A stretch of DNA of 64,000 nt, from positions 1 through 64,000 of the IMG/VR virus record IMGVR_UViG_3300045923_000041; one strand, 5' to 3'. Below the pieces are notes generated by a model. The model did not search any database. It was not told the DNA's origin and was given only the letters and a program-made list of their open reading frames with translations. The DNA is from a virus. Below, piece by piece: positions 1-64,000 of this stretch; positions within the stretch are counted from its first letter, which is position 1; every line of letters begins with the position of its first letter. The position numbers and the translations under genes were made by a program.

Positions 1-662
1 GTAGGGGTCACGTTGCCCCGAGCCCGTAGTTCCCCGCTGAGGGCGTCCAGAGCGAGCCTGGGGCACCCTGGGACGCACGACCAGTCGTTGACGGTCTCCA
101 ACCCGTCCGCGTCGGCATAGCCCTCCCAGGCGCCTGTGCGGGTCGTCCGCGTGCCCTTCTGCGAGAACTGCGTCGAGCTACCCCCAGGACCGTTGGGGTA
201 GCCCTTGTGGCCGGGGATGCGGGACTGTCCGGGGGTGCATTCGGGCGTGTGAACGATGGCTAGGTTGGTCGGCCATCGTCCTCCTGTATGGCTCTCCGTG
301 TAATTCAAGTGCCCGTTTCCCCAAGCATCGTCACTATGGGGAAACGTTCCGCGAGGTCGCCCACGGTCCTCTGTGGTGGCAACTCGGCAGACGTCGATGT
401 GGAGTCCCCCTGTACCCGTCGAGAGCACTTGCTCCGCCACCGTGGGAGCCTCCAGGGGCTTGCGAAAGAGCAACACAGGCTCAGCCCGCGGCCCAGGCAA
501 GAGCACGAGCAGCGTGTCCCTCAGGTGCAGCCCCGCCTGCCTGGCATCCAGGGAGGCCATGGGGTTGTCACCGAAGACGGCAACGAAGGCCCCAGGGGAC
601 AGCTCGTCGATGACCCCGAAAGCCGAGTCCCCGAAGAAGAGGAACGCAGCCCCGAAGGTCAC
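1..662 (-). CDS. Site-specific DNA methyltransferase, 3' part cut by the window edge
   Basis: I translated this by hand from a GTG start that overlaps the stop of the DHH gene (GTGA). About 220 residues are visible before the gene runs off the left edge. Landmarks match phage and bacterial DNA (adenine/cytosine-N4) methylases: a FRKPLEAPTVAEQVL segment, GTGGLHIDVCRV, GGRWPTNLAIVHTPEC, then CVPGCPRLALDALSGELR. In the family these lie between the catalytic region and a C-terminal SAM-binding DPF-GSG region, which would be outside the window. The usual (D/N)PP(Y/W) catalytic motif is not seen in the visible N-terminus, which starts close to an LHLRDTL segment. The protein may lack it, or the true organisation may differ. 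Probable role: modification of phage DNA against restriction. Confidence 0.72.
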   Translation of the reverse strand, partial: MTFGAAFLFFGDSAFGVIDELSPGAFVAVFGDNPMASLDARQAGLHLRDTLLVLLPGPRAEPVLLFRKPLEAPTVAEQVLSTGTGGLHIDVCRVATTEDRGRPRGTFPHSDDAWGNGHLNYTESHTGGRWPTNLAIVHTPECTPGQSRIPGHKGYPNGPGGSSTQFSQKGTRTTRTGAWEGYADADGLETVNDWSCVPGCPRLALDALSGELRARGNVTP

Positions 663-1666
663 TGCGCCGACTCGTACCAGAGCACGAGCTGCTCGACCAT
701 CTTGTATGGGTTGAGGTCGTGCGGAACGACCGCACGATTGAACCCCGCGGCCCTCGTGTGGCCCCCACCACCGTTGCTCTTCGCGAACGCGAGGCAGTCG
801 AAGTCCGTGTGGCTGCGCGTCGAGAGGAGCATCTTGGGCGTGCCGTTCTCGACGATGTACGAGAAGCCGATGATGAGGTCCGCCTCAGTGCCGAGCGCCT
901 CAGCCGCGTCGCTCGTTGTCTTGAGGCCGTCGAACGTGACGACCTTCGTACCCTTGGCGCTCGTAAACCTGTAGGCGGACTCGATCGTCTTCTGGACCGA
1001 CTTCTCCATGCGCTCGATGAGGAGTCGGCCGATAGCCCTGCGTTCCTCCCAGATGGGGACCATCGCCGACGAGAAGGGGCTTCCGATGCTCAGCCAGTGC
1101 TCGACGGGGTAGAAGCGGAGCATCTCGGCCTGCGCACAGGCATCCCTCCACCACGGGTGTGTATTGAGCCAGGTGTCACGCACGCCCGCGAGGGTGGCAA
1201 ACTCCTCGGCCCTCTTCTGCTCTTCGATGGCCACCGTGTCCGTGGCGTCCTCCACCGGATTTACCAGGCGCCACACGTGACGGAATGCGAGGACGGCGCC
1301 GCAGACACCCGGCTCGGTCTTCTCGTTGCCGAAGTGCCCTCGCTTGGGGCCGAAGGCTTCCACGACGTCCTGCACGCCCTTGTGGTGGTCGAGCACGAGG
1401 GTGCCGGCATCGATCCACGGCTTGAGGGCGTCGAGATCGTTCTTCAACACCCCATCGACGGTCTTGGTCGGCACGTACGGCACGAAGTCGCAGAAGAGGT
1501 AGCCGGGCTCTGGCACGAGAGCCTTGAGCGCGTCCGTGTTGTGCTGCATGAACCGGATCTCTGCCTGGGGCAGAGAGTCATGGAGCAGGATCGCGCTGGC
1601 CACCCCGTCCGGACAGTTGTCGTGGACAACGATGGTCTTGACCTGTGCAAGCTCGTGAACGTACAT
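659..1666 (-). CDS. DHH-family phosphoesterase
   Basis: This 335-residue protein has the two-domain layout of DHH phosphoesterases (RecJ/NrnA/GdpP superfamily). The N-terminus shows VVHDNCPDGVASA (metal-binding D and the DG pair), FCDFVP, and LVLDHHKG, the DHH motif. The C-terminus carries GGGGHTRAAGF, the glycine-rich DHHA1 substrate-binding motif. Such enzymes hydrolyse phosphodiester bonds in nanoRNA, ssDNA or cyclic dinucleotides with Mn2+. There are no CBS, GGDEF or membrane parts, so an NrnA-like nuclease, or an enzyme degrading host cyclic-dinucleotide signals, is more likely than a GdpP type. The ATG is preceded by the recurrent GGTGTAGGGG element. The substrate cannot be told from sequence. 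Confidence 0.88.
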   Translation of the reverse strand: MYVHELAQVKTIVVHDNCPDGVASAILLHDSLPQAEIRFMQHNTDALKALVPEPGYLFCDFVPYVPTKTVDGVLKNDLDALKPWIDAGTLVLDHHKGVQDVVEAFGPKRGHFGNEKTEPGVCGAVLAFRHVWRLVNPVEDATDTVAIEEQKRAEEFATLAGVRDTWLNTHPWWRDACAQAEMLRFYPVEHWLSIGSPFSSAMVPIWEERRAIGRLLIERMEKSVQKTIESAYRFTSAKGTKVVTFDGLKTTSDAAEALGTEADLIIGFSYIVENGTPKMLLSTRSHTDFDCLAFAKSNGGGGHTRAAGFNRAVVPHDLNPYKMVEQLVLWYESAQ

Positions 1667-1672
1667 GCCGCA

Positions 1673-1684
1673 CCCCTACACCGG
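1673..1684 (-). promoter_or_regulatory. GGTGTAGGGG start-proximal motif
   Basis: Minus-strand CCGGTGTAGGGG lies 8 nt beyond its TGTAGG core from the ATG of the DHH gene. It is one of about ten copies in the window sitting just upstream of gene starts. Promoter (-10-like) or ribosome-binding function is inferred from position only. Confidence 0.5.
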
Positions 1685-1702
1685 GGCGCTATGCATGAGT
1701 CG

Positions 1703-2080
1703 CTAGAAGAGGTGCCGGTTCGTCCCAGCCTTCTTGTTGGCGGCGATGAGGAGGTCGCAGAGGGTCTTGGCGATTTGCGAGTCGGCGGTGTGGACCGGCA
1801 CGACCTTGTCCTCGTACTCGTCCTTCTCGCGGTGGATCGCGATAGCGCCGAGCGAGATCGTCCCGTCGCCACCCACACTGACCGTGCACATGCAGTAGTC
1901 ACTGGACGGTACGTCCTTGAACGAGAGATTCATCTGCGCTTCGAGGCGGTCGTCCCCGACGTCCTCCATGTTCCAATCCTTGACGTTGGGGAACGCCTGC
2001 TTGACGTGCGTGAAGGTGCCCTCGAAGAGCGACGAGGCCCATGTGTCGAACGCGGCGTGAAGGGAATTTGCCTTGGCCAT
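1703..2080 (-). CDS. Hypothetical phage protein, 125 aa
   Basis: The start is the ATG giving MAKANSLHAAFDTW. Residues upstream in the same frame look non-coding (Arg/Pro/His-rich). The protein appears to be a compact alpha/beta domain: an amphipathic N-terminus, an acidic middle (MEDVGDDRLEAQMNLSF), beta strands around YCMCTVSVGGDGTISLGAIAIH, and a C-terminal helix (SQIAKTLCDLLIAANKKA). No family is recognised. It lies between two cysteine-rich small genes and the DHH gene on the same strand, so it is probably co-transcribed with them. Confidence 0.7.
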   Translation of the reverse strand: MAKANSLHAAFDTWASSLFEGTFTHVKQAFPNVKDWNMEDVGDDRLEAQMNLSFKDVPSSDYCMCTVSVGGDGTISLGAIAIHREKDEYEDKVVPVHTADSQIAKTLCDLLIAANKKAGTNRHLF

Positions 2081-2085
2081 GTGGG

Positions 2086-2307
2086 TCACCCTGTAGCGAG
2101 GAGTCGAAGTCGGTTCGGGCAGGAATCGTGGTCGTGTGCCCGCATGGGGGAGCCGAAGCACGAGCAGGACGCGTCCACGGTGGTGCCGCCGTTCCTGTGG
2201 TGCGTGACGATGACCCGTACGCCGTTGCGGCTCTGGTCTTCCTTCCACACGCCCGGGAGCTTGTGGCCGCACTCCCTGCAATGCACGGCCTGCTTCTTGA
2301 TCTTCAC
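2086..2307 (-). CDS. Small zinc-knuckle protein, 73 aa
   Basis: The start is a GTG overlapping the stop of the upstream gene (GTGA), a spacing used repeatedly in this genome. The protein opens with MKIKKQAVHCRECGHKLPGVW, a CxxC knuckle, followed by a second cysteine cluster (DASCSCFG) and a late cysteine (SCPNR). A structural zinc site is likely. Several other tiny CxxC proteins occur in this region; none has an identified partner. No function is assigned. Confidence 0.65.
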   Translation of the reverse strand: MKIKKQAVHCRECGHKLPGVWKEDQSRNGVRVIVTHHRNGGTTVDASCSCFGSPMRAHDHDSCPNRLRLLATG

Positions 2308-3545
2308 TGTGCCTCCTGGGCGGCCTTCTTGGCGCGCGGCTTCGAGGTCTTGGGGGTCGGGGGCTCAGTTGAGAACTTGCAGCGCGTGAGGTTGGTCTGC
2401 GCCTCGCCCCTCCATTCCCCGTGCTTCGTGACGGTGCCCGTCACGTAGTAGGACGTTCCGGCTTTCAAGTCCTGTGCCCCCGAATTCCAGATGGCCTTGT
2501 TGCCCGTGACGTCCACGAACTGGTGGATGAACCGTGTACCGAAATCGTTGGTGTACGCGTTCGAGCCCGTGTACGTGAGCACGAAGGTCTCGCGCTTGTC
2601 GATCGTCCCGAAGTGCTGCGAGCGACCCCGGATGGCTGCCCGCGTCAGCTCGCGCCCATGGGCGGATGGGATGGAGGCCGCAAGCCCGAGGGTGCGTCGG
2701 TCCACGAGACCGGAACACGCGATGGCCCGGATGTTGTGCAGGTAGTCATTGATGCCGGCCTGCTCCTCGGTAAGTCCTTCGGCCCATTCAAGAGCCGAGG
2801 CTGCGGTGACGAGATCGGCAGGACTCGGGTGCTCTTTCTTGAGGTCACGGTCGAGCAGACGTTCGAGAGCCCGATCAGCGGTCGCACGGCCGCCGATGTC
2901 GCGCACGGCACTCCGAGGGACCCAACCGTTGCGACGAACCTCCAGGGTGACGTAGCCGAGGTACTCCGCAAGGAGGATGGAGGACGCGCCGCCGCCCTTG
3001 TAGCCGCCGATGTCCTCGGCCGACTCCGCGAGGGCGCACGCGCTGGCGATGAGGCTCGCAGCCTGAGCGACACGGACCACTTTGTCGCTGCCGACGAAGT
3101 CTTCCAGGCAGGTGGACCCGACCTGCGTGTGACGCCCGTCCTCGTGCTGAAGGATGTACGTGTCGTTGCGCTGGCGCTTGTGCTTGCAGTGATCGCAGAC
3201 GGGGCCGCGAGACCAGTAGACCTTGGGGATGTCGATGGTCGAGACCTTGCGTACGATGGTCTCGTCGTCGATGTGTTGAAGCGAGCCGATGAAGGCCCAC
3301 CCGTTGAGGCGCGGGGTCTCGCCCAAGACGGTCAGCGGCACGCGCGTGACCATCGCGTAGAACTCGACCTGGTCACCGTACTCCGGATGCGGGACGCGTT
3401 CCTTCTTCTGGTACGCCTTGCCCCACTCCCAAGAGATGGGAGCGACGCCGAGCTTCTTGGCGCGCTTGACCAGAGCGGCGAAGCCCTGCTCGACGGTTTC
3501 GCGGCGATCCGCGAGGATGCCGAAGACTCGGATGGCGGAGTTCAT
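2304..3545 (-). CDS. Zinc-ribbon protein with C-terminal beta-rich domain, 413 aa
   Basis: The centre holds CDHCKHKRQRNDTYILQHEDG followed by QVGSTCLEDF, a cysteine pair plus later cysteine pattern seen in conserved hypothetical proteins of large phages and plasmids. The N-terminal 100 residues are mixed alpha/beta. The middle is helical. The C-terminal part (TFVLTYTGSNAY, RFIHQFVDVTGNKAIWNSG, TSYYVTGTVTKHGEWRGEAQTNLTRC) is a run of beta strands compatible with an OB-like fold, and the tail is basic (KTSKPRAKKAAQEA). Single-stranded nucleic-acid binding is a reasonable inference but unproven. It overlaps both neighbours by 4 nt, so it belongs to a translationally coupled set. Confidence 0.75.
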   Translation of the reverse strand: MNSAIRVFGILADRRETVEQGFAALVKRAKKLGVAPISWEWGKAYQKKERVPHPEYGDQVEFYAMVTRVPLTVLGETPRLNGWAFIGSLQHIDDETIVRKVSTIDIPKVYWSRGPVCDHCKHKRQRNDTYILQHEDGRHTQVGSTCLEDFVGSDKVVRVAQAASLIASACALAESAEDIGGYKGGGASSILLAEYLGYVTLEVRRNGWVPRSAVRDIGGRATADRALERLLDRDLKKEHPSPADLVTAASALEWAEGLTEEQAGINDYLHNIRAIACSGLVDRRTLGLAASIPSAHGRELTRAAIRGRSQHFGTIDKRETFVLTYTGSNAYTNDFGTRFIHQFVDVTGNKAIWNSGAQDLKAGTSYYVTGTVTKHGEWRGEAQTNLTRCKFSTEPPTPKTSKPRAKKAAQEAQ

Positions 3546-3775
3546 GACGGCACCTTCGGGGGGCGGATCAGGCCGTGCATCTGCGCAACTTCCAGAGCCA
3601 GGCGGGGGTTCTCACGAACATCGCGGAGCGCCTTGATGGCCTCGCGACGGAAAGTCTTCCTGTCCAGCGCATCGAGCGTGCCGTAGATGGACCTCATGAA
3701 GCCCTCGACGAGCGGCGCCTCCTCGGGCTCGCACTTGGAAAGTTCGATGATGATGCGCTCGTACAGGGAAGCCAT
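3542..3775 (-). CDS. Small helical hypothetical protein, 77 aa
   Basis: There are two candidate starts, ATGCACATG. The GGAGG ribosome-binding site touches the first ATG, so the second one (MASLYERIII) is chosen; exactly the same layout recurs at 53.5 kb. The protein is all-helical by appearance, with a charged middle (LDRKTFRREAIKALRDVREN). It is driven by a TTGATT-N16-TGTAGT promoter directly upstream. Function unknown. Confidence 0.68.
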   Translation of the reverse strand: MASLYERIIIELSKCEPEEAPLVEGFMRSIYGTLDALDRKTFRREAIKALRDVRENPRLALEVAQMHGLIRPPKVPS

Positions 3776-3793
3776 GTGCATCCTCCAAACGGA

Positions 3794-3821
3794 ACTACAA
3801 CCCCAAGCGAGCGGGAATCAA
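3794..3821 (-). promoter_or_regulatory. Phage sigma70-like promoter TTGATT-N16-TGTAGT
   Basis: On the minus strand TTGATT, a 16-nt spacer ending in TTGGGGT, and TGTAGT precede the 77-aa gene. It is one of five near-identical copies in the window. Here a 12-nt leader containing GGAGG separates the -10 from the first ATG. The -35 overlaps the stop codon of the upstream 49-aa gene. Confidence 0.75.
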
Positions 3822-3967
3822 CTCGACGCGAGGAAATCCAGAAGACCCCCGAACAACCACATGAGGAGCGGCACGACGACCTTGAAGAGCACCACCAGTT
3901 CCAGGCACAGCCTGAGGAAGTGCACCACCTTGTCGATAGCCGCGTCACTGACCAGTTCTCTTCCCAT
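3818..3967 (-). CDS. Small single-pass membrane protein, 49 aa
   Basis: I found this by direct translation. It begins MGRELVSDAAIDKVVHFLRL and continues into a long hydrophobic stretch (CLELVVLFKVVVPLLMWLFG, residues 21-40), ending in LASS. A GAGGGA ribosome-binding site lies just upstream. It fits exactly between the neighbouring gene and the promoter, and its TGA stop is inside the TTGATT -35 element. A single transmembrane helix is clear by composition. It could be a small inner-membrane effector, for example in exclusion, holin regulation or host takeover. There is no recognisable family. Confidence 0.6.
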   Translation of the reverse strand: MGRELVSDAAIDKVVHFLRLCLELVVLFKVVVPLLMWLFGGLLDFLASS

Positions 3968-3975
3968 GGCGTCCC

Positions 3976-4266
3976 TCATCCGTCCGAGTGGAAGTCCTCA
4001 CGGTCGCTGTCGAAGTGCCCGTGCTGCACGTCTCCGTAGTCGAAGTATTCGTCCGAGGCGTCGTTCACCTCGAAGCCTTCCGTCGCCTTGTCATGGCACG
4101 ACGTGCAGAGCCAGTTCGTCGAGGTGTCATGGACCTGCTTGCCCGTCAGGTTCTCGCCGCACTCCTCGCATTCGGGAGTGGCGTCGTGCCCCGATTCCGC
4201 CCACTTCACGAGCAGGTGGTTGTACTCGGGGTTGAGGGTCGGGCCGCTCGGGAGGGGGCTAGACAT
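3976..4266 (-). CDS. Zinc-knuckle protein, 96 aa
   Basis: The start at MSSPLPSGPTLNPEYNH overlaps the stop of the upstream gene; residues farther upstream in frame are Arg/Ser-rich and look non-coding. Two CxxC pairs (CEECGENL and LCTSCHDK) are separated by about 19 residues, a typical treble-clef or zinc-ribbon arrangement also seen in DksA/TraR-like and HNH-associated fingers. The C-terminus is very acidic and His/Asp-rich (DEYFDYGDVQHGHFDSDRED). It may act as a small transcription or DNA-binding accessory. This is inferred only. Confidence 0.7.
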   Translation of the reverse strand: MSSPLPSGPTLNPEYNHLLVKWAESGHDATPECEECGENLTGKQVHDTSTNWLCTSCHDKATEGFEVNDASDEYFDYGDVQHGHFDSDREDFHSDG

Positions 4267-4501
4267 AGGAGACCTCGATCCAGCGCAGGGTGTTGGTGTC
4301 CGTCTCCCGGATGACCCGCGCCTTCTTGAGCAGGGCCACCGCGCGCTGGAAGGCATCACGGCTCATGCCGCCCTTCGCCGCGAACCCGAACAGTTGCTCG
4401 CTCGGGATCTCGCCCTCCGAGCGCACGATGTCCGCCAGCACCTTGAGGAAGTCGAGCGCCTGCCCGATCTGCTCACGCGTGAATCCGTGGGGATTGCTCA
4501 T
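4259..4501 (-). CDS. Small winged-helix-like protein, 80 aa
   Basis: The ATG start (MSNPHGFTREQIGQALDF) lies exactly 6 nt after the TGTAGT -10 element, so the mRNA should begin at or near the start codon and be leaderless. The pattern of helices followed by ALLKKARVIRETDTNTLRWIEVSYV resembles a helix-turn-helix with a beta wing. A DNA-binding regulator divergently transcribed from the 187-aa gene is plausible. No family is recognised. Confidence 0.66.
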   Translation of the reverse strand: MSNPHGFTREQIGQALDFLKVLADIVRSEGEIPSEQLFGFAAKGGMSRDAFQRAVALLKKARVIRETDTNTLRWIEVSYV

Positions 4502-4507
4502 GTAGCT

Positions 4508-4535
4508 ACTACAACCCAACCACGGGCAGAATCAA
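4508..4535 (-). promoter_or_regulatory. Phage promoter TTGATT-N16-TGTAGT (divergent, left arm)
   Basis: Minus-strand TTGATT, a 16-nt spacer ending in TTGGGT, and TGTAGT, with the ATG 6 nt downstream. It is back to back with the next promoter. The two -35 regions form an inverted repeat (AATCAACC and GGTTGATT with 7 nt between). Confidence 0.78.
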
Positions 4536-4546
4536 CCGGACCAGGG

Positions 4547-4574
4547 TTGATTCCTGCGGCGCTCGGGTTGTAGT
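4547..4574 (+). promoter_or_regulatory. Phage promoter TTGATT-N16-TGTAGT (divergent, right arm)
   Basis: Plus-strand TTGATT, 16-nt spacer ending in TCGGGT, TGTAGT, with the ATG of the 187-aa gene 6 nt downstream. It pairs with the divergent minus-strand copy. The symmetrical -35 region could also serve as an operator. Confidence 0.8.
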
Positions 4575-4580
4575 ACCTTC

Positions 4581-5144
4581 ATGGCGACCCCCAAATACTG
4601 GATGCCCACACGGCCCTACAGTGTCATCGACGCCGTCAACAGGATGGCTGCGGCCACGGGCTCGACCGCCTACGCGATGCGGGCGGCCCACGCGGACTAC
4701 AACGGCCACGCCGTGAGGGTTTACTGGAACGACTACCGCGGCTACTGGCTCGCCGAGTACCAGTGGGGCGAACGGGTCGTGCTGGCCCGAGGACAGCTCG
4801 CAGAGGCTCTGTACGCCGCTTGCCGGGAGTACAAGCGGGGCGCTCTGGGGGCGTCCGTACGGGCCGCCTATCCGGAATCAGTCCGGGAAGGAAACGTGCC
4901 CAGCGAATCGATCCCCTACTTCGAGCAGATGTGCGTCGAGCACGGCCTCACGAGCGAGGCGGTGCTCTCCGAGGAGGCCCACCGTGACACGTGGTGGACT
5001 CCCCTGCACGCCAAGGTCAACGAGGCGCTGGACTACGAGCGGCGCGGCTTCGCGCCCGCTGTGGGCTTCCTGTGCAACTCTGCCACTCTGGACGAGTACG
5101 AGGCCAAGCTGAACGCACACTTTGCCGCAAGGCGTCGAGGTTGA
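4581..5144 (+). CDS. Hypothetical protein, 187 aa, leaderless
   Basis: One of only four plus-strand genes. It has no ribosome-binding site; the start codon follows the -10 hexamer by 6 nt. The N-terminal half is rich in aromatic and small residues (VRVYWNDYRGYWLAEYQWGERVVLARGQ) and looks like a beta-sheet domain. The C-terminal half is helical (ESIPYFEQMCVEHGLTSEAVL, AKVNEALDYERRGF, DEYEAKLNAHFAARRRG). Its TGA stop lies inside the -35 of the next promoter. The family is not recognised. Its position and promoter suggest early expression. Confidence 0.72.
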   Translation: MATPKYWMPTRPYSVIDAVNRMAAATGSTAYAMRAAHADYNGHAVRVYWNDYRGYWLAEYQWGERVVLARGQLAEALYAACREYKRGALGASVRAAYPESVREGNVPSESIPYFEQMCVEHGLTSEAVLSEEAHRDTWWTPLHAKVNEALDYERRGFAPAVGFLCNSATLDEYEAKLNAHFAARRRG

Positions 5145-5168
5145 TTCCGGGCGGGCTTGGGTTGTAGT
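5141..5168 (+). promoter_or_regulatory. Phage promoter TTGATT-N16-TGTAGT
   Basis: Plus-strand TTGATT, 16-nt spacer ending in TTGGGT, TGTAGT, and then 6 nt to the ATG of a 54-aa gene. The -35 shares bases with the stop codon of the 187-aa gene, so the gene and promoter were packed together. Confidence 0.78.
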
Positions 5169-5174
5169 CCAGGT

Positions 5175-5339
5175 ATGGACACGAACCTCTACAGCGCGAT
5201 CGAGACGGGCCGCCTTTCGCTGGTCCTCTCGCTCGCAGCTAACCCGCCCGAGACCTACGAGAGCCACGAGAGCCAACCGGGGCCAGAGGCGGAGACTGTA
5301 CGTCCCGCCTCCCGTTCCACGGAGGATGTGGCGGCCTAG
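5175..5339 (+). CDS. Small acidic protein, 54 aa, leaderless
   Basis: MDTNLYSAIETGRLSLVLSL begins 6 nt after the -10 element. The first 25 residues could form an amphipathic helix. The rest is polar and Pro/Glu/Ser-rich (NPPETYESHESQPGPEAE) and probably disordered. It converges on the minus-strand 70-aa gene with a 4-nt overlap of stops. Its own dedicated promoter argues that it is a real, early-expressed effector. Function unknown. Confidence 0.6.
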   Translation: MDTNLYSAIETGRLSLVLSLAANPPETYESHESQPGPEAETVRPASRSTEDVAA

Positions 5340-5548
5340 TTGTCGAACGGGCGCCAGGCCAGGTGCGGCGCCTGTGCGAGGATGCTCGACCGAACGAGGT
5401 GCTCCTCGCGCTCTGCCAGCGTGCGATCGATCTCGATCTTCACCAGCGCCAGTTCTTGGAGAAGAGGGCGATCCTGGACACGGACGAACGGGTGCGCGTC
5501 CTGCTCCTCGGTGATCTCTTGGACCTCAGGGTTGTCGCGGTAGTACAT
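5336..5548 (-). CDS. Small hypothetical protein, 70 aa
   Basis: It has an ATG start with a GGAGGG ribosome-binding site. The sequence MYYRDNPEVQEITEEQD continues into a helix rich in Leu/Glu/Arg (LLQELALVKIEIDRTLAEREEHL) that could form a short coiled coil. It converges with the plus-strand 54-aa gene. No function is assigned. Confidence 0.6.
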   Translation of the reverse strand: MYYRDNPEVQEITEEQDAHPFVRVQDRPLLQELALVKIEIDRTLAEREEHLVRSSILAQAPHLAWRPFDN

Positions 5549-5581
5549 GCCACCCTCCCCCTAAGGGGTCCGATAGAAGGA

Positions 5582-6076
5582 CTAGCCTCCGACGACCTTG
5601 ATCTTGTGGACCTGGAGTCCGTCCTTCTCCGCCATGCGCACGGTCTTACCCGTGCCGGTCTTGTAGTTGTCGTTGAAGAACGCCACGAGGTACGTCGCCA
5701 CGTCCACGAGGTAACGGTCCCGGATCGTGAAGGACTGGAAGTAGTCGGCCTTGGTGATCTCGTTGCGCAGCTCGATGACCTCGTCAGCCTTGCGCGTCCA
5801 AAAGTGTGTCTCCACCGGCTGCTTCTCGACGCGGTCAGGCACGACTACCGTGAGCCATGGCCGCTGCCCCTGCCGGAAGTAGAGCGCCGCCTGTAGCGCG
5901 ATCGTGTCTCCCCCACGAGCGCCACCGAAGTAGATCGCGTCCACGCTCGGGTGCGCCACGAGGGTCTGCATGGCGCCCTGGATGACCGCAGCATCCGAGG
6001 GCGCCAAGTCTCTGTGGGCCGTGATGCTCGCGATCTCCCAATCGAGGCGATCGGCAGGTCGCGGCCCCGTGCTCAT
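5582..6076 (-). CDS. SLOG/DprA-like Rossmann-fold protein
   Basis: The 164-residue protein contains HPSVDAIYFGGARGGDTIALQAALYFR, a glycine-rich nucleotide-binding turn, followed by LTVVVPDRVEKQP and a C-terminal helix (RDRYLVDVATYLVAFFNDN). This matches the general shape of SLOG superfamily proteins (DprA/LOG/YpsA type), which bind nucleotides or nucleotide-derived ligands. Stand-alone SLOG proteins are frequent in phages and defence contexts. It overlaps the next gene by 4 nt (ATGA). The ligand is unknown. Confidence 0.66.
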   Translation of the reverse strand: MSTGPRPADRLDWEIASITAHRDLAPSDAAVIQGAMQTLVAHPSVDAIYFGGARGGDTIALQAALYFRQGQRPWLTVVVPDRVEKQPVETHFWTRKADEVIELRNEITKADYFQSFTIRDRYLVDVATYLVAFFNDNYKTGTGKTVRMAEKDGLQVHKIKVVGG

Positions 6077-6762
6077 GCGTCAGCGGTGGGTGTGGTGAAA
6101 GACGCCTTCTTCGCCCGGATCGCGTCGAAGAGCGGGTTGCGGTAGTGGGCGCTCACCACCTGGTCGATGCGACCTCGGTTGGCGATGTACCACTGCTCGA
6201 ACTGCTCGGAGGTCGTGATCATGATCAGCTCCGTGAGCAGTCCCTTCTGGACATCGTACTCCTGGAACTGCAACGGCGGCTGCTTGTAGTCCTCGGCAGC
6301 CTTGCTCGTCGCGGCCTCGGGGACCTCGCTGAGCTTCTCGGAAAGTTCGGTCACCTTGCTCGCGGCATCGAGCGCCTGATTGAGCGCCTCTCGCGCCTTG
6401 TCGGCCGCTTCCTTCTGGTTGAGGAAGGTCGAGTTCAGGAAGAGGCGCAGCGCATCGAAAGCCGTCATGAAGAGGTTGAACTGCGCCTGCGTCTGGATGC
6501 CCGGCATCTGCTGGCGCAGCGCCTCGACCATCATCTGGTCAGGGGGCAGACCGCCTGTCTTGGGAAGCGCGGGCTCTTTGTCGAGTGCCTCGAAGTCCAC
6601 GATGTCCTTGAGCACCTCTCGTGCGACCTTCTCCATCTCGCCGCCTTGGCGAATGAGGAGCTTCGCGGCCTGGTTGGCGGCCTTCTGATAGGCCGTCTCC
6701 CCGTAGCGCTCCTTGATGGTGGAGAGCTGCGTCAACATCTGTTCGATCGCCGGGTGTGTCAT
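6073..6762 (-). CDS. Helical protein with coiled-coil centre, 229 aa
   Basis: The start MTHPAIEQMLTQLSTIKERYG is chosen because upstream in-frame residues look non-coding. The protein is almost entirely helical. Its centre (NQKEAADKAREALNQALDAASKVTELSEKLSEV) has coiled-coil character. A C-terminal domain (LLTELIMITTSEQFEQWYIANRGRI) precedes a short tail. It overlaps the SLOG gene start by 4 nt. It may be a structural or scaffold-like accessory, but nothing specific supports that. Confidence 0.66.
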   Translation of the reverse strand: MTHPAIEQMLTQLSTIKERYGETAYQKAANQAAKLLIRQGGEMEKVAREVLKDIVDFEALDKEPALPKTGGLPPDQMMVEALRQQMPGIQTQAQFNLFMTAFDALRLFLNSTFLNQKEAADKAREALNQALDAASKVTELSEKLSEVPEAATSKAAEDYKQPPLQFQEYDVQKGLLTELIMITTSEQFEQWYIANRGRIDQVVSAHYRNPLFDAIRAKKASFTTPTADA

Positions 6763-6769
6763 CGCTTCC

Positions 6770-7063
6770 TCACGATACGGGCTTGTTCGATGCCTTCTGG
6801 AGCATCCGCTGGCGGATCTTCTCGGCCAGCGCTTCACTACCCCGTACACCGCCGCGGGCGAACTGTAGCTGGAGAAGTCCCTTCATGAGCTGCGGCCCCT
6901 GTGCCTTGTCCACGGACAGCTCCCAGCAAGCCTTGCAGTACACGTACTTGTCGAGGGGTTCCTTGCCCGTGAGCTGCGTGACGGCCTCTCGTTCACTCCC
7001 GCTGAGGACGACTTCCTTGAAGACCTCGCGGTCCCGTTTGCAGACGCAACACATGCTGCTCAT
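6770..7063 (-). CDS. Zinc-finger-like protein, 97 aa
   Basis: It begins MSSMCCVCKRDREVF and has CKACWELS about 35 residues later, giving a two-CxxC zinc site. The C-terminal half is helical and basic (SEALAEKIRQRMLQKAS). The start overlaps the stop of the YkgJ-like gene. It could pair with that cysteine-cluster protein, but this is inferred only. Confidence 0.66.
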   Translation of the reverse strand: MSSMCCVCKRDREVFKEVVLSGSEREAVTQLTGKEPLDKYVYCKACWELSVDKAQGPQLMKGLLQLQFARGGVRGSEALAEKIRQRMLQKASNKPVS

Positions 7064-7698
7064 AGGCTGCTCCCGAAGTATTGCTTGAGGACTTCGACAT
7101 CGGCAGCCTCGATGTCGATCTCACCCGTGACGATCTTCTCGCCGATGAGCAAAGCAACGCTCAAGGGCATGATGATCATGGTGATGCCGTGACGCTTGAT
7201 GCTAGCGCGCACCCGTGCATGGAAGGTCTCGACTGGCTCCCGTTTGCTCACAAGCCCCGAGTCCGTGATCCGGTGGGGGTGACAGTTGTAGGGGTCTCCC
7301 GTCGAGAACGTCGTGCGACAGACCAAGGGGCGGGCATCGTAGGCCGTGCACATGGCCGTCTTCTCGTCGAGAAGGGGGCAAGGCATCATGCTGAGCAGCC
7401 AAAGCTCGTAGGGCAGATCGTAGGTGCGCGCCGCGTGCACCCTGATCGTCTCCTGGAAGGACGGTGTCCAGCGACCCCTCGCCACGAGCTGGCGGTACAG
7501 AACCGCGCCTTCCAAGGCCGTGATGTGGATCGGGTGGTAGCAACAGTGAGCGCAGCCGGACTCGCAGGAGACAGGCTTGCCGGTCTTGGATGCCTCGTCT
7601 CGGAGCTTGCGCTCGAAGTCCGTGGAAACCTCGACTCGGGCCGAAACCACTGTGGCCAGGCTGTGCTCGACGAGGAGGGGGAGCTTACGTCGGGCCAT
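7060..7698 (-). CDS. YkgJ-family cysteine-cluster protein
   Basis: 212 residues with CESGCAHCCYHPIHIT, then CPLLDEKTAMCTAYDARPLVCRTTF and a further cysteine (YNCHPH). This CxxxCxxCC...C...C...C pattern is characteristic of the YkgJ / UPF0153 family, thought to bind a metal (Zn or Fe-S). The C-terminal part is helical and hydrophobic (ITMIIMPLSVALLIGEKIV). The family's biochemical role is not established. In phages these proteins are scattered among early genes, as here. Confidence 0.78.
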   Translation of the reverse strand: MARRKLPLLVEHSLATVVSARVEVSTDFERKLRDEASKTGKPVSCESGCAHCCYHPIHITALEGAVLYRQLVARGRWTPSFQETIRVHAARTYDLPYELWLLSMMPCPLLDEKTAMCTAYDARPLVCRTTFSTGDPYNCHPHRITDSGLVSKREPVETFHARVRASIKRHGITMIIMPLSVALLIGEKIVTGEIDIEAADVEVLKQYFGSSL

Positions 7699-7722
7699 GG
7701 GTGGGAGCTTTGCGTACGATCT

Positions 7723-8259
7723 TCATTCGTCTTCTCCCAGAGTATCGCCCAGAAGATGATCATACGCTGTCAGGTGCTTGGGTTCCCGTTTCACCCGACT
7801 GAACTGAGCGTCCGTCCCCTTACGGGCGATGGTGGTGAAGCGCTTCGGGATGACAACGCTGGTCTGACCCTTCTCGAACTTCACGACCACCCTTTGCGGG
7901 TGCACGAGCCTCAGCGAAGGCCGCAAGAGCAGTGCGCCCCCTGCACGCAGAGGCTCTCCCACCACCCAGCTCTGGAACTGTCGTAGCCAGAACAGGTCCC
8001 CCACTCTGTTGGGGAGCGCCACGCCCGTGACTCGGCCCGGGTTTCTAGTGCCTGGGGTCCGCACCGGCAAAAGAACGTGCGGCCAGTCCCGATACGGGTT
8101 GCACCGGACCTTGCAGTTGTCGGGGTCCGTCGTGTTGAGTGTGTCCGAGACACGACGAGTCGTGCCCTCGGCTGTTGCGACGTACGCGTTCCCGGCCTCA
8201 TCCAGCCGGACCACGAGCCAGACCTTGCCCTGCATGTCAATGAGATCGCCCAGGTCCAT
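7723..8259 (-). CDS. Hypothetical beta-rich protein, 178 aa
   Basis: Starts MDLGDLIDMQGKVWLVVRLDEAGNAYVATAEG. The first 60 residues look like a small beta barrel that could bind a ligand or nucleic acid. The remainder alternates strands and basic loops (LRLVHPQRVVVKFEKGQTSVVIPKRF). The GGTGTTAGGGG element lies just before the start, after a strong hairpin, so it probably begins a transcript. No family is recognised. Confidence 0.66.
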   Translation of the reverse strand: MDLGDLIDMQGKVWLVVRLDEAGNAYVATAEGTTRRVSDTLNTTDPDNCKVRCNPYRDWPHVLLPVRTPGTRNPGRVTGVALPNRVGDLFWLRQFQSWVVGEPLRAGGALLLRPSLRLVHPQRVVVKFEKGQTSVVIPKRFTTIARKGTDAQFSRVKREPKHLTAYDHLLGDTLGEDE

Positions 8260-8265
8260 GCAGGC

Positions 8266-8277
8266 CCCCTAACACCG
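8266..8277 (-). promoter_or_regulatory. GGTGTTAGGGG start-proximal motif
   Basis: Minus-strand CGGTGTTAGGGG lies between a terminator-like hairpin and the ATG of the 178-aa gene. Its position straight after a terminator is the best argument that this motif family marks transcription starts. Confidence 0.52.
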
Positions 8278-8282
8278 AAAGC

Positions 8283-8316
8283 AAAAGGGCTGAAGCGTTT
8301 CCGCCTCAGCCCTTTT
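8283..8316 (-). terminator. Intrinsic terminator hairpin
   Basis: An inverted repeat, AAAAGGGCTGA and TCAGCCCTTTT, flanks an inner GCG/CGC stem with a TTTC loop (one mismatch between the two stems). The T-run at the 3' side of either strand makes it potentially bidirectional. It ends the AT-hook gene transcript (minus strand), 15 nt after its stop. Confidence 0.82.
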
Positions 8317-8330
8317 GACCTACCGTCCGC

Positions 8331-9074
8331 TCAGTTGGCGGGCGATGCTGAGGGGATCACTCCAGCTTCCTTGAGGACGTCGTCCACGTCGTCGGCCGTC
8401 GTGGTCGTGGTGACCTCGGTGGCGGCTGTCGTGGTCGTCGTCTCGGCCTTGGCCGCCTTCTTCTCGGTCTTCGCGGTGGTCGTCGCCACGTCGCGCTGGC
8501 GGTAGTAGCCCCGGCCCTTGCCCTCGACCCGCTCGAAGCTCTCCTTGAGCGACGAGAACAGGTACGAGATGTACGCGCGGGGATCGGACGAGTCGGGCAG
8601 CCAGTTCTTGGCCTTGAGCGCCTCGTACATCTCGGAGGCGTTCATCGTCTTCTTGCCCATGACCTCGATCATGGCCTTCTTGATCGGTGGACGGAGCCCC
8701 TGCGCGACCGCCCGGCGGCCCTGCGTTGCCCGGTTGTTGCCCTTGACCTTCGTGGCCTTGGTCGTCGTCTTGGCCGCTGCCTTCACCTTGACGGCCTTCG
8801 GCTTCGGACCCGGCTTGCGCCGTGTGGTGGTCTTGATGCCGTCCGTCTTCGCCGTGACCGTGGTCTTCGGCTTCGGACCCGGCTTGCGACGGGTCTTGGT
8901 CGGCACGCCGCCGACTGCGAAGACCTCGTCGAACTTGGCGATCCGCGCCCGGAGGGTCGCGATCTCTGCCGTGAGCTGCTTCTCGGCGCTCTGAAGCTTC
9001 GCCAGTCCGGCGGTCTTCTCGTTGAGCTGCTTCGTGAACTGTGATCTGAGTTGGTTTTCGACGCTGTCTGCCAT
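8331..9074 (-). CDS. Histone-like protein: coiled coil, two AT-hook-like motifs, winged helix
   Basis: The ATG start (MADSVENQLRS) follows a GAGGAG ribosome-binding site; the upstream in-frame stretch is non-coding in character. Residues 5-50 form a predicted coiled coil. Two identical RRKPGPKPK segments (roughly residues 60-70 and 84-94) resemble AT-hooks embedded in a Lys/Thr-rich H1-like tail. A folded domain (PPIKKAMIEVMGKKTMNASEMYEAL ... YLFSSLKESFERVEGKGRGYY) looks like a winged helix of the histone-H1/HARE type. The C-terminus is Thr-rich. The architecture suggests a nucleoid-associated protein binding phage or host DNA. Confidence 0.75.
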   Translation of the reverse strand: MADSVENQLRSQFTKQLNEKTAGLAKLQSAEKQLTAEIATLRARIAKFDEVFAVGGVPTKTRRKPGPKPKTTVTAKTDGIKTTTRRKPGPKPKAVKVKAAAKTTTKATKVKGNNRATQGRRAVAQGLRPPIKKAMIEVMGKKTMNASEMYEALKAKNWLPDSSDPRAYISYLFSSLKESFERVEGKGRGYYRQRDVATTTAKTEKKAAKAETTTTTAATEVTTTTTADDVDDVLKEAGVIPSASPAN

Positions 9075-9172
9075 GACGTGTGTCTCCTCTACATCCGTTT
9101 CGGGCCGGGCCTCTGCTTCTCGATGAACACCCTTCTGGCGTCCATCAAGGCTTCGTAGGTTGGCTATCCCCC

Positions 9173-9199
9173 ACTCTACTCTTCTGGTATGGGTGTCAA
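9173..9199 (-). promoter_or_regulatory. Candidate promoter TTGACA-N15-TAGAGT
   Basis: Minus-strand TTGACA, whose TGA is also the stop of the upstream frame, is followed 15 nt later by TAGAGT in a 120-nt gap before the histone-like gene. The short spacer makes this uncertain. The stop-codon/-35 overlap matches the confirmed promoter family. Confidence 0.35.
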
Positions 9200-9501
9200 G
9201 GCTTTTCGTTGGGCCCAACGAGGTTTTGGAGAACCCTCAGATGCCTGGGGTTCTGATTCTCCTCCTTGACGTTCGAGTAATTGCAGACGTGCACTTGAAA
9301 GCACGTGGCAATCACTCCGGGCCCAGCTTTCAGACCATCGCAGTTGTTGCAGATGTCCGTGCCGAAGTTGACTTGGAAGCGCAGCTTGGCGGCCTCGTAC
9401 TGCACGCGTTCGAACGCGCGCACCATGACGCGAGCGGCTTCATAGACCTTCTTCGGATCTCCGGTCTCGAAAGAGCCCAGAAGCTCGGCCGCGGGGTCTA
9501 C
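9196..9501 (-). CDS. -1 frame continuation of the preceding 77-aa gene, or separate ORF
   Basis: Coding-quality sequence (VDPAAELLGSFETGDPKKVYEAARVMVRAFERVQYEAAKLRF, then a CNNC and later cysteines) begins exactly where the 77-aa gene stops, one base back, with no ATG/GTG/TTG near the junction. The first in-frame ATG is internal (position 9426). The simplest readings are a -1 frameshift product joined to the 77-aa gene, giving about 178 aa, or a 76-aa protein from the internal ATG. The cysteine pattern (CNNC ... TC ... VC) suggests a zinc-binding C-terminus. Confidence 0.5.
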   Translation of the reverse strand, partial: VDPAAELLGSFETGDPKKVYEAARVMVRAFERVQYEAAKLRFQVNFGTDICNNCDGLKAGPGVIATCFQVHVCNYSNVKEENQNPRHLRVLQNLVGPNEKP

Positions 9502-9731
9502 CCCTCCTGGAATTCCCTCTGGATGTCGGCGAGACAGATGATGTGGTGCTTGCGCAGGAACGCCTCTGCCTGCCCCGCCGACGCCGCCGCCTGCATTCCC
9601 TTGATGCGCGGGTCCTGGACCTTCATGGCCTTTTCCAGGGCCTTGATCATGAGGGAGTGCCACTCGTCGTGGCTCTTCGGAACCTTGACGCTGGACTTCG
9701 GGGGCTTGTTGAGTCGGCGGGCGGCTGCCAT
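9498..9731 (-). CDS. 77-aa protein ending at a possible -1 slip site
   Basis: MAAARRLNKPPKSSVKVPKSHDEWHSLMIKALEKAMKV begins 1 nt from the upstream stop. It has a basic N-terminus and a helical body that ends QREFQEG. The last sense codons and stop are GAG GGG TAG; the run of four Gs allows P-site tRNA to re-pair one base back on GGG. Protein-like sequence continues in that frame. It is either the upstream half of a frameshifted gene or a short gene followed by a coupled one. A sequencing or assembly indel is the alternative. Confidence 0.6.
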   Translation of the reverse strand: MAAARRLNKPPKSSVKVPKSHDEWHSLMIKALEKAMKVQDPRIKGMQAAASAGQAEAFLRKHHIICLADIQREFQEG

Positions 9732-10160
9732 TCACGTTTCCTCCGGTTGCTTTGGCTCATCCTTCGAGACGAAAGCGGAGACCAGTGCGAAGACGGCGTC
9801 GTACTCCCCACGGAGCTGGTCCTCGTACTCCAACATCGCTTGCATGAACTCTTCGTCCGATGCCTTGATCCGCTCCCCGTCACCTTCAATCCAGGCGACA
9901 GGAGCGCGACCGTTGCCGGCGTCGATCTGCATGCGCAGAGAGACCGCCCTCTGACGGCGCTGTTCGAAGTCGAGCACGTCCAGCTCACCGAGAACCTGGA
10001 CGACCGCCTTCTGGGCATCTTCCAGGTTCTTGTGGAGATCCTTGATCAGGCTGAGCGCCTGCGGAAGAGTCTCGACCTGCTTCGCCAGCGCCTTCGTGTC
10101 GTGCTCTTTGGCCAGTCGCAGCGCTTGCTTCCTGGCGATCTTCCTACCGAACCCGCTCAT
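9732..10160 (-). CDS. Helical hypothetical protein, 142 aa
   Basis: MSGFGRKIARKQALRLAKEHD is a basic amphipathic start. It is followed by long helices (ALSLIKDLHKNLEDAQKAVVQVLGELDVLDFEQRRQRAV) with coiled-coil features. The middle, GNGRAPVAWIEGDGERI, resembles a small beta hairpin. The acidic C-terminus ends KDEPKQPEET. It lies in a set of overlapping small genes. No family is recognised. Confidence 0.66.
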   Translation of the reverse strand: MSGFGRKIARKQALRLAKEHDTKALAKQVETLPQALSLIKDLHKNLEDAQKAVVQVLGELDVLDFEQRRQRAVSLRMQIDAGNGRAPVAWIEGDGERIKASDEEFMQAMLEYEDQLRGEYDAVFALVSAFVSKDEPKQPEET

Positions 10161-10181
10161 TTGTCTGCATCTCCATCTGAT

Positions 10182-10628
10182 TCATTCGTCGTCTACGTTG
10201 TCGTTGAGGCCGTGCGGCTGCGCTGTTGGGGGCTGACCCGCGAACAAGTCGTAGAACGGGTACGTCCCAGGCTTGCCCTCCTGGTTCTGCGCATCCTGCT
10301 CCATGTCCACCAGCTCTTCGGTAGGCAGAAGAGTCACGTTGGTGGCGAGGTAGCGCAGATACGGATCGCTTGTGATGGCGAGGAGCTGCCGAGCCGCCAT
10401 GGGATTGTGCTCCAGTGTGTATACGATCTGCGACGGCTTCATCGTGTCGAGGAGACAGATCCCAGGGCGCAGCTCATCCCCGGGGTTCGGCCCACGCTCC
10501 AACCACATGTTGTTCGTCCGGTCGAGGTCGCACATCGTGCACCACACCGGAGGGTCGCAACCGCACGGCTTCGGGTTCTCGCATCCGCATCGACGGCGGT
10601 ACTTGAGGTCTCGGATGTCGTCGGGCAT
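10182..10628 (-). CDS. Cysteine-rich N-terminus protein, 148 aa
   Basis: The start MPDDIRDLKYRRRCGCENPKPC is selected because the upstream frame is Arg-rich and overlaps the neighbour. It carries a dense cysteine cluster (CGCENPKPCGCDPPVWCTMCD) near the N-terminus, suggesting one or two zinc ions. A helical domain with LEHNPMAARQLLAITSDPYLRYL follows, then an acidic, disordered tail. Function unknown. Confidence 0.66.
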   Translation of the reverse strand: MPDDIRDLKYRRRCGCENPKPCGCDPPVWCTMCDLDRTNNMWLERGPNPGDELRPGICLLDTMKPSQIVYTLEHNPMAARQLLAITSDPYLRYLATNVTLLPTEELVDMEQDAQNQEGKPGTYPFYDLFAGQPPTAQPHGLNDNVDDE

Positions 10629-10629
10629 G

Positions 10630-10914
10630 TCAGTTCTTCTTGCCGAGCCAGTCGATCTGGAAGGTCTTCCTCCACGTGTGCCCATTCGCGCAGGTCAAGT
10701 CGGTCCGTGAGAAGACGTGCGGCTTGCGGCGCTTGAGCGAGGAGTGGAACTTCGTGGCTGGGCCTCCACATGACCCACAGGACAAGTGGATCAAGGCGTC
10801 ATGCAGCTTGTCCCGGAAGTCGGGAGGATTGAGGGTCTCCGTAGCGCCCGCGATCTCCTCGTCCGTGAGGTCCAGGGAGTTCTCTTCGGGGTATGTCTTG
10901 TAATCGAGCGGCAT
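10630..10914 (-). CDS. Zinc-ribbon-like protein, 94 aa
   Basis: The acidic N-terminus precedes LSCGSCGGPATKF and a second half-site, LTCANGHTWRK, giving a C-x2-C ... C-x3-H knuckle. The stop lies 2 nt from the next start. It resembles a small zinc-ribbon accessory protein. Nothing identifies a partner. Confidence 0.66.
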   Translation of the reverse strand: MPLDYKTYPEENSLDLTDEEIAGATETLNPPDFRDKLHDALIHLSCGSCGGPATKFHSSLKRRKPHVFSRTDLTCANGHTWRKTFQIDWLGKKN

Positions 10915-10917
10915 GTA

Positions 10918-11739
10918 CTACCTCACCACCGGCAAACCCTTGGTAGAATTGCGCTTCTTGTCGGCCAGGGTCTTGTCGGCCGCGTAGCAGTAGGTGCAGC
11001 CCATCGTGCAGGTCTCGTTGATCGTGAACGGGTCCACCATGATCGCGCACCCGCACTTCTCGGCAGCCGGCTTCGGGTCCCCCTCGCATGGGACACAGAC
11101 ACCCTTCGTGATGCTGTGAGCCTTCAAGTCGAACCAGTTCAAGGCTGAGTCGTCGTTGCAGAGTCGGACCAGCAACCCGCTGTCGTTGCCGATCTCAGTC
11201 AACAGTCCAGCAAGGCAAGCGCGGTCCGTGGTGCTCCGAGTCTCCGGCACCATGTCGTTCGGCTGGAGGAACGACAGGAAGACGGTCTTGATCTTGGCGG
11301 CACCGGCCACGAGGGCGATGCGAGAGAACCGCTCGACGACGTTCTCCACGACTGGAACAGGAGAGAATCGCCAAGTCACGTTCTCGGCTCCGAAGACCAT
11401 CACCGCGTCTTCGAGCATCCAGAGGGCGTCCTTGAGCAGCGGTGCCCCCTTCTCGACCTCTTCCCAGCCCGTGATGGTCATGTGAACCTTGACCTGGTAG
11501 GGCTTGAGCAGGTGGCGATCGAGAAGCAGGTTGCGGGGGTCCTTGGTCCAGAAGACAAGCGAGTGGGTGTCCTCCGGCTTCAGCGACCAACGCTCGGGAA
11601 CCGCCGTCCGGGGGTCGAACGCTTCCATCTGGCCCGCGTTGAGGGACGCCTTGAACCACTCCCATTTGGCCGCGGGCAGGTCTGTCCAGCGCGACAGACT
11701 GTAAGGTACCGCTTCCAAACGTCCGGATCGAATGAGCAT
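10918..11739 (-). CDS. DUF1848-type protein (Fe-S/radical-SAM-like)
   Basis: 273 residues with features of DUF1848: an internal TIM-barrel-like pattern (HSLVFWTKDPRNLL, VKVHMTITGWEE, VTWRFSPVPVVE) and a C-terminal cysteine cluster, CGCAIMVDPFTINETCTMGCTYCYA, resembling the CxxxCxxC cluster of radical SAM enzymes. Members are of unknown biochemical function and occur in bacteria and phages. The C-terminal part after the cluster is short. It starts after a GGTGTAAGGGG element. A role in nucleotide or DNA-base chemistry is possible but not shown. Confidence 0.78.
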   Translation of the reverse strand: MLIRSGRLEAVPYSLSRWTDLPAAKWEWFKASLNAGQMEAFDPRTAVPERWSLKPEDTHSLVFWTKDPRNLLLDRHLLKPYQVKVHMTITGWEEVEKGAPLLKDALWMLEDAVMVFGAENVTWRFSPVPVVENVVERFSRIALVAGAAKIKTVFLSFLQPNDMVPETRSTTDRACLAGLLTEIGNDSGLLVRLCNDDSALNWFDLKAHSITKGVCVPCEGDPKPAAEKCGCAIMVDPFTINETCTMGCTYCYAADKTLADKKRNSTKGLPVVR

Positions 11740-11747
11740 CCTGGCGA

Positions 11748-11760
11748 CCCCTTACACCGG
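11748..11760 (-). promoter_or_regulatory. GGTGTAAGGGG start-proximal motif
   Basis: Minus-strand CCGGTGTAAGGGG ends 8 nt before the ATG of the DUF1848 gene, with the TGTAAG core 11 nt before it. It is a member of the recurrent start-proximal family. Confidence 0.52.
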
Positions 11761-11768
11761 GTCGGGGG

Positions 11769-12677
11769 TCATTCAGCCTCGGCAGCGGCCTCCAAAGCCT
11801 CCTGGACCGTCTCGGGCTCCAGTTCCTTCAGCTCCTTGGCGACAGCGGCCGCGATCAACATCTGGAAGACCTCATCCGGATCCACGTGATCCGACTTCTG
11901 GTCCTGCGTCGCGATTCGCTCCATCAGCTCGGAGAACAGCTCAATCGAGTGGTGCCCGATGTGAGCGATCTCCTCGAACGTCGGTAGGTGCTCCAGACGC
12001 TTGACCACGGCTTTGATGGCGATCTTCTTGGCCGTGCTCGAAATGAACGAGCCCATGACGCCCTTGGCCAGGAGACCCGCTCCGGCGCCGATCCCCGCCC
12101 CGAGCGCCCCTGCGGCCGTAGCGATGGCAACGTGAGTCGCCACCTTGCGGAACGCCGCCTTCTGGTGCTTGGACATCGGCTTGCCCTTCATCCAAGCGCT
12201 GACACCCTGCCCGGCCTCCTTGAACTCGTGGACCTCTTCCTTGGCGGCGTCCCAGGCGTTCTTGACGAACTTGGTGGGCGCTTCCGTGATGGACTTGTGC
12301 GCCGACATGAGGGTCTTGAAGCGGAACTCCTCGTCGTGGACGAACTTCTGGACCTTCTCGGGGGCCGACGCCAAGAAGGACTTGGCCTTCGAGGACAGGC
12401 CCTTCATGACGTCCTTCCAAGACGACTTGGGCTTCTTGTCCTTGTGCTCGTCCTTGTGCTCGTGCTCGTGCTCGTGCTCGTCCTTGGCCTCACCCTCCGG
12501 CTTCTTCTCGTGCTCGCCCGGCTTCTTGACCGTGTGCTTGCTCTTGTCCGCGTCGGGGTGGTCGTGGAGGTACTTCTTCAGCGCCTCAGGCGAAGAGAAC
12601 TCGAACGCTCGCTGGTATCGCGCGGCCACCCGCAGCGACAACCCCAGCTCGATTGCCCAACGCCCCGACGCGTTCAT
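11769..12677 (-). CDS. Virion-associated candidate with LRVAARY tag and membrane-like segment, 302 aa
   Basis: The start MNASGRWAIELG overlaps the neighbouring stop (ATGA). Residues 12-22 read LSLRVAARYQR, a tag shared with nearby proteins. Then come EALKKYLHDHPDADKSKHTVKK, a highly charged His/Glu/Lys region (DEHEHEHEHKDEHKDKK), a helical domain and a Gly/Ala-rich hydrophobic segment (ATAAGALGAGIGAGAGLLAKGVM) that could insert into or cross a membrane. The HP-x-AD-x-S-x-H-x-V segment recurs in proteins of large phages. An internal virion or ejection protein is a reasonable inference. Confidence 0.68.
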   Translation of the reverse strand: MNASGRWAIELGLSLRVAARYQRAFEFSSPEALKKYLHDHPDADKSKHTVKKPGEHEKKPEGEAKDEHEHEHEHKDEHKDKKPKSSWKDVMKGLSSKAKSFLASAPEKVQKFVHDEEFRFKTLMSAHKSITEAPTKFVKNAWDAAKEEVHEFKEAGQGVSAWMKGKPMSKHQKAAFRKVATHVAIATAAGALGAGIGAGAGLLAKGVMGSFISSTAKKIAIKAVVKRLEHLPTFEEIAHIGHHSIELFSELMERIATQDQKSDHVDPDEVFQMLIAAAVAKELKELEPETVQEALEAAAEAE

Positions 12678-13066
12678 CGGCGGTAGGTCTTGGCGAAGTG
12701 GCTGGACATCGGCTTCCCGTTCTCTTCCGCCGGCATGGGCGTGTCCGTGGGGATGATGTTGTCCATTCCTTCCTTCTTGCCGCCGGGCGTGTCGCCCTTG
12801 TTCTTCATGGACCAGGCCAGAGCCCAAGGGTTGTCGATCTCGTCATGCTTCTTCATCTTCTTGACGGTGTTCTCCCAACCGGGGGGCGCCACCGCGACCT
12901 GATCCATCTCGCCAGCCATGGGGGTCGGCCGAGAGATCGAAGCCTCTTCGTCGGCCTCCATCTCGGCATCGACGTACTCCGCCAGGTGCTCTTCGAGCAG
13001 GGGATTCTGCGCCTTCTTTTCCAGGAAACGCGCTGCTACACGTGCCGAAAGGGCCAGCTTGCTCAT
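12674..13066 (-). CDS. LRVAARY-tag family protein, 130 aa
   Basis: Begins MSKLALSARVAARFLEKKAQ, the same N-terminal tag as its neighbours. It continues into an acidic stretch (VDAEMEADEEAS) and a C-terminal domain (WENTVKKMKKHDEIDNPWALAWSMKNKGDTPG) resembling a short motif common in phage internal proteins (NPWALAWSMKNKG). It probably works with the adjacent tagged proteins, perhaps in the virion. Its exact role is unknown. Confidence 0.66.
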   Translation of the reverse strand: MSKLALSARVAARFLEKKAQNPLLEEHLAEYVDAEMEADEEASISRPTPMAGEMDQVAVAPPGWENTVKKMKKHDEIDNPWALAWSMKNKGDTPGGKKEGMDNIIPTDTPMPAEENGKPMSSHFAKTYRR

Positions 13067-13095
13067 GGGGCTACCACTCCTCGGGCATAGAAGGA

Positions 13096-13824
13096 CTAGA
13101 CAAGCCCGTCCTCATCCAGCGCGCGGTAAACGGCCTTGAGGATGAGTGCCTTGTTCTGGGGCGTCAGGTGGTCCCGGATCTGGCGCCACTTGGGGAGCAT
13201 GTCCAACACCTTGTTGACGAACTCCTGGGGAGAGGCGTGCGGCATCACGCGCTTGCGGTAGCCGGGGGCGATGTTCCGCAGGTTGTCCACGATTTGCTGC
13301 ATGTACGCGCGGACCTCGTGGGGCGAGTTGTAGTACCTGTCCGCGCTCTCCGGATCGGAGAGCACTGCACTCTCCTGGACCAGGTCCTTGTGCGAGTGGT
13401 ACCACCACTCGGCAGCATGCGTGAGTTCGTGGATCAGGTCGTTGAAGATGAGGTTCGACAGCGTGTGCGTGTCCACGTAATCGCCGTAGGTCTTGCTTCC
13501 GTTCAGACGGATCACAAGGTGTAGGTCCCCATCTTCGAGCAGGTCTGCCCTACGGATGTACGCGCCCGTGATGAGCTGGTCGCTTTGGGAAGGCTCCGAC
13601 GAGAAGGCGCCGTCGATGCGCATATCGTCCCCCCGCACGGACTTGATCTTCCAGGACCATGCGAGAACCTGAGAGTCGTGCCCAAGCTGCATGTCCTGCG
13701 GCTGGCGGCGGCAGTGGTCCTCAACCTTCTTGCCCAGCTCCTCGGCGAGCTGACGGATCTCACCCTTGTCCAGGGGGATCGGCCGGGTCGCGTACCGTGC
13801 GGCTACACGTAGGGTGAGCGTCAC
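13096..13824 (-). CDS. Zinc metallopeptidase-like protein with LRVAARY tag
   Basis: The GTG start gives MTLTLRVAARYATRP, again the shared tag. A HExxH zinc motif sits at LIHELTHAAEWWYH, followed some 35 residues later by SPHEVRAYMQQIV, which may supply a third metal ligand. This fits SprT- or gluzincin-like metalloproteases. The upstream half (RADLLEDGDLHLVIRLNGS) is beta-rich. A second tagged HExxH protein occurs at 33.6 kb. It could be a prohead or virion protease, or an immature-protein processor acting on tagged partners. This is speculative. Confidence 0.75.
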   Translation of the reverse strand: MTLTLRVAARYATRPIPLDKGEIRQLAEELGKKVEDHCRRQPQDMQLGHDSQVLAWSWKIKSVRGDDMRIDGAFSSEPSQSDQLITGAYIRRADLLEDGDLHLVIRLNGSKTYGDYVDTHTLSNLIFNDLIHELTHAAEWWYHSHKDLVQESAVLSDPESADRYYNSPHEVRAYMQQIVDNLRNIAPGYRKRVMPHASPQEFVNKVLDMLPKWRQIRDHLTPQNKALILKAVYRALDEDGLV

Positions 13825-13847
13825 AAGGAAGAGGCGAGATAGGAAGA

Positions 13848-15131
13848 CTACGCGCGGGCCTTCAGAGTCCGACGCCCATCGACGATGATCGGCACTCCCT
13901 TACCCGTGATCACGTCGGCCGTGATGCGGATGCTCGCGATGTCCATGCTTGGACCATCGTAGGCGTAGGGTGCGAGAGTCTCCTCCAGGATCGAACGGAG
14001 CCCACGCGCTCCCGTGGGTCGGCGCTTCGCCTCCTGGCCGATGGCCAGGAGAGCATCCGTGTCGAACTGCAAGTCGATGTCGTCCATGGCGAAGAGCGCC
14101 TGGTACTGCTTCACGAGGGCGTTCTTCGGCTCCGTGAGCACCTTGACCATGTCCTCGTCAGACAGCTCCAGCGTGCTCGTAACGATGGGCAGACGGCCGA
14201 GCATCTCGGGGATGATCCCGAACTCCAAGATGTCCTCGCCCTTGACCTCCGTGTAGACCTCGTTGAGCGTGAGCTTGCGCCGCTTCGTGTCCTCCGAGCC
14301 GAAGCCGAGCCGCGAGGACTTGTTCACCCGCTGCTCTACCACCTCGTCGATGCCCGCGAAGCTGCCCGCAGCAACGAACAGGATGTTGGTCGTATCGAGC
14401 ACGTCCACGTTCGAGCGCACCTCGCCGTTGGGGCCTACAGACGTCACGGACACGTTCTTGCCCATCCCACGCGTGACGGGCACAGAGCAGCCTTCCAAGG
14501 TCCGCAGCATGCCTTGCTGGACGCCTTCGCCCGTGATGTCGCGGTAACCGGAGGCGGAACGTCCGCTCTTGCGGGCGATCTTGTCGAATTCGTCGAGCAA
14601 GATGATGCCCCACTCGGCGCGCTGGATGTCCCCGCCGGCGTTCTGGACGAGCCCGCGAAGCATGTCGTCCGCGTCGTCGCCCACGTAGCCTTGCTGCGTC
14701 AGCCGGGTGCAGTCCTGCGTGTAGAACGGGACCTTCAGAAGCTCGCTGATCGCCCTGAACGTCTCGGTCTTGCCCGAGCCAGTGGGGCCGAGGATCAGCA
14801 TGTTGGACTTCTGGACCTTGATCGAGCCCGCCTTCTTGGCCCGAGCCGCGTCCCTACGCTTGAAGTGGTGGTAGACCGCGGTGGAGACCGCCCTCTTCAG
14901 CCTTTCCTGCGCGATGATGTGCTCGTCGAGGTACGCCTTGATCTGATGGGGCGTCCCAAGGACGGGCTCCCGCTTCTTGTCGCCCTTGGGGGCCGACTGC
15001 TCGATGAGGTTCGAGGCTCCTTCCACGCACGTCTCGCAGATGTAGACGCCGTTGCCCTTGATCAGGCGGTTGTTGGGGACCTCGTTCTTCTCGGACCCAC
15101 AGAAAGAGCACACCTCGTGGTCGGTCGGCAT
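13848..15131 (-). CDS. clpX: ATP-dependent Clp protease ATP-binding subunit ClpX
   Basis: 427 residues with the full ClpX plan. The N-terminal C4 zinc finger has C8, C11, C32 and C35. Walker A is GPTGSGKTE (about 115-123), the pore loop is GYVGDDADD, and Walker B is IILLDEFDK. An LGFGS element corresponds to the IGF loop that docks on ClpP. A C-terminal small domain follows. Since docking and substrate-delivery parts look intact, the phage enzyme could work with host ClpP to redirect proteolysis or act alone as an unfoldase. It is preceded by the GGTGTAAGGG element. Phage-encoded ClpX is uncommon. Confidence 0.93.
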   Translation of the reverse strand: MPTDHEVCSFCGSEKNEVPNNRLIKGNGVYICETCVEGASNLIEQSAPKGDKKREPVLGTPHQIKAYLDEHIIAQERLKRAVSTAVYHHFKRRDAARAKKAGSIKVQKSNMLILGPTGSGKTETFRAISELLKVPFYTQDCTRLTQQGYVGDDADDMLRGLVQNAGGDIQRAEWGIILLDEFDKIARKSGRSASGYRDITGEGVQQGMLRTLEGCSVPVTRGMGKNVSVTSVGPNGEVRSNVDVLDTTNILFVAAGSFAGIDEVVEQRVNKSSRLGFGSEDTKRRKLTLNEVYTEVKGEDILEFGIIPEMLGRLPIVTSTLELSDEDMVKVLTEPKNALVKQYQALFAMDDIDLQFDTDALLAIGQEAKRRPTGARGLRSILEETLAPYAYDGPSMDIASIRITADVITGKGVPIIVDGRRTLKARA

Positions 15132-15137
15132 CAGCCG

Positions 15138-15150
15138 CCCTTACACCGGG
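15138..15150 (-). promoter_or_regulatory. GGTGTAAGGG start-proximal motif
   Basis: Minus-strand CCCGGTGTAAGGG ends 6 nt before the ATG of clpX, with the TGTAAG core 8 nt before it. It sits in the 19-nt gap after the upstream stop. Confidence 0.55.
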
Positions 15151-15735
15151 CTAGCAGTCTACCAGCACCCCATCCGTCAGAAACGCGTGGTAGCCGGGGT
15201 ACTTACCGCGAGCGGGGATGAGGATGCTCGGCCGTACGGTGATCTTGGGGATCGTGCCGGTACGCGTCCAAGGCGTGCCATCCGAGGAGGACAGGTCCGG
15301 CATCCACTGACCGCCTGGGGTCATGATGCATAGGCACTTGCCATCCGGACCTCGATGGTCCATCGGGAACCAAGGACAGTCCCACATTGCGCCCACGGGA
15401 GCGTCACGCAAGGTGATCTCCTCTTCGACGCCAGGGCGGTGATAGAGCACTTCCGGGAAGACCTGCCAGTGGTCCTCTTCCACGAAGACGTAGTCGCAGT
15501 CGTCGCACTTCTGCGGCCAGCGCGGATCGTCATGGGCGGGCATGGCATCTTCAGGGAACGGGGCCAAGGTACCGTGCTCCGAGAAGACTGCTTGAACGGT
15601 GCCAAAGGGCGCATGTCCGTTGTGGTAGCCGAATCGACCGGGGCACTTGTCCTTGTCGTCAGAGCCTCTGTATCGCCGAAGCTGCTCACGGACGAAGCCC
15701 GTTTGCTCGATGAGAAAGCACTCGATCTGACTCAC
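15151..15735 (-). CDS. Conserved phage protein of unknown function, 194 aa
   Basis: The C-terminal half holds GPDGKCLCIMTPGGQWMPDLSSSDG, WTRTGTIPKITVRPSI and GKYPGYHAFLTDGVLV. The order resembles a widespread actinophage/proteophage hypothetical family that reads PDG-..-LPGG-.-W-IDS-..-NCT and ends in YHGFL-DG-L. The N-terminal half carries CDDCDYVF, a CxxC knuckle. The family's function is not established. It probably forms an operon with the 99-aa gene, whose stop overlaps its start by 4 nt. Confidence 0.7.
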   Translation of the reverse strand: MSQIECFLIEQTGFVREQLRRYRGSDDKDKCPGRFGYHNGHAPFGTVQAVFSEHGTLAPFPEDAMPAHDDPRWPQKCDDCDYVFVEEDHWQVFPEVLYHRPGVEEEITLRDAPVGAMWDCPWFPMDHRGPDGKCLCIMTPGGQWMPDLSSSDGTPWTRTGTIPKITVRPSILIPARGKYPGYHAFLTDGVLVDC

Positions 15736-16031
15736 GACTCTTCTCCCCCCTCAGGGACCATCCCACGAACCTTGATCTCGGCGGCGAGTTGCTTCTTCAC
15801 CGCTTCGACCTGCTCGGGAACCATCACCGTCTTCGCGAGGTGACGTGCCCTGTAGTCTTCGCCGTCAGCAAGCGCACGAAAGTACGCCTTGGCGATGATG
15901 CTCTCGAAGGAGTTGTCAGGGAGCTTCGCTACGAGCCTTGCCGCCGCATCGCGCACCTCTGGCCCGCTCAAGATGACGAGCTTCTCGGCGATCCTGTTGA
16001 GGACGCGCTCTGCGGTGCTGGACGTCTTCAC
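15732..16031 (-). CDS. Small helical protein, 99 aa
   Basis: Starts MKTSSTAERVLNRIAEKLVIL; helices throughout, ending in an acidic tail (PEGGEES). It overlaps both neighbours by 4 nt, so it is probably translationally coupled between the nitrilase-fold enzyme and the 194-aa protein. No family is recognised. The N-terminal RVLNRIAE pattern weakly resembles the RVAAR tag seen elsewhere in this window. Confidence 0.62.
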   Translation of the reverse strand: MKTSSTAERVLNRIAEKLVILSGPEVRDAAARLVAKLPDNSFESIIAKAYFRALADGEDYRARHLAKTVMVPEQVEAVKKQLAAEIKVRGMVPEGGEES

Positions 16032-16849
16032 GACTCGCTCTTGCCCTTCGTGATCTCGCCGTAGACGATGCAGTCCTCGTTCCAGACGACACCCTGGCAG
16101 TGGACCTTGCCGCCCGGCTCGACGATGCAGATGCCGCCCTCACCGAAGTCGTTGCAGGTCTCCTTGCCGTAGCGGTTGGAGACTACCAGCGTGGCCCTGT
16201 TGTCCTTAGCGAACTCCATCCAGGACACGGCCGGAAAGCCACCGTCACCCCAGTTCGCGCTGAAGCAGACCACGTCTGCGTCCCCTGGCTCGTAGAAGGA
16301 CTTCCACTCAGAGTCTTTCTTGTCCCGGATGTCCCGGCAGATGAGGAGCCCGATCTTCCACTCTTCGCCGCCGATGGTCGTTCGCACGACCGGGGGGTTA
16401 CTCTGCCCTCCGGTCGCCCAGATGAAGTCGTTACCCCACAGGTTGATCTTGCGTACGGTCTCGTAGTAGATGCCCGCGATGCTGGGGTCTTCGGGGTTCT
16501 GCTCTATGAACATCTGCGAGTTGTAGAGCTTGCCCGTACCCTCGTCCTTCTCGACGAACCCCCAAACGATCTTGACCCCCAGGCGCATCGCCATCTGCGC
16601 CATGAAGCCGATTGACCAGCCACGCTGCGCGAGTGCCATGGGCTCTTCTTGCTTCAAGAGCGAGGGCACCTCCGCAAAGGGCTCGGCCTCTTCGGTGCTC
16701 ATGAACGAGTAGCCGGTCGTGACCAGCTCGGGCAGCACAATGAGCTGCGCGCCGTTCTCGGCCGCTTCGATGATGAGGCGTCCAACCCGCTGGAGATTCT
16801 CCTTGGGCTTCTTGAACGCAGGGGCGAACTGTACCGCAGCTACCTTCAC
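16028..16849 (-). CDS. Nitrilase-superfamily amidohydrolase
   Basis: A 273-residue carbon-nitrogen hydrolase with the complete catalytic triad at the expected spacing: E41 (VLPELVTTGY), K134 (TVRKINLWGND) and C171 (LLICRDIRDK). The family hydrolyses amides, nitriles or ureido bonds using the cysteine nucleophile, and members include NAD synthetase amidase domains and omega-amidases. The GTG start (MKVAAVQFAP) has no clear ribosome-binding site. Nearby nucleotide genes (ThyX, deoxynucleotidase) hint at a nucleotide or cofactor substrate, possibly NAD or glutamine salvage. Substrate unknown. Confidence 0.88.
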   Translation of the reverse strand: MKVAAVQFAPAFKKPKENLQRVGRLIIEAAENGAQLIVLPELVTTGYSFMSTEEAEPFAEVPSLLKQEEPMALAQRGWSIGFMAQMAMRLGVKIVWGFVEKDEGTGKLYNSQMFIEQNPEDPSIAGIYYETVRKINLWGNDFIWATGGQSNPPVVRTTIGGEEWKIGLLICRDIRDKKDSEWKSFYEPGDADVVCFSANWGDGGFPAVSWMEFAKDNRATLVVSNRYGKETCNDFGEGGICIVEPGGKVHCQGVVWNEDCIVYGEITKGKSES

Positions 16850-16879
16850 GTAGTCTGCGAACTATCGAAGGAAATGTAG

Positions 16880-17272
16880 CTAAGCCGCCTCGAACTGTGC
16901 CGCCCACGACTCCGTGCGAGTGCCCCGATACTCGCGGAAATGCCCGGGTATTGGGGTGAGGTGCATCGGCGTCCCAGGCACCCTTCCACCCCGGTTGATG
17001 CTCGGCTGCCAGAGCAGGTACGACCCCAGGCCAGGCCCTACAACTCGACGACCAGCACGGAGCAAACGGTTCAGGATCGGGAAGGGATTGATCAGGTCAG
17101 CCCGGAACCTCACGTAGTCCCGACCGCCGACGTCGATGATGTCAAGGGTGTCGAGTCTGCGGAACAGAACCCTCGCCTCAGAAGCGGTTCTGAGTACCTC
17201 AGCAGCTAGCTGATGTGGCGTCTCATGCCGTCGAAGTTGGACGGCGAAGAACGATTCTGTATGCGGCTCCAT
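16880..17272 (-). CDS. Hypothetical protein, 130 aa
   Basis: The ATG start sits after an 82-nt gap with no clear hairpin. The N-terminal part is helical (HQLAAEVLRTASEARVLFRRLDTLDI). A central basic segment (RFRADLINPFPILNRLLRAGRRVVG) and a Pro/Gly-rich C-terminus follow. No domain is recognised. The DVGGRDYVRFRADL segment looks like a compact beta hairpin, as in some small binding domains. Confidence 0.6.
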   Translation of the reverse strand: MEPHTESFFAVQLRRHETPHQLAAEVLRTASEARVLFRRLDTLDIIDVGGRDYVRFRADLINPFPILNRLLRAGRRVVGPGLGSYLLWQPSINRGGRVPGTPMHLTPIPGHFREYRGTRTESWAAQFEAA

Positions 17273-17354
17273 GGCTCACGAGACTCGGCGTCTCCCTTTG
17301 CGTGTATCGTAACTGGGTTCACCAACGTGGGCCATGAAGAAGACTAGCGAGCTG

Positions 17355-17606
17355 TCACTTTGGTGTTCTGTTTCTACACGGCGCAGCAGGACCCATGATG
17401 TTGCGGAAACAGGAGCAGCAGACGTAGGCGGTCAGGTTGTGTCGCGGAAACGGCGTAGGGTCGTCGTACGGGATCTCCTCGCCGACCTTGTGCGTAGCAT
17501 CTCGCAAGGTGCCAGAAGCTATCGCGCACACGTTGCACTTCTCCCCTCGGCACGAAGCCGAAACGAAGTGATCGCACGAGCACGGGGGCACGAGGTGGTG
17601 CGTCAT
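17355..17606 (-). CDS. Cysteine-rich zinc-binding protein, 83 aa
   Basis: Very cysteine-rich: CSCDHF, CRGEKCNVC and a C-terminal YVCCSCFRNIMGPAAPC. At least two metal sites are likely. The start lies 2 nt from the stop of thyX, so it is probably coupled. It might be a small electron-transfer or DNA-binding accessory to the nucleotide enzymes upstream, but nothing beyond the cysteines supports that. Confidence 0.64.
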   Translation of the reverse strand: MTHHLVPPCSCDHFVSASCRGEKCNVCAIASGTLRDATHKVGEEIPYDDPTPFPRHNLTAYVCCSCFRNIMGPAAPCRNRTPK

Positions 17607-17608
17607 AG

Positions 17609-18967
17609 TCAGCCCTTGGCGGTGATGGTCTGGTCTCCGCGCCGCACCGTCCAGTCGTCTGGATCGGTGTCAACGTGAAGAGAGACGACGGGAAACATCT
17701 CGCGGAACGGTCGAATGAAGCTCTCATGCACCGCTCGCCGAAGCGTCGGGTGCACGGTCTTGCCGGACCTCAGCTCCATGACGTAGACCGCCGCAGACAA
17801 CCCATAGGTCACGTGACAGGGGACGCGGAAGCCGAGCGGCGTGTAATACTGGCGCACCACCGGGTCATCGGAGAGGCCAGCGATTTGAACCGAAAGCTCC
17901 ACGATGAGGTCTTTCGCAGCATGCGCGAGATCATCATCGAGCTGGTCTAGGTACCAGGGCTCGAAGCCGTGGGTAGTTGAGAGCAGTGGCATCCGGCAGA
18001 CACCGTTGCGGTGACGCTGAAGGTCCCGGAAGGATCCGAAGTCGAGCAAGAACGAGAAGCTGAACTGCCCCAGGTCGTTCAAGAAGTGCGGAAGCACACA
18101 GCCACGAGGCCGTGTCTTGAGCACGTCCCGATACTGGAGTAGGTCGAACCGATTGATGCTCGCGTCGAACTTCGAGCCGGACATGATGTCCGTGAAGTAC
18201 GTGTACCTGTCGGCGACGAGCTGTTCCCACGAGGCCCGTGCTTCTCGCGCCTCGTCACCCCCTGTCGTGCCGACGCCGCTCACGGAGGCTAGCCCAAGAC
18301 CCACACCGCTTGAGCGGTAGGTGTCTTGTAGCAAGCCCTGAAGACCAGTACCGATTCGCCGAATCTCCTCGGACGGGTGCTTCGAGAGCAGTAGCAGGTG
18401 ATCTCCTGCCTGGCGAAGGTTCGTGTGCCAGGAGAGCTGAGTGCAGATGCCAGCGGGCAGGAAGCCGCGCAAGATGTCGAAGGCCCGTGCCTTGACCGCA
18501 CGTTCGTAGGAGTCTTCCTTCTCCCCATCGCGCCGCGGGTAACGTTGACGAACCGTGTTCGCGACTCGGTCCATGTTGGACGTGTAGAAGGCCATCCAGC
18601 GCCGGAGCACCTCCTTGGACTTGTCAGTCCCCACGGGATCCTCGATGCGCTGCTTGCTCATGTCGATGTAGCGCGTGCTCGTCTCCTGCCCGCTGTAGAG
18701 AGGCCAGTCCTGAATGGCCTTTGCCGCGAGGGTGCTCACGCCTTCGATGAAAAGGGTCGTGGACCCGCAGTCCGCGATCGACTTGTGGCCGTAGCCGACA
18801 TAGTAGCTCGACATGAACTTGCCCGAGCCGGACTTGGCGACCTTCTCCAAGTGCACCTCGGCACTCTCCGCACTGCGCGAGTAGAGAGCCTGCACCATCG
18901 CGATGTCCTCGGGCGAGAGGTCATCGACCACGATCAGCTTGACACCTTCGGTCTGTTGAACCTTCAT
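17609..18967 (-). CDS. thyX: FAD-dependent thymidylate synthase ThyX, double-length form
   Basis: The ATG gives MKVQQTEGVKLIVVDDLS; the upstream frame overlaps the deoxynucleotidase stop. At 452 aa the protein is about twice the usual ThyX. The N-terminal half has GHKSIADCGSTTLFIEGVSTLAAKAI and SGQETSTRYID, matching the S-x2-E-x-S-x-RY part of the ThyX signature. The C-terminal half supplies FRDLQRHRNGVCRMPLLS, the RHR part. Two degenerate ThyX modules therefore seem to split the motif between them. The expected role is dTMP synthesis from dUMP with FAD, NADPH and methylene-tetrahydrofolate. Similar long forms exist in CPR and other bacterial genomes. Confidence 0.85.
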   Translation of the reverse strand: MKVQQTEGVKLIVVDDLSPEDIAMVQALYSRSAESAEVHLEKVAKSGSGKFMSSYYVGYGHKSIADCGSTTLFIEGVSTLAAKAIQDWPLYSGQETSTRYIDMSKQRIEDPVGTDKSKEVLRRWMAFYTSNMDRVANTVRQRYPRRDGEKEDSYERAVKARAFDILRGFLPAGICTQLSWHTNLRQAGDHLLLLSKHPSEEIRRIGTGLQGLLQDTYRSSGVGLGLASVSGVGTTGGDEAREARASWEQLVADRYTYFTDIMSGSKFDASINRFDLLQYRDVLKTRPRGCVLPHFLNDLGQFSFSFLLDFGSFRDLQRHRNGVCRMPLLSTTHGFEPWYLDQLDDDLAHAAKDLIVELSVQIAGLSDDPVVRQYYTPLGFRVPCHVTYGLSAAVYVMELRSGKTVHPTLRRAVHESFIRPFREMFPVVSLHVDTDPDDWTVRRGDQTITAKG

Positions 18968-19701
18968 GCCCGACTCCGGTAGTTCTTGAGAATCTCGTGC
19001 AGCCGGCAATCCGGCTTGTGCTTGGGGATCTTGGCGCCGCTTTCCTCAGCACTGCACACGCGGCAGTAGTTGCCCTCGTGGCTGTACGACCACGAGTCCC
19101 ACTCGGCCTCGTCGAGCAACTCGATTGCGCTGGCCTTGCGTTGGAAGTGGATCACACGGTCGATGACGTCGGGCCAGTCCTTCACACGCCACTTGTCCAT
19201 GGGCATGTTGCGCACGTTGGCGATGGGCCAGAGCATGGCGAGGCCGTCCGGATGCTCTGCCTGCCACGCCAGCACGTGGTCCGGCTTGTCATCCAGGCAG
19301 ATGTCTGCCGAAATGAGGTACTTCGCCGCCGTGTGCACGATCTCGGACTTCGCGAAGTTGAAGTGCTCCATGAGCCACCTGTCCCGCTCGTAGACCCACG
19401 TCATCGAGTGGAAATGCGAGGTCACGGCGAAGAGCTTGACGTGCTTGCGCAGCTCCCCGACAGCATGCTGAGCACCGGGCAGCGGCTTGAGCCCCGCGCA
19501 CCACCCAGGCTTTTCGCATTCGGCGAGGAGTACCTTGGTCTCCTCGTTAGTGAAGATCGTGAACAGGTCCCAGACGGTGCCGTCAAAGGATTGAGGGCTC
19601 ACATCCTTGCCAAACAGTCGCTTGGCGGCCTCGAAGACTGGGCCCTGGAAGTCGGCCAAGACCTCGTCCACGTCGATCCACATACGCTTTTGGGTCGGCA
19701 T
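18964..19701 (-). CDS. 5'(3')-deoxyribonucleotidase, HAD superfamily
   Basis: It begins MWIDVDEVLADFQGP, a variant of the HAD nucleophile motif (DxD..VLADF), with TSHFHS downstream and ICLDDKPDHVLAW as the Mg-binding motif. This fits the NT5C-type deoxynucleotidase family that dephosphorylates dNMPs. The C-terminal extension carries CRVCSAEESGAKIPKHKPDCRLHE, a C-x2-C ... H-x-x-DC finger often appended to phage proteins. It sits directly upstream of ThyX, so together they would steer dUMP and dTMP levels. A GGTGTAGGGG element precedes it, divergent from the NUDIX gene. Confidence 0.85.
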   Translation of the reverse strand: MPTQKRMWIDVDEVLADFQGPVFEAAKRLFGKDVSPQSFDGTVWDLFTIFTNEETKVLLAECEKPGWCAGLKPLPGAQHAVGELRKHVKLFAVTSHFHSMTWVYERDRWLMEHFNFAKSEIVHTAAKYLISADICLDDKPDHVLAWQAEHPDGLAMLWPIANVRNMPMDKWRVKDWPDVIDRVIHFQRKASAIELLDEAEWDSWSYSHEGNYCRVCSAEESGAKIPKHKPDCRLHEILKNYRSRA

Positions 19702-19710
19702 GAGGCGCCC

Positions 19711-19730
19711 CTACACCACAAGCGGTGTAG
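19711..19730. promoter_or_regulatory. Divergent palindrome CTACACC-N6-GGTGTAG
   Basis: A perfect 7-bp inverted repeat with a 6-nt spacer fills the 37-nt gap between the minus-strand deoxynucleotidase gene and the plus-strand NUDIX gene. Each arm is one GGTGTAG element at 7-8 nt from an ATG. It therefore serves both strands and could be a divergent promoter or operator. Confidence 0.65.
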
Positions 19731-19738
19731 AAACAGGC

Positions 19739-20155
19739 ATGCGCCGCACGTTCACCTCTTCGATCTACGTCCGCCACAACGACACTGTCCTGCTCGTGCT
19801 CCACAAGCGCTTCAACATGTGGGTGCCCGTTGGGGGCGAGCTACTGGACAACGAACGTCCCCTCGACGGGGCAATGCGCGAACTGTTCGAGGAGACGAAG
19901 ATCAAGGACGCGATCTTCCCTCACATCGACAGCTCCATCCTGCCGAACACGCCTTGGGGCCTCATGGCCTACGAAGAGCACGATGCCGGAAGCAAGGGCT
20001 GGCACATGAATTTCGCCTTTCTCGCAAAGGTCGGCAGCCCGGACATCACCCCGAACAACGAGTTCACGGAGCACCGATGGTGGACCCGTGGAACCCTGCC
20101 CGCCATGATGCCGTCCAACGTTCGGCGGCTCGCGGAGATGGCGCTCTCGATCTAG
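19739..20155 (+). CDS. NUDIX hydrolase
   Basis: The 138-residue plus-strand protein has the Nudix box G-x5-E-x7-RE-x2-EE as GGELLDNERPLDGAMRELFEETKI. The beta strands before it (YVRHNDTVLLVLHKRFNMWVPVGG) complete the fold. Nudix enzymes hydrolyse nucleoside diphosphates linked to another moiety. Candidates include dNTP clean-up, mutT-like sanitation, NAD derivatives or mRNA decapping. It stands divergent from the nucleotide genes across the palindrome. Its own start-proximal GGTGTAG implies separate expression. Confidence 0.9.
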   Translation: MRRTFTSSIYVRHNDTVLLVLHKRFNMWVPVGGELLDNERPLDGAMRELFEETKIKDAIFPHIDSSILPNTPWGLMAYEEHDAGSKGWHMNFAFLAKVGSPDITPNNEFTEHRWWTRGTLPAMMPSNVRRLAEMALSI

Positions 20156-20661
20156 TAGTCCGTGTCGCCCTGAACGAGGAACCCACGGCAGGCGCGCCGG
20201 GCCAAGAGCTTCTTGGTCCCGGTCTCGTCCATGAACTTCATGAAGCGGGAGAGGCCGTCCGCGAACTCCGCGTCCGAATGCACGAGACCGTGCGGTTCCT
20301 CCCGATAGTCCTCCAACTGGAAGAGGGCGTGGTCCCCCTCTTGTGGCACGACTTCGAGAGCGAGCCCAAGGGGGTGCAGCACCCGCCTGTTCAACTCGAA
20401 CAAGAGCCCGGTATCGACCAAGTAGCCCGCCGGATCGTCCACGAACGGTGGGGGCGGGGGCGGACGGGTCGAGGGGTCCCGTGTGAAGCTGAACTCCAAG
20501 TCCTCGGGAGGCTCGGCACGCAGCTCCTCTGACACATGCTGGATACCCTCGGAGGCGTCCGTGGGAATGCGCAGAGGGTAGAGGTCTACCTCGCCATGAC
20601 CCTCAAGATTGAATCGGGGGTCTGTCTTTGACTCGACGCGCCATCGGCCGCTCTTCGGCAT
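20152..20661 (-). CDS. Conserved phage protein, 169 aa
   Basis: The ATG MPKSGRWRVESKTD is used, although an in-frame GTG lies 15 nt upstream. A central Pro-rich linker (RPPPPPPFV) precedes DTGLLFELNRRVLHPLGLALEVV, a segment I recognise from a widespread phage hypothetical family (LDTGLLF-IN--VLHPLGLALE). It converges on the NUDIX gene with a 4-nt overlap. The family's role is unknown, but it is common in large phages. Confidence 0.68.
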   Translation of the reverse strand: MPKSGRWRVESKTDPRFNLEGHGEVDLYPLRIPTDASEGIQHVSEELRAEPPEDLEFSFTRDPSTRPPPPPPFVDDPAGYLVDTGLLFELNRRVLHPLGLALEVVPQEGDHALFQLEDYREEPHGLVHSDAEFADGLSRFMKFMDETGTKKLLARRACRGFLVQGDTDY

Positions 20662-20698
20662 ACTTGATCTGTACACCGACTACACGCCGGAGTGAACC

Positions 20699-21010
20699 CT
20701 AGACCAACCCCTCGGGGATCGAGTCCACATCCCCCATGGGGATGAGCGCTGGATTTGACAGGACGAACGCGAAGCCCTTGTGCGCCTTGAAGGTGCGCAG
20801 CTCCTCGTCCGTCAGCTCACGAACCAGCTCCCTCTCGACCAGCTCCTCCAGAAGCTTCTTCGTCTGCTTCAGGTTCAGCCCGATCCAGAGCGAGATCTCC
20901 CCGACCAGGAGCGGCCTGTTCTGGTTGCGCAAATAGGAGAGCACCCGCCTCTTGACGGTCCCCCAAAATTGTGCGGTCGATGTCTGCGGAGTGGACGAAC
21001 GTGTCGCCAT
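20699..21010 (-). CDS. Winged-helix-like protein, 103 aa
   Basis: MATRSSTPQTSTAQFWGTVKRRVLSYLRNQNRPLLVGEISLWIGLNLKQTKKLLEELVERELV is a classic winged-helix pattern in which SLWIGLNLKQTKKLLEELVE is the recognition region, ending in LTDEELRTFKAHKGFAFVLS. It overlaps the next gene upstream by about 190 nt in another frame. One of the two must be shorter than drawn, or the overlap is real. A DNA-binding role is inferred. Confidence 0.6.
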   Translation of the reverse strand: MATRSSTPQTSTAQFWGTVKRRVLSYLRNQNRPLLVGEISLWIGLNLKQTKKLLEELVERELVRELTDEELRTFKAHKGFAFVLSNPALIPMGDVDSIPEGLV

Positions 21011-21266
21011 TACCCCCTGCGAGTTCATGAGTAGGAAGTTCACGCGTTTCCTCGGCTGAGAGTTGGGGGAGTGGCACCACTTCGTACTCGTCCAACCTGT
21101 ACTGCGCGACGACACGTACACCGTTGGTCGTGAGCTTCGCTACAAACTCGCCCACGTCTTCGAGCACGAGGTTGAACGTGTTCGGGCCGCGTTCGAGCAG
21201 GAGACTGTGATCCGGAAGTGGGACCTCAGAGGTTGCGAAGACCGTGAAACTGTAAAAGCCCATCAC
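20817..21266 (-). CDS. Hypothetical protein, up to 149 aa, overlapping its neighbour
   Basis: The first 85 residues (MMGFYSFTVFATSEVPLPDHSLLLERG, FNLVLEDVGEFVAKLTTNGVRVVAQYRLDEYEVVPL) look like a folded domain. The remaining third lies in an alternate frame over the winged-helix gene and is Gly/Glu/Ala-rich. The true C-terminus may therefore be shorter, through an unseen frameshift, or the overlap may be genuine. The start ATG overlaps the next gene's stop by 4 nt, which supports translation of the first part. Confidence 0.5.
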   Translation of the reverse strand: MMGFYSFTVFATSEVPLPDHSLLLERGPNTFNLVLEDVGEFVAKLTTNGVRVVAQYRLDEYEVVPLPQLSAEETRELPTHELAGGNGDTFVHSADIDRTILGDRQEAGALLFAQPEQAAPGRGDLALDRAEPEADEEASGGAGREGAGS

Positions 21267-22444
21267 ACCACCTCGGCCCGGTACTCGATGTCCGGCATGT
21301 CCGTGAGCTGGACAGCGTGCAACCGAGGCAGGTTGATGTCGAGGTCGTAGTCGATGGTCGCCACGACCTCCCAGCGGTCGTGGATCTCGCGCGATGCGAT
21401 CTGCGTCTGCCCGCAGTGCAGGCGGCCGATGGGGAAGGCCAGGTCCCGAACGAGGATCGTAGGGCAGTCCTCGATGGGAATGCAGAACTCGTGAGCCACG
21501 TGCTGCTTGCGCAGCGCCATCGCTTCAGTCGGCGTGGTCAGCCAGAGGCCCCCGCTGTAGCGAAAGTCCAGAAGGGACACGATCGCGGGCGTCGTGTTCG
21601 CGTGCGCGAGCTTGCCGATCGTGAGAGCGATCTCCCGACCCCATTGCGTGGCGATGGTGGCCCGGTGCGACGAGAGCACGTCGAAGAGCAGGTTCCGGGC
21701 CTTGTGGTCCATGAGCGGCATGGTCATCCGCGCGTACGCCTTGAACCCCCTGAAGCTCGTGAGCGCCTCGGGGCGTACCACAGGTTCACGACCCTCTTCG
21801 CGAACGCCATCCAGGAGTCGGATGAAGCGCCCGAGCGAGCCCCCGAGGGCGTCATGCAGCAAGGTGGGCAGAGCGTCCTTGAGATCCTGGACGATGACCT
21901 CGCGTCCACGCCTCGTGGTCGGCAGAAGGCGCCGGTCTTCGTCGCGGGTGATAGAGGGCACCTGCGGGAAGTTGAGCGCCAACTCATCAACGAGCTTTTC
22001 CTCGCGCTCCCGCTCGAACTCCCACCGGATGAGGAAGCCTTGCAGCTCTGGACGGATGCGCGCCGCCGGCAGCACCATGTCGCCACCGAACCGGGGCACC
22101 GCGTCTGGCTGCCACATGTCCTTGTCCGTGATGCGTGCGATGGCCTTGCCAGTCTGCCGCGAGATGATGAGCACCGCGTCGCCGACCTGGAGATACTCGT
22201 CCGCCAGGTATCGGCAGACCTCCTGAAGCGACTCGGGTGAGCAGGATAGGCGCTCCGAGAGCTGCCCGGAGATCTCGTCCGCAAGTTGCGCCGGCGCCTC
22301 GGCGTCCTTGCGCCCCTTGTACTTCTCGAAGGTCGCACGGACCTCGGCGTTGCGTTGCACCTCGAAGCGGGCGTCCAGGAGCGGGCGCCCGTCAGGCTTC
22401 GCCAGCGTGGTGACTTGAGGTACCCGAGCAAGATCGTCCGACAC
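21263..22444 (-). CDS. Hypothetical protein, 393 aa, linked to the AAA+ module
   Basis: The GTG start is 1 nt before the AAA+ gene's stop. Upstream in-frame residues are Arg/Ser-rich and non-coding. The N-terminal half is helical (LADEISGQLSERLSCSPESLQEVCRYLAD). The C-terminal half has strands and a repeated Trp/His pattern (YSGGLWLTTPTEAM, HRATIATQWGREIALTIG, HDRWEVVATIDYDLDINLPRLHAVQL). No family is recognised. Its coupling to the Ycf46-like ATPase suggests it is a partner or substrate of that module. Confidence 0.64.
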   Translation of the reverse strand: MSDDLARVPQVTTLAKPDGRPLLDARFEVQRNAEVRATFEKYKGRKDAEAPAQLADEISGQLSERLSCSPESLQEVCRYLADEYLQVGDAVLIISRQTGKAIARITDKDMWQPDAVPRFGGDMVLPAARIRPELQGFLIRWEFEREREEKLVDELALNFPQVPSITRDEDRRLLPTTRRGREVIVQDLKDALPTLLHDALGGSLGRFIRLLDGVREEGREPVVRPEALTSFRGFKAYARMTMPLMDHKARNLLFDVLSSHRATIATQWGREIALTIGKLAHANTTPAIVSLLDFRYSGGLWLTTPTEAMALRKQHVAHEFCIPIEDCPTILVRDLAFPIGRLHCGQTQIASREIHDRWEVVATIDYDLDINLPRLHAVQLTDMPDIEYRAEVV

Positions 22445-22445
22445 G

Positions 22446-24047
22446 TCAGCCCTCCACGAGTGAGAGACCGCTTGCGTTCTTGCCGACAATCGGAGGCGCC
22501 GCGAAGCGCGCACGGATGCCGTCGTCGGACTCCTTGTCGTAGCCGACCCACTCTTTGAGCGACGCAACCTCGTCAACCATGGTCTTGAAGATGCGCGGCT
22601 TCTTGATGAGCTGCGTCTTGAGGATGTCGTAGTCGAGCGCGGGCTTCTTCGCATGGAAGCTGTCGGTCAGAGCGGCTTTGATCGCCTGCTCGATCTCGCG
22701 CCCCACCATGTTCTCCGCCCTGTCGGACAGCGCGTCGAGGTCGAACCGACGCCAGTCCTGCTTGATCTTCGACAGGTGGATCTTGAGGATGTCGATCCGG
22801 TCCTTCTTGGACGGCAGGTCGAAGAAGAACCGCTCGTCCATGCGGTTGATGAACTCGATCGGCATCGTACCGAGGCTGTTGGCGGTGAGCGCCAGGCAGA
22901 CCGGCGCATCGGTTTCCTGAAGCCAGGTGCTCAGGATGCCGATCATGCGGCTGGTCGTGCCGTTGTCCGTCTGCGCGCTCGACTGCCCACCAGAGAGGCT
23001 CTTCTCGGCCTCGTCGATCCAGACGATGCAGGGAGCGACTCGCTCGATGAGGTTGATGGCGGCGTAGACGTTGTTCTCGGAGGCGCCGGACAGGGACCCT
23101 CGCAGCTTGCCCATCTCCAAGCTCACGACAGGGAGCTTCCAGGTGCTCCCCATGGCCTTGACGCTGAGGGACTTGCCGCAGCCCCAGATACCGACCGCGA
23201 GAACGCCCTTGGGCGGAACGAGACCGTACTCCCGGCCCTTCTCTGTCCAGGTGGCGGCTGTCTTGACGACCCAATCCTTGAACCTGGAGGCACCGCCCAC
23301 CTGGTCGAACGTGAACTTGCTCGTGTCCACGTACTGAATGAGATCGGTCTTCTTGAGCGCCCTACGTCGGTAAGCGGTGATGATCTCCGGGTCGATGCGG
23401 AACCTCTTGGCAGGGTCCGCATCCTTCTTCGTGACGGAGATGCTGTGGGCAATCGCCATCTCGATTTCCCAGCTCGTGAGCCCGCGGAAGATCTGCGCTG
23501 CGTCGGGGGGCGCTGAAACGACCATCTCCTCGTTGCTGAGCGAGGAGCACGTCGTCTCAACGAGGCCCTTGATCTGGTCATTGGAGAGCCCCTTGTCGTA
23601 GACGACCTCCATGTACCGCGAGAGCTTCTCGGGGATCGCACGGCGCGGCCCGACGAAGATCAAGATCTTGATCGTCTTCACGTCGTTGTGGAGCGAGTGT
23701 ATGATGTTCAGGATGCGACGGCAGACGTTCTCGTCCTTGAACACACGCTCGGGGTCCAGGATGACGTAGAAGTTCTGCTCGTTGCGCGGGTCGTCCGTGT
23801 AGATCTTCTGGAAGACCTTGTTGACCTCGAACTGTTCCTTGTTCTCCGGGTGCTTGTGTTGGGTCCAGTCGCCGATGACGTCCTGAATCGGCAGGAGCCC
23901 CATCGTATAGTTGAAGACCCACATCCGGTGCTTGTACTTCTTGACGCTCTCCGGCAGGTCAATGAGGAAGCGGTCTTCCTCGTCCGTCACGTAGTAGACG
24001 AGACGGTTCAAGGCACGCAGGTGTTGCATGAGTTCTTCGGGCAGCAT
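22446..24047 (-). CDS. Ycf46-like AAA+ ATPase
   Basis: 533 residues. The N-terminal 240 residues are a non-catalytic domain including LPESVKKYKHRMWVFNYTMGLLP. The AAA+ core then has Walker A GIWGCGKS at 286-293, Walker B CIVWIDEAEKSL, sensor region ALTANSLGTMP and an arginine-rich NRMDERFFFDLPSKKDRIDIL. This arrangement (long N-terminal domain, then a single AAA+ domain) matches Ycf46-type ATPases of cyanobacteria, plastids and cyanophage-like viruses. Ycf35-type DUF1257 and DUF2997 genes sit upstream, as in those genomes. The molecular function is unestablished; protein remodelling of an unknown client is likely. Confidence 0.85.
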   Translation of the reverse strand: MLPEELMQHLRALNRLVYYVTDEEDRFLIDLPESVKKYKHRMWVFNYTMGLLPIQDVIGDWTQHKHPENKEQFEVNKVFQKIYTDDPRNEQNFYVILDPERVFKDENVCRRILNIIHSLHNDVKTIKILIFVGPRRAIPEKLSRYMEVVYDKGLSNDQIKGLVETTCSSLSNEEMVVSAPPDAAQIFRGLTSWEIEMAIAHSISVTKKDADPAKRFRIDPEIITAYRRRALKKTDLIQYVDTSKFTFDQVGGASRFKDWVVKTAATWTEKGREYGLVPPKGVLAVGIWGCGKSLSVKAMGSTWKLPVVSLEMGKLRGSLSGASENNVYAAINLIERVAPCIVWIDEAEKSLSGGQSSAQTDNGTTSRMIGILSTWLQETDAPVCLALTANSLGTMPIEFINRMDERFFFDLPSKKDRIDILKIHLSKIKQDWRRFDLDALSDRAENMVGREIEQAIKAALTDSFHAKKPALDYDILKTQLIKKPRIFKTMVDEVASLKEWVGYDKESDDGIRARFAAPPIVGKNASGLSLVEG

Positions 24048-24056
24048 CTTGAGGGT

Positions 24057-24068
24057 CCCTTACACCGG
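24057..24068 (-). promoter_or_regulatory. GGTGTAAGGG start-proximal motif
   Basis: Minus-strand CCGGTGTAAGGG lies 9 nt from the AAA+ gene's ATG, immediately downstream of a strong inverted repeat. Confidence 0.55.
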
Positions 24069-24076
24069 AAATGATT

Positions 24077-24109
24077 GAAGGCTTGTCCCCTTGTCGAGAA
24101 CAAGCCTTC
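24077..24109 (-). terminator. Hairpin, possible terminator
   Basis: A perfect 10-bp stem, GAAGGCTTGT and ACAAGCCTTC, around a 13-nt loop. It lies between the DUF1257-like gene and the AAA+ gene. The run of Ts after it is weak, so it may be an attenuator or RNA-processing site instead. Confidence 0.6.
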
Positions 24110-24114
24110 GAGGA

Positions 24115-24139
24115 GCCGAACGGAGGGCCGACGTTCGGC
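24115..24139. other. Second hairpin in the same gap
   Basis: An 8-bp inverted repeat, GCCGAACG and CGTTCGGC, around a 9-nt loop, 11 nt after the DUF1257-like stop. Two tandem hairpins in about 100 nt are unusual for this compact genome. Confidence 0.5.
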
Positions 24140-24149
24140 CCAGCGGAGA

Positions 24150-24473
24150 TCAGCCGGTCTGGTACGTGAGGATGATGTTGCCGTCGCGATCGACTTCGCG
24201 GCTGTGGATCGAAGCGCCGATGCGGCGCAGCTCCGTCATGTACTTCTGCTCGCCGTAGTGCTGCACGAGATTCGTGAAGTCGTCCTTGCGGAAGCTCATG
24301 TCGTCGCCCTCGATCTGCCCAGTACGCAGGTCGAGCACGCCGTGTGAGTGGCCCGCGCGAACCTCGAAGGTGTCGCCGGTGATCTCGCGGAAGTTCGTGC
24401 CCGACGCCTTGAAGGCATCGAGAGCGATTGCGCGGTCCTTGATTTCGGTCTGAGTCGTTACCCTCTTCGACAT
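24150..24473 (-). CDS. DUF1257/Ycf35-like protein
   Basis: 107 residues beginning MSKRVTTQTEIKDRAIALDAF. The C-terminal portion (FTNLVQHYGEQKYMTELRRIGASIHSREVDRDGNIILTY) has the shape of the DUF1257 family, in which a tyrosine-bearing helix and a final beta strand (DGTIRL) are typical. In cyanobacteria and phages this family sits with Ycf46-type ATPases and DUF2997 proteins, the order seen here. The assignment rests on weak sequence similarity plus gene order. The family's function is unknown. Confidence 0.66.
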   Translation of the reverse strand: MSKRVTTQTEIKDRAIALDAFKASGTNFREITGDTFEVRAGHSHGVLDLRTGQIEGDDMSFRKDDFTNLVQHYGEQKYMTELRRIGASIHSREVDRDGNIILTYQTG

Positions 24474-24560
24474 GTGCGTATCCTCTCAGTCTCTCGTTGT
24501 CTCGGCGTACCGAGCAATAGCATTCTTGAAAAAACTGGCCTGGGGCGTTTGGAACCGCGG

Positions 24561-24746
24561 TCAGTTGCCGTCAACCGTGGTCTCGGTCTGCGGATCGCAT
24601 TCCGGCCCGGTGTCCTCGTCGCTGACCTGGCGACCGACGCTGTTGGTGATGTTGTACACCGACGAGCAGAGGTGCTCCTGGCGGTCGATGACCTCGGTGA
24701 CGATCTGCCCTGCGGGCTTCCTCATGATGGTGGCTTTGACGAGCAT
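24561..24746 (-). CDS. DUF2997-like small protein, 61 aa
   Basis: MLVKATIMRKPAGQIVTEVIDRQEHLCSSVYNIT fits the short DUF2997 profile: a beta hairpin with a Gly turn, then a Cys-containing helix (HLCSSVYNITNSVGRQVS) and an acidic Cys/Pro tail (DTGPECDP). It lies upstream of the DUF1257-like gene, from which an 87-nt gap containing a GAGAGG ribosome-binding site and a small CTCGG-TACG-CCGAG hairpin separates it. Similarity is modest; the neighbourhood strengthens it. Confidence 0.6.
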   Translation of the reverse strand: MLVKATIMRKPAGQIVTEVIDRQEHLCSSVYNITNSVGRQVSDEDTGPECDPQTETTVDGN

Positions 24747-24765
24747 GGTCTATCTCCTTGCGTCC

Positions 24766-25368
24766 CTATACACCGCTGCCGCTACCGCCCAGCTTCACCG
24801 TCGCACCTGCGGTGACAACCGTGTCTTTAGAGTCGGCAGGTTGCGCAGGCGAGGGATTGGGGGCTCCCCACGGATCAGGTGCGGGAGCAGCTTTCGGCGG
24901 TGGCGCGCCCCCAAGCATCCTCGGACCACGGTTCGGCGTGTTCACGGGGGCCGTCATTACAGGACGGATCAGAGCCGAAGGCGCGATGATTCGAGGCTCA
25001 ACCTCGACTGGAACTGGGGGTGCTGAAGCGGTCACGGGCGGGGTTGAGACTGAAGACGGCCCCTTCTCGGTCAGATCACGGGGATCCAACCATGACGACC
25101 GGATCTCGGGGGTTGGTCCCGCATCGATCGCGATGAACCCCTGCGCGGCGATCTTGCCGTACCTTGGGTCTGAAGGGTCGAGCCGAGGGACGTTCGCGTA
25201 GTAGTCGTCGTACCAGCGAGCGACGCGCTGCTCGAAGCTGGACTGACCGACCTTGCTCCGCGTGCATTCCGGCTGCATGCAACGATCGCAGAACATCGCC
25301 TTGAAGTCGTCCAAGGGGACCTTCTGGTCGTTGCACACAGAGAGCCAATCTTTGCGGGCGGGGTTCAT
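24766..25368 (-). CDS. CxxC-motif protein with proline-rich tail, 200 aa
   Basis: The ATG MNPARKDWLSVCNDQ follows GGAAAGG. The N-terminal folded region carries FCDRCMQPECTRSKVGQSSFEQRVARWYDDY, a compact Cys pattern (C-x2-C-x4-C) found in conserved phage proteins. The remainder is Pro/Ala-rich and disordered (STPPVTASAPPVPVEVEPR, PPPKAAPAPDPWGAPNPSP). It lies 32 nt downstream of the DNA polymerase gene's stop on the same strand. A small adaptor at the replication module is conceivable, but function is unassigned. Confidence 0.66.
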   Translation of the reverse strand: MNPARKDWLSVCNDQKVPLDDFKAMFCDRCMQPECTRSKVGQSSFEQRVARWYDDYYANVPRLDPSDPRYGKIAAQGFIAIDAGPTPEIRSSWLDPRDLTEKGPSSVSTPPVTASAPPVPVEVEPRIIAPSALIRPVMTAPVNTPNRGPRMLGGAPPPKAAPAPDPWGAPNPSPAQPADSKDTVVTAGATVKLGGSGSGV

Positions 25369-25400
25369 GCCTTTCCATAGGCTTTTGATAAGTGGAACCC

Positions 25401-28340
25401 TCAAGCGCGGGGGTACGGATAGATCGCCCCATCGCTCAGGTTGAGGTCCCTCAAGAGGCTTGCGAGCCGCTCTGGCATGACCTTCACCTGAAGACCCGGG
25501 TCGATGAGGATGTTGCCCACTGCATCCGTGAGGAAGAGGATCTTCCCCATGTCCGGGTCGCTCGCATCGGAGCACGCGGAGCGCACTTGCCTGACGGTCT
25601 GCCTCGTGAGCACGCTGACCTTCATCCAGACGATAGACGTGGAGGCCACGTCATCGCGTTTGATGGTCGTCTTGGGGGTCTCCATCCGGGGGGAGGGCGG
25701 CGGCCGCGGGGCCTCCGGAGTCGGCGCTACCTGAATCGAGACGTCCTCTACTGTGCTCACGGGGGCAGAGACCGCGTGTCCAGCGGCCCCGTTCGTGTCC
25801 CCTCCGTTCTTGGGCGGTTCATGGCCGCCACCCTGCCATCCGGGGATGAAGAGCCCTTCAAGCCATGCGGGAACCCGGTGGTAGATCCGATCTCCCACCA
25901 CAATCTCGATGTCCTTCGAGATGCCGCAGTCGCAGTTGGCCGCCCCCTCGCAGCCCTCGAAGTGCAGCCAGGCTCCTTCAGACCACTGCGTTGTCTTGTT
26001 CTCGTACTTCTTGTTCTTGCCGGCGTAGTTCTTCTTGCCCGAGTACGGCTTGCCGTGCATGAGCATCCCGTAGTCGTACTCACCGGCCCACGTCGTTCCG
26101 ATGAGCGGCTCGACGATGAGGGGCACGCGCCAGACGGGCGAGTACGGGGGACGTGCCAAGCCTGACGGCGAGGCCATGACCCGGACGATGACCGCAAGGG
26201 CCTCCTGCACGCGAGCGTGCTTGATCTCGAACACGATTTCGTCGTGCACCGTGAGCAGCATGCGAACCGAGTCGTCTCCGCCGCCCTGCTTGAGCCAGCC
26301 GTGCTTGTAGAACTCCTTGCAGAGCAGCACGAGGCTGATCTTCATGATGTCCGCGCCGGTTCCCTGGATGGGGAAGTTCGTGCTCTTGCGCTCGCACGCC
26401 GCTTGGACGGCCTTATCCGGGTTGTCGATGTCCGGGATGGCCACCCAGCGCTGGAGAGCCGTGTACACGCCCTTGTCCTTGCGGACCTTGACGTGCTGAC
26501 CCTTGATCCAGTTGGCGAAGGTCGGGACCGCCTTGTCGAACGCGCCTTTGCGGCGGGAGGCTTCCAGCTTGTCGCAGCCGGTCGCCCGCATGATCGCAGC
26601 CGGCCCGCCTCCGTACAAGAGCGCGAAGTTGGCGATCTTGCCCATCTTGCGCAGCTCCTTCTGCCGGTCCTTCGACTCCTTGTCGAACTCCGGGAAGAAC
26701 GCGCGAGCCGTGATGGTGTGCAGGTCCCCGTCGCCTTCGAGGAACTCCTTGATCCAGACCATCTCGTTCGAGACGTTGGCTGCGATACGAAGCTCCTGAC
26801 CGGCGTAGTCGGCCTTGAGCATCGTGTAGCCCTCGCGGGCCTCGAAGCACTTGCGCAGCTCCGAGGTCGAGGGGATGCCGTGGATGGGGATGCCCGACAT
26901 CCCCTGATCTGCCTCTCCTGCGGGCGCAGAGAAGCGTCCCGTAGCGGCTCCAGTCTGCTTGAACTGGAAGCGCATCTCCGAGCGCTCGTCCACGTTGTTG
27001 TACATGTTCTGGAGGTACGTGGAGTCGAGCTTCTCGAACTCGCGCCACTTCACGATCCACTTGAGCACCTCGGGGACTCCCGGGTTCTCTTTGACGAGCG
27101 TCTCCAGCGTCTCGGCGTCCGTCTTGAACTGCTTGCTCGCCTCGTTGATGGGCGGCTTGGGGCTGATGTTGAGCCCCTTGTCCGAGAAGAGGAACTCGGA
27201 GAGCACCTTCGTACTGGCCGGGTCGAAGTTGAAGTAGCCCTTCGCTTCCGCAAGGTTCTTGATCTTGGCGAGGATCTCGTCGCGCTTCTTCGCGTTCTCG
27301 TCCATCGCGGCCTTGATGCGGTCGCGGTTGACCCGCACGCGAGGGCGTTCCATCCAACGGCCAGCGCACGCTGTCTGCTTCTCGACGCGATAGGTGAAGA
27401 GGTGCTTGTCGCGCACCTGCGCAAGCGTGAACGAACGCTTCTCATGTGAACGTGGCTGCGTGCAAAGCAGGTACGTGCAGATGGCATCCGAGCACGCGTA
27501 CTTGAGGCAGCCGGGTTCATCCGGGGACAGGCGACCGAACTCGATCTTCGTCCCCTTGATGGGGAAGAGATCTTTCAGCTCGATCATCTCGTACGGGTTG
27601 TTATCGGGGTCCCGCAGAAGCTCGAACGCCTTCCACTTGAGGCCAAGCTTCTTGTCGTCCGAGAAATGCGTGTAGTGGAAGAGGTTGCCGTCCTCAAAGC
27701 TCTCCGGATGCCACCAGTCGATGCCCGTGACCGGGTAGAGGAACTCGTGATCGAACTTGGCGTTCCAGAAGTACAGGAGCACCTTGGGGGGCTCCAACCA
27801 CTCCTTGGCGGAGAGCGGGTCCTTCTCCATCGCCTCCGGCTTCATCACCGGCTGCGCGGCTCGACAGAGACGTGTGATGGACGCCTCGGCACGCTCGACG
27901 GGCAGGTTCAAGCTCGGGCCGCCGTCATTCGGATTGTGACGCACGGGCGCGTAGAACCCGGACTTGCCGTCGTAGGAGAGGCAGAACCCCACGATCTTGT
28001 GCTTCGTGTATGGCTTGCCGCTCTCGTCGTAGAAGATGCGGTTGTCGAGACCCTCGGTTTCCAGGTCGAGAGCGCACTCCTTGGCGGCGATGGCCGCGTC
28101 CACGATCTGGTCAAGCTCGTCAGCCGTCCGGACGAGCTTGAACGTGTGGTGCTTCATCCAGGGCCGGGTGATGTCCGGGACCGCACGCTCATTCTGGAGG
28201 CCCGCTGCCGCCATGAAGTCCTCCGGGGACTCCTCGGGCTCCGTCGAGATGATGGACGTAGCCGGCTTCACCACCGGCCCTGGGCTCACTTCCGTAGAGA
28301 GCCCGAGCATCTCGTCAATGTCGTCGATCTCGTTGGGCAT
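25401..28340 (-). CDS. Family A (Pol I type) DNA polymerase with 3'-5' exonuclease
   Basis: 979 residues. The exonuclease motif I is ALDLETEGLD near residue 92. The polymerase has motif A ADYAGQELR, motif B RKMGKIANFALLYGGGP and motif C VHDEIVFE. There is no 5'-3' nuclease domain. After motif C a further 250 residues follow, uncommon in Pol I relatives: a Cys/His patch (HFEGCEGAANCDCG), a Pro-rich linker and a short folded end. It is the likely replicative polymerase. The start overlaps the neighbouring gene. Confidence 0.93.
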   Translation of the reverse strand: MPNEIDDIDEMLGLSTEVSPGPVVKPATSIISTEPEESPEDFMAAAGLQNERAVPDITRPWMKHHTFKLVRTADELDQIVDAAIAAKECALDLETEGLDNRIFYDESGKPYTKHKIVGFCLSYDGKSGFYAPVRHNPNDGGPSLNLPVERAEASITRLCRAAQPVMKPEAMEKDPLSAKEWLEPPKVLLYFWNAKFDHEFLYPVTGIDWWHPESFEDGNLFHYTHFSDDKKLGLKWKAFELLRDPDNNPYEMIELKDLFPIKGTKIEFGRLSPDEPGCLKYACSDAICTYLLCTQPRSHEKRSFTLAQVRDKHLFTYRVEKQTACAGRWMERPRVRVNRDRIKAAMDENAKKRDEILAKIKNLAEAKGYFNFDPASTKVLSEFLFSDKGLNISPKPPINEASKQFKTDAETLETLVKENPGVPEVLKWIVKWREFEKLDSTYLQNMYNNVDERSEMRFQFKQTGAATGRFSAPAGEADQGMSGIPIHGIPSTSELRKCFEAREGYTMLKADYAGQELRIAANVSNEMVWIKEFLEGDGDLHTITARAFFPEFDKESKDRQKELRKMGKIANFALLYGGGPAAIMRATGCDKLEASRRKGAFDKAVPTFANWIKGQHVKVRKDKGVYTALQRWVAIPDIDNPDKAVQAACERKSTNFPIQGTGADIMKISLVLLCKEFYKHGWLKQGGGDDSVRMLLTVHDEIVFEIKHARVQEALAVIVRVMASPSGLARPPYSPVWRVPLIVEPLIGTTWAGEYDYGMLMHGKPYSGKKNYAGKNKKYENKTTQWSEGAWLHFEGCEGAANCDCGISKDIEIVVGDRIYHRVPAWLEGLFIPGWQGGGHEPPKNGGDTNGAAGHAVSAPVSTVEDVSIQVAPTPEAPRPPPSPRMETPKTTIKRDDVASTSIVWMKVSVLTRQTVRQVRSACSDASDPDMGKILFLTDAVGNILIDPGLQVKVMPERLASLLRDLNLSDGAIYPYPRA

Positions 28341-28770
28341 CGTGCTCCTCCTGAACCAGGACCACGTACACCCCTTCGCGCCAGCTCTTAACGATCTCTG
28401 ACATCAATCGTCGCACTTCTGGGTCTTCCGACCCATCCGGCTCGTAGCACCACGGCATACGCTTGGCCGTTGGGAAACACCGGGCCTTATCGTAGAAAGG
28501 GCAGCGGTCGCGCAGTGTACATACACGCGCACTCTCAGGCAGCTTGATGAGGGCGCCCTGAGGTGGGAGCCCCAGCGACTTGACGAGTGGGCTCGTCCAA
28601 CCGCGCAGAGCATGCTCGATCGTGTCCTTGGGAACGGTGGTGAGCAGGCTTGCGATCTCGTTACCCTGAAGAGGGCGCCAGTTCTGCTCCCAGACGCCCC
28701 CCTCATCGTAGATGAGGTACAGCTCCAGGAACCCCATCTCGGTTGTCGAGACCCTCAGTCGCCTGGACAC
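28315..28770 (-). CDS. Cysteine-cluster protein, 151 aa
   Basis: The GTG start gives MSRRLRVSTTEMGFLELYLIYDEGG, which reads as the first beta strand, and it overlaps the primase-like gene by 16 nt. A four-cysteine cluster, CTLRDRCPFYDKARCFPTAKRMPWC (C-x6-C-x7-C-x9-C), could bind zinc or an Fe-S cluster. Located between the polymerase and primase genes, it may be a replication accessory. No family is recognised. Confidence 0.64.
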   Translation of the reverse strand: MSRRLRVSTTEMGFLELYLIYDEGGVWEQNWRPLQGNEIASLLTTVPKDTIEHALRGWTSPLVKSLGLPPQGALIKLPESARVCTLRDRCPFYDKARCFPTAKRMPWCYEPDGSEDPEVRRLMSEIVKSWREGVYVVLVQEEHDAQRDRRH

Positions 28771-29399
28771 GACCGCACTACCTCGCCGATCTTGTCGAGC
28801 ACCTGGCGAAGCACGACCTTCGCCTTCTCGTAGTCGATTTTGCGCTCATCGAGTCGATGACGTAGCCGGTCGAGAATGACCCCGAGCTTGAGGAATGGCA
28901 CCATCTCGAAGTTGTGCTTCGCGCTCCGTAGCCGTTTCTCGCACGCCTCGAACAGAGTGGCGACTTCCAGAACGAGCGGGTCCTCCTCCGGCTCGTAGTC
29001 CCCGGACACGCCTTCCGGCATGGGAGGAGGCACGATGCCGTAGGCAGACTCGATGTCACGCAAGACCGCGGCGAACTTGAGGTCTTCGCGGCCATCGAAC
29101 TTCTTCCAAAGTCCGATGGCGTCCCAGTTCTTCTGACAGACGAAGCACCAGACGTGACTCGGGCTGCGCGCCGATGCCTCGTAGACGCGAGCGGACGGCT
29201 TCGTGTCCCGACCATGGAAGGGGCAGGAGATCTGCTCCTCACGGCCGCCGTACTTGAGCCGGATGCCGTTGCGTGTGAGCACGTCGTGCGCCGTGACCGT
29301 CTGGTGGATGGTCGCCACCCGCTCGGCAATCCACTGACGCCAGACGTCATGACGCTCGTTACGCCGGATGTTCTGATCGAAGACGTTAGCCACGGTCAC
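28755..29399 (-). CDS. CHC2-type DNA primase zinc-binding protein
   Basis: 214 residues with ISCPFHGRDTKPSARVYE and HVWCFVCQKNWDAIGLW. This is the CHC2 primase zinc finger: C-P-F-H followed later by C-x2-C, in the layout of DnaG N-termini. No TOPRIM catalytic domain is present in this gene, so RNA primer synthesis would need another protein or host DnaG. The C-terminal half is helical. It overlaps the helicase gene by 4 nt, consistent with a primase-helicase unit. It could be the template-recognition part of a split primase. Confidence 0.84.
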   Translation of the reverse strand: MTVANVFDQNIRRNERHDVWRQWIAERVATIHQTVTAHDVLTRNGIRLKYGGREEQISCPFHGRDTKPSARVYEASARSPSHVWCFVCQKNWDAIGLWKKFDGREDLKFAAVLRDIESAYGIVPPPMPEGVSGDYEPEEDPLVLEVATLFEACEKRLRSAKHNFEMVPFLKLGVILDRLRHRLDERKIDYEKAKVVLRQVLDKIGEVVRSCPGD

Positions 29400-30868
29400 A
29401 CGTTGTTGAGAAGGTCGGTTTCGTCCTGCACGCCCATGCCCGGAGCCGAGTTGTAGAGGTCGAGGTTACGCATGCGCCGGCAGGTGAAGTCCACCTCGGC
29501 GAGGAACGGCTCGAAGAGCGGGTTGTCCCGGTTCTTGAGGCACGAGAACTTCGTCTGCCCCTGTGCACGCAGTTCCTGGCTGAGATAGGTAGCCGTGACC
29601 ACGTCTGCGGAGCGCTCGGCCTCGTTCGAGTACGAGAGCGCTTGCAAGTTCTTGTAGATGCCGTCGTTCTTCTCCGCCTCGGTCTTGCCGGTACGGTTGA
29701 TCTGGAAGAGCAGGAGCGTCGGCATCCCCTCGCCGTGGTTGAAGTGCAAGGCGAACTTCTTGGCGTCGCGGAGGATGGTGTTCAGCTCGATCGTGTAGTC
29801 CTTCTTGCTGCGGTTCTTCTTGCGGGCTTCCATGAGGCCACCGTGGTCCAGAACCGTGAACCCGATCTCGGATTGCTTGTGAAGCAGCTCCACTTCGATC
29901 CGCGCTTCGTCGAAGTCCACGTCGTGGTCGGGAGCCCACGTGTGGAACTCGCAGTAGTCCGGGTTGTGCGTGAAGTCGTCGATGACCTTCTGGTAGAAGA
30001 TCTCTTCCTCGGGCGTGAGGTCCCCGTCGCGCACCTTGCGGTAATCGAGTGCCTTGTAGCCCTCCAACGCCCAACGAGGGTGCGAGGAGTGCATGACGTA
30101 GATGAGCCGGCGGATGTGCTCGTAGCCCATCTCGAACGTCGCATACATGACGTTCGTGCGGTAGCGAGTGACCAGGTTGTAGCACCAGTTGGTTGCGAAG
30201 GTGCTCTTCAACTCCCCGGCGAACGCCGCGTGGATGTGCAGCTCCTTCTTCTTCAAGCCGTGACAGATGGTGTCGATCCGGTCGATGCCCGTGAAGCGGC
30301 CCCAGACCTTGTCCTTGTTCAGCTTCGCTGTCAGGTACTCGTCCCAGACCTCTTGACCATCCTTGCGGATGTCACCCCTTTGGCGTGACCCGCCTTCGAG
30401 GACGATCAGGTCGTTGGCCTTGCTGACGAAGTGCATGATGCCGTCTTGCACTCCGCGGCGCTGGATCTCCTCCCGACCCTCCTTGATGGTCAGGCCCTTC
30501 GTGACAATCTGATGGGCCTCCTTGAGAAGCTCCGTCACCTTGCGCTGATTCTGCTGCTCGATGAGAGTCTTGAGCAGGTGCGCGAAGTTGGTACGGATGT
30601 AGAACTGCGCTGCCTCGATGTCCTTGAGGCGCTCGGTAACTTCCGTGTCCTTCTCGAAGTAGTCCCGGACCGTCTCGATGGACGGCATCTCCATGTTCGG
30701 CTGGAAGTACGACCCGAGGAACTTGTAGATCGCCGTGTCCTCTGGCAGCTCCCACTCCAGGGGTGACTCCCGGATGCGCTGGAAGTTGAGCAGGAGGTTG
30801 TCCTGCGTGAGACCACGTTCTTGCGAGGTCGCGCCGAAGTCGATAACGGAGCGGAGCAGGCGCTTCAT
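29396..30868 (-). CDS. dnaB: DnaB-like replicative helicase with atypical Walker A
   Basis: 490 residues with the DnaB layout: an N-terminal helical domain, a linker and a RecA-type core. FTGIDRIDTICHGLKKKELHIHAAF leads into the P-loop, VMYATFEMGYEH follows, then IGFTVLDHGGL (Walker B) and GMPTLLLFQINR. The P-loop reads AFAGELKST, so the glycines expected in GxxxxGK(S/T) are replaced by A and L. I checked this in the nucleotide sequence. It is the probable fork helicase, flanked by a primase-type and a loader-like protein. Confidence 0.85.
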   Translation of the reverse strand: MKRLLRSVIDFGATSQERGLTQDNLLLNFQRIRESPLEWELPEDTAIYKFLGSYFQPNMEMPSIETVRDYFEKDTEVTERLKDIEAAQFYIRTNFAHLLKTLIEQQNQRKVTELLKEAHQIVTKGLTIKEGREEIQRRGVQDGIMHFVSKANDLIVLEGGSRQRGDIRKDGQEVWDEYLTAKLNKDKVWGRFTGIDRIDTICHGLKKKELHIHAAFAGELKSTFATNWCYNLVTRYRTNVMYATFEMGYEHIRRLIYVMHSSHPRWALEGYKALDYRKVRDGDLTPEEEIFYQKVIDDFTHNPDYCEFHTWAPDHDVDFDEARIEVELLHKQSEIGFTVLDHGGLMEARKKNRSKKDYTIELNTILRDAKKFALHFNHGEGMPTLLLFQINRTGKTEAEKNDGIYKNLQALSYSNEAERSADVVTATYLSQELRAQGQTKFSCLKNRDNPLFEPFLAEVDFTCRRMRNLDLYNSAPGMGVQDETDLLNNV

Positions 30869-31758
30869 CGTGAACCCCTCTTGCTCTTGAACTTGAACTT
30901 CTTGGGCGCTTTGGGCGCATCCAGGTCCGCGAGGTCAGGTCGGCCGAGGTCATCTCCCCCGGACGCTGGCTCCGGATCTGGATCGGACGATGGTTCCCAC
31001 TCCTCGACGCTCAGAGCCGCATCCGGGGGTGCAGAGACAAGGACGTTCTGCGGTCCAGAGTAGACGTACGGCGCAGGCCGGTCATCTTGCTCCTCGGAGG
31101 GCGTCGAGGTGCTGGGCACATCGAGCACTTCGAAGTGCGAGAAGATGTAGTCGGCGACATCCTCGCTGTACGAGTGATGGCCGACAACGAATGGGTAGTC
31201 TGCCTTGTCCACGATCCACGTCGCCTTGTGGGCGACTTCGCGAAGCATGAGTGCTTCCTTCAACGCGCCGGCCATCGCGACGTTCTTGTGGCCCAGATAC
31301 CCGAGAAGAAGAATCACGAGGTCGTGGTCGCAGACCAGATCTGAGAGCGAGTTGTACGACTTGGTCGTCTCACGCTCTTCCTTCGGCTTGACCCGTGCCG
31401 ACTCGTTGCCGACGAACACATTCTTGATCCTCTCGTCGGTGACGATGAGAAAGCGGAACATCAACCCCTTGCAGATGAGCGCGTAACGGAAGTGAGCGAT
31501 CATGTCGCTCCACCGGCCGCGCAAGAAGAGGTTGTCCGCAGTCTTGTCATCGAGCGGCGGATCATCTGGGACTGGCCCACGCACGAACAGCGGCGAGGAC
31601 TGGATCTTCCTGGCGCGAGCGATCTCCGGCCCCAAGTGCTGCCGCATCATCCGGCGCCGTGCGCAACTGCACAGGCGACTGTGCATGTCGTCCACACGGA
31701 TCTTCCCTCGCCCGTTGCAAATCTCGCAGACTGTCTCTCGCTCGATAGGGGGCGCCAT
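30865..31758 (-). CDS. Helicase-loader-like protein with zinc finger
   Basis: 297 residues. The N-terminal zinc element is CEICNGRGKIRV ... CSCARRRMMRQ. The middle (LVCDHDLVILLLGYLGHKNVAMAGALKEALMLREVAHKATWIVD) resembles the Walker B/sensor part of DnaC/IstB-type AAA+ proteins, but no Walker A is visible. The C-terminus is acidic, Pro-rich, and ends in a basic stretch (PKKFKFKSKRGSR). It is next to the helicase and overlaps it by 4 nt. The loader role is inferred from position; the family cannot be named with confidence. Confidence 0.62.
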   Translation of the reverse strand: MAPPIERETVCEICNGRGKIRVDDMHSRLCSCARRRMMRQHLGPEIARARKIQSSPLFVRGPVPDDPPLDDKTADNLFLRGRWSDMIAHFRYALICKGLMFRFLIVTDERIKNVFVGNESARVKPKEERETTKSYNSLSDLVCDHDLVILLLGYLGHKNVAMAGALKEALMLREVAHKATWIVDKADYPFVVGHHSYSEDVADYIFSHFEVLDVPSTSTPSEEQDDRPAPYVYSGPQNVLVSAPPDAALSVEEWEPSSDPDPEPASGGDDLGRPDLADLDAPKAPKKFKFKSKRGSR

Positions 31759-31764
31759 CGGGAA

Positions 31765-31776
31765 CCCCTACACCGA
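31765..31776 (-). promoter_or_regulatory. GGTGTAGGGG start-proximal motif
   Basis: Minus-strand TCGGTGTAGGGG ends 6 nt before the ATG of the zinc-finger loader-like gene, with the TGTAGG core 8 nt before it. It sits in the gap after the SNF2 helicase gene. Confidence 0.52.
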
Positions 31777-31783
31777 ACGGACG

Positions 31784-33562
31784 TCAGGTAGCGCGCATTC
31801 GGCCGAGCAAATCCTTCGCCGAAGACTTCTCCTTCTCGAACGAAAGTGCCCCCAGCGCGGCCTCTCCGAGCACTGTATCTACGAGGTTCTTCTTGCCATG
31901 GAGAAGCTCAAGCACATGGTGATCGATGGTCTTCTTCTCCTTGGCGGTCTTGCCGGGACGCACTGCCACGATGTGGTAGACCATGACCGTCGAGTGGATT
32001 GACCCGATGCGTACGGGCCTGCCGAGAAGCTGCACATAGTTGCCGTAGGACCAGGGCGCGTCCATGAAGACCATGGCGCTCGCTGCCTGAAGGTTGATCG
32101 CTTCCGAGCCGGCGTCCGTGATGAAGACCACCTTCGTGTCGGAGGCCAGGTCTTGAAAGCGCTTCTGCGCCTCCTGGCGGGCCTTGTCGTTCTCCTTGCC
32201 CGTGATTCGAACGCTCTTGATCTTCAGCTTGTTGAGTACCTCGACGAGCCGGGTCACGTACTTCTCGAAGCGCGTGTAGATGATGACCTTCTCGTCCTCC
32301 AGCTCCGTCGTCAGAAGCTCGACCAGGGCCTCTTCCTTGGCGCTCTGCTCGTTGACCTTGTCAGGGTTCTCGTCGAGAGCGAACTCGGACACCTCGTCGC
32401 CCGCCTTGAACTTGAGCAGGGCGAGCGAGTTGACGATCTCCTGGCAGTAGATGAGCGAGGCCATCGCCTTCGCCTCGGAGTAGTCCTTGACCTCCCCGTC
32501 GCCGAGCATGAGCACGCCCGAGAGAGCCTCACCGTACTTCGTGTCCTCCGCAGGAGACAGCTCGCAGACGATCTCTTTCGTGATGAGCTTCGGCAGCTCG
32601 TTGGAGACCATGTGCTTGGCCCGGCCGATGAAGAACGGGTCGATCTTGTTCCGGAACTCCGCCAGGCGGCGATAGCCAACGACGATGGGGATCTTTCGAC
32701 CCCCTGGGACGGACTGAAGCTTGACGACGCAGTATTCGTCCATGAACGCCGACTTCGTACCGAAGAGCGGCGGCTGGATGACCTTGAAGATGGAGAACCC
32801 CTCCATGAGGTTGTTCTTCAACAGCGTCGCGGTCAGGCCGTAACAACGACTCGCCCTGTCGGACAGGTAGCGGCACACCTGCCAGCGCTTGGTCCCCGTG
32901 TTCTTGAAAGCCGTGGCCTCGTCGTAAATGATGCAAAGACCCTTCATGTCCGCCGTGATGCGGTCGAAGAGCCCCGCCGCGACCGGGGCCTTGGGGTCCG
33001 GCTTGCCGTTCGGCAGCGTGGGCTTGAACGATCCGGAGTCCCAATCGCGCACGAGGATCGAGTAATTGACGAGCAGGACCACCTTCTCGGCGTCCGGGCC
33101 AGTGGGAGCGTTGCGGAACTCCTCGTAGGCGCGGATCCTCTCCTCGGGCTTGCCGGCGGCAACGATGGGTCGGATGCCTGTCGTGAACCGCTTGATCTCC
33201 CCGGCCCACTGCCACAGGGCGCTCTTCGGGGTCACAACGATGACCTTGTTGTCCGGCTCCTTGGGCCAGAGGTAGGCCAGAGCCGCGAGCACCTGGATGG
33301 TCTTGCCGAGCCCAGTACCATCTCCCAGGATCAGCCGCTTCATCGCGAGCAGGTGGTAGATGCCGATGTACTGGTAGTAGCGGAGCTTGAACGGGATGAT
33401 GGCCCCGTCCTTCTCGATCTCCGTCCGCAGAAGCGGTGTAGGCTTCAACGTGAGGGTCGTGGACTTGCGGACCTCAAGCAAGTGCTCATAGGTCTTCCGA
33501 AGCTTCTCCAGCCCCGCCCTCTCTTCGGCAGTCGGTTCCCGGGTCTTCTTCTTGGCTGCCAT
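31784..33562 (-). CDS. SNF2-family DNA-dependent ATPase/helicase
   Basis: 592 residues. Walker A is GDGTGLGKT, Ia is VVTPKSALWQWAGEI, motif II is IIYDEATAFKN (a DEAT variant of DEAH), and the C-terminal lobe has VVFITDAGSEAINLQAA and LLGRPVRIGS (motif VI). The layout matches stand-alone SNF2 ATPases of phages, which may remodel protein-DNA complexes or act in DNA repair or recombination. It follows the GGTGTAGGGG element and starts the replication-repair block on this strand. Confidence 0.88.
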   Translation of the reverse strand: MAAKKKTREPTAEERAGLEKLRKTYEHLLEVRKSTTLTLKPTPLLRTEIEKDGAIIPFKLRYYQYIGIYHLLAMKRLILGDGTGLGKTIQVLAALAYLWPKEPDNKVIVVTPKSALWQWAGEIKRFTTGIRPIVAAGKPEERIRAYEEFRNAPTGPDAEKVVLLVNYSILVRDWDSGSFKPTLPNGKPDPKAPVAAGLFDRITADMKGLCIIYDEATAFKNTGTKRWQVCRYLSDRASRCYGLTATLLKNNLMEGFSIFKVIQPPLFGTKSAFMDEYCVVKLQSVPGGRKIPIVVGYRRLAEFRNKIDPFFIGRAKHMVSNELPKLITKEIVCELSPAEDTKYGEALSGVLMLGDGEVKDYSEAKAMASLIYCQEIVNSLALLKFKAGDEVSEFALDENPDKVNEQSAKEEALVELLTTELEDEKVIIYTRFEKYVTRLVEVLNKLKIKSVRITGKENDKARQEAQKRFQDLASDTKVVFITDAGSEAINLQAASAMVFMDAPWSYGNYVQLLGRPVRIGSIHSTVMVYHIVAVRPGKTAKEKKTIDHHVLELLHGKKNLVDTVLGEAALGALSFEKEKSSAKDLLGRMRAT

Positions 33563-33569
33563 CGCCCCG

Positions 33570-33581
33570 CCCCTACACCGG
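33570..33581 (-). promoter_or_regulatory. GGTGTAGGGG start-proximal motif
   Basis: Minus-strand CCGGTGTAGGGG ends 7 nt before the ATG of the SNF2 gene, with the TGTAGG core 9 nt before it. Confidence 0.52.
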
Positions 33582-33601
33582 GCGCTGGGGCTCCTGGGCG
33601 C

Positions 33602-34960
33602 TTAGCTCAGGATGGGCAGAAGCAGATCTAGCTGTTCCTTCGGGAGCTTACCGATGGCGTAGAACGAGACCATCTCGGCGAAGTTCTCGCCGGGGCCGCC
33701 CTTCTTGGCGTAGCCCGTGATGAAGTCCAGCGGGTCCACCTTCTGCTCAACACCGTTGAGCTTGAAGAACATGGCCGCCGGCATGACGATCGTCTCCCTG
33801 CGGGCGATGGGGAACTTGTGCTCCTCATCGGGCTCGTGCTCAGCCCGGCCCTTCTCTGCGCAGACGAAGCACCGCAGAGGGTTGGCCGGGGCGAGCTTCA
33901 CGGAGCGGCGACGGGTATCGCGCTCGATGACCTTCCAAGGCTCCCCCTTATAGGGGACTGACGCGCCAAACGCGGGCAGCTCGGTTTCCGACATGAAGCC
34001 CGTGTGCGTGTTGATCGTGGAGTAGAGCTGCGAGATCTCGTGCTCTTTGCCTTGCAGGAACTTGTGCTCCAGCCGGTGCGTCAGCTCGTGACAGAGAACC
34101 CGGACGGTGTCCATGTTCACCTTCGAGTCGGCACGAATGAACATCTCGTCCTTGGCGACGACGTAGAACGCCGCCCAGTTGGGCCGCTCGATGCGGTTGG
34201 ACAGGATGATGTCCCCGTAGTTGACCTTCCCCAAGCCGATGCCTGCCATCTTTTGAGCGGCCTCTTCGGCGAGCTTGGCGATGTTCTGCATCTGCTCCGT
34301 GCTGAAGCCGCCCGAGTTGACGAGCGTGAAAGGCCCGGCCTTGAACCGCGTTGCGCCCTCTCCCTCGCCTGCGTGCTGCTTGCCCTGGCTGATCGCGATC
34401 TCGAAGACCTTCTCCTGCTTGCGGAAGTCTTCGAGGAAGTCGAGGTAGATCTGGACAGCCTTGGCTCGCGCCTCTTCGTAGGTGCGGCCCCGTGTGCTGA
34501 AGCGCGGCGTACGGGCGTAGAACTTCGCGATAGCCTCAATCGCTTTGCGAGGCTTCGGCGGCAGCACAAGCTGTTGCAGGATGGCCCAGCACAGGTTCTG
34601 CGCGACGTCCTGGATCTTGCCCCATCCGTGCTGCATCGAGTGAGTGGTGATCTCGTACGACAGGTCGCGCTCTTTGCGACGCTTGCCGTCCTGGGACTCT
34701 TCGATGGTCTGGACCAGCGCGTTCTCACGGACGGCCTTGATCTTCTCGGCGGGGGCGCCTTCGGCCTGTAGCTTCGTGACCTCGGCGAATGCCTCCACGT
34801 ACTTCTTGGCCATCGCCTCCTTCTCGGCGTACTTGGCCACGGCCCTCTTGAACTGCGCAAGCAGATCCCCGGGGTCGCCGAAAGAGTCGGCCCGCTTCGA
34901 ACGTTCGGCGACCCGCGAGGCGAGGACGACGCGCTCTACAACTCGATCCAAGGACTTCAT
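33602..34960 (-). CDS. Zinc metallopeptidase-like protein with N-terminal RVAER tag, 452 aa
   Basis: The N-terminal stretch VVLASRVAERSKRADSF recalls the RVAARY tag of proteins at 12-14 kb. A long helical domain follows. The zinc motif is VLCHELTHRLEHKF, with possible third ligands downstream. A CFVCAEKGRAEHEPDEEHKFP knuckle lies near the C-terminus. It might process tagged virion proteins, as the other HExxH protein might. The similarity of both to known peptidase families is limited to the motif. Confidence 0.72.
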   Translation of the reverse strand: MKSLDRVVERVVLASRVAERSKRADSFGDPGDLLAQFKRAVAKYAEKEAMAKKYVEAFAEVTKLQAEGAPAEKIKAVRENALVQTIEESQDGKRRKERDLSYEITTHSMQHGWGKIQDVAQNLCWAILQQLVLPPKPRKAIEAIAKFYARTPRFSTRGRTYEEARAKAVQIYLDFLEDFRKQEKVFEIAISQGKQHAGEGEGATRFKAGPFTLVNSGGFSTEQMQNIAKLAEEAAQKMAGIGLGKVNYGDIILSNRIERPNWAAFYVVAKDEMFIRADSKVNMDTVRVLCHELTHRLEHKFLQGKEHEISQLYSTINTHTGFMSETELPAFGASVPYKGEPWKVIERDTRRRSVKLAPANPLRCFVCAEKGRAEHEPDEEHKFPIARRETIVMPAAMFFKLNGVEQKVDPLDFITGYAKKGGPGENFAEMVSFYAIGKLPKEQLDLLLPILS

Positions 34961-36216
34961 GGTGTGGCCTTACCACCCTTGATCTGCTCTGCGGCCTTCA
35001 CGAGAACGGCCATCGCAGGCGCAGGCAGATCCTTGAAACGCTCCACGAACGCCTCCAGGATGAGCGCGGCCTTGGCCTTGGGCATCCGGGTGATGTTCTT
35101 CTTGGTCCCCGAGTAATAGCGGTCGCCGAAGATCGCGTCGATGAGCTTCTTGCCCCCGAGCTTGAGCCGACAGAAGGTGTTCCAGTCGGTCTCCGACAGG
35201 TCGTGATCCTTACCGTTGAGCACGAGGCTGATCTTGTAGTAGTCGCCGTGGTACCCGCCATCCCAGTACATGTGTGAAGGCGGTGGCACCGGGAAGTAGC
35301 CCGGCTTGCGCTCCTCCCCGCCGAAACGGTGGTCAAGGTCCACCTTCATCTCGACGACATGCTTGCGATTCGCCACGGAGGGATCGTCATCGGAGACCAT
35401 CCCAAGTTCGACCATCATGTGCTTGGTGGACAGCGAGGGAGTGCCTGTTGCGGGCATCGTTTCGGTGAACTGCTTGCCGCGGGCGTCGCGCACCTTGTGA
35501 TTGAAGTGAACGGTGATGTCCATGCCCTGGAGGGCCTTGACGATGTTACCCACGAGCCAAGACGGCGTCACGTTCGCGGGCTTGGGGTGCTCGTAGACGC
35601 GGATCTTGTAGATGTCCTCCCCGCGACCGCCACCGATGTAGTACGCCTTGTACGCCTGGTTCTCCACGCCAACGAAGACGTAGTTCGAGCCCGTCTGGCC
35701 CACGGCCACCCACCCGCGCTTGCGGCTGGTGGACTCGTCTCCGGAGTAGTCGCCCTCGCCCTTCTGCATCTCCGTGACGAAGAGCCACTCGACACCAGCA
35801 GGGACGCCCGCCTTGGCCTTGGCCTCGTCGAACGTAACCTTCAGGTCCGGTGGAGGAGGCTGAGGCGGCGTGTAGTCCCGAGGGGTGCTGTAGTTGTGCG
35901 GCGAGTGCGACGGTCCGGCGTCCCGATCAGCATCCATGCGGCCGCGCAGGATTTCCGCAGCAACGTTGATCTCCGTTGCTTCCTTGGGGTCGGCTGCGCC
36001 GCCCAAGCCCTTGTAGTTGATCGCGATGAGCTTGTCGCGCTGACGCTTGCGTACTTCGTCTTCGCTCGGGGTTGCCCCGGACGGGAAGCCGAGCGTTTCG
36101 AGGGCCTGGCTCCAGCTCATCGCCTTCACGAGGCGTCCGTAGAACTTGCGGTAGTGCGCCGAGCCACGACGGTCGTAATCGTAGCCCTGACCCTGTCTGT
36201 CTTGCAACGACCTCAT
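34957..36216 (-). CDS. J-domain-like protein with C-terminal beta-rich domain, 419 aa
   Basis: The segment MSWSQALETLGFPSGATPSEDEVRKRQRDKLIAINYKGLGGAADPKEATEINVAAEIL has the helical rhythm and E-x-R/K spacing of a J domain, but the HPD tripeptide that stimulates DnaK is replaced by INYKG. A Pro-rich linker (TPPQPPPPD) precedes a beta-rich domain (RGWVAVGQTGSNYVFVGVENQAYKAYYIGG) and a helical C-terminus. It is probably not a DnaK cochaperone. The N-terminus may have been repurposed for protein contacts. Start overlaps the neighbour by 4 nt. Confidence 0.66.
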   Translation of the reverse strand: MRSLQDRQGQGYDYDRRGSAHYRKFYGRLVKAMSWSQALETLGFPSGATPSEDEVRKRQRDKLIAINYKGLGGAADPKEATEINVAAEILRGRMDADRDAGPSHSPHNYSTPRDYTPPQPPPPDLKVTFDEAKAKAGVPAGVEWLFVTEMQKGEGDYSGDESTSRKRGWVAVGQTGSNYVFVGVENQAYKAYYIGGGRGEDIYKIRVYEHPKPANVTPSWLVGNIVKALQGMDITVHFNHKVRDARGKQFTETMPATGTPSLSTKHMMVELGMVSDDDPSVANRKHVVEMKVDLDHRFGGEERKPGYFPVPPPSHMYWDGGYHGDYYKISLVLNGKDHDLSETDWNTFCRLKLGGKKLIDAIFGDRYYSGTKKNITRMPKAKAALILEAFVERFKDLPAPAMAVLVKAAEQIKGGKATP

Positions 36217-36220
36217 GATC

Positions 36221-36628
36221 TCACCTCAGGGTCGGCTTGAGCCGATTGAGCACCGTGATGTTCGCGTCCAGGACCCCGAGCTTGTGGCGCATGATGTCGA
36301 GCGCCTTCACGTGGTCGAACTCCTTGCACGAGAAGATGTCGAGGCTGAAGAAGCGCTGGAGCGGCCAGCAATGCACGCTCAGATGGCTCGTCGAGATGAT
36401 GCAGGTGCCGGTGATGCCGCCCTCATCCTCGAACTTGCCCGTCTCCTCGACGCGCTTGAGCACTTCGGGATCCACGGGAACCTCGATGAAGTCGGGTCCC
36501 TTGAGGATCGCCATGTCGAGTGCCTTCACCACGTCGCGGAAGAGCCCCGTCAGGTTCTCCGCCGTGAAGACCTTCGCGTCCTTGACGTACCCGTCCACCA
36601 CCACGTGGCGGCCTGCCGATGCGTTCAT
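36221..36628 (-). CDS. speD: S-adenosylmethionine decarboxylase-like protein (SpeD fold)
   Basis: 135 residues, the usual length for prokaryotic SpeD. Catalytic positions match the T. maritima type exactly in spacing: the processing serine in STSHLSVH (S81), the histidine at +5 (H86, VHCWP) and the cysteine at +20 (C101, DIFSCKEF). The N-terminus GRHVVVDGYVKD also fits. The self-cleaving serine would give a pyruvoyl group. The enzyme could make decarboxylated SAM for spermidine, or act on another amino acid, since phage SpeD homologues with ornithine or arginine decarboxylase activity are known. Polyamines can neutralise packaged DNA. Confidence 0.85.
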   Translation of the reverse strand: MNASAGRHVVVDGYVKDAKVFTAENLTGLFRDVVKALDMAILKGPDFIEVPVDPEVLKRVEETGKFEDEGGITGTCIISTSHLSVHCWPLQRFFSLDIFSCKEFDHVKALDIMRHKLGVLDANITVLNRLKPTLR

Positions 36629-36643
36629 CTCTCTTGGGGCCCT

Positions 36644-37102
36644 TCATGCACGCTTGGACGTTGGAATGAACAGACTACCAGCCGAGCGCATCTCGACTTC
36701 GGGCCTTGCGGCCACCCCCTGATACTGCTCCAGTGCCGCGTTCACGATCTGCGTGATGAAGTGTCCAGGTGACGCCTTGGGCGACAGATCGAAGGCCAGC
36801 TCGTGCTTCCGACCACCGCCACCGTGCGCTCCCATAGACTGGTAGTCCAGGACGGCGATGACCTGCAAACCCTCATCGAACGAGAGAGTCACGCGGAACT
36901 GGTGCATGAGGTCCCCCGCGCGTGCGAGCACCTCGACTTCGGCCCGCATGTGGCCCTCGTTGAACTTCGCACCGGACACATGCGCGTGCGTGCCGCTCGC
37001 GATACCTGCCCCGATCTTCTCGGCGATCGAGGTGAGGTAGTTCGCGACCAGGCTTTCCAGCCCCGCATCCGCGACCTTGCGACGATCGTAGGTGTAGCTC
37101 AC
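36644..37102 (-). CDS. Hypothetical protein, 152 aa
   Basis: The GTG start (MSYTYDRRKVADAGLESL) overlaps the next gene's stop (GTGA). Helical N-terminus, then beta strands (THAHVSGAKFNEGHMRAEVEVLARAG, FRVTLSFDEGLQVIAVLDYQS) around a Gly/His-rich loop (MGAHGGGGRKHEL). It could be a small beta-sandwich. The Tyr-Thr-Tyr-Asp start resembles its upstream neighbour (MYDRRSSF). No function is assigned. Confidence 0.62.
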   Translation of the reverse strand: MSYTYDRRKVADAGLESLVANYLTSIAEKIGAGIASGTHAHVSGAKFNEGHMRAEVEVLARAGDLMHQFRVTLSFDEGLQVIAVLDYQSMGAHGGGGRKHELAFDLSPKASPGHFITQIVNAALEQYQGVAARPEVEMRSAGSLFIPTSKRA

Positions 37103-37383
37103 GGCTCGCTCTCCTCGCGTCGTGTCTCTTGCCGCTCTTCGCGACGAAAACGATGACTGCCTCCGGGCTTGTGAGCCCAAACGCCAGCCTCAATGTACCC
37201 GATGTTGAACCTGGCCAAGATCGTCTCGATCTCGGCGGCAACGGGCAGCTCCGCAGGGTCTTCAACCCAACCACGGCTACGCCCCTTGCGAACTACCTCA
37301 CTGGCGATGAAGGCAGCATCCTCCAGCGCGCCGTCGTAGTGAAGGTTCGCCCGACGTTCGAAGGAAGAGCGACGGTCGTACAT
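37099..37383 (-). CDS. Small hypothetical protein, 94 aa
   Basis: The ATG MYDRRSSFERRANLHYDGALEDAA is supported by a CGGAG-like region 5 nt after the neighbouring lipoprotein stop. A short helical domain, an Arg/Glu-rich C-terminus (HRFRREERQETRREESEP) and no cysteines. Both this and the following protein begin with YDRR, hinting at a small gene family or a shared signal. Unknown role. Confidence 0.58.
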   Translation of the reverse strand: MYDRRSSFERRANLHYDGALEDAAFIASEVVRKGRSRGWVEDPAELPVAAEIETILARFNIGYIEAGVWAHKPGGSHRFRREERQETRREESEP

Positions 37384-37388
37384 CTCCG

Positions 37389-37715
37389 TCAGTTCTTGCA
37401 CGCCCAGCCGCACGCGCGAATCGCTGCTTGCGACTTCGCTGCGGAGAGGCAAAGAGTGTTGGGGTGCGGCATCCCGGGATCAGCCAGCATGTTGGAACAT
37501 GTCGAGGCGCAATCCGCGAAGGCACCCTCAGGGCACCCGACTGCGGCCGCTGCTGCACACGCCGCAGCGCACGGGCTCGAAGCCGGTGCGGGAGTGGGCA
37601 CAGGAACGGGCACGGAAGAGTCCGTGGCGTCGGGGGGAGGCGTGACGTTCGACGGCGTGCAACCTGGCATCGCCATGAAAGCCGACAGGCATGCGAGAAA
37701 AGCGAGGGTCTTCAT
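37389..37715 (-). CDS. Lipoprotein, cysteine-rich, 108 aa
   Basis: Starts MKTLAFLACLSAFMAMPGC: a basic n-region, a hydrophobic core and a lipobox (AMPGC) with the cleavage cysteine at residue 19. The mature part has a Thr/Pro-rich linker (VPVPVPTPAPASSP) and then a cysteine cluster (CAAACAAAAAVGC ... C ... C ... C), likely disulphide-bonded outside the membrane. It precedes the papain-like peptidase gene in the transcript order. Possible roles are an outer-membrane spanin or a superinfection-exclusion lipoprotein. Confidence 0.72.
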   Translation of the reverse strand: MKTLAFLACLSAFMAMPGCTPSNVTPPPDATDSSVPVPVPTPAPASSPCAAACAAAAAVGCPEGAFADCASTCSNMLADPGMPHPNTLCLSAAKSQAAIRACGWACKN

Positions 37716-38590
37716 GTGCTGCTCCTGACGGTCCATCCGTAGAGGTCCGTGGCGCTCTGGATCCAGGACTGTTGTGCCCAGAAGTGGCCAGCGTCACCGT
37801 AGCCGGCACCCCACGAGTTGCAGATCTCCCAATCGACCGTACCCGGATTCACGGTCGAGGGTCGGTAGCCCACGATGCAGATCCAGTGGCCGCCGCCGTT
37901 GGGGTCGCTCGTGTTCGGAGAGCCGACAGGAGCGCTCGTGGAGGTGAAGTTCATCACCTGGCTGTCCACGAAGATGCCGATGCCGACCGGAGCCTTCGCA
38001 ACCGCGAGGCACTGTTGAACGAGAGACACGACATCCGAGGAGGACTCGTCGATGCGGTACTCGCCGACGATGAGCTTCTGCCCGGCCTGTTCGAGGGACA
38101 GAAAGTCCACCTCGGAGTTGACGTTCGGCGCCGGCGCGTTGGGGATTCCAGCGACGTCCACTGCGGACCAGATGTCCGAGTTGCGTCCGTCTGGCGTGGG
38201 GCCTTGCATCGCACGGATGCCGTAACGCCCAACCGCGATCATGACGTCCGAGGGCATGGCGCCCGAGTCGGTCAGCGGCACGGTGTTGACCGCGCGCTCC
38301 ATCGACCGGGTCACGCCGTAGGTCGTGAGGGGAGAGGGAACGAAGCTGAGAGGCACGCCTTGCAAGGCACTGCCAATCACGATGCCTTGAGCCGTGCCGT
38401 GCCCCGTGCAGGAGCCGGTCTGACCCTGGTCCAGAATCGGAGCTTCGTTGGAACGGTAGCTCACTGCGCTGGGAAGGGCCGTAGAGCCCATCTTCGCGAG
38501 CAGAGCGCGAACGTCCTTCTGAGTCCGCTTCTCGGGAGCGTCGGGGGTGTAGCCGAAGAAACGGCCGCCGGATTGCTGAACGCCAGGCAT
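37712..38590 (-). CDS. Papain-like (C1 family) cysteine peptidase
   Basis: 292 residues. Catalytic elements in the C1 order: the oxyanion Gln and nucleophile in ILDQGQTGSCTGHGTAQG, the histidine in NGGGHWICIVGYR, and the asparagine in ICNSWGAGYGDAGHF. There is no signal peptide at the N-terminus. A long insertion lies between. It could cleave a host surface protein, act as a virion processing protease, or cut peptide links in the cell wall for lysis or entry. Context: between a holin-like gene and a lipoprotein gene. Confidence 0.86.
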   Translation of the reverse strand: MPGVQQSGGRFFGYTPDAPEKRTQKDVRALLAKMGSTALPSAVSYRSNEAPILDQGQTGSCTGHGTAQGIVIGSALQGVPLSFVPSPLTTYGVTRSMERAVNTVPLTDSGAMPSDVMIAVGRYGIRAMQGPTPDGRNSDIWSAVDVAGIPNAPAPNVNSEVDFLSLEQAGQKLIVGEYRIDESSSDVVSLVQQCLAVAKAPVGIGIFVDSQVMNFTSTSAPVGSPNTSDPNGGGHWICIVGYRPSTVNPGTVDWEICNSWGAGYGDAGHFWAQQSWIQSATDLYGWTVRSST

Positions 38591-38607
38591 CGGAACCTCT
38601 GGGGGTG

Positions 38608-38644
38608 AAAAAGCCGACTGCGAGGGTCGTCCCCGCAGTCGGCT
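38608..38644 (-). terminator. Intrinsic terminator after holin-like gene
   Basis: A perfect 11-bp stem, AGCCGACTGCG and CGCAGTCGGCT, around an 11-nt loop, followed on the minus strand by TTTTT. It lies 7 nt from the holin-like gene's stop and before the peptidase gene, so it separates two transcripts. Confidence 0.85.
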
Positions 38645-38650
38645 AGATCG

Positions 38651-38995
38651 TCACTTCGCGGCGGGAGGAGCCGGGACGGGCGCCGGGGCCGGCTTCGGCG
38701 GGGCGACGTTGCCGGTCAGAGACTCCAGGTGTAGCGATGCGGCACCGCCCGTGATCATGCCCATGAAGGCTTGAGCGATCGAGTAGCCGATGGTGTCTCC
38801 CTGCTGGAGACCTGCGACGAAACCGGCACCGAGACCGAGCACGAGGCCGAGGTACGGCGCTGCCTTCGGGGGAAGGCTCGGGATCGAATACGTGGCGAGC
38901 CACGCATTGAGGGTGTTGCTCTGGAGCGCTCCCAGAAGCACGTGGATTGCCGCTGCGATGCTAGCAAGCCAGATGGCGGTGGTCGTGAGGTTCAT
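38651..38995 (-). CDS. Holin-like membrane protein, 114 aa
   Basis: The ATG (MNLTTTAIWLASIAAAIHVLLGAL) follows AGAGGAAA. Three hydrophobic segments (about 6-24, 57-75, 80-97) and a Pro/Ala-rich tail (PPKPAPAPVPAPPAAK) suggest a small polytopic inner-membrane protein similar in size and topology to class I holins. The tail is unusual; holins usually end with a charged stretch. Position next to a peptidase gene supports lysis, but a membrane-scaffold role is also possible. Confidence 0.62.
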   Translation of the reverse strand: MNLTTTAIWLASIAAAIHVLLGALQSNTLNAWLATYSIPSLPPKAAPYLGLVLGLGAGFVAGLQQGDTIGYSIAQAFMGMITGGAASLHLESLTGNVAPPKPAPAPVPAPPAAK

Positions 38996-39071
38996 AGGGG
39001 TTTCCTCTGTGGGTTCGAGCCACAAGCGCTCGACTTCTCACAGACGCCCGCTATGAGAGGAAAACCGCCGA

Positions 39072-39365
39072 CTACTTGCTGTGGTCGTGAACCTCAGCGT
39101 TGTCGCTGACTTCCACCACGTGATGTTCTGGGGTGCGCTCAGGCAACTGAGCCGGGACCTTGTGAGGAGCCGGATGAGCCGGGTGCTCCGGCATCTTGCC
39201 ATGCTCCCAGAGGTCCAGATCTGCCAGCCTCTTGTTCACCATGGCAGCGCTCTCGGGCGTCATCACGGTGTTCGTAAGGACCGCCCGCAGTTGGGTCCTG
39301 GCCCGCTCAGCGGCCTGCGCACGCACGCGGGGATTGAGCTGCAAGTAGGAGATGTGCTTGATCAT
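39072..39365 (-). CDS. Hypothetical tail-associated protein, 97 aa
   Basis: MIKHISYLQLNPRVRAQAAERARTQLRAVLTNTVMTPESAAMVNKRLADLDLW is a helical domain. The rest is His/Pro-rich (KMPEHPAHPAPHKVPAQLPERTPEHHVVEV) and probably disordered. Its start overlaps the stop of the 1520-aa structural gene by 1 nt, so it is likely expressed with the tail proteins. A small chaperone or tail accessory role is possible. Confidence 0.62.
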   Translation of the reverse strand: MIKHISYLQLNPRVRAQAAERARTQLRAVLTNTVMTPESAAMVNKRLADLDLWEHGKMPEHPAHPAPHKVPAQLPERTPEHHVVEVSDNAEVHDHSK

Positions 39366-42300
39366 CAGACCGCCCTCTGAGAGAGCGTGATGGTCGCCGG
39401 GTTCGTGTCGAGACGAACGTTGTCGTTCGTGATTGGGTGTCCGTCGAGGCGGTACAGGTCCGCCGCGGAGTACCCTTCGAGGGACCCGTTGGTGCTGATC
39501 TGCACGATACCTGCATGGGGGTTCGAATCCGTGAGCCTCTGCACGGTCGTCACGACCAGCATCATCAGCTCGTTGCCCGCACTGACCTCTTGCGCGCCGA
39601 CGCTCGTTGGCATGTTGCGCACGAGGTAAGCACGGCCTTGCAGAACGTTGGTCGTTCCCGAAGGCGAGATCACCACGGGATGCAACGTCCCCACTTCGCC
39701 GCCCGGGTTGGGGCCGCTCACGGTGAAGGCCGACCCACCACGGTTGACACGGTAGTTGACGAGGAGGGAGTAGTTCGTAGGCTCACCGTCAACCTGAGCG
39801 ATGACTGCGCCTGCGTTGCCGGTCGCGGACGTCGCGGTGTCCAAGACAGCAGCCGTCTGCTCGTAGACCGTGGACGACGTCAGGTTCGAGAAGAGAACAC
39901 CCTCCCCGATGTCGGGGAAGACGTTGAGCGCCGACAGATTCGTGAGGGGCTCACCTCGGAAGTCCTTGTCCCGGAAGAGCGCGCCGAGCGGCAGCCGCTC
40001 CGTCGCCCCGAGGTAGTCGGTAGCGACTTCCGGCGGGCTGGGGATGAAGCCCGTCAGAACGTTCGGCCTCGGCTGCGTCGAGGACGTCGGCGGGTACTGC
40101 AAGAAGTTCTCGATGCCGACGTTGCGGAAGTCCATGGGCAGCGAGCCCGTCTGAAGCCGCTGGTTGGCACCAATCGGGCTGTCACCTGCGTAGCGCCCCG
40201 TCCCAAGGGTCGTCGCAAAGCCGACCGAGGCGAGGACTTGAAGGGCCTTCTGGTTCGGCCGCGTGAGCGCACTCTGCGTCAGCTCCGTCGAATCGAGCTG
40301 GTAGGCAGTCGCCGTCTGAAGAGGCCCGAGAGCCTGCTGGACGTCGATGTAGTTCGTCTGGCTGCCCCACGGGTCACCCTGGTACGGCGTGCGGCTGTAG
40401 TTGACCAGCATCGAGTCCGTGGCCGTTGCCGGGCCAGGGAGAACGCTCGTCGGACCTGCGATGGGCAGGTTGATGTTCGCCGAGTTGTCCGAGCCTGCAT
40501 TGATCGCCTGCGTACGGTTACGCGACAGAACGATGCGGCACTCTTGCGAGATGTCGAAGGCGCTGCGGTCGAACCCGAAGACGCTCGCTTCGATGATGTA
40601 GTTGCCCGCCGCGAAGTTCGCGATCGGGTTCACAGTCGAGCGGGTGATGTCGATCGAGTTCGCGTTCAAGATGAACGTCGAGTCGCCGTCCTGGTCGATC
40701 TCGATCCAGAAGGTGGCGGTCGAGTTGTCCTGACGGAGCAGGTTGGTCGCCCCTGCGCCACGAGCCGTACGGTCCGGACCGTTGTAGGCCGAGCCGTTGA
40801 GCTTGTAGTCGCCAGCCTCGTACACGGCGAAGAGCCGTGCGATGCCGTAGAAGGGCGGCAGTTGCAGACCTTGGCGTCCAAGGTTGCGCGTGTCCGAGAA
40901 GAACTGCATACCGGCGAACTCAAGGCCGCCGACGAGGTACTTCGTGTTGTACGTCGCCGGTCCAGGGGTCGGGGTTGCGTAGTTCGTCGTGCTGAACACA
41001 GCCCACGTCAGGCCACCCAGGGAGGCGTAGGAGACGTAGTTGCTGCTCCCGACAGGGGGCGTGGCGCCCTTGTTCGAGAGCAACATGAAGTTGATGCCCT
41101 CGTTGAAGGTCGAGTTGTCCCCGTGGAGGATGGGCACGTCCACCTCGCCCCAGTTCGGGACGAAGCTACGCGGCAGCGTGATGTACACGTTGCGCGTGTT
41201 GGGGTTGTCCGTGTTGCCCGAGAAGATCTGGAGCGGGTCGGTGGTGGTCCACTTGGGGGTCACACCGTCCTGCGCCTTCAGAGGCATGAGCCCTTGCGCG
41301 ACGTTGACCGTGTAGATGAGACCCGAGCCTGTAGCGACAGGACGGTCAAGCGTGACGCTCGTAGAGCTGGAGTACGCCTTGATCGTGTAGCGTCCAGGCT
41401 GCGGCCCTGAGCCTAGCTGAAGAGCGTAGCCCACCATGCCGGACGTAAAAGGTGCCGACGAATCCGTGAAGGTCGTGCCGCCAGAGGTCGCACCTGTGGA
41501 GCTAGTCACCACAGCCGCCTGCGTGGACACGTTGGCTGCCGTGCCGTCGATCGTGGTCGCCGTTGCCGGCCAGATGATCTGGCGGAACGGTTGGATGACC
41601 ACGGACTTGGAGCCAAGGTCCGCGTAGGTCGAGGTCGTGACCGGAAGATTCATCCGGTAGGGGGTGTTGCGGTACTTGCTCCAGAGCAGAACCCAGCTCG
41701 TGTTCACCGGAATGTTCGACGCAGGCGCGCCCACCGGGTTGAGCAGAAGCTCCGTGCTCGGAGTCGTGAAGGTGATGTTCTGAACCGACGTGGGACGACG
41801 AGCGAGGCCGCGTCCCGCACCGTACATCACGTTCAACGTGACGTAGATGTTGTTGGAGGTCGCCGGGAACCCAGCCGCGAAAATAACCCAAAGGTCATCG
41901 TTGGGCGTCAGGTTCGGACCTTGGATGTAGCCGCCGCTCGTGTAGGCGCCCGAGAAGGACGAGCCGTTGAGCGTGAAGTGCGTGGGGTCGATGACCGTGA
42001 CGGTCCAGATGGCGTTCGCAGCCGAGACGCCCACAACACCCGTGATCTTGACGATCTGGTTGGTCACCAGCCCGTGCGGGAACGAGGTGGTGATCTCGAT
42101 CAGACCGCTGTTATTCGTGACGTTGGACACACCCGGAGAAGAGGGTGTCGCACCGCCCACCGAGCTGGAGCCGACCACCGTGTACAGCGTGTTCGGGATC
42201 GGTGCCGTCTGCCCGTCGATGCGAAGTGTGACCGCGGTGTGGAGGCTGTCGAAGACCCACCGGATCTGGTCCGCGTCACCGCCAGAAACGCCTGTCTTGA

Positions 42301-43927
42301 GGGACGAGACCGGGAAGACGATGATGTCGTTGGGACCGAAAGTGCTTGCGGTGTTGCCGACGCCACGGAAGGTCTGGTTCGCAGCAATCGTCAGCGAGTA
42401 GGTGGCATCTGCCACCGAGGCCGGCGGCGTAGCGCTGGTCGGGTCGATCACCATCTCGACCTTCTGCATCGTCGCAGCGTCCGAGAAGATCATCCGGATG
42501 TTGTCCGGAGCGTCCAGCTTGTTGATGCCGAGGGAGGCCGACGAAGACGAGATCTTGTCCTGGTAGTTGACGAAGGGTCCCTGAGGTCCCGCGCCCGAGC
42601 GCTTCCAGGTCCCTTGCAGGTTGCCGCGAAGCAGCCTGTCGAGCCCCTGCGCCAGAACCGACTCGTAGTCGAACCCGTTGGGGTTCACGACGTGACGGAG
42701 ATCGAGCAGGTCGGTCCGAGCGATCTGGTCCGAGAAGAGCCCATCCGGACGACCCGAGATGACCGTGATCGTGGAGTTGGCCACGTGCTGTTCCGCACGC
42801 GAACCGTTCACACCACGGGTCAGGCCGCCGAGCGTTGTGCCCGTGATGGCCGAGTACGTCATGTACTCGTCGCCGATCTTGATGAGGACAGGCGTCGAGG
42901 GCGTTGCCGGCAGCGGGATGTTCGTGGCCGAGACAAGCGTTGCGCTCGTAGACGTAGCCGAGAGGGTGCTCGCGATCTGCGGCACCGTGGAGAACGTCTT
43001 GAACCCCGTCGCATCGACCGCAAGCGGGTTGCGGTTGAAGCCGCCGTTGAGGTTCTGGGACGGATCTCCGTTCCAGGCGCTTGCGTTGCGACGGAAGACC
43101 GCAGAGAGCGGGATGGCGTACGTGTACCCATCCACCGTTGCGAGGGTGTTGGAAGTGTTCCCATCGCCCGCACGCCAGAGACCAGGGTCTCCGAGTGCCG
43201 AGCGCATGTTCGAGAACGTGTACGTGGTCGGAGAAGCCGAGGTGCCCTGACCGAAGACGGTCGTGGGGTCGAAGCCGTCAGGGTTCGTTGAAAGACCGAC
43301 GATGCCCGGAACGACTCGAATGCGGTACTGGAGCTGAACACGCTCGGTCGTTTCGAATCCGATGGACGGATCCTGGATGTCGTCCGCCAGGTAGCTCATG
43401 CCACCGAGGACGTTGCCGTACGTGTAGATGGCCGAAACCGAGGGCTTGTTCAGTGACGACGGGTTCGGTGGGACGCGCGCAAGCCACGCTTCGAGGAAGA
43501 CGAAGTCGATGCGCGTGTCGCCCGCGTTGTTCGGCGGCGGGTTCATCGCGACGACGTTGTACGTGTCCACGTTGTCCGGAGAGCCCGGAGGCGTGCCGGT
43601 GAGCGTGCCCGTGACAGGGATGAGCCAGCCGTTGACGACGGCCCACTCGACCGCCTGGGACTCACCCGTGCGCTGACGACCAAACCTCCACCAGTTCGAC
43701 CACGTGGGGTTCGTGATGAGCGCAGCGGAGTTGTTGGTCTCGTTGCCGAGCCATCCCGAAGGCGTACCGCGAGAAACGAGGATCTGTTGCCAGTTGCTCG
43801 CGAGGTCCTGGAGGAGATTCAGCTCCGCATCGAGCGGGGGCTTGCCTTGCTGCCAGATGACATCAAGGAACTGCCTCGCAATCGGGCTGAGAACCCTGCT
43901 GGTCCCGGGACCATAGTTGTTGCCCAT
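39365..43927 (-). CDS. Large baseplate/tail-fibre family protein, 1520 aa
   Basis: The N-terminal 400 residues form a conserved head region: QQGKPPLDAELNLLQDL, then RIDFVFLEAWLARVPPN, YTYGNVLGG, FETTERVQLQYRIRVVPGI, GDPGLWRAGDGN, DGYTYAIPLSAVFRRN and PDGLFSDQI. The same region is in the 1015-aa gene at 49.8 kb. Later parts contain a GLVTNQIVKITGVVGVSAANAIWTV repeat unit found elsewhere in the module and many short beta motifs. The most probable role is a baseplate- or fibre-associated receptor-binding complex. The start is ATGTAGATG, in which the first ATG is followed at once by a stop. Confidence 0.8.
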   Translation of the reverse strand: MGNNYGPGTSRVLSPIARQFLDVIWQQGKPPLDAELNLLQDLASNWQQILVSRGTPSGWLGNETNNSAALITNPTWSNWWRFGRQRTGESQAVEWAVVNGWLIPVTGTLTGTPPGSPDNVDTYNVVAMNPPPNNAGDTRIDFVFLEAWLARVPPNPSSLNKPSVSAIYTYGNVLGGMSYLADDIQDPSIGFETTERVQLQYRIRVVPGIVGLSTNPDGFDPTTVFGQGTSASPTTYTFSNMRSALGDPGLWRAGDGNTSNTLATVDGYTYAIPLSAVFRRNASAWNGDPSQNLNGGFNRNPLAVDATGFKTFSTVPQIASTLSATSTSATLVSATNIPLPATPSTPVLIKIGDEYMTYSAITGTTLGGLTRGVNGSRAEQHVANSTITVISGRPDGLFSDQIARTDLLDLRHVVNPNGFDYESVLAQGLDRLLRGNLQGTWKRSGAGPQGPFVNYQDKISSSSASLGINKLDAPDNIRMIFSDAATMQKVEMVIDPTSATPPASVADATYSLTIAANQTFRGVGNTASTFGPNDIIVFPVSSLKTGVSGGDADQIRWVFDSLHTAVTLRIDGQTAPIPNTLYTVVGSSSVGGATPSSPGVSNVTNNSGLIEITTSFPHGLVTNQIVKITGVVGVSAANAIWTVTVIDPTHFTLNGSSFSGAYTSGGYIQGPNLTPNDDLWVIFAAGFPATSNNIYVTLNVMYGAGRGLARRPTSVQNITFTTPSTELLLNPVGAPASNIPVNTSWVLLWSKYRNTPYRMNLPVTTSTYADLGSKSVVIQPFRQIIWPATATTIDGTAANVSTQAAVVTSSTGATSGGTTFTDSSAPFTSGMVGYALQLGSGPQPGRYTIKAYSSSTSVTLDRPVATGSGLIYTVNVAQGLMPLKAQDGVTPKWTTTDPLQIFSGNTDNPNTRNVYITLPRSFVPNWGEVDVPILHGDNSTFNEGINFMLLSNKGATPPVGSSNYVSYASLGGLTWAVFSTTNYATPTPGPATYNTKYLVGGLEFAGMQFFSDTRNLGRQGLQLPPFYGIARLFAVYEAGDYKLNGSAYNGPDRTARGAGATNLLRQDNSTATFWIEIDQDGDSTFILNANSIDITRSTVNPIANFAAGNYIIEASVFGFDRSAFDISQECRIVLSRNRTQAINAGSDNSANINLPIAGPTSVLPGPATATDSMLVNYSRTPYQGDPWGSQTNYIDVQQALGPLQTATAYQLDSTELTQSALTRPNQKALQVLASVGFATTLGTGRYAGDSPIGANQRLQTGSLPMDFRNVGIENFLQYPPTSSTQPRPNVLTGFIPSPPEVATDYLGATERLPLGALFRDKDFRGEPLTNLSALNVFPDIGEGVLFSNLTSSTVYEQTAAVLDTATSATGNAGAVIAQVDGEPTNYSLLVNYRVNRGGSAFTVSGPNPGGEVGTLHPVVISPSGTTNVLQGRAYLVRNMPTSVGAQEVSAGNELMMLVVTTVQRLTDSNPHAGIVQISTNGSLEGYSAADLYRLDGHPITNDNVRLDTNPATITLSQRAV

Positions 43928-43980
43928 CTACATTCCCTCTCGCACTCGCCGTCTATCAGTAAGTTAGTGGGCGAAAACCC

Positions 43981-44634
43981 TTAGTACAGAAGCGCCCAGC
44001 TACCGACCCAGAGCGTGCTCGCACTCGCGTTCGTGATCTGAACGATGAGCTGATTGCTCTGATCGGGGGCAGGAACGTTCCCAGGGGCACTGTCCACCGC
44101 AGCCACGTAATTGGCGCCGTTGTTGAAGCTCACCTGAGCAGTCGTGTACGCGCCCGTCGTCGGCAGCTCGTTGTAGTTGCGCATGAAGCGGCTGTTACTG
44201 GGGTCCGTCGTCACGAAGTTGAAGACCTCCCAGGTGAAGAGGAAGGCCGAGGGCGTCGAAGCGAGGGTCTGCACGTTGCTCGTGAGCGTTGCCCCAGGCG
44301 CCAGAGAGATCGTGCTGCGCTGCCCGAACGTCCCCTTCGTGTTCGAGGCGCTCAGGTTGACACCGCTCGTATCGAGCAGGTCGTCGTAGATGACGTGCGT
44401 GAAGCCCGCGTAGATCGAGAGAAGCCCCTCGTACTTCTTCGTGAGAAGGTCCCCACAGTTCGTCGGGATCGCTGGGTTGCCCGTTGATGGGTCGATCAGC
44501 GGGATGTTCTTGGGGAGCCGGACAACGAAACCGCCGTTGAGAAGCGTCTGGTTGTTCTCGGGCGTGTCCACGCCGATGATCGGGGACGAGGCCACGGGGC
44601 TCGTGAAGGCATCGATCAGGTAGTGCTCGCTCAT
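43981..44634 (-). CDS. Virion-associated protein, 217 aa
   Basis: MSEHYLIDAFTSPVASSPIIGVD begins a beta-rich protein (FGQRSTISLAPGATLTSNVQTLASTPSAFLFTWEVFNFVTTD, YTTAQVSFNNGANYVAAVDSA, QLIVQITNASASTLWVGSWALLY). The final W-x-G-S-W-A-L-L-Y looks like the last strand of a capsid- or fibre-like beta sandwich. It lies immediately downstream of the promoter region of the lipoprotein gene on the opposite strand. Like the previous gene it starts ATGTAGATG. Structural role inferred from context. Confidence 0.64.
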   Translation of the reverse strand: MSEHYLIDAFTSPVASSPIIGVDTPENNQTLLNGGFVVRLPKNIPLIDPSTGNPAIPTNCGDLLTKKYEGLLSIYAGFTHVIYDDLLDTSGVNLSASNTKGTFGQRSTISLAPGATLTSNVQTLASTPSAFLFTWEVFNFVTTDPSNSRFMRNYNELPTTGAYTTAQVSFNNGANYVAAVDSAPGNVPAPDQSNQLIVQITNASASTLWVGSWALLY

Positions 44635-44709
44635 CTACATCCTCGCGATCCCTCCCCTATCAGTGGAATCGTGATGTAGGATAGCTACCCACCCTAAAGA
44701 GGGGTCAGG

Positions 44710-44737
44710 TTGATTCGGGACCGTCTTGGGTTGTAGT
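44710..44737 (+). promoter_or_regulatory. Phage promoter TTGATT-N16-TGTAGT for the lipoprotein gene
   Basis: Plus-strand TTGATT, 16-nt spacer ending in TTGGGT, TGTAGT. The leader then has GGAAGGAG before the ATG 21 nt away. The same promoter family drives the early genes at 3.8-5.2 kb, so the lipoprotein is likely expressed with them. Confidence 0.8.
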
Positions 44738-44758
44738 TCCTGTGGAAGGAGCCCGATC

Positions 44759-46147
44759 ATGTGGTGCAATTTTTTGGGGGTCTCGGCGGCGGTTGTTTTC
44801 TCGGCGGTTCTCGCGGGATGCGGAGGCGCACCGTTCACGGCGGGTGACGCTGTCGGTGACCCCCCGGACTCTGGCGCTGGCACGGTCGATTCCGGATGCT
44901 GCGGCGACGTTCTGAGCCCCGAGGCGGGCCAGGACTCGCAGCCGACCCCCGAGGCCGGACAGGACTCGAACCCCGGCCAGGGCCAGGACAGCGGCTCCTG
45001 CGTGACCTGCCAGGACGCGGCTCCCGAAGCGGCTCCTCAAGACAGCGGTCACGTCGAGACGGACTCCGGCTCCTCGAACCATGACAGCGGAACGGACCAG
45101 GACTCTGGCACGCCGGATTCCGGCACCGTTCTCTCGGACTCGGGCACGACCTCGCAGGACTCGGGCACGACGACCCTTGACAGTGGGACTGGATGCTCGA
45201 CCGGCGAGACCCTCTGCAACGGTTCCTGCCAGCCTGGCGTCTGCGTCCTCGCGACCGGCACGGTGGGCTCCTACAACTCCGGGATCGCGGTGGCCTCCGG
45301 CTCTGTGTTCTGGTCTTCGTCAACGGCGGTCCTGGACGAGCCGACTTCGGGCGGTTCGCCTTCTACCTTCGTCCCGAGCGCCAGCGAGTACGTCGCTGTG
45401 GACGCCACGAACGTCTACTGGACGACCTCGGACTCCGTCCTCAAGTCTCCGCTGATTGGCGGAAGCGTCACCACGCTCGCTACAGGGTTGAAGACTCCCA
45501 TGGGCATCACCGTGGACGCCGCGAACGTCTACTGGACCAACCAGGGCACCCTGAACAATGACGGCACGGTGGTGAAGTGCGCGAAGAGCGGGTGCAATCT
45601 GCTTCCCACGGTGCTCGCGGCCGGACAGAGTGACCCTGAGGGTATCGCCGTAGACGCCACGAACGTCTACTGGACCAACATCAACCCCTCGGATGCCACC
45701 AGCGGTTCTATTGCGAGCGTGTCGATTGGCGGCAGCATTCCGACCACGATCGCCACGAACCAGTTCAACCCTGTCGCTGTTGTCTCGGATGGAACGAACC
45801 TGTACTGGACCAACACCGGGGACAACTCCGCCGCCAACGGTCAGATTGTGGAGTGTGTGATCGGGTCTTGTGCCGGCACGCAGGTCGCTCTCGCAATCTC
45901 GCAGCATCGCCCGTACGGTCTCGTCGTGGATGCAACGAACGTGTATTGGACCAACGTCGGCACGACCACCGCGAACTCCGGCTCCGTCCTGAGCGTTCCG
46001 ATCTCCGGCCAGGGTCAGGTGGCCCCCAAGGTTCTTGCTTCTGGTCAGGGTGAGCCCACGAGCCTCACCATGGATGCATCGAACCTCTACTGGATCGACA
46101 TCTACCAGAGCGCTGTCGGTCCCACGGTGAACAAGGTCGCGAAGTAG
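44759..46147 (+). CDS. Secreted lipoprotein with Asp-Ser-Gly linker and beta-propeller
   Basis: 462 residues. The signal peptide (MWCNFLGVSAAVVFSAVLAGC) has a lipobox ending LAGC. An acidic DSG-rich linker (QDSG, DSGTDQDSGTPDSGTV and similar) of about 120 residues follows, then CSTGETLCNGSCQPGVC and about seven blades bearing VDATNVYWTN or variants (FWSS, YWTTSD, YWTNQG, YWTNIN, YWTNTG, YWTNVG, YWIDIY). This composition resembles abundant myxobacterial surface lipoproteins and looks like a host-derived moron gene. Possible roles are surface modification or superinfection exclusion. It is on the opposite strand within the tail module. Confidence 0.85.
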   Translation: MWCNFLGVSAAVVFSAVLAGCGGAPFTAGDAVGDPPDSGAGTVDSGCCGDVLSPEAGQDSQPTPEAGQDSNPGQGQDSGSCVTCQDAAPEAAPQDSGHVETDSGSSNHDSGTDQDSGTPDSGTVLSDSGTTSQDSGTTTLDSGTGCSTGETLCNGSCQPGVCVLATGTVGSYNSGIAVASGSVFWSSSTAVLDEPTSGGSPSTFVPSASEYVAVDATNVYWTTSDSVLKSPLIGGSVTTLATGLKTPMGITVDAANVYWTNQGTLNNDGTVVKCAKSGCNLLPTVLAAGQSDPEGIAVDATNVYWTNINPSDATSGSIASVSIGGSIPTTIATNQFNPVAVVSDGTNLYWTNTGDNSAANGQIVECVIGSCAGTQVALAISQHRPYGLVVDATNVYWTNVGTTTANSGSVLSVPISGQGQVAPKVLASGQGEPTSLTMDASNLYWIDIYQSAVGPTVNKVAK

Positions 46148-47236
46148 TTACTGCGTCCAATCGACGCGCAGGTACCCAGGCCCACCGACACCACCTGCGC
46201 GTCCAACTCGGCTTGCAGTCGCATCGTCTTGGATGCCACCACCGCCACCACCACCGCCACCGACAAGCCCGGGAGAACCGTTAGCCGAACTGGCGTACAC
46301 GCCGCCCGCACCACCGTTGCCACCGGCCGTACCTGGAACGTTACCAGCCCCACCGCCACCACCGCCCATAGCAGTGCCGAAAGTGTAGCTCGTCGAACCG
46401 CCACTTCCGAAAGCAGTGCTACCACCGATGACCGCAGGCTGACCTGTGGTGCCTATCGCGAAGTTGGTAAGGTCGTTCGATCCGAGACCGCCGGCCGAGG
46501 CAACCGTTGGGAGGAAAGGCGGCACGGTGGTGTTGTATCCCGGTGCCCCGTTGGAAGTCGCGGGACTGCCACCCGGCGAGTAGGCTGTACCGCTGTTGCT
46601 TCCGATCCCTCCCGAGCCTCCTTGGCCACCCGTTGCGAGAATGTTACCGCCCCAAGTGGTGCTGCCACCATTACCCCCGCTCTGACCGTTACCGTCCGGA
46701 GCAGTGCCACCGTTGCCGCTCGTCCCACCAGCCCCAACGATGATGATGTACGAGGAACCGGGTGCGATGGCCGGGGTCGTGGTCGAGTCCAAGATCAGGC
46801 GGGTTGCCAAAGCTCCGGCCCCACCCCCACCACTTCCGCTCTTGTTGGTACCCGACAAGAGCGTTCCGCCCGACCCACCGCCGCCACCGCCGCCACCGCA
46901 CGCTGTCACAACAACGCTCGTCACACCCGCAGGGACGTAGAATGCGAAGCGCCAGGTGATGGTGCCGGGGTCCTCGATCACCGCGCTCGGGTTGTAGACG
47001 ATGGCCTCGTAGATGGACGAGACAGCGATGATGGGGAAGGTACCGTTGTTGACCGAGTTGGCTGCCCCCGAAAGAATGAGGGACTGTCCAATCATCGTGT
47101 TGTTCATGGTCCCAGAACCATCCGGGTTCTGAAGACCGCCAACGGCCATACCGATGCCGCCGAACTGGCCAACGGCCGGAACGTAGCCCGTAGAGGCAAA
47201 GCGAGAGGTGAAAATAGCGTAGTGCGAGCGTGCCAT
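46148..47236 (-). CDS. Glycine-rich fibre tip/adhesin, 362 aa
   Basis: Starts MARSHYAIFTSRFASTGYVP. An N-terminal anchor (GQSLILSGAANSVNNGTFPIIAVSS) resembles a domain repeated in neighbouring genes. The C-terminal two-thirds is Gly/Ser/Asn-rich with long Gly runs (GGGGGGGGSGG, GGNGGSTTWGGN, GGNGGAGGVY). Such sequences form polyglycine II-like or antifreeze-type sheets in T4-like Gp38 adhesins and S16. This protein is the best candidate for receptor binding at the tail tip. It abuts the lipoprotein gene with no gap. Confidence 0.78.
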   Translation of the reverse strand: MARSHYAIFTSRFASTGYVPAVGQFGGIGMAVGGLQNPDGSGTMNNTMIGQSLILSGAANSVNNGTFPIIAVSSIYEAIVYNPSAVIEDPGTITWRFAFYVPAGVTSVVVTACGGGGGGGGSGGTLLSGTNKSGSGGGGAGALATRLILDSTTTPAIAPGSSYIIIVGAGGTSGNGGTAPDGNGQSGGNGGSTTWGGNILATGGQGGSGGIGSNSGTAYSPGGSPATSNGAPGYNTTVPPFLPTVASAGGLGSNDLTNFAIGTTGQPAVIGGSTAFGSGGSTSYTFGTAMGGGGGGAGNVPGTAGGNGGAGGVYASSANGSPGLVGGGGGGGGGIQDDATASRVGRAGGVGGPGYLRVDWTQ

Positions 47237-47243
47237 GTTTACC

Positions 47244-49829
47244 TCAGCTCGATGAAACGAACCAGTTGGTCCCATCCGACGTGAGCTGCCAGGTACCCCA
47301 GGCAGAATCCAACAGGTACGGACCCGTAGTACCGTTGATGGTCTGAGACCCCGTGGGCAGAAGCAAAAACGGGTAAGTCCCAAGGTTGCCGGTCTGGTCG
47401 ATGAAGGCCACGCGGCGACCGGCGTACTTCCCAGCGGTCAAATCTGGCAGAGTGAACGTGATCGCGGCAACGCCCGTTTGCAGGAAGACAGTGGCGTCGT
47501 CGTACCCCGCAGAGTCCAACGAGTACGGGCCGGTGGACGGACCGCAAACACGTGTGTTGCTGTAGGGCGTCCGACCTTGAAGGACGTACCAAGAGGTTCC
47601 GTCGCACTCCAGGATGTACTGAGCGTTGGGGCTTGTGAGCGGGTAGGTAGTGTGACCCTGAATGAGTTCTGCGCTCTTCGCCGTGCCGCCGCTCACGTAC
47701 GCGTTGACGAACGTGGTCCCGTCGAGCAGGAAAGTGAACGAGTCAATCACAGTGACGAAGAAGGTACCGTTCGCTTCTGTCGTGCCGGTGACCCCAGAGA
47801 TGGTCACCTGTCCGTGCGTGACGAAGGTGTGCGAAGCCGTGAAGACTTCGATCTGACCACCTGCACCCGAGACGATGTTGCTGACTGCGACCGCACCGCC
47901 CGTACCGTTGAAAGGCTGCAACGTGACTGCGGAAGACGTGCTCACGGAGCTGTCCGTCATCAGGTAGATGCGCTGACCCGACCTCGTGTAGGGGTCCTGA
48001 AGATTGAAGTTGGAGCTACCTGATCCCGTGAGCGTGACCGTCGAGTCACCCTGCTGGAGGTTCGTGCCGCCAGAAGCCTTGCGGACAGCGAAACGGTCGT
48101 TGATGTACCCCAGGAGGAACGAGAGCTGCACGCCGAGCGCGTACTCGGGCAGGTTGTAGGGCGGGCTCAAGCCCGTGCCGCTGTTCGCAATCGCCCCCGA
48201 GCCGACACGATCGCTACCCGAAGTGGAGAAGTACGACGCCGTTGCCGACTGCGCCGTATACGAACCCGTGTAGGTCGAGCTGAAGAGCGTGTAGTGAGTC
48301 GAATCGATCCGCGTCGCTGCCCAACCGCCGTTGAGCACCATGCCGCCGGACGTCACCGCGCCCGAGATGACGAGGTACAACACAGACGAGAAGGGGAACG
48401 CCGGCAAGAGAGGCTCTTGCGTGTGGATCTGGATGAGACCACCGTTGTTGGAGACGTCGAGGACAGTGGTCCCCACGAGGGTCCCGTACTGGAACGTGCC
48501 CCCGCCGATGTAGTTTTTGTTGAACGTCGAGCTTTGCAGGTCGTAGGTGTACGCGTTGATCTGCGTGACGACCCACAACCCGTTGGCTTCCCCGGCACCA
48601 GAAACGTTCTGGATGATGACGTGACTACCCGTGGGGACGCTGACACTGGAGGCCAGCGTCACACGAATGAGCCCAGACCCATTGTTTGCAACGTTGACGA
48701 TCTGAGCGTTACCACCCGTCTGGCTGCCCATCGCAGAGACGAAGCTCTCGATGAGGCTCTGCACCGAGCCCGCGGTCGGAGCCCCTGGACCCTGAGAAAC
48801 GGTGGGTGTGGTGCCGTCTGCAAGAGTCGCGAGCGTCTGGCGAGCGCCGATACGGTCGCTACCCGTGGCCAATGCCCAGGAGATTTGCGGAAGGGAGCCC
48901 GTTGCGGTGAAGGTGGTCGGGCCAGGGAAGTTGGCCGTCAGCACGATAGCCGTACCCGTAACACTGAGCACCGTGGCCGAGTAGTACGTGCCGCTGCAAT
49001 CGAACAGGATGATGTCGCCCGGGATGATGACACCCGTCTGACTGGTGGTAGCCGTGACGTTCGGGCTCAAGCCCACGACACTGAACGTACCGGAGAGCGG
49101 GACACCGATGTCCGTGACAGCGCTGGCCCAAGACCCGCCCGGAACTGACGCGGAGAACTGGCTCGTTGGCGTCAACGGGAACGTCCCATTGTTGCCCGCG
49201 TGCACTGAATCGTAGACGGTGATGTTCCAGCCGTAGTAGTTCAGCCAGTTCGAACCGAGGTTGATGCCCTGGATCAGGACGTTCGGACCACCGGCCACGA
49301 TGGACATGGCGGTGCCGCTCGTCTCCTGAGCCAGCATCCGGATCACCTGATCGAGCAGGTTTTGGAGCGTACCGGCGCCCGTGTTCAAGCTCGGGGCGAG
49401 ACCGTCCACGAACGCCACGTCGAGAGACGACGCACCGATCGCGCTCATGCCCTGTGTACCAGTCGGGGAACCGAGCTGCGTGATCAAGTTCTCAAGCAGC
49501 GCTTGGAGTGTGCCACCCGTGACCGTGTTGCTGTTTGCGAGAGTTGCGGTCGTCGGGCTCGTACCGCTGATCCTGTCCGCAGCGGAGTGCAGACGGGTCA
49601 GGTTGGTCAGGTCCGTGATGAACTTCGTGAGCTGCGCCCCGACGTTCGTTGCGGGGTTCGTGGTCCCGTCCAACCAAGGGCCGTCACCGACCCAAGAGAC
49701 CTGGCTCGCAAGAGCAGCTCCACCACCGCCGCCGCTGGGGGCGAGGAGTGCCGAAGCCGGAACCGTGCCGACCGAGAGCTTGCCCGGCCCCGGGTTGACC
49801 GAGGAAAGGGGGTCAGAAGTGGACGGCAT
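47244..49829 (-). CDS. Tail/fibre protein with repeated units, 861 aa
   Basis: MPSTSDPLSSVNPGPGKLSVG starts a long protein with two kinds of repeats. One is (G)LIRVTLASSVSVPTGSHVIIQNVSGAGEANGLWVVTQI (twice or more), a short motif of phage fibre stalks. The other is shared with other genes in the module (NNGTFPL, YKVL-type). A glycine-rich run follows the N-terminus (APSGGGGGAAL), and the C-terminus (GPYLLDSAWGTWQLTSDGTNWFVSS) is typical of tail-fibre ends. Structural role in the fibre is likely. Confidence 0.74.
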   Translation of the reverse strand: MPSTSDPLSSVNPGPGKLSVGTVPASALLAPSGGGGGAALASQVSWVGDGPWLDGTTNPATNVGAQLTKFITDLTNLTRLHSAADRISGTSPTTATLANSNTVTGGTLQALLENLITQLGSPTGTQGMSAIGASSLDVAFVDGLAPSLNTGAGTLQNLLDQVIRMLAQETSGTAMSIVAGGPNVLIQGINLGSNWLNYYGWNITVYDSVHAGNNGTFPLTPTSQFSASVPGGSWASAVTDIGVPLSGTFSVVGLSPNVTATTSQTGVIIPGDIILFDCSGTYYSATVLSVTGTAIVLTANFPGPTTFTATGSLPQISWALATGSDRIGARQTLATLADGTTPTVSQGPGAPTAGSVQSLIESFVSAMGSQTGGNAQIVNVANNGSGLIRVTLASSVSVPTGSHVIIQNVSGAGEANGLWVVTQINAYTYDLQSSTFNKNYIGGGTFQYGTLVGTTVLDVSNNGGLIQIHTQEPLLPAFPFSSVLYLVISGAVTSGGMVLNGGWAATRIDSTHYTLFSSTYTGSYTAQSATASYFSTSGSDRVGSGAIANSGTGLSPPYNLPEYALGVQLSFLLGYINDRFAVRKASGGTNLQQGDSTVTLTGSGSSNFNLQDPYTRSGQRIYLMTDSSVSTSSAVTLQPFNGTGGAVAVSNIVSGAGGQIEVFTASHTFVTHGQVTISGVTGTTEANGTFFVTVIDSFTFLLDGTTFVNAYVSGGTAKSAELIQGHTTYPLTSPNAQYILECDGTSWYVLQGRTPYSNTRVCGPSTGPYSLDSAGYDDATVFLQTGVAAITFTLPDLTAGKYAGRRVAFIDQTGNLGTYPFLLLPTGSQTINGTTGPYLLDSAWGTWQLTSDGTNWFVSSS

Positions 49830-52800
49830 TACGTATTCCTCTTGGTGAGCAAGTTGCCCTTGATTCGGAAGATGCTCGCGGTAGTCGTGTTCAAGGCAAG
49901 GTTGCTCTCGAAGTAGACCCCGTTGTCCTCGTCGAACACAGCCCAGCGGATGAGAAGAATCAGCACGAGCTGACCCTTGTGTCCGTACGCCGATGCCGTG
50001 GGCAGCTCAGCGAGGATCGGCTGGATGACCTTGTGCTTGATCGGGTCCGACAGATCTTGAGCGAAGGCGTTCGGAACGTACCCAGATGGCACGCTCTTGA
50101 AGAACGTGCGCCCCTCTGCGTCGATGTCCGAGCCAGACGCGCGGTTGAACGTGACCGCTTCAGGGTCAGGCGTGAAGGGGACGAACACGGGCAGCCTGAG
50201 CATGCCGGTCGTCGCGTTGAAGTCCGCGATCGAGATAGCCGACCTGGAGTTCAACTCGTGCTCGCCCGTGTACGAGCCGCCCGAGGTGTTGTAGATGCCG
50301 CCCGTTTGCACGTAGGCCGTGGGGAACGGGTAGCCCACATCTTCCGAGGCAGGTCCCTGCGTCAGCGTGTAGAGCGACGGAGAGATGTACCGGGGAATGA
50401 CCGTCTGCGTCGTCCCGATGATCGAATCGCGCCCTGTCTGCGGAGCCCGGGTCTCGTACCAGACGATCAGCTCGACTGCGGTAGGCGCAGCCGGTACCGG
50501 GCGAAGCGCCGAGTAGGAGTAGCTGAGGGTGTCCCCCGAAACCGTCCAGTCAGCCGTGTTCGTGAAGGTGGCGATGCGCCCCGTGGCGTCGAGCGTCACG
50601 GAACCTGCGATGGGCGTACCGTTCTTCTGGATCGACGTAGGAATGGCCGAAGCGCGTTCCGGGATACGGAAGGAGATCCCGTTCATCGTCCAGGAGATCG
50701 ATCCGCTGTTCGCGTCAGGGAAGACGCCTCCAGAGTTCGTGATCTGAACCGACGTAGGCGACAACCATGCCGCGATCGGGAAGGAGCCGTTGTTGCCACC
50801 GTTCGCTGCCCCCGAGAAGAGAATGCGCTGGCCCACCATCTCGGGCACCATCGCCGTCAGACCTGTGATGGTCACGAGGGGCGAAGAGAACGCTGAGATC
50901 GTGGCCGCAGCGCCAGAACCCGTCAGGGCGTTCTGCGTCGCAATCGCGATCGAAGAGGTCGTGTACTGGATCTGCGCTTCACGGTGCGTGTTGTCGATCG
51001 ACTCGTTCGCGTAGGCGCTGAAGTTGTACGGCGTCCCCGAGGGGATCGCCTGCACGACCTGGAAGCTCGACGAACCGTAGTTGTTGGTCGGCGTGCGCGT
51101 CAGACCGTTGCCGGTCGGGTAGCCCACGAGGATGTCGAGATACAGGGTCTCGTTTGAGATGCCCGTACCCGTCAGAGCGTCGAAGGTAACCGACAGGGCT
51201 GTGATGGGGATCACGCCCGTGTTCAAGACCTGTGTGATGTGGTTCTTGGCGTAAACGGTCTTCTTGCCGCTGGCGGAGCCGATGAAGAGACCCCCAAGAA
51301 CGTCGTACGCGATGGCGTTGGCACCGGACGTCGCCGCCCAGTTGAACGCCGAGTACGGGTAGATCGCCAGAGACGTGAAGTCGATCGTGACCGTCGAGTT
51401 GGCCCAGCCGCCGCCCGGAACCGGGATGGCAACCGTGATGACCTCCAAGATAGGACGATCCGAGAACGTCCTCCTGGCCGCGTCGAAGGTACCGATGAGA
51501 GGGCCGGTACCATCCGAGGGGAACGGTCCAATCTCGTCACCCCAGAGCACCGTGGCGCCGTTCGAAGTGCCAGCGTACGTGTTCGTGAACCACTCTGTCG
51601 TCAGAGCGTTGTCGAACAGGTACGTCATGTTCTTCTCAAGCAGCTCGGCGTAGTTCCAGCCGACCGGAGACACGCCCATCCGAAGATCGACGACGTCACG
51701 CGACACGATGACGTCCGAAAGCAGGCCGTCAGGACGATCCGAAGCAGCGGGCGAGACCTGGCCACCGTTCTGGTTGGTCGTGCGAGCGAAGCCGCTGGAG
51801 TTGCGGCGGAAGACTGCCATGAGCGGAATGGCGTACATGTAGCCATCCACCGTGCCGAGCGTGTTGGCGGGGTTGCCGTCGCCCGCGATCCACAAGCCGG
51901 GGTCCCCAGCGCCGCCCGCGTTCGAGTAGGTGAACAGCGTGGTCACACCGTCCGGAGCCGTAGAGACCGCCGGAACCGAGTTGGCGACCATCGTGGGGTC
52001 GTCCATCCCGTAGGGGTACGAGTAAACGTCGATCCCCGGGACGACGCGGAGGCGGTACTGGATCTGAACGCGCTTGGTGGTCTCAGCCCCGACGTTCGCG
52101 TTCAGGATGTCGTCCGCGAAGTTGAGGGACATGTCCTGCGCGGGGTCAAGCTTGACGTTGCCGTACTCCCAGATGCGGCCCGCGGGGCTCTTGCCCACCG
52201 TGCTAGGAGCCGCAGAGAGCAAGCAGCGCCACACTTCGAGGATGACGACGTCCGTACGGTTCACGCCAGCGCCCGCAGGCGGGGCCGGCATGACGAGCTG
52301 GTTCAGCCCATGCGCGGGGGGAGACCCGGCGAGGTTCGTGTTCGAGACGTTCAGAATCCAACCGTTGACCTGCGCGATGAGGTTGTTCGGGATCTGGATG
52401 GTGTTCGGGGCTCCAAAGAGAGCCGTTGCGCTTCCGGAGGGCGTGCCCGTATAGGCCGAGGTCAGGACGATCGCGGTACCCGTAACGGAAAGCACCTTGT
52501 AGTTGACGCCCGCCTGGGACGAGAACGAGATGATGTCACCAGCGAAAAGAAAGCCCGTCTGCGAGACAGACGCCGTGACCGAGGTGCTGGCGGAGACCGT
52601 GAACGTGCCAGAGAGGCTGCCCGCCGCAGTTCCGACGAAGATCGCCGTCGTGGGGTTGGACGAGCCTGTGAAGTCGTCCGAGATCCACCCCGAGGGCATG
52701 GCAGCACGGACGCCAGCTTCGGCGCTGCCGCCGTCGATGTCTTGCTGAAGATTCAGTTCGACATCGAGGAGCGGCTTGCCCGCCTGCGTGACCACCGTCT

Positions 52801-52876
52801 CCCAGTTGCGAGACGTGGGATCGAGGTAGCCGCTGACCGCAGGGCCATAGTTCTTGGTAACGTCGGGGAAAGTCAT
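49829..52876 (-). CDS. Baseplate/fibre family paralogue, 1015 aa
   Basis: Its N-terminal 400 residues match the 1520-aa protein at 39.4 kb motif for motif: QAGKPLLDVELNLQQD, RTDVVILEVWRCLL, YGNVKLDPAQDMS, ETTKRVQIQYRLRVVPGID, DPGLWIAGDGN, DGYMYAIPLMAVFRRN and PDGLLSDVI. The C-terminal part differs, containing an NNGSFPIAAWLSPTSVQ unit and a long beta-rich end. A 1-nt overlap (TAATG) couples it to the next gene. Paralogous origin is evident, and both may form parts of one fibre or baseplate structure. Confidence 0.8.
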   Translation of the reverse strand: MTFPDVTKNYGPAVSGYLDPTSRNWETVVTQAGKPLLDVELNLQQDIDGGSAEAGVRAAMPSGWISDDFTGSSNPTTAIFVGTAAGSLSGTFTVSASTSVTASVSQTGFLFAGDIISFSSQAGVNYKVLSVTGTAIVLTSAYTGTPSGSATALFGAPNTIQIPNNLIAQVNGWILNVSNTNLAGSPPAHGLNQLVMPAPPAGAGVNRTDVVILEVWRCLLSAAPSTVGKSPAGRIWEYGNVKLDPAQDMSLNFADDILNANVGAETTKRVQIQYRLRVVPGIDVYSYPYGMDDPTMVANSVPAVSTAPDGVTTLFTYSNAGGAGDPGLWIAGDGNPANTLGTVDGYMYAIPLMAVFRRNSSGFARTTNQNGGQVSPAASDRPDGLLSDVIVSRDVVDLRMGVSPVGWNYAELLEKNMTYLFDNALTTEWFTNTYAGTSNGATVLWGDEIGPFPSDGTGPLIGTFDAARRTFSDRPILEVITVAIPVPGGGWANSTVTIDFTSLAIYPYSAFNWAATSGANAIAYDVLGGLFIGSASGKKTVYAKNHITQVLNTGVIPITALSVTFDALTGTGISNETLYLDILVGYPTGNGLTRTPTNNYGSSSFQVVQAIPSGTPYNFSAYANESIDNTHREAQIQYTTSSIAIATQNALTGSGAAATISAFSSPLVTITGLTAMVPEMVGQRILFSGAANGGNNGSFPIAAWLSPTSVQITNSGGVFPDANSGSISWTMNGISFRIPERASAIPTSIQKNGTPIAGSVTLDATGRIATFTNTADWTVSGDTLSYSYSALRPVPAAPTAVELIVWYETRAPQTGRDSIIGTTQTVIPRYISPSLYTLTQGPASEDVGYPFPTAYVQTGGIYNTSGGSYTGEHELNSRSAISIADFNATTGMLRLPVFVPFTPDPEAVTFNRASGSDIDAEGRTFFKSVPSGYVPNAFAQDLSDPIKHKVIQPILAELPTASAYGHKGQLVLILLIRWAVFDEDNGVYFESNLALNTTTASIFRIKGNLLTKRNT

Positions 52877-52892
52877 CTGACGCTCCGTACCC

Positions 52893-53528
52893 TCAGAAGG
52901 TCAAACGCCACACGATCGTGAGCGTCGAGGTCGCTGGCTTGTTGATGACCGGAAAGGTCAGGTAATTGACCAGCGTCTCGAACTCCGTGAGGTCCACCGT
53001 GGGGTCATAGGACCCGTTTGGGGGTGACACGGGGTTGCGGACGTTGAGGTTCGACGAGACGTTGCCCCCGATGAGCCCCATCTCGACGAGCGGTCCAACC
53101 GCCTCCGACTCTGCGAAGGTCGTCGTGAAGTCCACAACGTTCGTCGGAATAGCGACCGGAATGCCCCCAGCGTTGATGAACTGCGTGTTGGCAAAGGTCT
53201 TGCGCGCAAGCTCCGAGTAGAGGGCGCGCTGAGTGTTCGTGGGCGCCGGAGGGGTCATCGGGTTCCACCCGATGTCACCCGTGCCCATGGCCAGGCAGAA
53301 GATGCCGTTCGGCGGCTCGGCGTTGTCCTTCATCAACCGAGCGATGAGGATCGACGCATCAAGAACGACGAGGTTGTACCGATGGTCCTGGACTTCGCCC
53401 GTCTTCGCGTCCCGCAGAGTGATGAAGACCTCGCCCTTGATCTTGCGGCGAAGGTTCTCCTCGAACTTGGGACTGAACGCGAATCGGAAGGCGTTGGCCG
53501 TACGTCGAAAAGCCTCGCCGATCTTCAT
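52893..53528 (-). CDS. Virion-associated protein, 211 aa
   Basis: The second ATG of GGAGATGCACATG is chosen as at 3.8 kb. MKIGEAFRRTANAFRFAFSPKFEENLRRKIKGEVFITLRD begins a basic helical stretch, and later beta strands (YNLVVLDASILIARLMKDN, IFCLAMGTGDIGWNP, LTIVWRLTF) suggest a compact head or tail connector-type domain. A 6-bp hairpin (CCTCGG/CCGAGG) may sequester its ribosome-binding site. Function unknown. Confidence 0.62.
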   Translation of the reverse strand: MKIGEAFRRTANAFRFAFSPKFEENLRRKIKGEVFITLRDAKTGEVQDHRYNLVVLDASILIARLMKDNAEPPNGIFCLAMGTGDIGWNPMTPPAPTNTQRALYSELARKTFANTQFINAGGIPVAIPTNVVDFTTTFAESEAVGPLVEMGLIGGNVSSNLNVRNPVSPPNGSYDPTVDLTEFETLVNYLTFPVINKPATSTLTIVWRLTF

Positions 53529-53576
53529 GTGCATCTCCTCGGGTTCATCCGAGGGGCTGTATAAGAAGCCTAGCGG

Positions 53577-55019
53577 CTAAGGCCCTACAGTGAGGGTGGC
53601 GGAGAGAGTAGAACCTCCCTGCATAGCCGTCTGTCCCGCTGCCTTGATGCTCGCCTCAGCTTCCACGGTCGCCATGGCCGTGTCGATGACCGCACTGACC
53701 GGCAGGGTGAACATGCTGGAACCGGCCACAATCGAGGCGTGCAGGCCGATTGTGTGCGTCATCGTCGCAGACATCGTCGATTCACCGACGAGCTTGAACG
53801 ATAGCACGAGGACGTTCTCGGACGGTACGGACGGGATCGGCGAGAGGTTGTTCGCCGTGATGAAGAGCACGGGCGTGATCGGAACGGTAGATGGGGGCGG
53901 CGGCATGGGTAGCGCTGCCGCAGGGGGTGGCCGGTAGGTCAGGAAGGCCAGATTGTTCAGGAGTGCGACGTAGGTCAGGTTCCAGGTGGAGCCCTGGATG
54001 AGGGCGACCGCCATCCCATCAGTGGCGCCCTGGTAGGTGTCAAGCCTATTGTCCAGGACATTGGTCTGCGCGACGGTCATGCGCGGGAACGGAGCCCAGA
54101 GGCTCGCCCCAGCGGGACCAAGGACGCTCCCAACCGGACTCCCCCGCCCGAAGGTATAGAGCGGGATGGGGTCAATCGGCTGCGGAGGCGTGTACGTGTC
54201 GAAGGCGGTCGTGCAAACGTCCACCTCCTCAACCTGGATGATCGAGTTCGCCGCAGAGGTGTTGAGCGCAGGCGAGAAGAATACGAGCCCGTTGGGGTTG
54301 CCGAAGACGCTGTCCTTGACCTCCCCCGTAAACTCCTGGAACTGCATCAGGATCGGGTTGGGGGTTTCCTGCACCCAGGTGAACGGCACGGTGCTTGGGA
54401 CGATCGGCTGACCATTCACGGAACGGATGGAGGCCGAGATCGTCGCCTGATAGACCCCGTCCGTGTGCATCGGCGTCGAAAGCACAAGGGCGACCGAGAG
54501 GGTGTTGGTCGGCTGCTCGGGCGTGACCGACACAATCGTGAAGGCGTTGCCGAACATGTCCTCGACTTGGTAGTTGAGGGTGTCGTTCAGCGCCGAGTTG
54601 TTGAGCATCGGCTGCGCGAAGACGATGCGAACCTTCGTCGTCGAGACCGCAACAGGCGTCATGGTCGCCGGGATGGCGTTGCCCATGAACGTGACGGTGT
54701 TGAGCGAAGGGTCGAGCGGCTGGTTGAAGTAGCCGCGCGACAGAGCAATCGTGCACGTGTACAGAACGTTGGATTGCTGCGTCGTTTCGAGACGGACGGC
54801 GGCCGCCGTGTACTCGTAGACGTTGAGGACTGTCAGCCCCGGGATCGAGAAGTTGGCGGGGGTGAGGTTCGGACCGTACGTGAAGTCGAGCAGGTCGTTG
54901 AAGGTGATCTCGGCCGAGAAGTCCGAGAGGGACTGCGCAGAGATCGCCCCAAAGGGGCCCAGGGCACCACCGTAAGGTGAGCCGCTGAAGAGGTCGCTGC
55001 CGTAGTTGCCCTGAGCCAT
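53577..55019 (-). CDS. Beta-sandwich structural protein, 480 aa
   Basis: Rich in beta strands with short Ig-like segments: TKVRIVFAQPMLNNSALNDTLNYQVEDMFGNAFTI resembles the SbsA/Ig-like (CARDB-style) domains of surface proteins. The C-terminus has repeated Ala/Ser-rich strands (ATMTHTIGLHASIVAGSSMFTLPVSAVIDTAMATVEAEASI). Similar segments occur at the start of the 1389-aa protein upstream. A fibre stalk or baseplate decoration is probable. No enzymatic motif was seen. Confidence 0.68.
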   Translation of the reverse strand: MAQGNYGSDLFSGSPYGGALGPFGAISAQSLSDFSAEITFNDLLDFTYGPNLTPANFSIPGLTVLNVYEYTAAAVRLETTQQSNVLYTCTIALSRGYFNQPLDPSLNTVTFMGNAIPATMTPVAVSTTKVRIVFAQPMLNNSALNDTLNYQVEDMFGNAFTIVSVTPEQPTNTLSVALVLSTPMHTDGVYQATISASIRSVNGQPIVPSTVPFTWVQETPNPILMQFQEFTGEVKDSVFGNPNGLVFFSPALNTSAANSIIQVEEVDVCTTAFDTYTPPQPIDPIPLYTFGRGSPVGSVLGPAGASLWAPFPRMTVAQTNVLDNRLDTYQGATDGMAVALIQGSTWNLTYVALLNNLAFLTYRPPPAAALPMPPPPSTVPITPVLFITANNLSPIPSVPSENVLVLSFKLVGESTMSATMTHTIGLHASIVAGSSMFTLPVSAVIDTAMATVEAEASIKAAGQTAMQGGSTLSATLTVGP

Positions 55020-55028
55020 GCCTGCCCT

Positions 55029-58000
55029 TTAGGAGTCGATGAAGACGCTAACGCTGCCCTGCGTTGGGTCGCGCACGAGCCGGTACGAGTGGTAGTTGCC
55101 GTCGAGGAAGTCGAAGCGCCGGCCGCCCACGATCTTGTTCGTCTTCTGGTCGAAGACAAGGACGTAGCGCTCGCCGATGGGGCTCGTGATGAACCCAAGC
55201 GAGATGGTCATGCCAGGAGCGCTCATACCGAAGCGCACCTGCGAGTCCCCAAGGCCCAGGCTCGCGTCGCTCAAGAGCTTGAGCCGGTACGTGACCTGCG
55301 TCACAAGACCCACGGCGTCGGGAAGCGGCGTCGGGTTGCTGTAGGCCGTGATCGTTCCCGTGCTGTCCGTACCGTACGTCAGGACGTTGTTGAAGACAGA
55401 GCGGCTGACGTGCGTGGGGTCCTGCGCGTAGTAGGTCCAGGGGGTGATCGCGGTGGTGTCCGACTCTGGCAGCGTGTTCGCATCGTACGTGAGGCACTCG
55501 GTCTTCTGGTAGTAGATCGTGCCCAGGTCGTGCAGCCAGTCGTCGAAGTCCGCGATGAGGTTCGGCACGCCCGTGTCCCTCTCGATGACCGAGAGCGAGT
55601 TGTACAGTACCTCGTCCGGAACAACGAGCTTGGTCTCGTACGCCGCGTCGTTCAAGACGAAGGACTGCGTGTTCAAGACGTCCGCGATGTTGTTGAGCGA
55701 TGCAACCGGAACGTTGACGACCGTGGGGGTGTTGACCTCGAACGTCTGCGTGCTCGGGACAAGCGGCGTGCCCTCGTTGAGAAGCGTGTACGCCACGAGG
55801 TCCGGGTTCGTGAGGAAGTCCGGGTACAGCTCTGGTGGGATGCCCTCCGATTCGCTCCAGAAATCCGTCAAGGTGTGCGGAAGCGTTGTCAGGTGACGCT
55901 CGTAGCTCGCCATGACATTGCGCTGGTTGAGCACCTGGTGGGGCGGCACGATCCGAAGGGAGGTCGGCGCCCGCGTGATGCCGTAGCGCACGAAGCTCCA
56001 CACCGTCTGCGAGATGTTGGTCGGATCGAAGGCGCCCCATGCGATGCCAGGGAGCGCGTTGTTGATGATCCGCAGGACGCCCACGGTGCTCGGCGGCAGG
56101 TCAACGTCGTTGTAGCCGATGTAGATGATCGGCTGCGCGTTTGTGCTGTCGAGAAGAACGGACACTCCGCCGCCCGGGTCACGCACGATGCGGTAGCGGT
56201 GTGCGGTCTGCCAGTTGGTCTGCGCAGGGATGCGGTAGCCCACCACGGAGGGGCCCGCGGGGAAAGACGTGGAGATCGTGAGCGATGTCGAGAGCACGCC
56301 CGTGATCGTGTAGGTACCCTTGTTGGGTCCCACGTCGATGACGAGGTAGTCCCCGATCGAGACTCCCGCTGCAACGAAGTTCGCAGCTCCATCCCCGAGC
56401 GCGTTGTTGGCGATGGCCGCCTCGGTCCCGCTAGTCTTGAGCGGCAGGTGGTACCCCGTCAGAGCGTTCGGATCGTAGCCCCGCCAGATACCCACGTAGG
56501 TCTGGAACGAGGACAACACACGCCACGCATTGCAGTAGCTCCAATCGACAACGGACAGTGCCCCGTTCGTCGCCGGCGTCGAAGAGCCGAAGGTGACAAC
56601 GCCCGTCTGTGTACCGCCAGGCACGTGGAACGAAGAGTATGGCTCGGTACCGATAAAGACCGAGTCGATGAAGAGCGAGACGAGGTTACCTCCCGTGCTC
56701 TTGACGATGCGGTACGTGTGGGCTTGCCCGTCATCCCAGTTGAACGGGAAGCTGACGAGAGCTGTACCGTCCGAGTGGAGCGTCACGTTCAGGACGCCAC
56801 TGAGCTTCGTGAACATCACGCCGACGCTTCTCGCGCCGTCGTAGACCTCCGCATCGACGCCGCAGAAGTGAGTCGTGGTATCGGCAGTGTACGAGTGCAC
56901 AAGCACCCGGAACTCCAGCATGTAGTCGTAGTTCGGGGACACGACACGAACCGGCGTGCTCGTGGCGTCCAGGATCGGGGCGTTGTCGTCGATGTAGTAA
57001 ACGAGGCCGTCCGTCACGCTCGTGTCCGTGATGCGCAAGATGCGGCCGACCATGTGCGCGGTCTGCCCGCCCGTAGCCGTCCACGTGTACGGCGTAAACT
57101 CGTCTGGCGTCGCGCGGCCGCCGTAGCTCAGCTTCGGAGCAGCCGTATCCGAGAGGAAGCAAAGTTGCGTCAGACGGTCGCCGTCATCGACTGCGGCCAT
57201 GACCGCGTTCGGCGTGATACCGTGCGTGAAGGTGCGGAGCTGCACGTTCACATCGAGGACAACGTCAGAGGAAGCGGCAAGTAGCGGCTCGATGCGGTCG
57301 AAGCCCTTGAAGTCTCCGCCCACGAGGCCGAGAGCCGATTCCGAGGCTTGGGTCGTTGCGCTCGTCGAGTCGAGCAAGAGGGGGTACTTGTTGTTGAGGA
57401 TCGTCTCCGTGCCACCCGAGCCGATCGGCGTCCACGGCTGCGAAGCTTGCTCAGGGACGGTGTTCGCTTCGTAGTTGACGAAGATCGACGGCGCTGTCTG
57501 TTGGGGGTTGGTCGGAAGGATGTCGTAGAGCACGAACTCCCAATCCGATGTGTTCGCCGACTCACGCGAGAGCGAACCCCAGAAGGCCCCCTCGACCTCG
57601 TTGAACGGAGCCGACAGCTCTTCGAGGAACGGCGCCTGTGTTTCGAGGATCTGCAAAGTCGGCGTGACGTTGCCGTCGATATAGAGGCCCACGGTTCCGG
57701 TCAAGCTGCGGAAGATGCGATAGCTGTGGACGACCGTCCAATCGAAAGCGACAGGTGCGCCCGTGGGGTTGCCTCCCGAGTCGAGACCGCCAGACCACGA
57801 GGCGATGACCGAGGGGTCGTTGCCGCCACCTTGGACAAGGAACCCGATCATCATCGAGCCGCCGTTGTTCAGGTAGCCTACGACGATGGCATGCTCTTCG
57901 TCCGAGTACCCCGCTGCGATGCCCGTGAAGACTCCTTCGGTCGTGGGCGCCGCTGTGATGTACATGCGCCACGCTTGCGCGTAGACGTGCTGGAAGGTCA

Positions 58001-59198
58001 GATCGATAGGACGGCTCCAGTAGAGGAGCTGCCCGGTCGGATAAGGCCCAGGAGTCGTCGTCTGCACCTTCAAGGTGCCTGGCGTGAGTGTGGTGATGCC
58101 CGTGCCGATGCGCTGCCACGGAGAGACGGGGTCGTTCTCCGGCAGAGTCGCTGCCTCGTACGAGACGAACGTCGAGCTGAGCGGCCTTGATAGCGGCGGG
58201 AACGCGATGCGATGGTTGGGCGTGTTGAGCGTGAGAAGGTTCGGGTCGTTGAGCACGGGCGTGTATGCCCGCTCGTAGGCCCGGTACTTGAGGTCCCTCT
58301 GGAGCGGTTGTGCCAGCGTCGCTTGGATGTCGAGCGGCGTGTACAAGCTCGGCGTGAGCAGGACGTTGTTGTAGCGATAGTGGTGTGAGATTTCCGTGGG
58401 GTAGCCGACGTCACGGTTCCACGAGTTGAGCCTGAACTCGAAGCTGTTCAAGGCCATGAGTTCGACGGTCGGGTTTTGGATCCACGAGTAGTTGACCTTG
58501 ACGTCATCCCCCGGGTCCGGAGCCGAAGGGAGCACGATCTGCCCAAGCAGCCCGAACACCTCGGTCGGGGTCACGGGGGTGCCGTTGACCGTGACCATGA
58601 CATCTGTGGGGTCTTCGGCAATCTGGCCGTCACGTGGGTCGAAGATCTCCCACAGGATACTGCCGTTGGCGTTGTCCGGAAGCCGCAGGTTCGCTGCCAC
58701 ACGGATCGAGGTGGACGAGAGCACCGCCGTGATGAGGTAGGTCCCCGCGTTGACCGTAGTCCCGAGCCCAAGCAGGCCACCGGCCATCGAGGATCCGCCC
58801 CCAAGGCTTGCTTGCAGGGTGTGGTGCACCTTGGCTTGGGACGCCATGCTGGAGCTGGCGGTGATCGAAGAGTCCGAGCTGCCCGGCAGGAAGAGCGAAT
58901 GGCCGGTGATGTGCGCCGCGGTGTTGTGGGCAACTGTCAGCGAGGCACTCAGGTTCGAGTTCGCGTTGAGGTTGGCGTTGGCCAGCGAAACGCCAAGGTC
59001 CGCCCCAAGCGTGATGTACAAGCCCACCATCGACGTGGTGATGAGGCCCCCGGGCAGGACCAGAGTCACCGCATCGAGGATGCGTCCCCCTGCACCGGCC
59101 GCAAGAACGAGCGGCGGCTTCGCAATCGGACCGTAGTCGGTGAAGACCGAGTTCTGGACCGTAGGCGAGGTGGAGGTGAAGATCGCTTGGGTGGTCAT
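55029..59198 (-). CDS. Giant structural protein with repeated LamG-like modules, 1389 aa
   Basis: Several modules each begin with YEAATLPENDPVSPW or a variant (YEANTVPEQASQPW, YDANTLPESDTT-ITPW) and end in a strand such as HSYRIFRSLTGTVGLYIDG, HTYRIVKSTGGNLVSLFIDS, HRYRIVRDPGGGVSVLLDS or HSYRLVRDPTQGSVSVFIDS. These resemble concanavalin/laminin-G-like domains that bind carbohydrate. The protein stops just after the last FIDS, so its final module seems cut short. The N-terminal segment has an H-x-L-x-AS-..-GGSSM pattern also seen in the preceding gene. A long, possibly glycan-binding fibre. Confidence 0.76.
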   Translation of the reverse strand: MTTQAIFTSTSPTVQNSVFTDYGPIAKPPLVLAAGAGGRILDAVTLVLPGGLITTSMVGLYITLGADLGVSLANANLNANSNLSASLTVAHNTAAHITGHSLFLPGSSDSSITASSSMASQAKVHHTLQASLGGGSSMAGGLLGLGTTVNAGTYLITAVLSSTSIRVAANLRLPDNANGSILWEIFDPRDGQIAEDPTDVMVTVNGTPVTPTEVFGLLGQIVLPSAPDPGDDVKVNYSWIQNPTVELMALNSFEFRLNSWNRDVGYPTEISHHYRYNNVLLTPSLYTPLDIQATLAQPLQRDLKYRAYERAYTPVLNDPNLLTLNTPNHRIAFPPLSRPLSSTFVSYEAATLPENDPVSPWQRIGTGITTLTPGTLKVQTTTPGPYPTGQLLYWSRPIDLTFQHVYAQAWRMYITAAPTTEGVFTGIAAGYSDEEHAIVVGYLNNGGSMMIGFLVQGGGNDPSVIASWSGGLDSGGNPTGAPVAFDWTVVHSYRIFRSLTGTVGLYIDGNVTPTLQILETQAPFLEELSAPFNEVEGAFWGSLSRESANTSDWEFVLYDILPTNPQQTAPSIFVNYEANTVPEQASQPWTPIGSGGTETILNNKYPLLLDSTSATTQASESALGLVGGDFKGFDRIEPLLAASSDVVLDVNVQLRTFTHGITPNAVMAAVDDGDRLTQLCFLSDTAAPKLSYGGRATPDEFTPYTWTATGGQTAHMVGRILRITDTSVTDGLVYYIDDNAPILDATSTPVRVVSPNYDYMLEFRVLVHSYTADTTTHFCGVDAEVYDGARSVGVMFTKLSGVLNVTLHSDGTALVSFPFNWDDGQAHTYRIVKSTGGNLVSLFIDSVFIGTEPYSSFHVPGGTQTGVVTFGSSTPATNGALSVVDWSYCNAWRVLSSFQTYVGIWRGYDPNALTGYHLPLKTSGTEAAIANNALGDGAANFVAAGVSIGDYLVIDVGPNKGTYTITGVLSTSLTISTSFPAGPSVVGYRIPAQTNWQTAHRYRIVRDPGGGVSVLLDSTNAQPIIYIGYNDVDLPPSTVGVLRIINNALPGIAWGAFDPTNISQTVWSFVRYGITRAPTSLRIVPPHQVLNQRNVMASYERHLTTLPHTLTDFWSESEGIPPELYPDFLTNPDLVAYTLLNEGTPLVPSTQTFEVNTPTVVNVPVASLNNIADVLNTQSFVLNDAAYETKLVVPDEVLYNSLSVIERDTGVPNLIADFDDWLHDLGTIYYQKTECLTYDANTLPESDTTAITPWTYYAQDPTHVSRSVFNNVLTYGTDSTGTITAYSNPTPLPDAVGLVTQVTYRLKLLSDASLGLGDSQVRFGMSAPGMTISLGFITSPIGERYVLVFDQKTNKIVGGRRFDFLDGNYHSYRLVRDPTQGSVSVFIDS

Positions 59199-61330
59199 TC
59201 AGGCACGTAGTTCAGCGAGGTGTCTTTCGGGCCGATGCGAATGAGTGCGTGCTCTGTACCTGGCCCATAGATAACTTGAATGGTCAGGACGTAGGTCCCA
59301 GCCGTAAATCCACGTGCGGACAGGAGAACTTGCGTCTGGGTCACTGTCTGCACCCCGGTGACCGTGACCGGCGTCGGCCCCGTAATCACGTAGATGGCCG
59401 GATCGAGCAGCCCGGCGTCGATTGTGAGCCCCTTCGAGAAGGTCACGAGCACGGCCCCCTCGTTCGGGAGGTAGGTGGCCGATTGGAGCAGCGGACCCAC
59501 GGCGTTCGCTACCCAGTTGGTCGTCTGGCTGTACGGAGCCCCATCCGCCTGGATCAGCCCTGAGATCTGGAGCTGGTAGAGGTCGTTGTTCGTCGGCTCG
59601 GCGATCGTGAGGAGGATGATGTTCACCGGGGTGAGGTGCTGCCAGGTGATGCTCCCGTTATCGGGGTCCGCCACGATGAGTGGTGTGTCCAGCTCTACAA
59701 CCCCAGGACTTGGGAGTCCGACCACCAAAGCGATCGTGTTCTGCCAAGAGGTGGAGATGAGGATGTAGTTCCAAAGCTCGACCGGCTCGGAACCCACAGC
59801 GAAGAGGTACGACACTTCCCCGGATCCGAGGATCGCACCGTTGTGAAAGGTGCCGAGAAGCGTCTGGACGGGTGTGGCGCTCAAGACCATCGTCGGGACG
59901 CCACCGCCAGAGAGCTGGTAGTGCACCGGATCGGACACTCTATCGAGGCGCACACCCTCCCTGAACTGGACAAGGAGTTGCTGGTCCTGCGAGATGACTC
60001 CAGAAACGGAGACCTCTACCTCGTCGATGAGGGCGATCTCTTCATTGACGGACACGCTCGTGGCCGAGGTTCCGATGGTTACGGCATCGGAGACGTTCAA
60101 CACCTCGGGCGCGAAGTGGATGTTGTCGGAGTTGCCCGCGCGTGCCGCATCCGACAACGTTACGGTGTCCGCAACGGCTCGCCGGGTGCCCGCAGAAAAA
60201 ACGCCGTTCTCCGAAAGAAACACCGTCTCCGAGAGGTTGTTCGTGAAGTTGTTGTTGAAGGACAGGGCGTCCGAAACAGACACGGTATCGGACAGTGCGA
60301 CCAGATGCCCGTATCTGGGGCTCGCCGAATCGGAAACACCCACCGTGTCTGATAGGGACGCTTGGGTTGCGTGGTGGGTGCTGACGGCATCTGACAAGGA
60401 AGCCGTGTCCGCGAGCGCTTGGTGAAACGCAACAGTGAAGGCCAGAGCATCGGACGCAGAGACGGTATCCGAGAGGGTGATACCACCGCCACCTCCGGCG
60501 TGCAGGGTGATGGAGATCTGGTCCGTGACCGCTACAGTCTCCGAGACAAACGGTCGTGCGCGGTACGCACGCGTGAGCGAATCCGAGACCGACACGCTGT
60601 CCGTGACAGTGTTGAAGTACGCGTGGTACTCCGAGACCGAGTCGCTCGCTGTGACAGTGTCGGAAACGGCAACCGAGGTTCTGTGCAAAAGGGACGTGGA
60701 GTCCGAGACAGAGACGCTATCCGAGACCGTTGGATGTGTGTGGTGCTGAAGACCTACTGCATCTGTGACCGTCACCGTTTCCGAGACCGGCGCGTGCCCC
60801 ACCTGATGCAAGGTGGTGATCGAGTCCGAGACGCTGACCGTGTCAGAGCCCGTGACGTACGCCGAGTAGAGGATGAAGAGCGAGTCCGAGACCGACACAC
60901 TGTCCGACACACCCACGACGTTCGAGGAGGTCGTCGTGAACGTCGAATTGAAGGTCTGCGAGTTGCCGGCCAAGTCCGTGACAGAGATGGCCACCGCATT
61001 CGAGCCGCTCGCCCAATTCGGGTGCGTGTCGATCGTGACCGTGCAGGTCGTATCGCTGAAGATGATCGAGCTTCCGTACGTGGGCAGAAAGTCCCCGCCA
61101 GCGATGATCGGGTTGCCCCCTATGTTCACGGACAGCGACCACGGGTCCAAGTGCGACGGAGAGCTAACCTGGAACGACACCGTGGCCGAGTCGGAAACTC
61201 CCGTGGCACCGTTGGCTGGACTCAGGTTGGCGATCGAAGGTGTGGTCGCATCGAACGCACGGCTAGCGTACGGCGCAGTGCCGTAAGTATCGAGCCCGTA
61301 CGTTCCTCCCCAGACGACCGTGTTGGGCAT
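59195..61330 (-). CDS. Surface/fibre protein with 20-residue VSDSVSVSDS repeats, 711 aa
   Basis: An N-terminal Ig-like domain (ANLSPANGATGVSDSATVSFQVSSPSHLDPWSLSVNI) precedes about 13 tandem units of 20-23 residues of the form VSDTVSVSDSL---------, with variations (VSETVTVTDAVG, LADTASLSDAV). They should form a stalk or solenoid. The C-terminal third (ISQDQQLLVQFREGVRLDR, VNIILLTIAEPTNNDLYQLQISGLIQADG, VTGVQTVTQTQVLLSARGF) returns to Ig/SbsA-like folds. The repeats resemble those of bacterial and archaeal surface proteins. It is likely a length-variable fibre shaft. Confidence 0.8.
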   Translation of the reverse strand: MPNTVVWGGTYGLDTYGTAPYASRAFDATTPSIANLSPANGATGVSDSATVSFQVSSPSHLDPWSLSVNIGGNPIIAGGDFLPTYGSSIIFSDTTCTVTIDTHPNWASGSNAVAISVTDLAGNSQTFNSTFTTTSSNVVGVSDSVSVSDSLFILYSAYVTGSDTVSVSDSITTLHQVGHAPVSETVTVTDAVGLQHHTHPTVSDSVSVSDSTSLLHRTSVAVSDTVTASDSVSEYHAYFNTVTDSVSVSDSLTRAYRARPFVSETVAVTDQISITLHAGGGGGITLSDTVSASDALAFTVAFHQALADTASLSDAVSTHHATQASLSDTVGVSDSASPRYGHLVALSDTVSVSDALSFNNNFTNNLSETVFLSENGVFSAGTRRAVADTVTLSDAARAGNSDNIHFAPEVLNVSDAVTIGTSATSVSVNEEIALIDEVEVSVSGVISQDQQLLVQFREGVRLDRVSDPVHYQLSGGGVPTMVLSATPVQTLLGTFHNGAILGSGEVSYLFAVGSEPVELWNYILISTSWQNTIALVVGLPSPGVVELDTPLIVADPDNGSITWQHLTPVNIILLTIAEPTNNDLYQLQISGLIQADGAPYSQTTNWVANAVGPLLQSATYLPNEGAVLVTFSKGLTIDAGLLDPAIYVITGPTPVTVTGVQTVTQTQVLLSARGFTAGTYVLTIQVIYGPGTEHALIRIGPKDTSLNYVPE
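60120..60920 (-). repeat. Tandem ~60-nt coding repeat (VSDSVSVSDS units)
   Basis: About 13 imperfect units of 60-69 nt encode V(S/T)(D/E)(S/T)V(S/T)V(S/T)D(S/A) followed by about 10 variable residues. Spacers between units hold aromatic/His residues (YSAY, HQVGH, HHTHP, YHAYFN). Variation is greater in the spacers than in the core, as expected for selection on the core strand. Confidence 0.8.
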
Positions 61331-61333
61331 TCG

Positions 61334-61861
61334 TCACCAGGTCGCATCGACAACGATGTCCACGAGAGCGTGAACACCACACCTGGAGCCGGCGTACTGA
61401 GCGGCGGTTGGGTCTGGAGCGCCAGTCACGACCCAATAGACGTAGGTGGGCTGACTCACGCAGTCCGGGTCACGAGCCCGCATGAGGTAGTAAATGGTGA
61501 CGCTCGAACCGCCCGTTGGGATGGGCAGCGTTCCAGCGTCCGCCTGTGTTCCGCCCGAGCCTAGCTGGCCGCCGAAGAGGGAGGTCGAGTGTCCCACACG
61601 ATGCAAGCTGGAGTCTTGCTTCGCCCCCAATTCAGCGTAGTGCTGACCAGTTCCGGCATAGGTTGAAGTCGTTCCAGAGCCAGCGGGAGTGGTGGCGCTG
61701 TTCAAGCTTGTGGTCTTAGCGATGCGGCCCTGCGCATCGGGGATGCTGCCCGCCTTGTAGTAAGCGTTCCCGCGCGATCCTGTAGGGTATCCGGTCTGTC
61801 CCGCTGGCGAGTTGCCAAGATTCTGGACCATCCGAGATTGTGACTTGCCGATGTCCGCCAT
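61334..61861 (-). CDS. Hypothetical structural protein, 175 aa
   Basis: MADIGKSQSRMVQNLGNSPAGQTGYPTGSRGNAYYKAG has a Gly/Ser/Thr-rich N-terminus resembling a disordered fibre tail, followed by beta strands (SSVTIYYLMRARDPDCVSQPTYVYWVVTGAP) and a final Cys/His patch (YAGSRCGVHALVDIVVDATW). Located between the giant fibre genes. Its start is separated by 6 nt from the stop of the final gene. Function unknown; virion association is inferred. Confidence 0.62.
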   Translation of the reverse strand: MADIGKSQSRMVQNLGNSPAGQTGYPTGSRGNAYYKAGSIPDAQGRIAKTTSLNSATTPAGSGTTSTYAGTGQHYAELGAKQDSSLHRVGHSTSLFGGQLGSGGTQADAGTLPIPTGGSSVTIYYLMRARDPDCVSQPTYVYWVVTGAPDPTAAQYAGSRCGVHALVDIVVDATW

Positions 61862-61867
61862 GGCCCC

Positions 61868-64000
61868 TCAGAAAGTTGGCGTGGAAGCGCCGTCCCAAGG
61901 CCCGGCGCAGAACGTAGCGTTAGGGGAGGTGCCACTGGACAGTACAATCCATTTCAGGCTGTCCAACGTCTGATTGACTTGAAGACCCTGCGTGATCATC
62001 AGCCATCTGGGGGTCCCCTTGCGCGCTCGGGGCCAACCGGCTACACCGCCCATCCAAATCCAGACTGGCTCACGTACGTACGTAAGCGTGGGGGTAGTGG
62101 CGAGCTGGTCGGGGTACCCCCAGTTGACCTGGCACAGAGACCCCACCGCATAGTCGTACAGATACGCGGTGCTCATAGCGACCATGTAGTCACCAAACAC
62201 AGGGTTCCCGTTGACACCGTAAGGGTTATTCAGACCTCGACGCCTGAAACAACGCCACACCCCGTTATACGAGCCGTTCGTGAAGCACGTCTGGCCGAGG
62301 TTGTAGGAATCGATCGCAGAGGAGTTAACACTGAGGTTCTGAGTACGGTTGAAACCACTCAGAGTATACCCGCCGAAGGTTTGGGCGGCATACGGGTCGA
62401 GGTCCCCATCCTCTGTGTTGTCCAATCTTTGGAAACCTATGCCGACATACCCAGTCGATTGGCACGACTGGTAGTAGCCCCATGTGCCGTCTTGAGAGAC
62501 GCCCTGCTGCTCGATGTTGTTCGCGCACAAAAGCTGCGCTCGACCAGGGTTGGTAGGATTGAGGTTGCTGCACCAGTACGACGCACTCGTACCGACAGAA
62601 CCAGCCCCGCCTGTTCCGATGACGGCCATAGTCGCAGTCGCAAGTCCGCCGGGGCCTAGAGGGAAGCCGTTGGCAGTGGGGTTACCCGTAGAGCCCCCAG
62701 GACAGACAGTAGAAGACACCTGAGATAGAGCATTGGCCATCGTGGAGAACCGACCAGTCGATGTCGTCGTGGCGCCCTCAGTCGAAGTGCTCTGGTCGAT
62801 GCACTGGTAGTAAATGTGCCCTTGGGTAGCGTTGAGGCGCCACCAGACCATCTCACGAACGTAGGCGATCGGAGGACCAGCCGTGCTCGTTACTGTGGCC
62901 GCTGAAAAGGAGCCCGTGACCGTATCGGTAGTGGAGTTGTTCCACCCGTAGAGGTTGCCCGCCCAGCCGCTCGAACCTGTACCCACGACACGCGGAGCAA
63001 TGACCAAGAATCCCGTGCCGCCAGAGGAATCAGGCATGTACCCGAGAAGCTCGCCTTGAGCGCCCGTGCTCGACTGCGTGACGTTCTCACCGCGGATGAA
63101 GGTACCCGTCGAGACGTTCGTCCCGATCGGAATCTTCATGGTCGTTGGGCCTTGGAGACAAATCCACTGTCCGCCACCACCGGAACCCTGCAAGTAGCTC
63201 GGGTAGATGTGCTGTAGAGGATCGGTCTCAACCCATTGGAGATTGGGGTTGTTGCCGTCGCTGGCAACACCACCGGGGTTGTAGAGCAGGACGTTCGAAG
63301 CGCTCACGTACCCAGCGATCAGGAACGTACCGTTGTTGCCGCCCGCCAAGCTCGAAGGGTTGAGGATGGTGATTCGGCGCCCAACGTCCGCAGCCGTGAA
63401 GCCTGCGAAGGTTGACGTGGTGAAGTTGATGAGAGTGCTCGTCCCCGAGGTTACCGTAGAGAAGGCACCAATTGAGCCGTCGTTCCCACCGTACTGCTCT
63501 GTGATGGTCAGGCTGGTGTTACCGCTCTCCGCAACGAGCTGCGGTGCGTAAACGATGACCTGCGAGGAGGTCGCCGAGACGATACGGAAGCTGCCGTTGT
63601 TGTTACTGATCGAGCCTGTGATCGTAGCGTACCGCCCAGGCGAACCGTTGACCGTGAAGCCGGACACACCCGTGATCGTGGCCTGGCCCGTCGAACCGCT
63701 GGCCGCCCCGATGACAGCCGCACCGCTGCTCGCGCCACCACCGGACACGTTCGATAGGTGCACTGCTCCGCCAACACCCCAAAGGTCGAGCGCTGAGTTG
63801 CGCAAGAGTGCCCAGGTCAAGCCGGAGTCCGTCGATACGCCGCTGGTGTTGTAGATCGTGACCGAGGTCGCCGAGACGTACGAGGTGATGAGGAACGTGC
63901 CGTCGTTGCCGCCGTGCGAACCTCCCGAGATGGTGATGTACTGACCGACGCAACCGGGGGTCATGTTCGTCAGGCCACCCAACGTGACAGTGGGGCTTGA
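61868..64000 (-). CDS. Virion protein with repeated units, runs off the right edge
   Basis: In-frame coding continues to the last base; a start codon-like TTG at about 63982 is probably internal because an identical-type repeat (VGQYITISGGSHGGNDGTFLITSYVSATSVTIYNTSGVSTDSGLTW) is already under way there. A second copy reads VGRRITILNPSSLAGGNNGTFLIAGYVSASNVLLYNPGGVASDGN. Downstream parts contain Cys-rich loops (NPTNPGRAQLLCANNIEQQG, CQSTGYVGIGFQRL). At least 710 residues are visible. Probably a fibre or surface-binding protein. Confidence 0.74.
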   Translation of the reverse strand, partial: SSPTVTLGGLTNMTPGCVGQYITISGGSHGGNDGTFLITSYVSATSVTIYNTSGVSTDSGLTWALLRNSALDLWGVGGAVHLSNVSGGGASSGAAVIGAASGSTGQATITGVSGFTVNGSPGRYATITGSISNNNGSFRIVSATSSQVIVYAPQLVAESGNTSLTITEQYGGNDGSIGAFSTVTSGTSTLINFTTSTFAGFTAADVGRRITILNPSSLAGGNNGTFLIAGYVSASNVLLYNPGGVASDGNNPNLQWVETDPLQHIYPSYLQGSGGGGQWICLQGPTTMKIPIGTNVSTGTFIRGENVTQSSTGAQGELLGYMPDSSGGTGFLVIAPRVVGTGSSGWAGNLYGWNNSTTDTVTGSFSAATVTSTAGPPIAYVREMVWWRLNATQGHIYYQCIDQSTSTEGATTTSTGRFSTMANALSQVSSTVCPGGSTGNPTANGFPLGPGGLATATMAVIGTGGAGSVGTSASYWCSNLNPTNPGRAQLLCANNIEQQGVSQDGTWGYYQSCQSTGYVGIGFQRLDNTEDGDLDPYAAQTFGGYTLSGFNRTQNLSVNSSAIDSYNLGQTCFTNGSYNGVWRCFRRRGLNNPYGVNGNPVFGDYMVAMSTAYLYDYAVGSLCQVNWGYPDQLATTPTLTYVREPVWIWMGGVAGWPRARKGTPRWLMITQGLQVNQTLDSLKWIVLSSGTSPNATFCAGPWDGASTPTF

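Follow-up and report, generated by a model that had tools for sequence, protein, structure and literature searches.

A putative phage promoter regulon with lineage-specific spellings and predicted leaderless mRNAs in a jumbo-phage clade, and a sigma-like protein as its likely reader

Introduction

In the Thermus jumbo phage phiYS40, which uses the host polymerase, most middle and late mRNAs are leaderless (PMC3594737; original report PMC1885378). The phage group described here is similar to phiYS40 in combining a large genome with leaderless mRNAs, which in our case are predicted, but it differs in that leaderless and Shine-Dalgarno (SD)-led genes share one tight promoter, in that this promoter has a lineage-specific spelling, and in that a sigma-like gene, sigX, accompanies it. 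SPO1 gp28 and gp33/34 are phage sigma factors that give middle and late promoters a private −35/−10 pair; unlike these factors, sigX is predicted to have its region 2 interrupted by a MerR-like insert and to serve a largely leaderless regulon. Leaderless genes of Actinobacteria and Deinococcus-Thermus have a TANNNT −10 element a few nucleotides before the start codon (PMC12340547, PMC3160421). In contrast to those cellular, sigma-A-type promoters with little −35 signal, the elements here consist of two invariant blocks, with TGTAGT and its relatives.

Among other phages, the divergent promoters PL1, PR2 and PL2 of Cluster O mycobacteriophages have predicted leaderless mRNAs (PMC4351075), but they are SigA-like, just three have been described, and they lack the lineage-specific spelling found here. 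The start-associated sequences of Cluster K mycobacteriophages, mentioned in the same paper (PMC4351075), are repeats tied to gene starts; they form a single block beside the start codon, whereas the element here is a two-block promoter. A leaderless lambda transcript is mentioned in PMC3160421, and the 5′ UTRs of the jumbo phage AR9 span 26–491 nt. No link was found between the moraphages (PMC12619734) and this phage group. In the open-licence literature searched, which excludes subscription papers and preprints, there is no description of lineage-specific leaderless promoters, of this phage group or of sigX. Leaderless phage regulons as such are already known; what looks new is that the spelling is specific to each lineage and goes together with what seems to be a private sigma factor.

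Results

Five exact two-block sites in the window

The window, the whole 64,000-nt stretch of DNA analysed here, contains five exact copies of TTGATT-N16-TGTAGT against 0.01 expected, and five or more were obtained in none of 100 shuffles (Table 1). Allowing mismatches adds no site with one mismatch and two with two, for seven matches in all against 1.27 expected, and the 126,452-bp virus record from which the window was taken (G000) has just these five exact sites over its whole length. Three of the five place an ATG at one given offset, for which p = 1.7e-5 as calculated from ATG frequency. The initial annotation had described five near-identical copies with the positions and strands of Table 1, an ATG exactly 6 nt past TGTAGT at three of them and SD-containing leaders at the other two. 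All of these claims held, the three being sites 2, 3 and 4 and the two being sites 1 and 5, and all five copies are exact.

Table 1 Coordinates of the putative promoter sites in the window and of the ORFs behind them
Feature	Position	Strand	Description
Putative promoter site 1	3794..3821	−	Predicted leadered; TGTAGT to ATG 3775, 18 nt; GGAGG 6 nt before ATG
P0004, ORF behind site 1	3542..3775	−	77 aa; no family found
Putative promoter site 2	4508..4535	−	Leaderless geometry; AGCTAC then ATG at 4501; 6 nt from TGTAGT
P0001 (read from its M), ORF behind site 2	4259..4501	−	80 aa; weak winged-helix matches below cut-off
Putative promoter site 3	4547..4574	+	Leaderless geometry; ACCTTC then ATG at 4581; 6 nt from TGTAGT
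P0002, ORF behind site 3	4581..5144	+	187 aa; no family found
Putative promoter site 4	5141..5168	+	Leaderless geometry; CCAGGT then ATG at 5175; 6 nt from TGTAGT
P0003, ORF behind site 4	5175..5339	+	54 aa; no family found
Putative promoter site 5	44710..44737	+	Predicted leadered; 21 nt to ATG 44759, preceded by GGAAGGAG
P0005, ORF behind site 5	44759..46147	+	462 aa; no family found; DSG repeats

Sixteen exact sites in a 363-kb phage record

When viral contigs were scanned for TTGATT-N12-GGGTTGTAGT, 33 stretches were returned, eight of which lie within a single phage record of 362,937 bp, IMGVR_UViG_3300044796_000662 (G001); the other 25 have one match each and were not inspected individually. 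The five sites of the window recur in G001 at one constant offset, and the two records show no difference in three compared stretches, 16,128 bases in all, or in a 70-base overlap. The last 82 bases of G000 mismatch G001 at that offset, and the records differ near the end of G000. In the scripted counts given for G001, the sequence of G000 was substituted for positions 74,931–201,382.

In the G001 record the exact pattern occurs 16 times; no site has a single mismatch and 16 have two, and a reversed-pattern control gave nine matches. Among the spacings of 10–25 nt that were tried, exact hexamer pairs occur at a spacing of 16 only. Both the sites and their spacing are directly evident in the sequence. 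The motif of the initial annotation proved too short, as the fixed letters of the 16 sites extend past both hexamers to G-TTGATT-C and, before TGTAGT, to T-N-G-G-G-T, in which the second G is a G at 15 sites and an A at one. The flanks and the interior of the spacer are variable, and therefore the sites are not recent duplications. An ATG begins exactly 6 nt past TGTAGT at nine of the 16 sites (p = 6e-14), and at five others a start codon lies 17–21 nt downstream of the −10 block together with an SD-like word. Fourteen sites in all point at a gene. The remaining two (51801, minus strand, and 58761, plus strand) have no gene start within 60 nt, and their folding as RNA is unremarkable (z −0.40 and −0.72).

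A home-made gene caller picked the 6-nt ATG in eight of the nine G001 cases and missed one. Its first version rewarded SD words, and SD percentages from the caller are therefore biased. A homologue in five relatives exists for 4 of the 14 genes behind G001 sites and for 253 of the 397 remaining genes (Fisher p = 0.011); on these homologue counts, the genes that follow the sites are largely accessory.

A lineage-specific spelling of the putative promoter

Relatives of G001 were collected through P0006, a conserved sigma-region-4/HTH protein of this phage with 19 further loci in viral contigs. The G001 pattern itself, with up to three mismatches, is found in just three of 17 records: 17 matches in G001 (one of them weak) and two each in G006 and G008, where the matches carry two or three mismatches. 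When all pairs of 6-mers 13–20 nt apart are counted in each record, a promoter-like element comes out as the top dyad in all six of the records read that are at least 250 kb long. It is TTGAAC-N17-TGTACT in G002 (12 copies), GGTTGA-N17-GTGTTC in G004 (8 copies), GTTGAT-N16-CTGTAG in G006 (43 copies), the same element in G008 (18 copies), and GCTGAA-N17-GTAGTA in G012 (20 copies); G002 was read to position 400,000 of 406,734. For the five genomes tested, the best dyad scores are 36.7–281.9 in the real sequences and 17.3–20.5 in shuffled ones (one Markov shuffle each).

No promoter-like top dyad is present in ten fragments of 40–184 kb (G003, G005, G009, G010, G011 and G013–G017). When an ATG is required, G011 yields four sites of the form CTTAA-N16-CCGTT-N9-ATG, a sixth spelling, and the same ATG-constrained search gives nothing comparable in the other nine. 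The ten negative fragments might simply lack the accessory region, yet they are counted as negatives. Each of the lineages has its own spelling, which is near-invariant across its regulon, and this lineage specificity is shown by the sequences themselves.

Start codons cluster at 6 nt

One profile per genome was built for a set of five genomes (G001, G002, G004, G006 and G012), with a threshold that allows at most one match in a shuffled copy; the five-genome counts exclude G007 and G008, both closely related to G006. The profiles give 254 matches, of which 198 have an ATG and an ORF of at least 30 codons within 40 nt and 56 have no ORF start within that distance. In G001 there are 27 profile matches, 11 more than the exact sites, and these 11 are probably false. 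The ATG lies at exactly 6 nt in 108 of the 198 cases, at 5–9 nt in 149, at 10–15 nt in 6, at 16 nt or more in 37 and at 0–1 nt in 6, and the peak at 6 nt is seen in all five genomes counted. The scarcity at 10–15 nt fits a transcription start (+1) seven nucleotides past the −10 block, because such leaders are too long for a leaderless mRNA and leave no room for an SD. A pyrimidine directly precedes 101 of the 108 ATGs at 6 nt, versus 842 of 1458 ATGs of other ATG-started genes. An excess of pyrimidines at this position is expected of a transcription start site and supports the A of the ATG as +1.

An SD-like word is present at 29 of the 41 sites whose ATG lies at 12 nt or more. At offsets of 5–9 nt it occurs at 41 of 149 sites, all in two genomes (G006, with 34 of 72 sites, and G012, with 7 of 32), and it is absent from every such site of G001 (9/9), G002 (14/14) and G004 (22/22). 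The −10 block of G006 (TGTAGGA) itself forms SD-like words, which fall within the hexamer and the following 6 nt at 25 of 48 leaderless-geometry sites; the absence of an SD is therefore no argument for leaderlessness in that genome.

The geometry of ATG and block pair is plain in the sequences; that the sites are transcribed, and that +1 is the A of the ATG, is inferred. There are no transcript data, and we nonetheless regard it as very likely that the sites are promoters. More than half of them should probably yield leaderless mRNAs, which is a prediction in the absence of mapped 5′ ends. The same element appears to drive leadered genes too, mostly with an SD-like word, an inference that again rests on sequence and not on transcripts. 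The proposal in the initial annotation that one promoter sequence serves both kinds of gene is supported, and extends to the relatives; its reading of the sites as promoters of leaderless mRNAs is supported as the best reading, with leaderlessness remaining a prediction. It contained neither the lineage-specific family with its other spellings in relatives nor the co-occurrence with a sigma-like gene.

Homologous genes keep the putative promoter as the letters change

Promoter-driven genes of one genome tend to find promoter-driven genes in another. Of the best matches among the five genomes, 26 of 73 from promoter-driven queries are themselves promoter-driven, compared with 49 of 2346 from other queries (odds ratio 26, p = 8e-23); the test includes the 156 of 198 promoter ORFs for which a called gene was identified and leaves out the others. 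The cross-genome list comprises fifteen promoter-driven homologue pairs. In one 400-aa family the leaderless geometry, with exactly 6 nt, is found in G001, G002, G004 and G006 under four spellings. A 118-aa gene at 2534 in G001 is SD-led and its homologue in G004 is leaderless in geometry. The association with homologous genes is shown; that the regulon consists of early or takeover genes is inferred. As homologues keep their promoters under a changed spelling, the elements are taken to be functional and the spelling to shift together across the regulon, for which we consider this strong evidence.

A divergent sigma-like protein as candidate reader

In a family search, weak matches to sigma region 2 are found in G004, G011 and G012, all below the cut-off, and the same search does not find sigX of G001, G002 or G006. 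With the matched proteins as tblastn queries, homologues are found in G001 (310,068–311,066, minus strand), G002 and G006. The members of this family are 290–511 aa long. Sigma70_r2 is the top Pfam match of all six sigX proteins, each time under the curated cut-off (14.3–20.9 bits versus 24), and there is no Pfam match to region 4. The protein is not in PHROGs, a collection of 50,697 phage records holds no relative, and a sigX profile run against PDB sequences found no sigma factor.

The predicted models are of middling quality (pLDDT 72.7 and pTM 0.46 for G001 sigX; 71.2 and 0.40 for G012 sigX), and Foldseek gives nothing lower than a best E of 1.2. In a second structural comparison, sigma factors account for 12 of the 13 rows with Z of at least 5 for G001 sigX, the best being E. 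coli sigmaE region 2 with −10 DNA (Z 6.5, 87 residues), and for 43 of 44 such rows for G012 sigX (best Z 7.4). The sigma-like rows cover both halves of the protein, and the insert between them corresponds to a winged helix of MerR type (Z 5.4 and 5.2 with 5d90). Some rows of G012 sigX align residues to 290, over two domains, at an rmsd of about 20. All rows have Z below 8, possibly a common arrangement according to the tool, and some chain identities were inferred from entry titles. The models predict that sigX is a divergent sigma-like protein whose region 2 is split by a MerR-like insert, with structure serving as support and not as proof. The predicted C-terminal helical domain might represent region 4.

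Of the eight promoter-bearing records, seven carry the gene (G001, G002, G004, G006, G007, G011 and G012); in G008, a 275-kb record with promoters, no match to sigX was found. It also occurs in five further records (G018–G022), in which a G001/G006-like pattern has no match or one; the same pattern also misses G011. In three of six cases sigX itself follows a promoter of the phage's own type (G004, G006 and G012), with leaderless geometry in G006, and the sigX genes of G001 and G002 have no such promoter. A 485-kb relative, LR745208, in which P0006 is 43 percent identical, has no sigX match and no detected sigma region 2. It carries 45 CTAAAA-N15-CCGATA sites, which resemble sigma28/FliA promoters; their ATG offsets are spread, and an SD-like word is present at 40 of the 45. 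As these sites have no fixed offset, tightness of a phage promoter family is not enough to bring the 6-nt rule. That sigX reads the two-block promoters is inferred: there are no transcript or protein data, and core binding and initiation are untested.

P0006 was also considered as the promoter reader. This candidate was rejected, as the protein also occurs in LR745208, whose promoters differ greatly, and so does not track the motif.

Discussion

We consider it likely that these sites form a phage-specific promoter regulon of a jumbo-phage clade, probably read by the private factor sigX; transcription, the position of +1 and the role of sigX are inferred. No RNA polymerase beta subunit was detected in the phage, and the use of host core polymerase is therefore assumed; a search for a T7-type polymerase gave no match, but its positive control gave none either. 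In the proposed mechanism, a −35-like block (TTGATTC) and a −10-like block (GGGTTGTAGT) at fixed spacing would form the promoter, to which the divergent, ECF-like sigX would steer the host RNA polymerase. Transcription would begin with the first purine, which lies 7 nt beyond the end of the −10 block. If the six letters that follow this block are taken as −6 to −1, the A of an ATG at 6 nt is +1; this A would become the 5′ end of the mRNA, and translation would proceed from a 5′-terminal AUG. A private specificity factor would be the likely reason for the near-invariant spelling that each lineage has of its own. It is mere speculation that the MerR-like insert could read the GGG letters adjoining the −10 block in G001.

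A bolder reading, which we would neither favour nor discount, is that of a private transcription language, in which a fast-diverging sigX, a lineage-unique spelling and a +1 built onto the A of the ATG would together uncouple an accessory regulon from host promoter recognition and from SD-dependent translation. Under this bolder reading there would be positive feedback where sigX follows its own promoter, and the spelling of the regulon would change in concert with sigX. If true, the phages would offer a natural set of sigma-promoter pairs that are orthogonal to one another and an illustration of concerted change in the promoter spelling of a whole regulon, and the use of leaderless mRNAs by large phages as a bypass of host translation control would become testable. 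The rule of two blocks, 6 nt and ATG could also correct start codons in unannotated jumbo-phage genomes.

The alternative that deserves most attention keeps the promoters and the leaderless mRNAs and makes a host sigma factor, housekeeping or ECF-type, the reader, with sigX acting elsewhere, for instance in late transcription; the spellings would then differ because the phages infect different hosts. This remains possible. The lack of a detectable beta subunit means that host polymerase is probably used, the TTGA- at −35 resembles that of sigma70, and the FliA-like sites of LR745208, which has no detected sigma region 2, make the use of a host alternative sigma factor conceivable in the group. 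ECF promoters are resembled by the CTGAAC-N15-CGTAGT of G012, which also favours a host reader. Against it stands the absence of drift, with all 16 G001 sites identical in 12 letters that include a non-consensus G at the second −10 position, as does the tracking of the promoters by sigX in seven of eight records. A scan of genomes from 84,980 cellular species with the longer pattern likewise speaks against it, as the 88 stretches found are scattered over unrelated taxa; all but one hold a single site and one holds two, and the rough chance expectation is on the order of 100.

Two further explanations are, in our judgement, very unlikely. The element could be a repressor operator or another protein-binding repeat, akin to mycobacteriophage stoperators or the Cluster O repeats, and short near-identical intergenic repeats are indeed known in phages (PMC4351075). 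However, the two blocks are separated, non-palindromic and at promoter spacing, they point at a gene in 14 of 16 sites, nine of the 16 have the start codon at a constant 6 nt, and the geometry is the same in relatives with changed letters; this fixed 6-nt distance fails the criterion for stoperators, a location unrelated to promoter elements and start codon. Alternatively, the block before the ATG could be a translation signal, an mRNA element in transcripts that begin further upstream, as its nearness to the start codon and the SD-like letters it often includes in G006 would suggest. This is countered by the second block, which lies 16 nt further upstream at constant distance, and by the occurrence of the same pair 17–21 nt before start codons that have an SD word of their own. 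The regulon read by sigX remains our preferred reading.

Genes behind the sites of the window

A few minor observations concern the genes next to these sites. Rfam has no match in the window, in L128 or in L137. Sites 2 and 3 are arranged back to back, and site 4 overlaps the 3′ end of the P0002 ORF. The home-made gene caller starts P0002 21 nt further in, in the same frame. P0005, the ORF behind site 5, is taken to be lipoprotein-like and resembles a Myxococcota lipoprotein.

Genes and sites of the promoter family

The gene for a 1294-aa protein with a DUF6094 methyltransferase match sits downstream of a family promoter in the 362,937-bp phage record G001 (Table). The lipoprotein-like product encoded behind promoter site 5 looks similar to Myxococcota proteins. 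Two perfect promoter sites, at G001 51801(-) and 58761(+), have no gene start within 60 nt; they could conceivably give rise to non-coding or very short products, and the RNA folds at both were unremarkable. Because the final 82 bases of the G000 record (stretch L004) do not match G001 (L130) at the constant offset, the two records differ at the G000 end.

Features of the window and of G001
Feature	Position	Strand	Matches or context
Lipoprotein-like protein with DSG repeats	window 44759-46147		behind promoter site 5; phage genome
1294-aa protein	G001 353620-357504 (L137:12320-16204)	minus	DUF6094 methyltransferase + weak helicase matches
P0006	G001 237736-238371 (L131:16436-17071)	minus	sigma region 4 + second HTH
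132-aa small protein	G001 301449-301847 (L135:149-547)	plus	strong sigma region 4 match, E 1e-12
P0008	G001 238409-240361 (L131:17109-19061)	minus	phrog_6386 match, E 0.0013, + 5'-3' exonuclease

Sigma-like proteins and LR745208.1

P0006, in which region 2 was not detected, is found in G001, at 19 further loci and in LR745208, and the 132-aa protein has homologues in the related records G004, G009, G010 and G013. P0008 appears to be a fusion of an antiterminator-like N-terminus to a 5'-3' exonuclease, as inferred from sequence alone. A search of the LR745208.1 record for sigma region 2 detected none. This 485-kb phage record (L298-L307) carries 45 copies of CTAAAA-N15-CCGATA, which are sigma28 (FliA) promoter-like, with an SD-like word downstream of 40 of the 45. 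An additional Cys-rich, HNH-like insert lies within sigX, the divergent sigma-like protein, of records L336, L332, L333, L335 and L337; its PHROG match, in G004, is weak.
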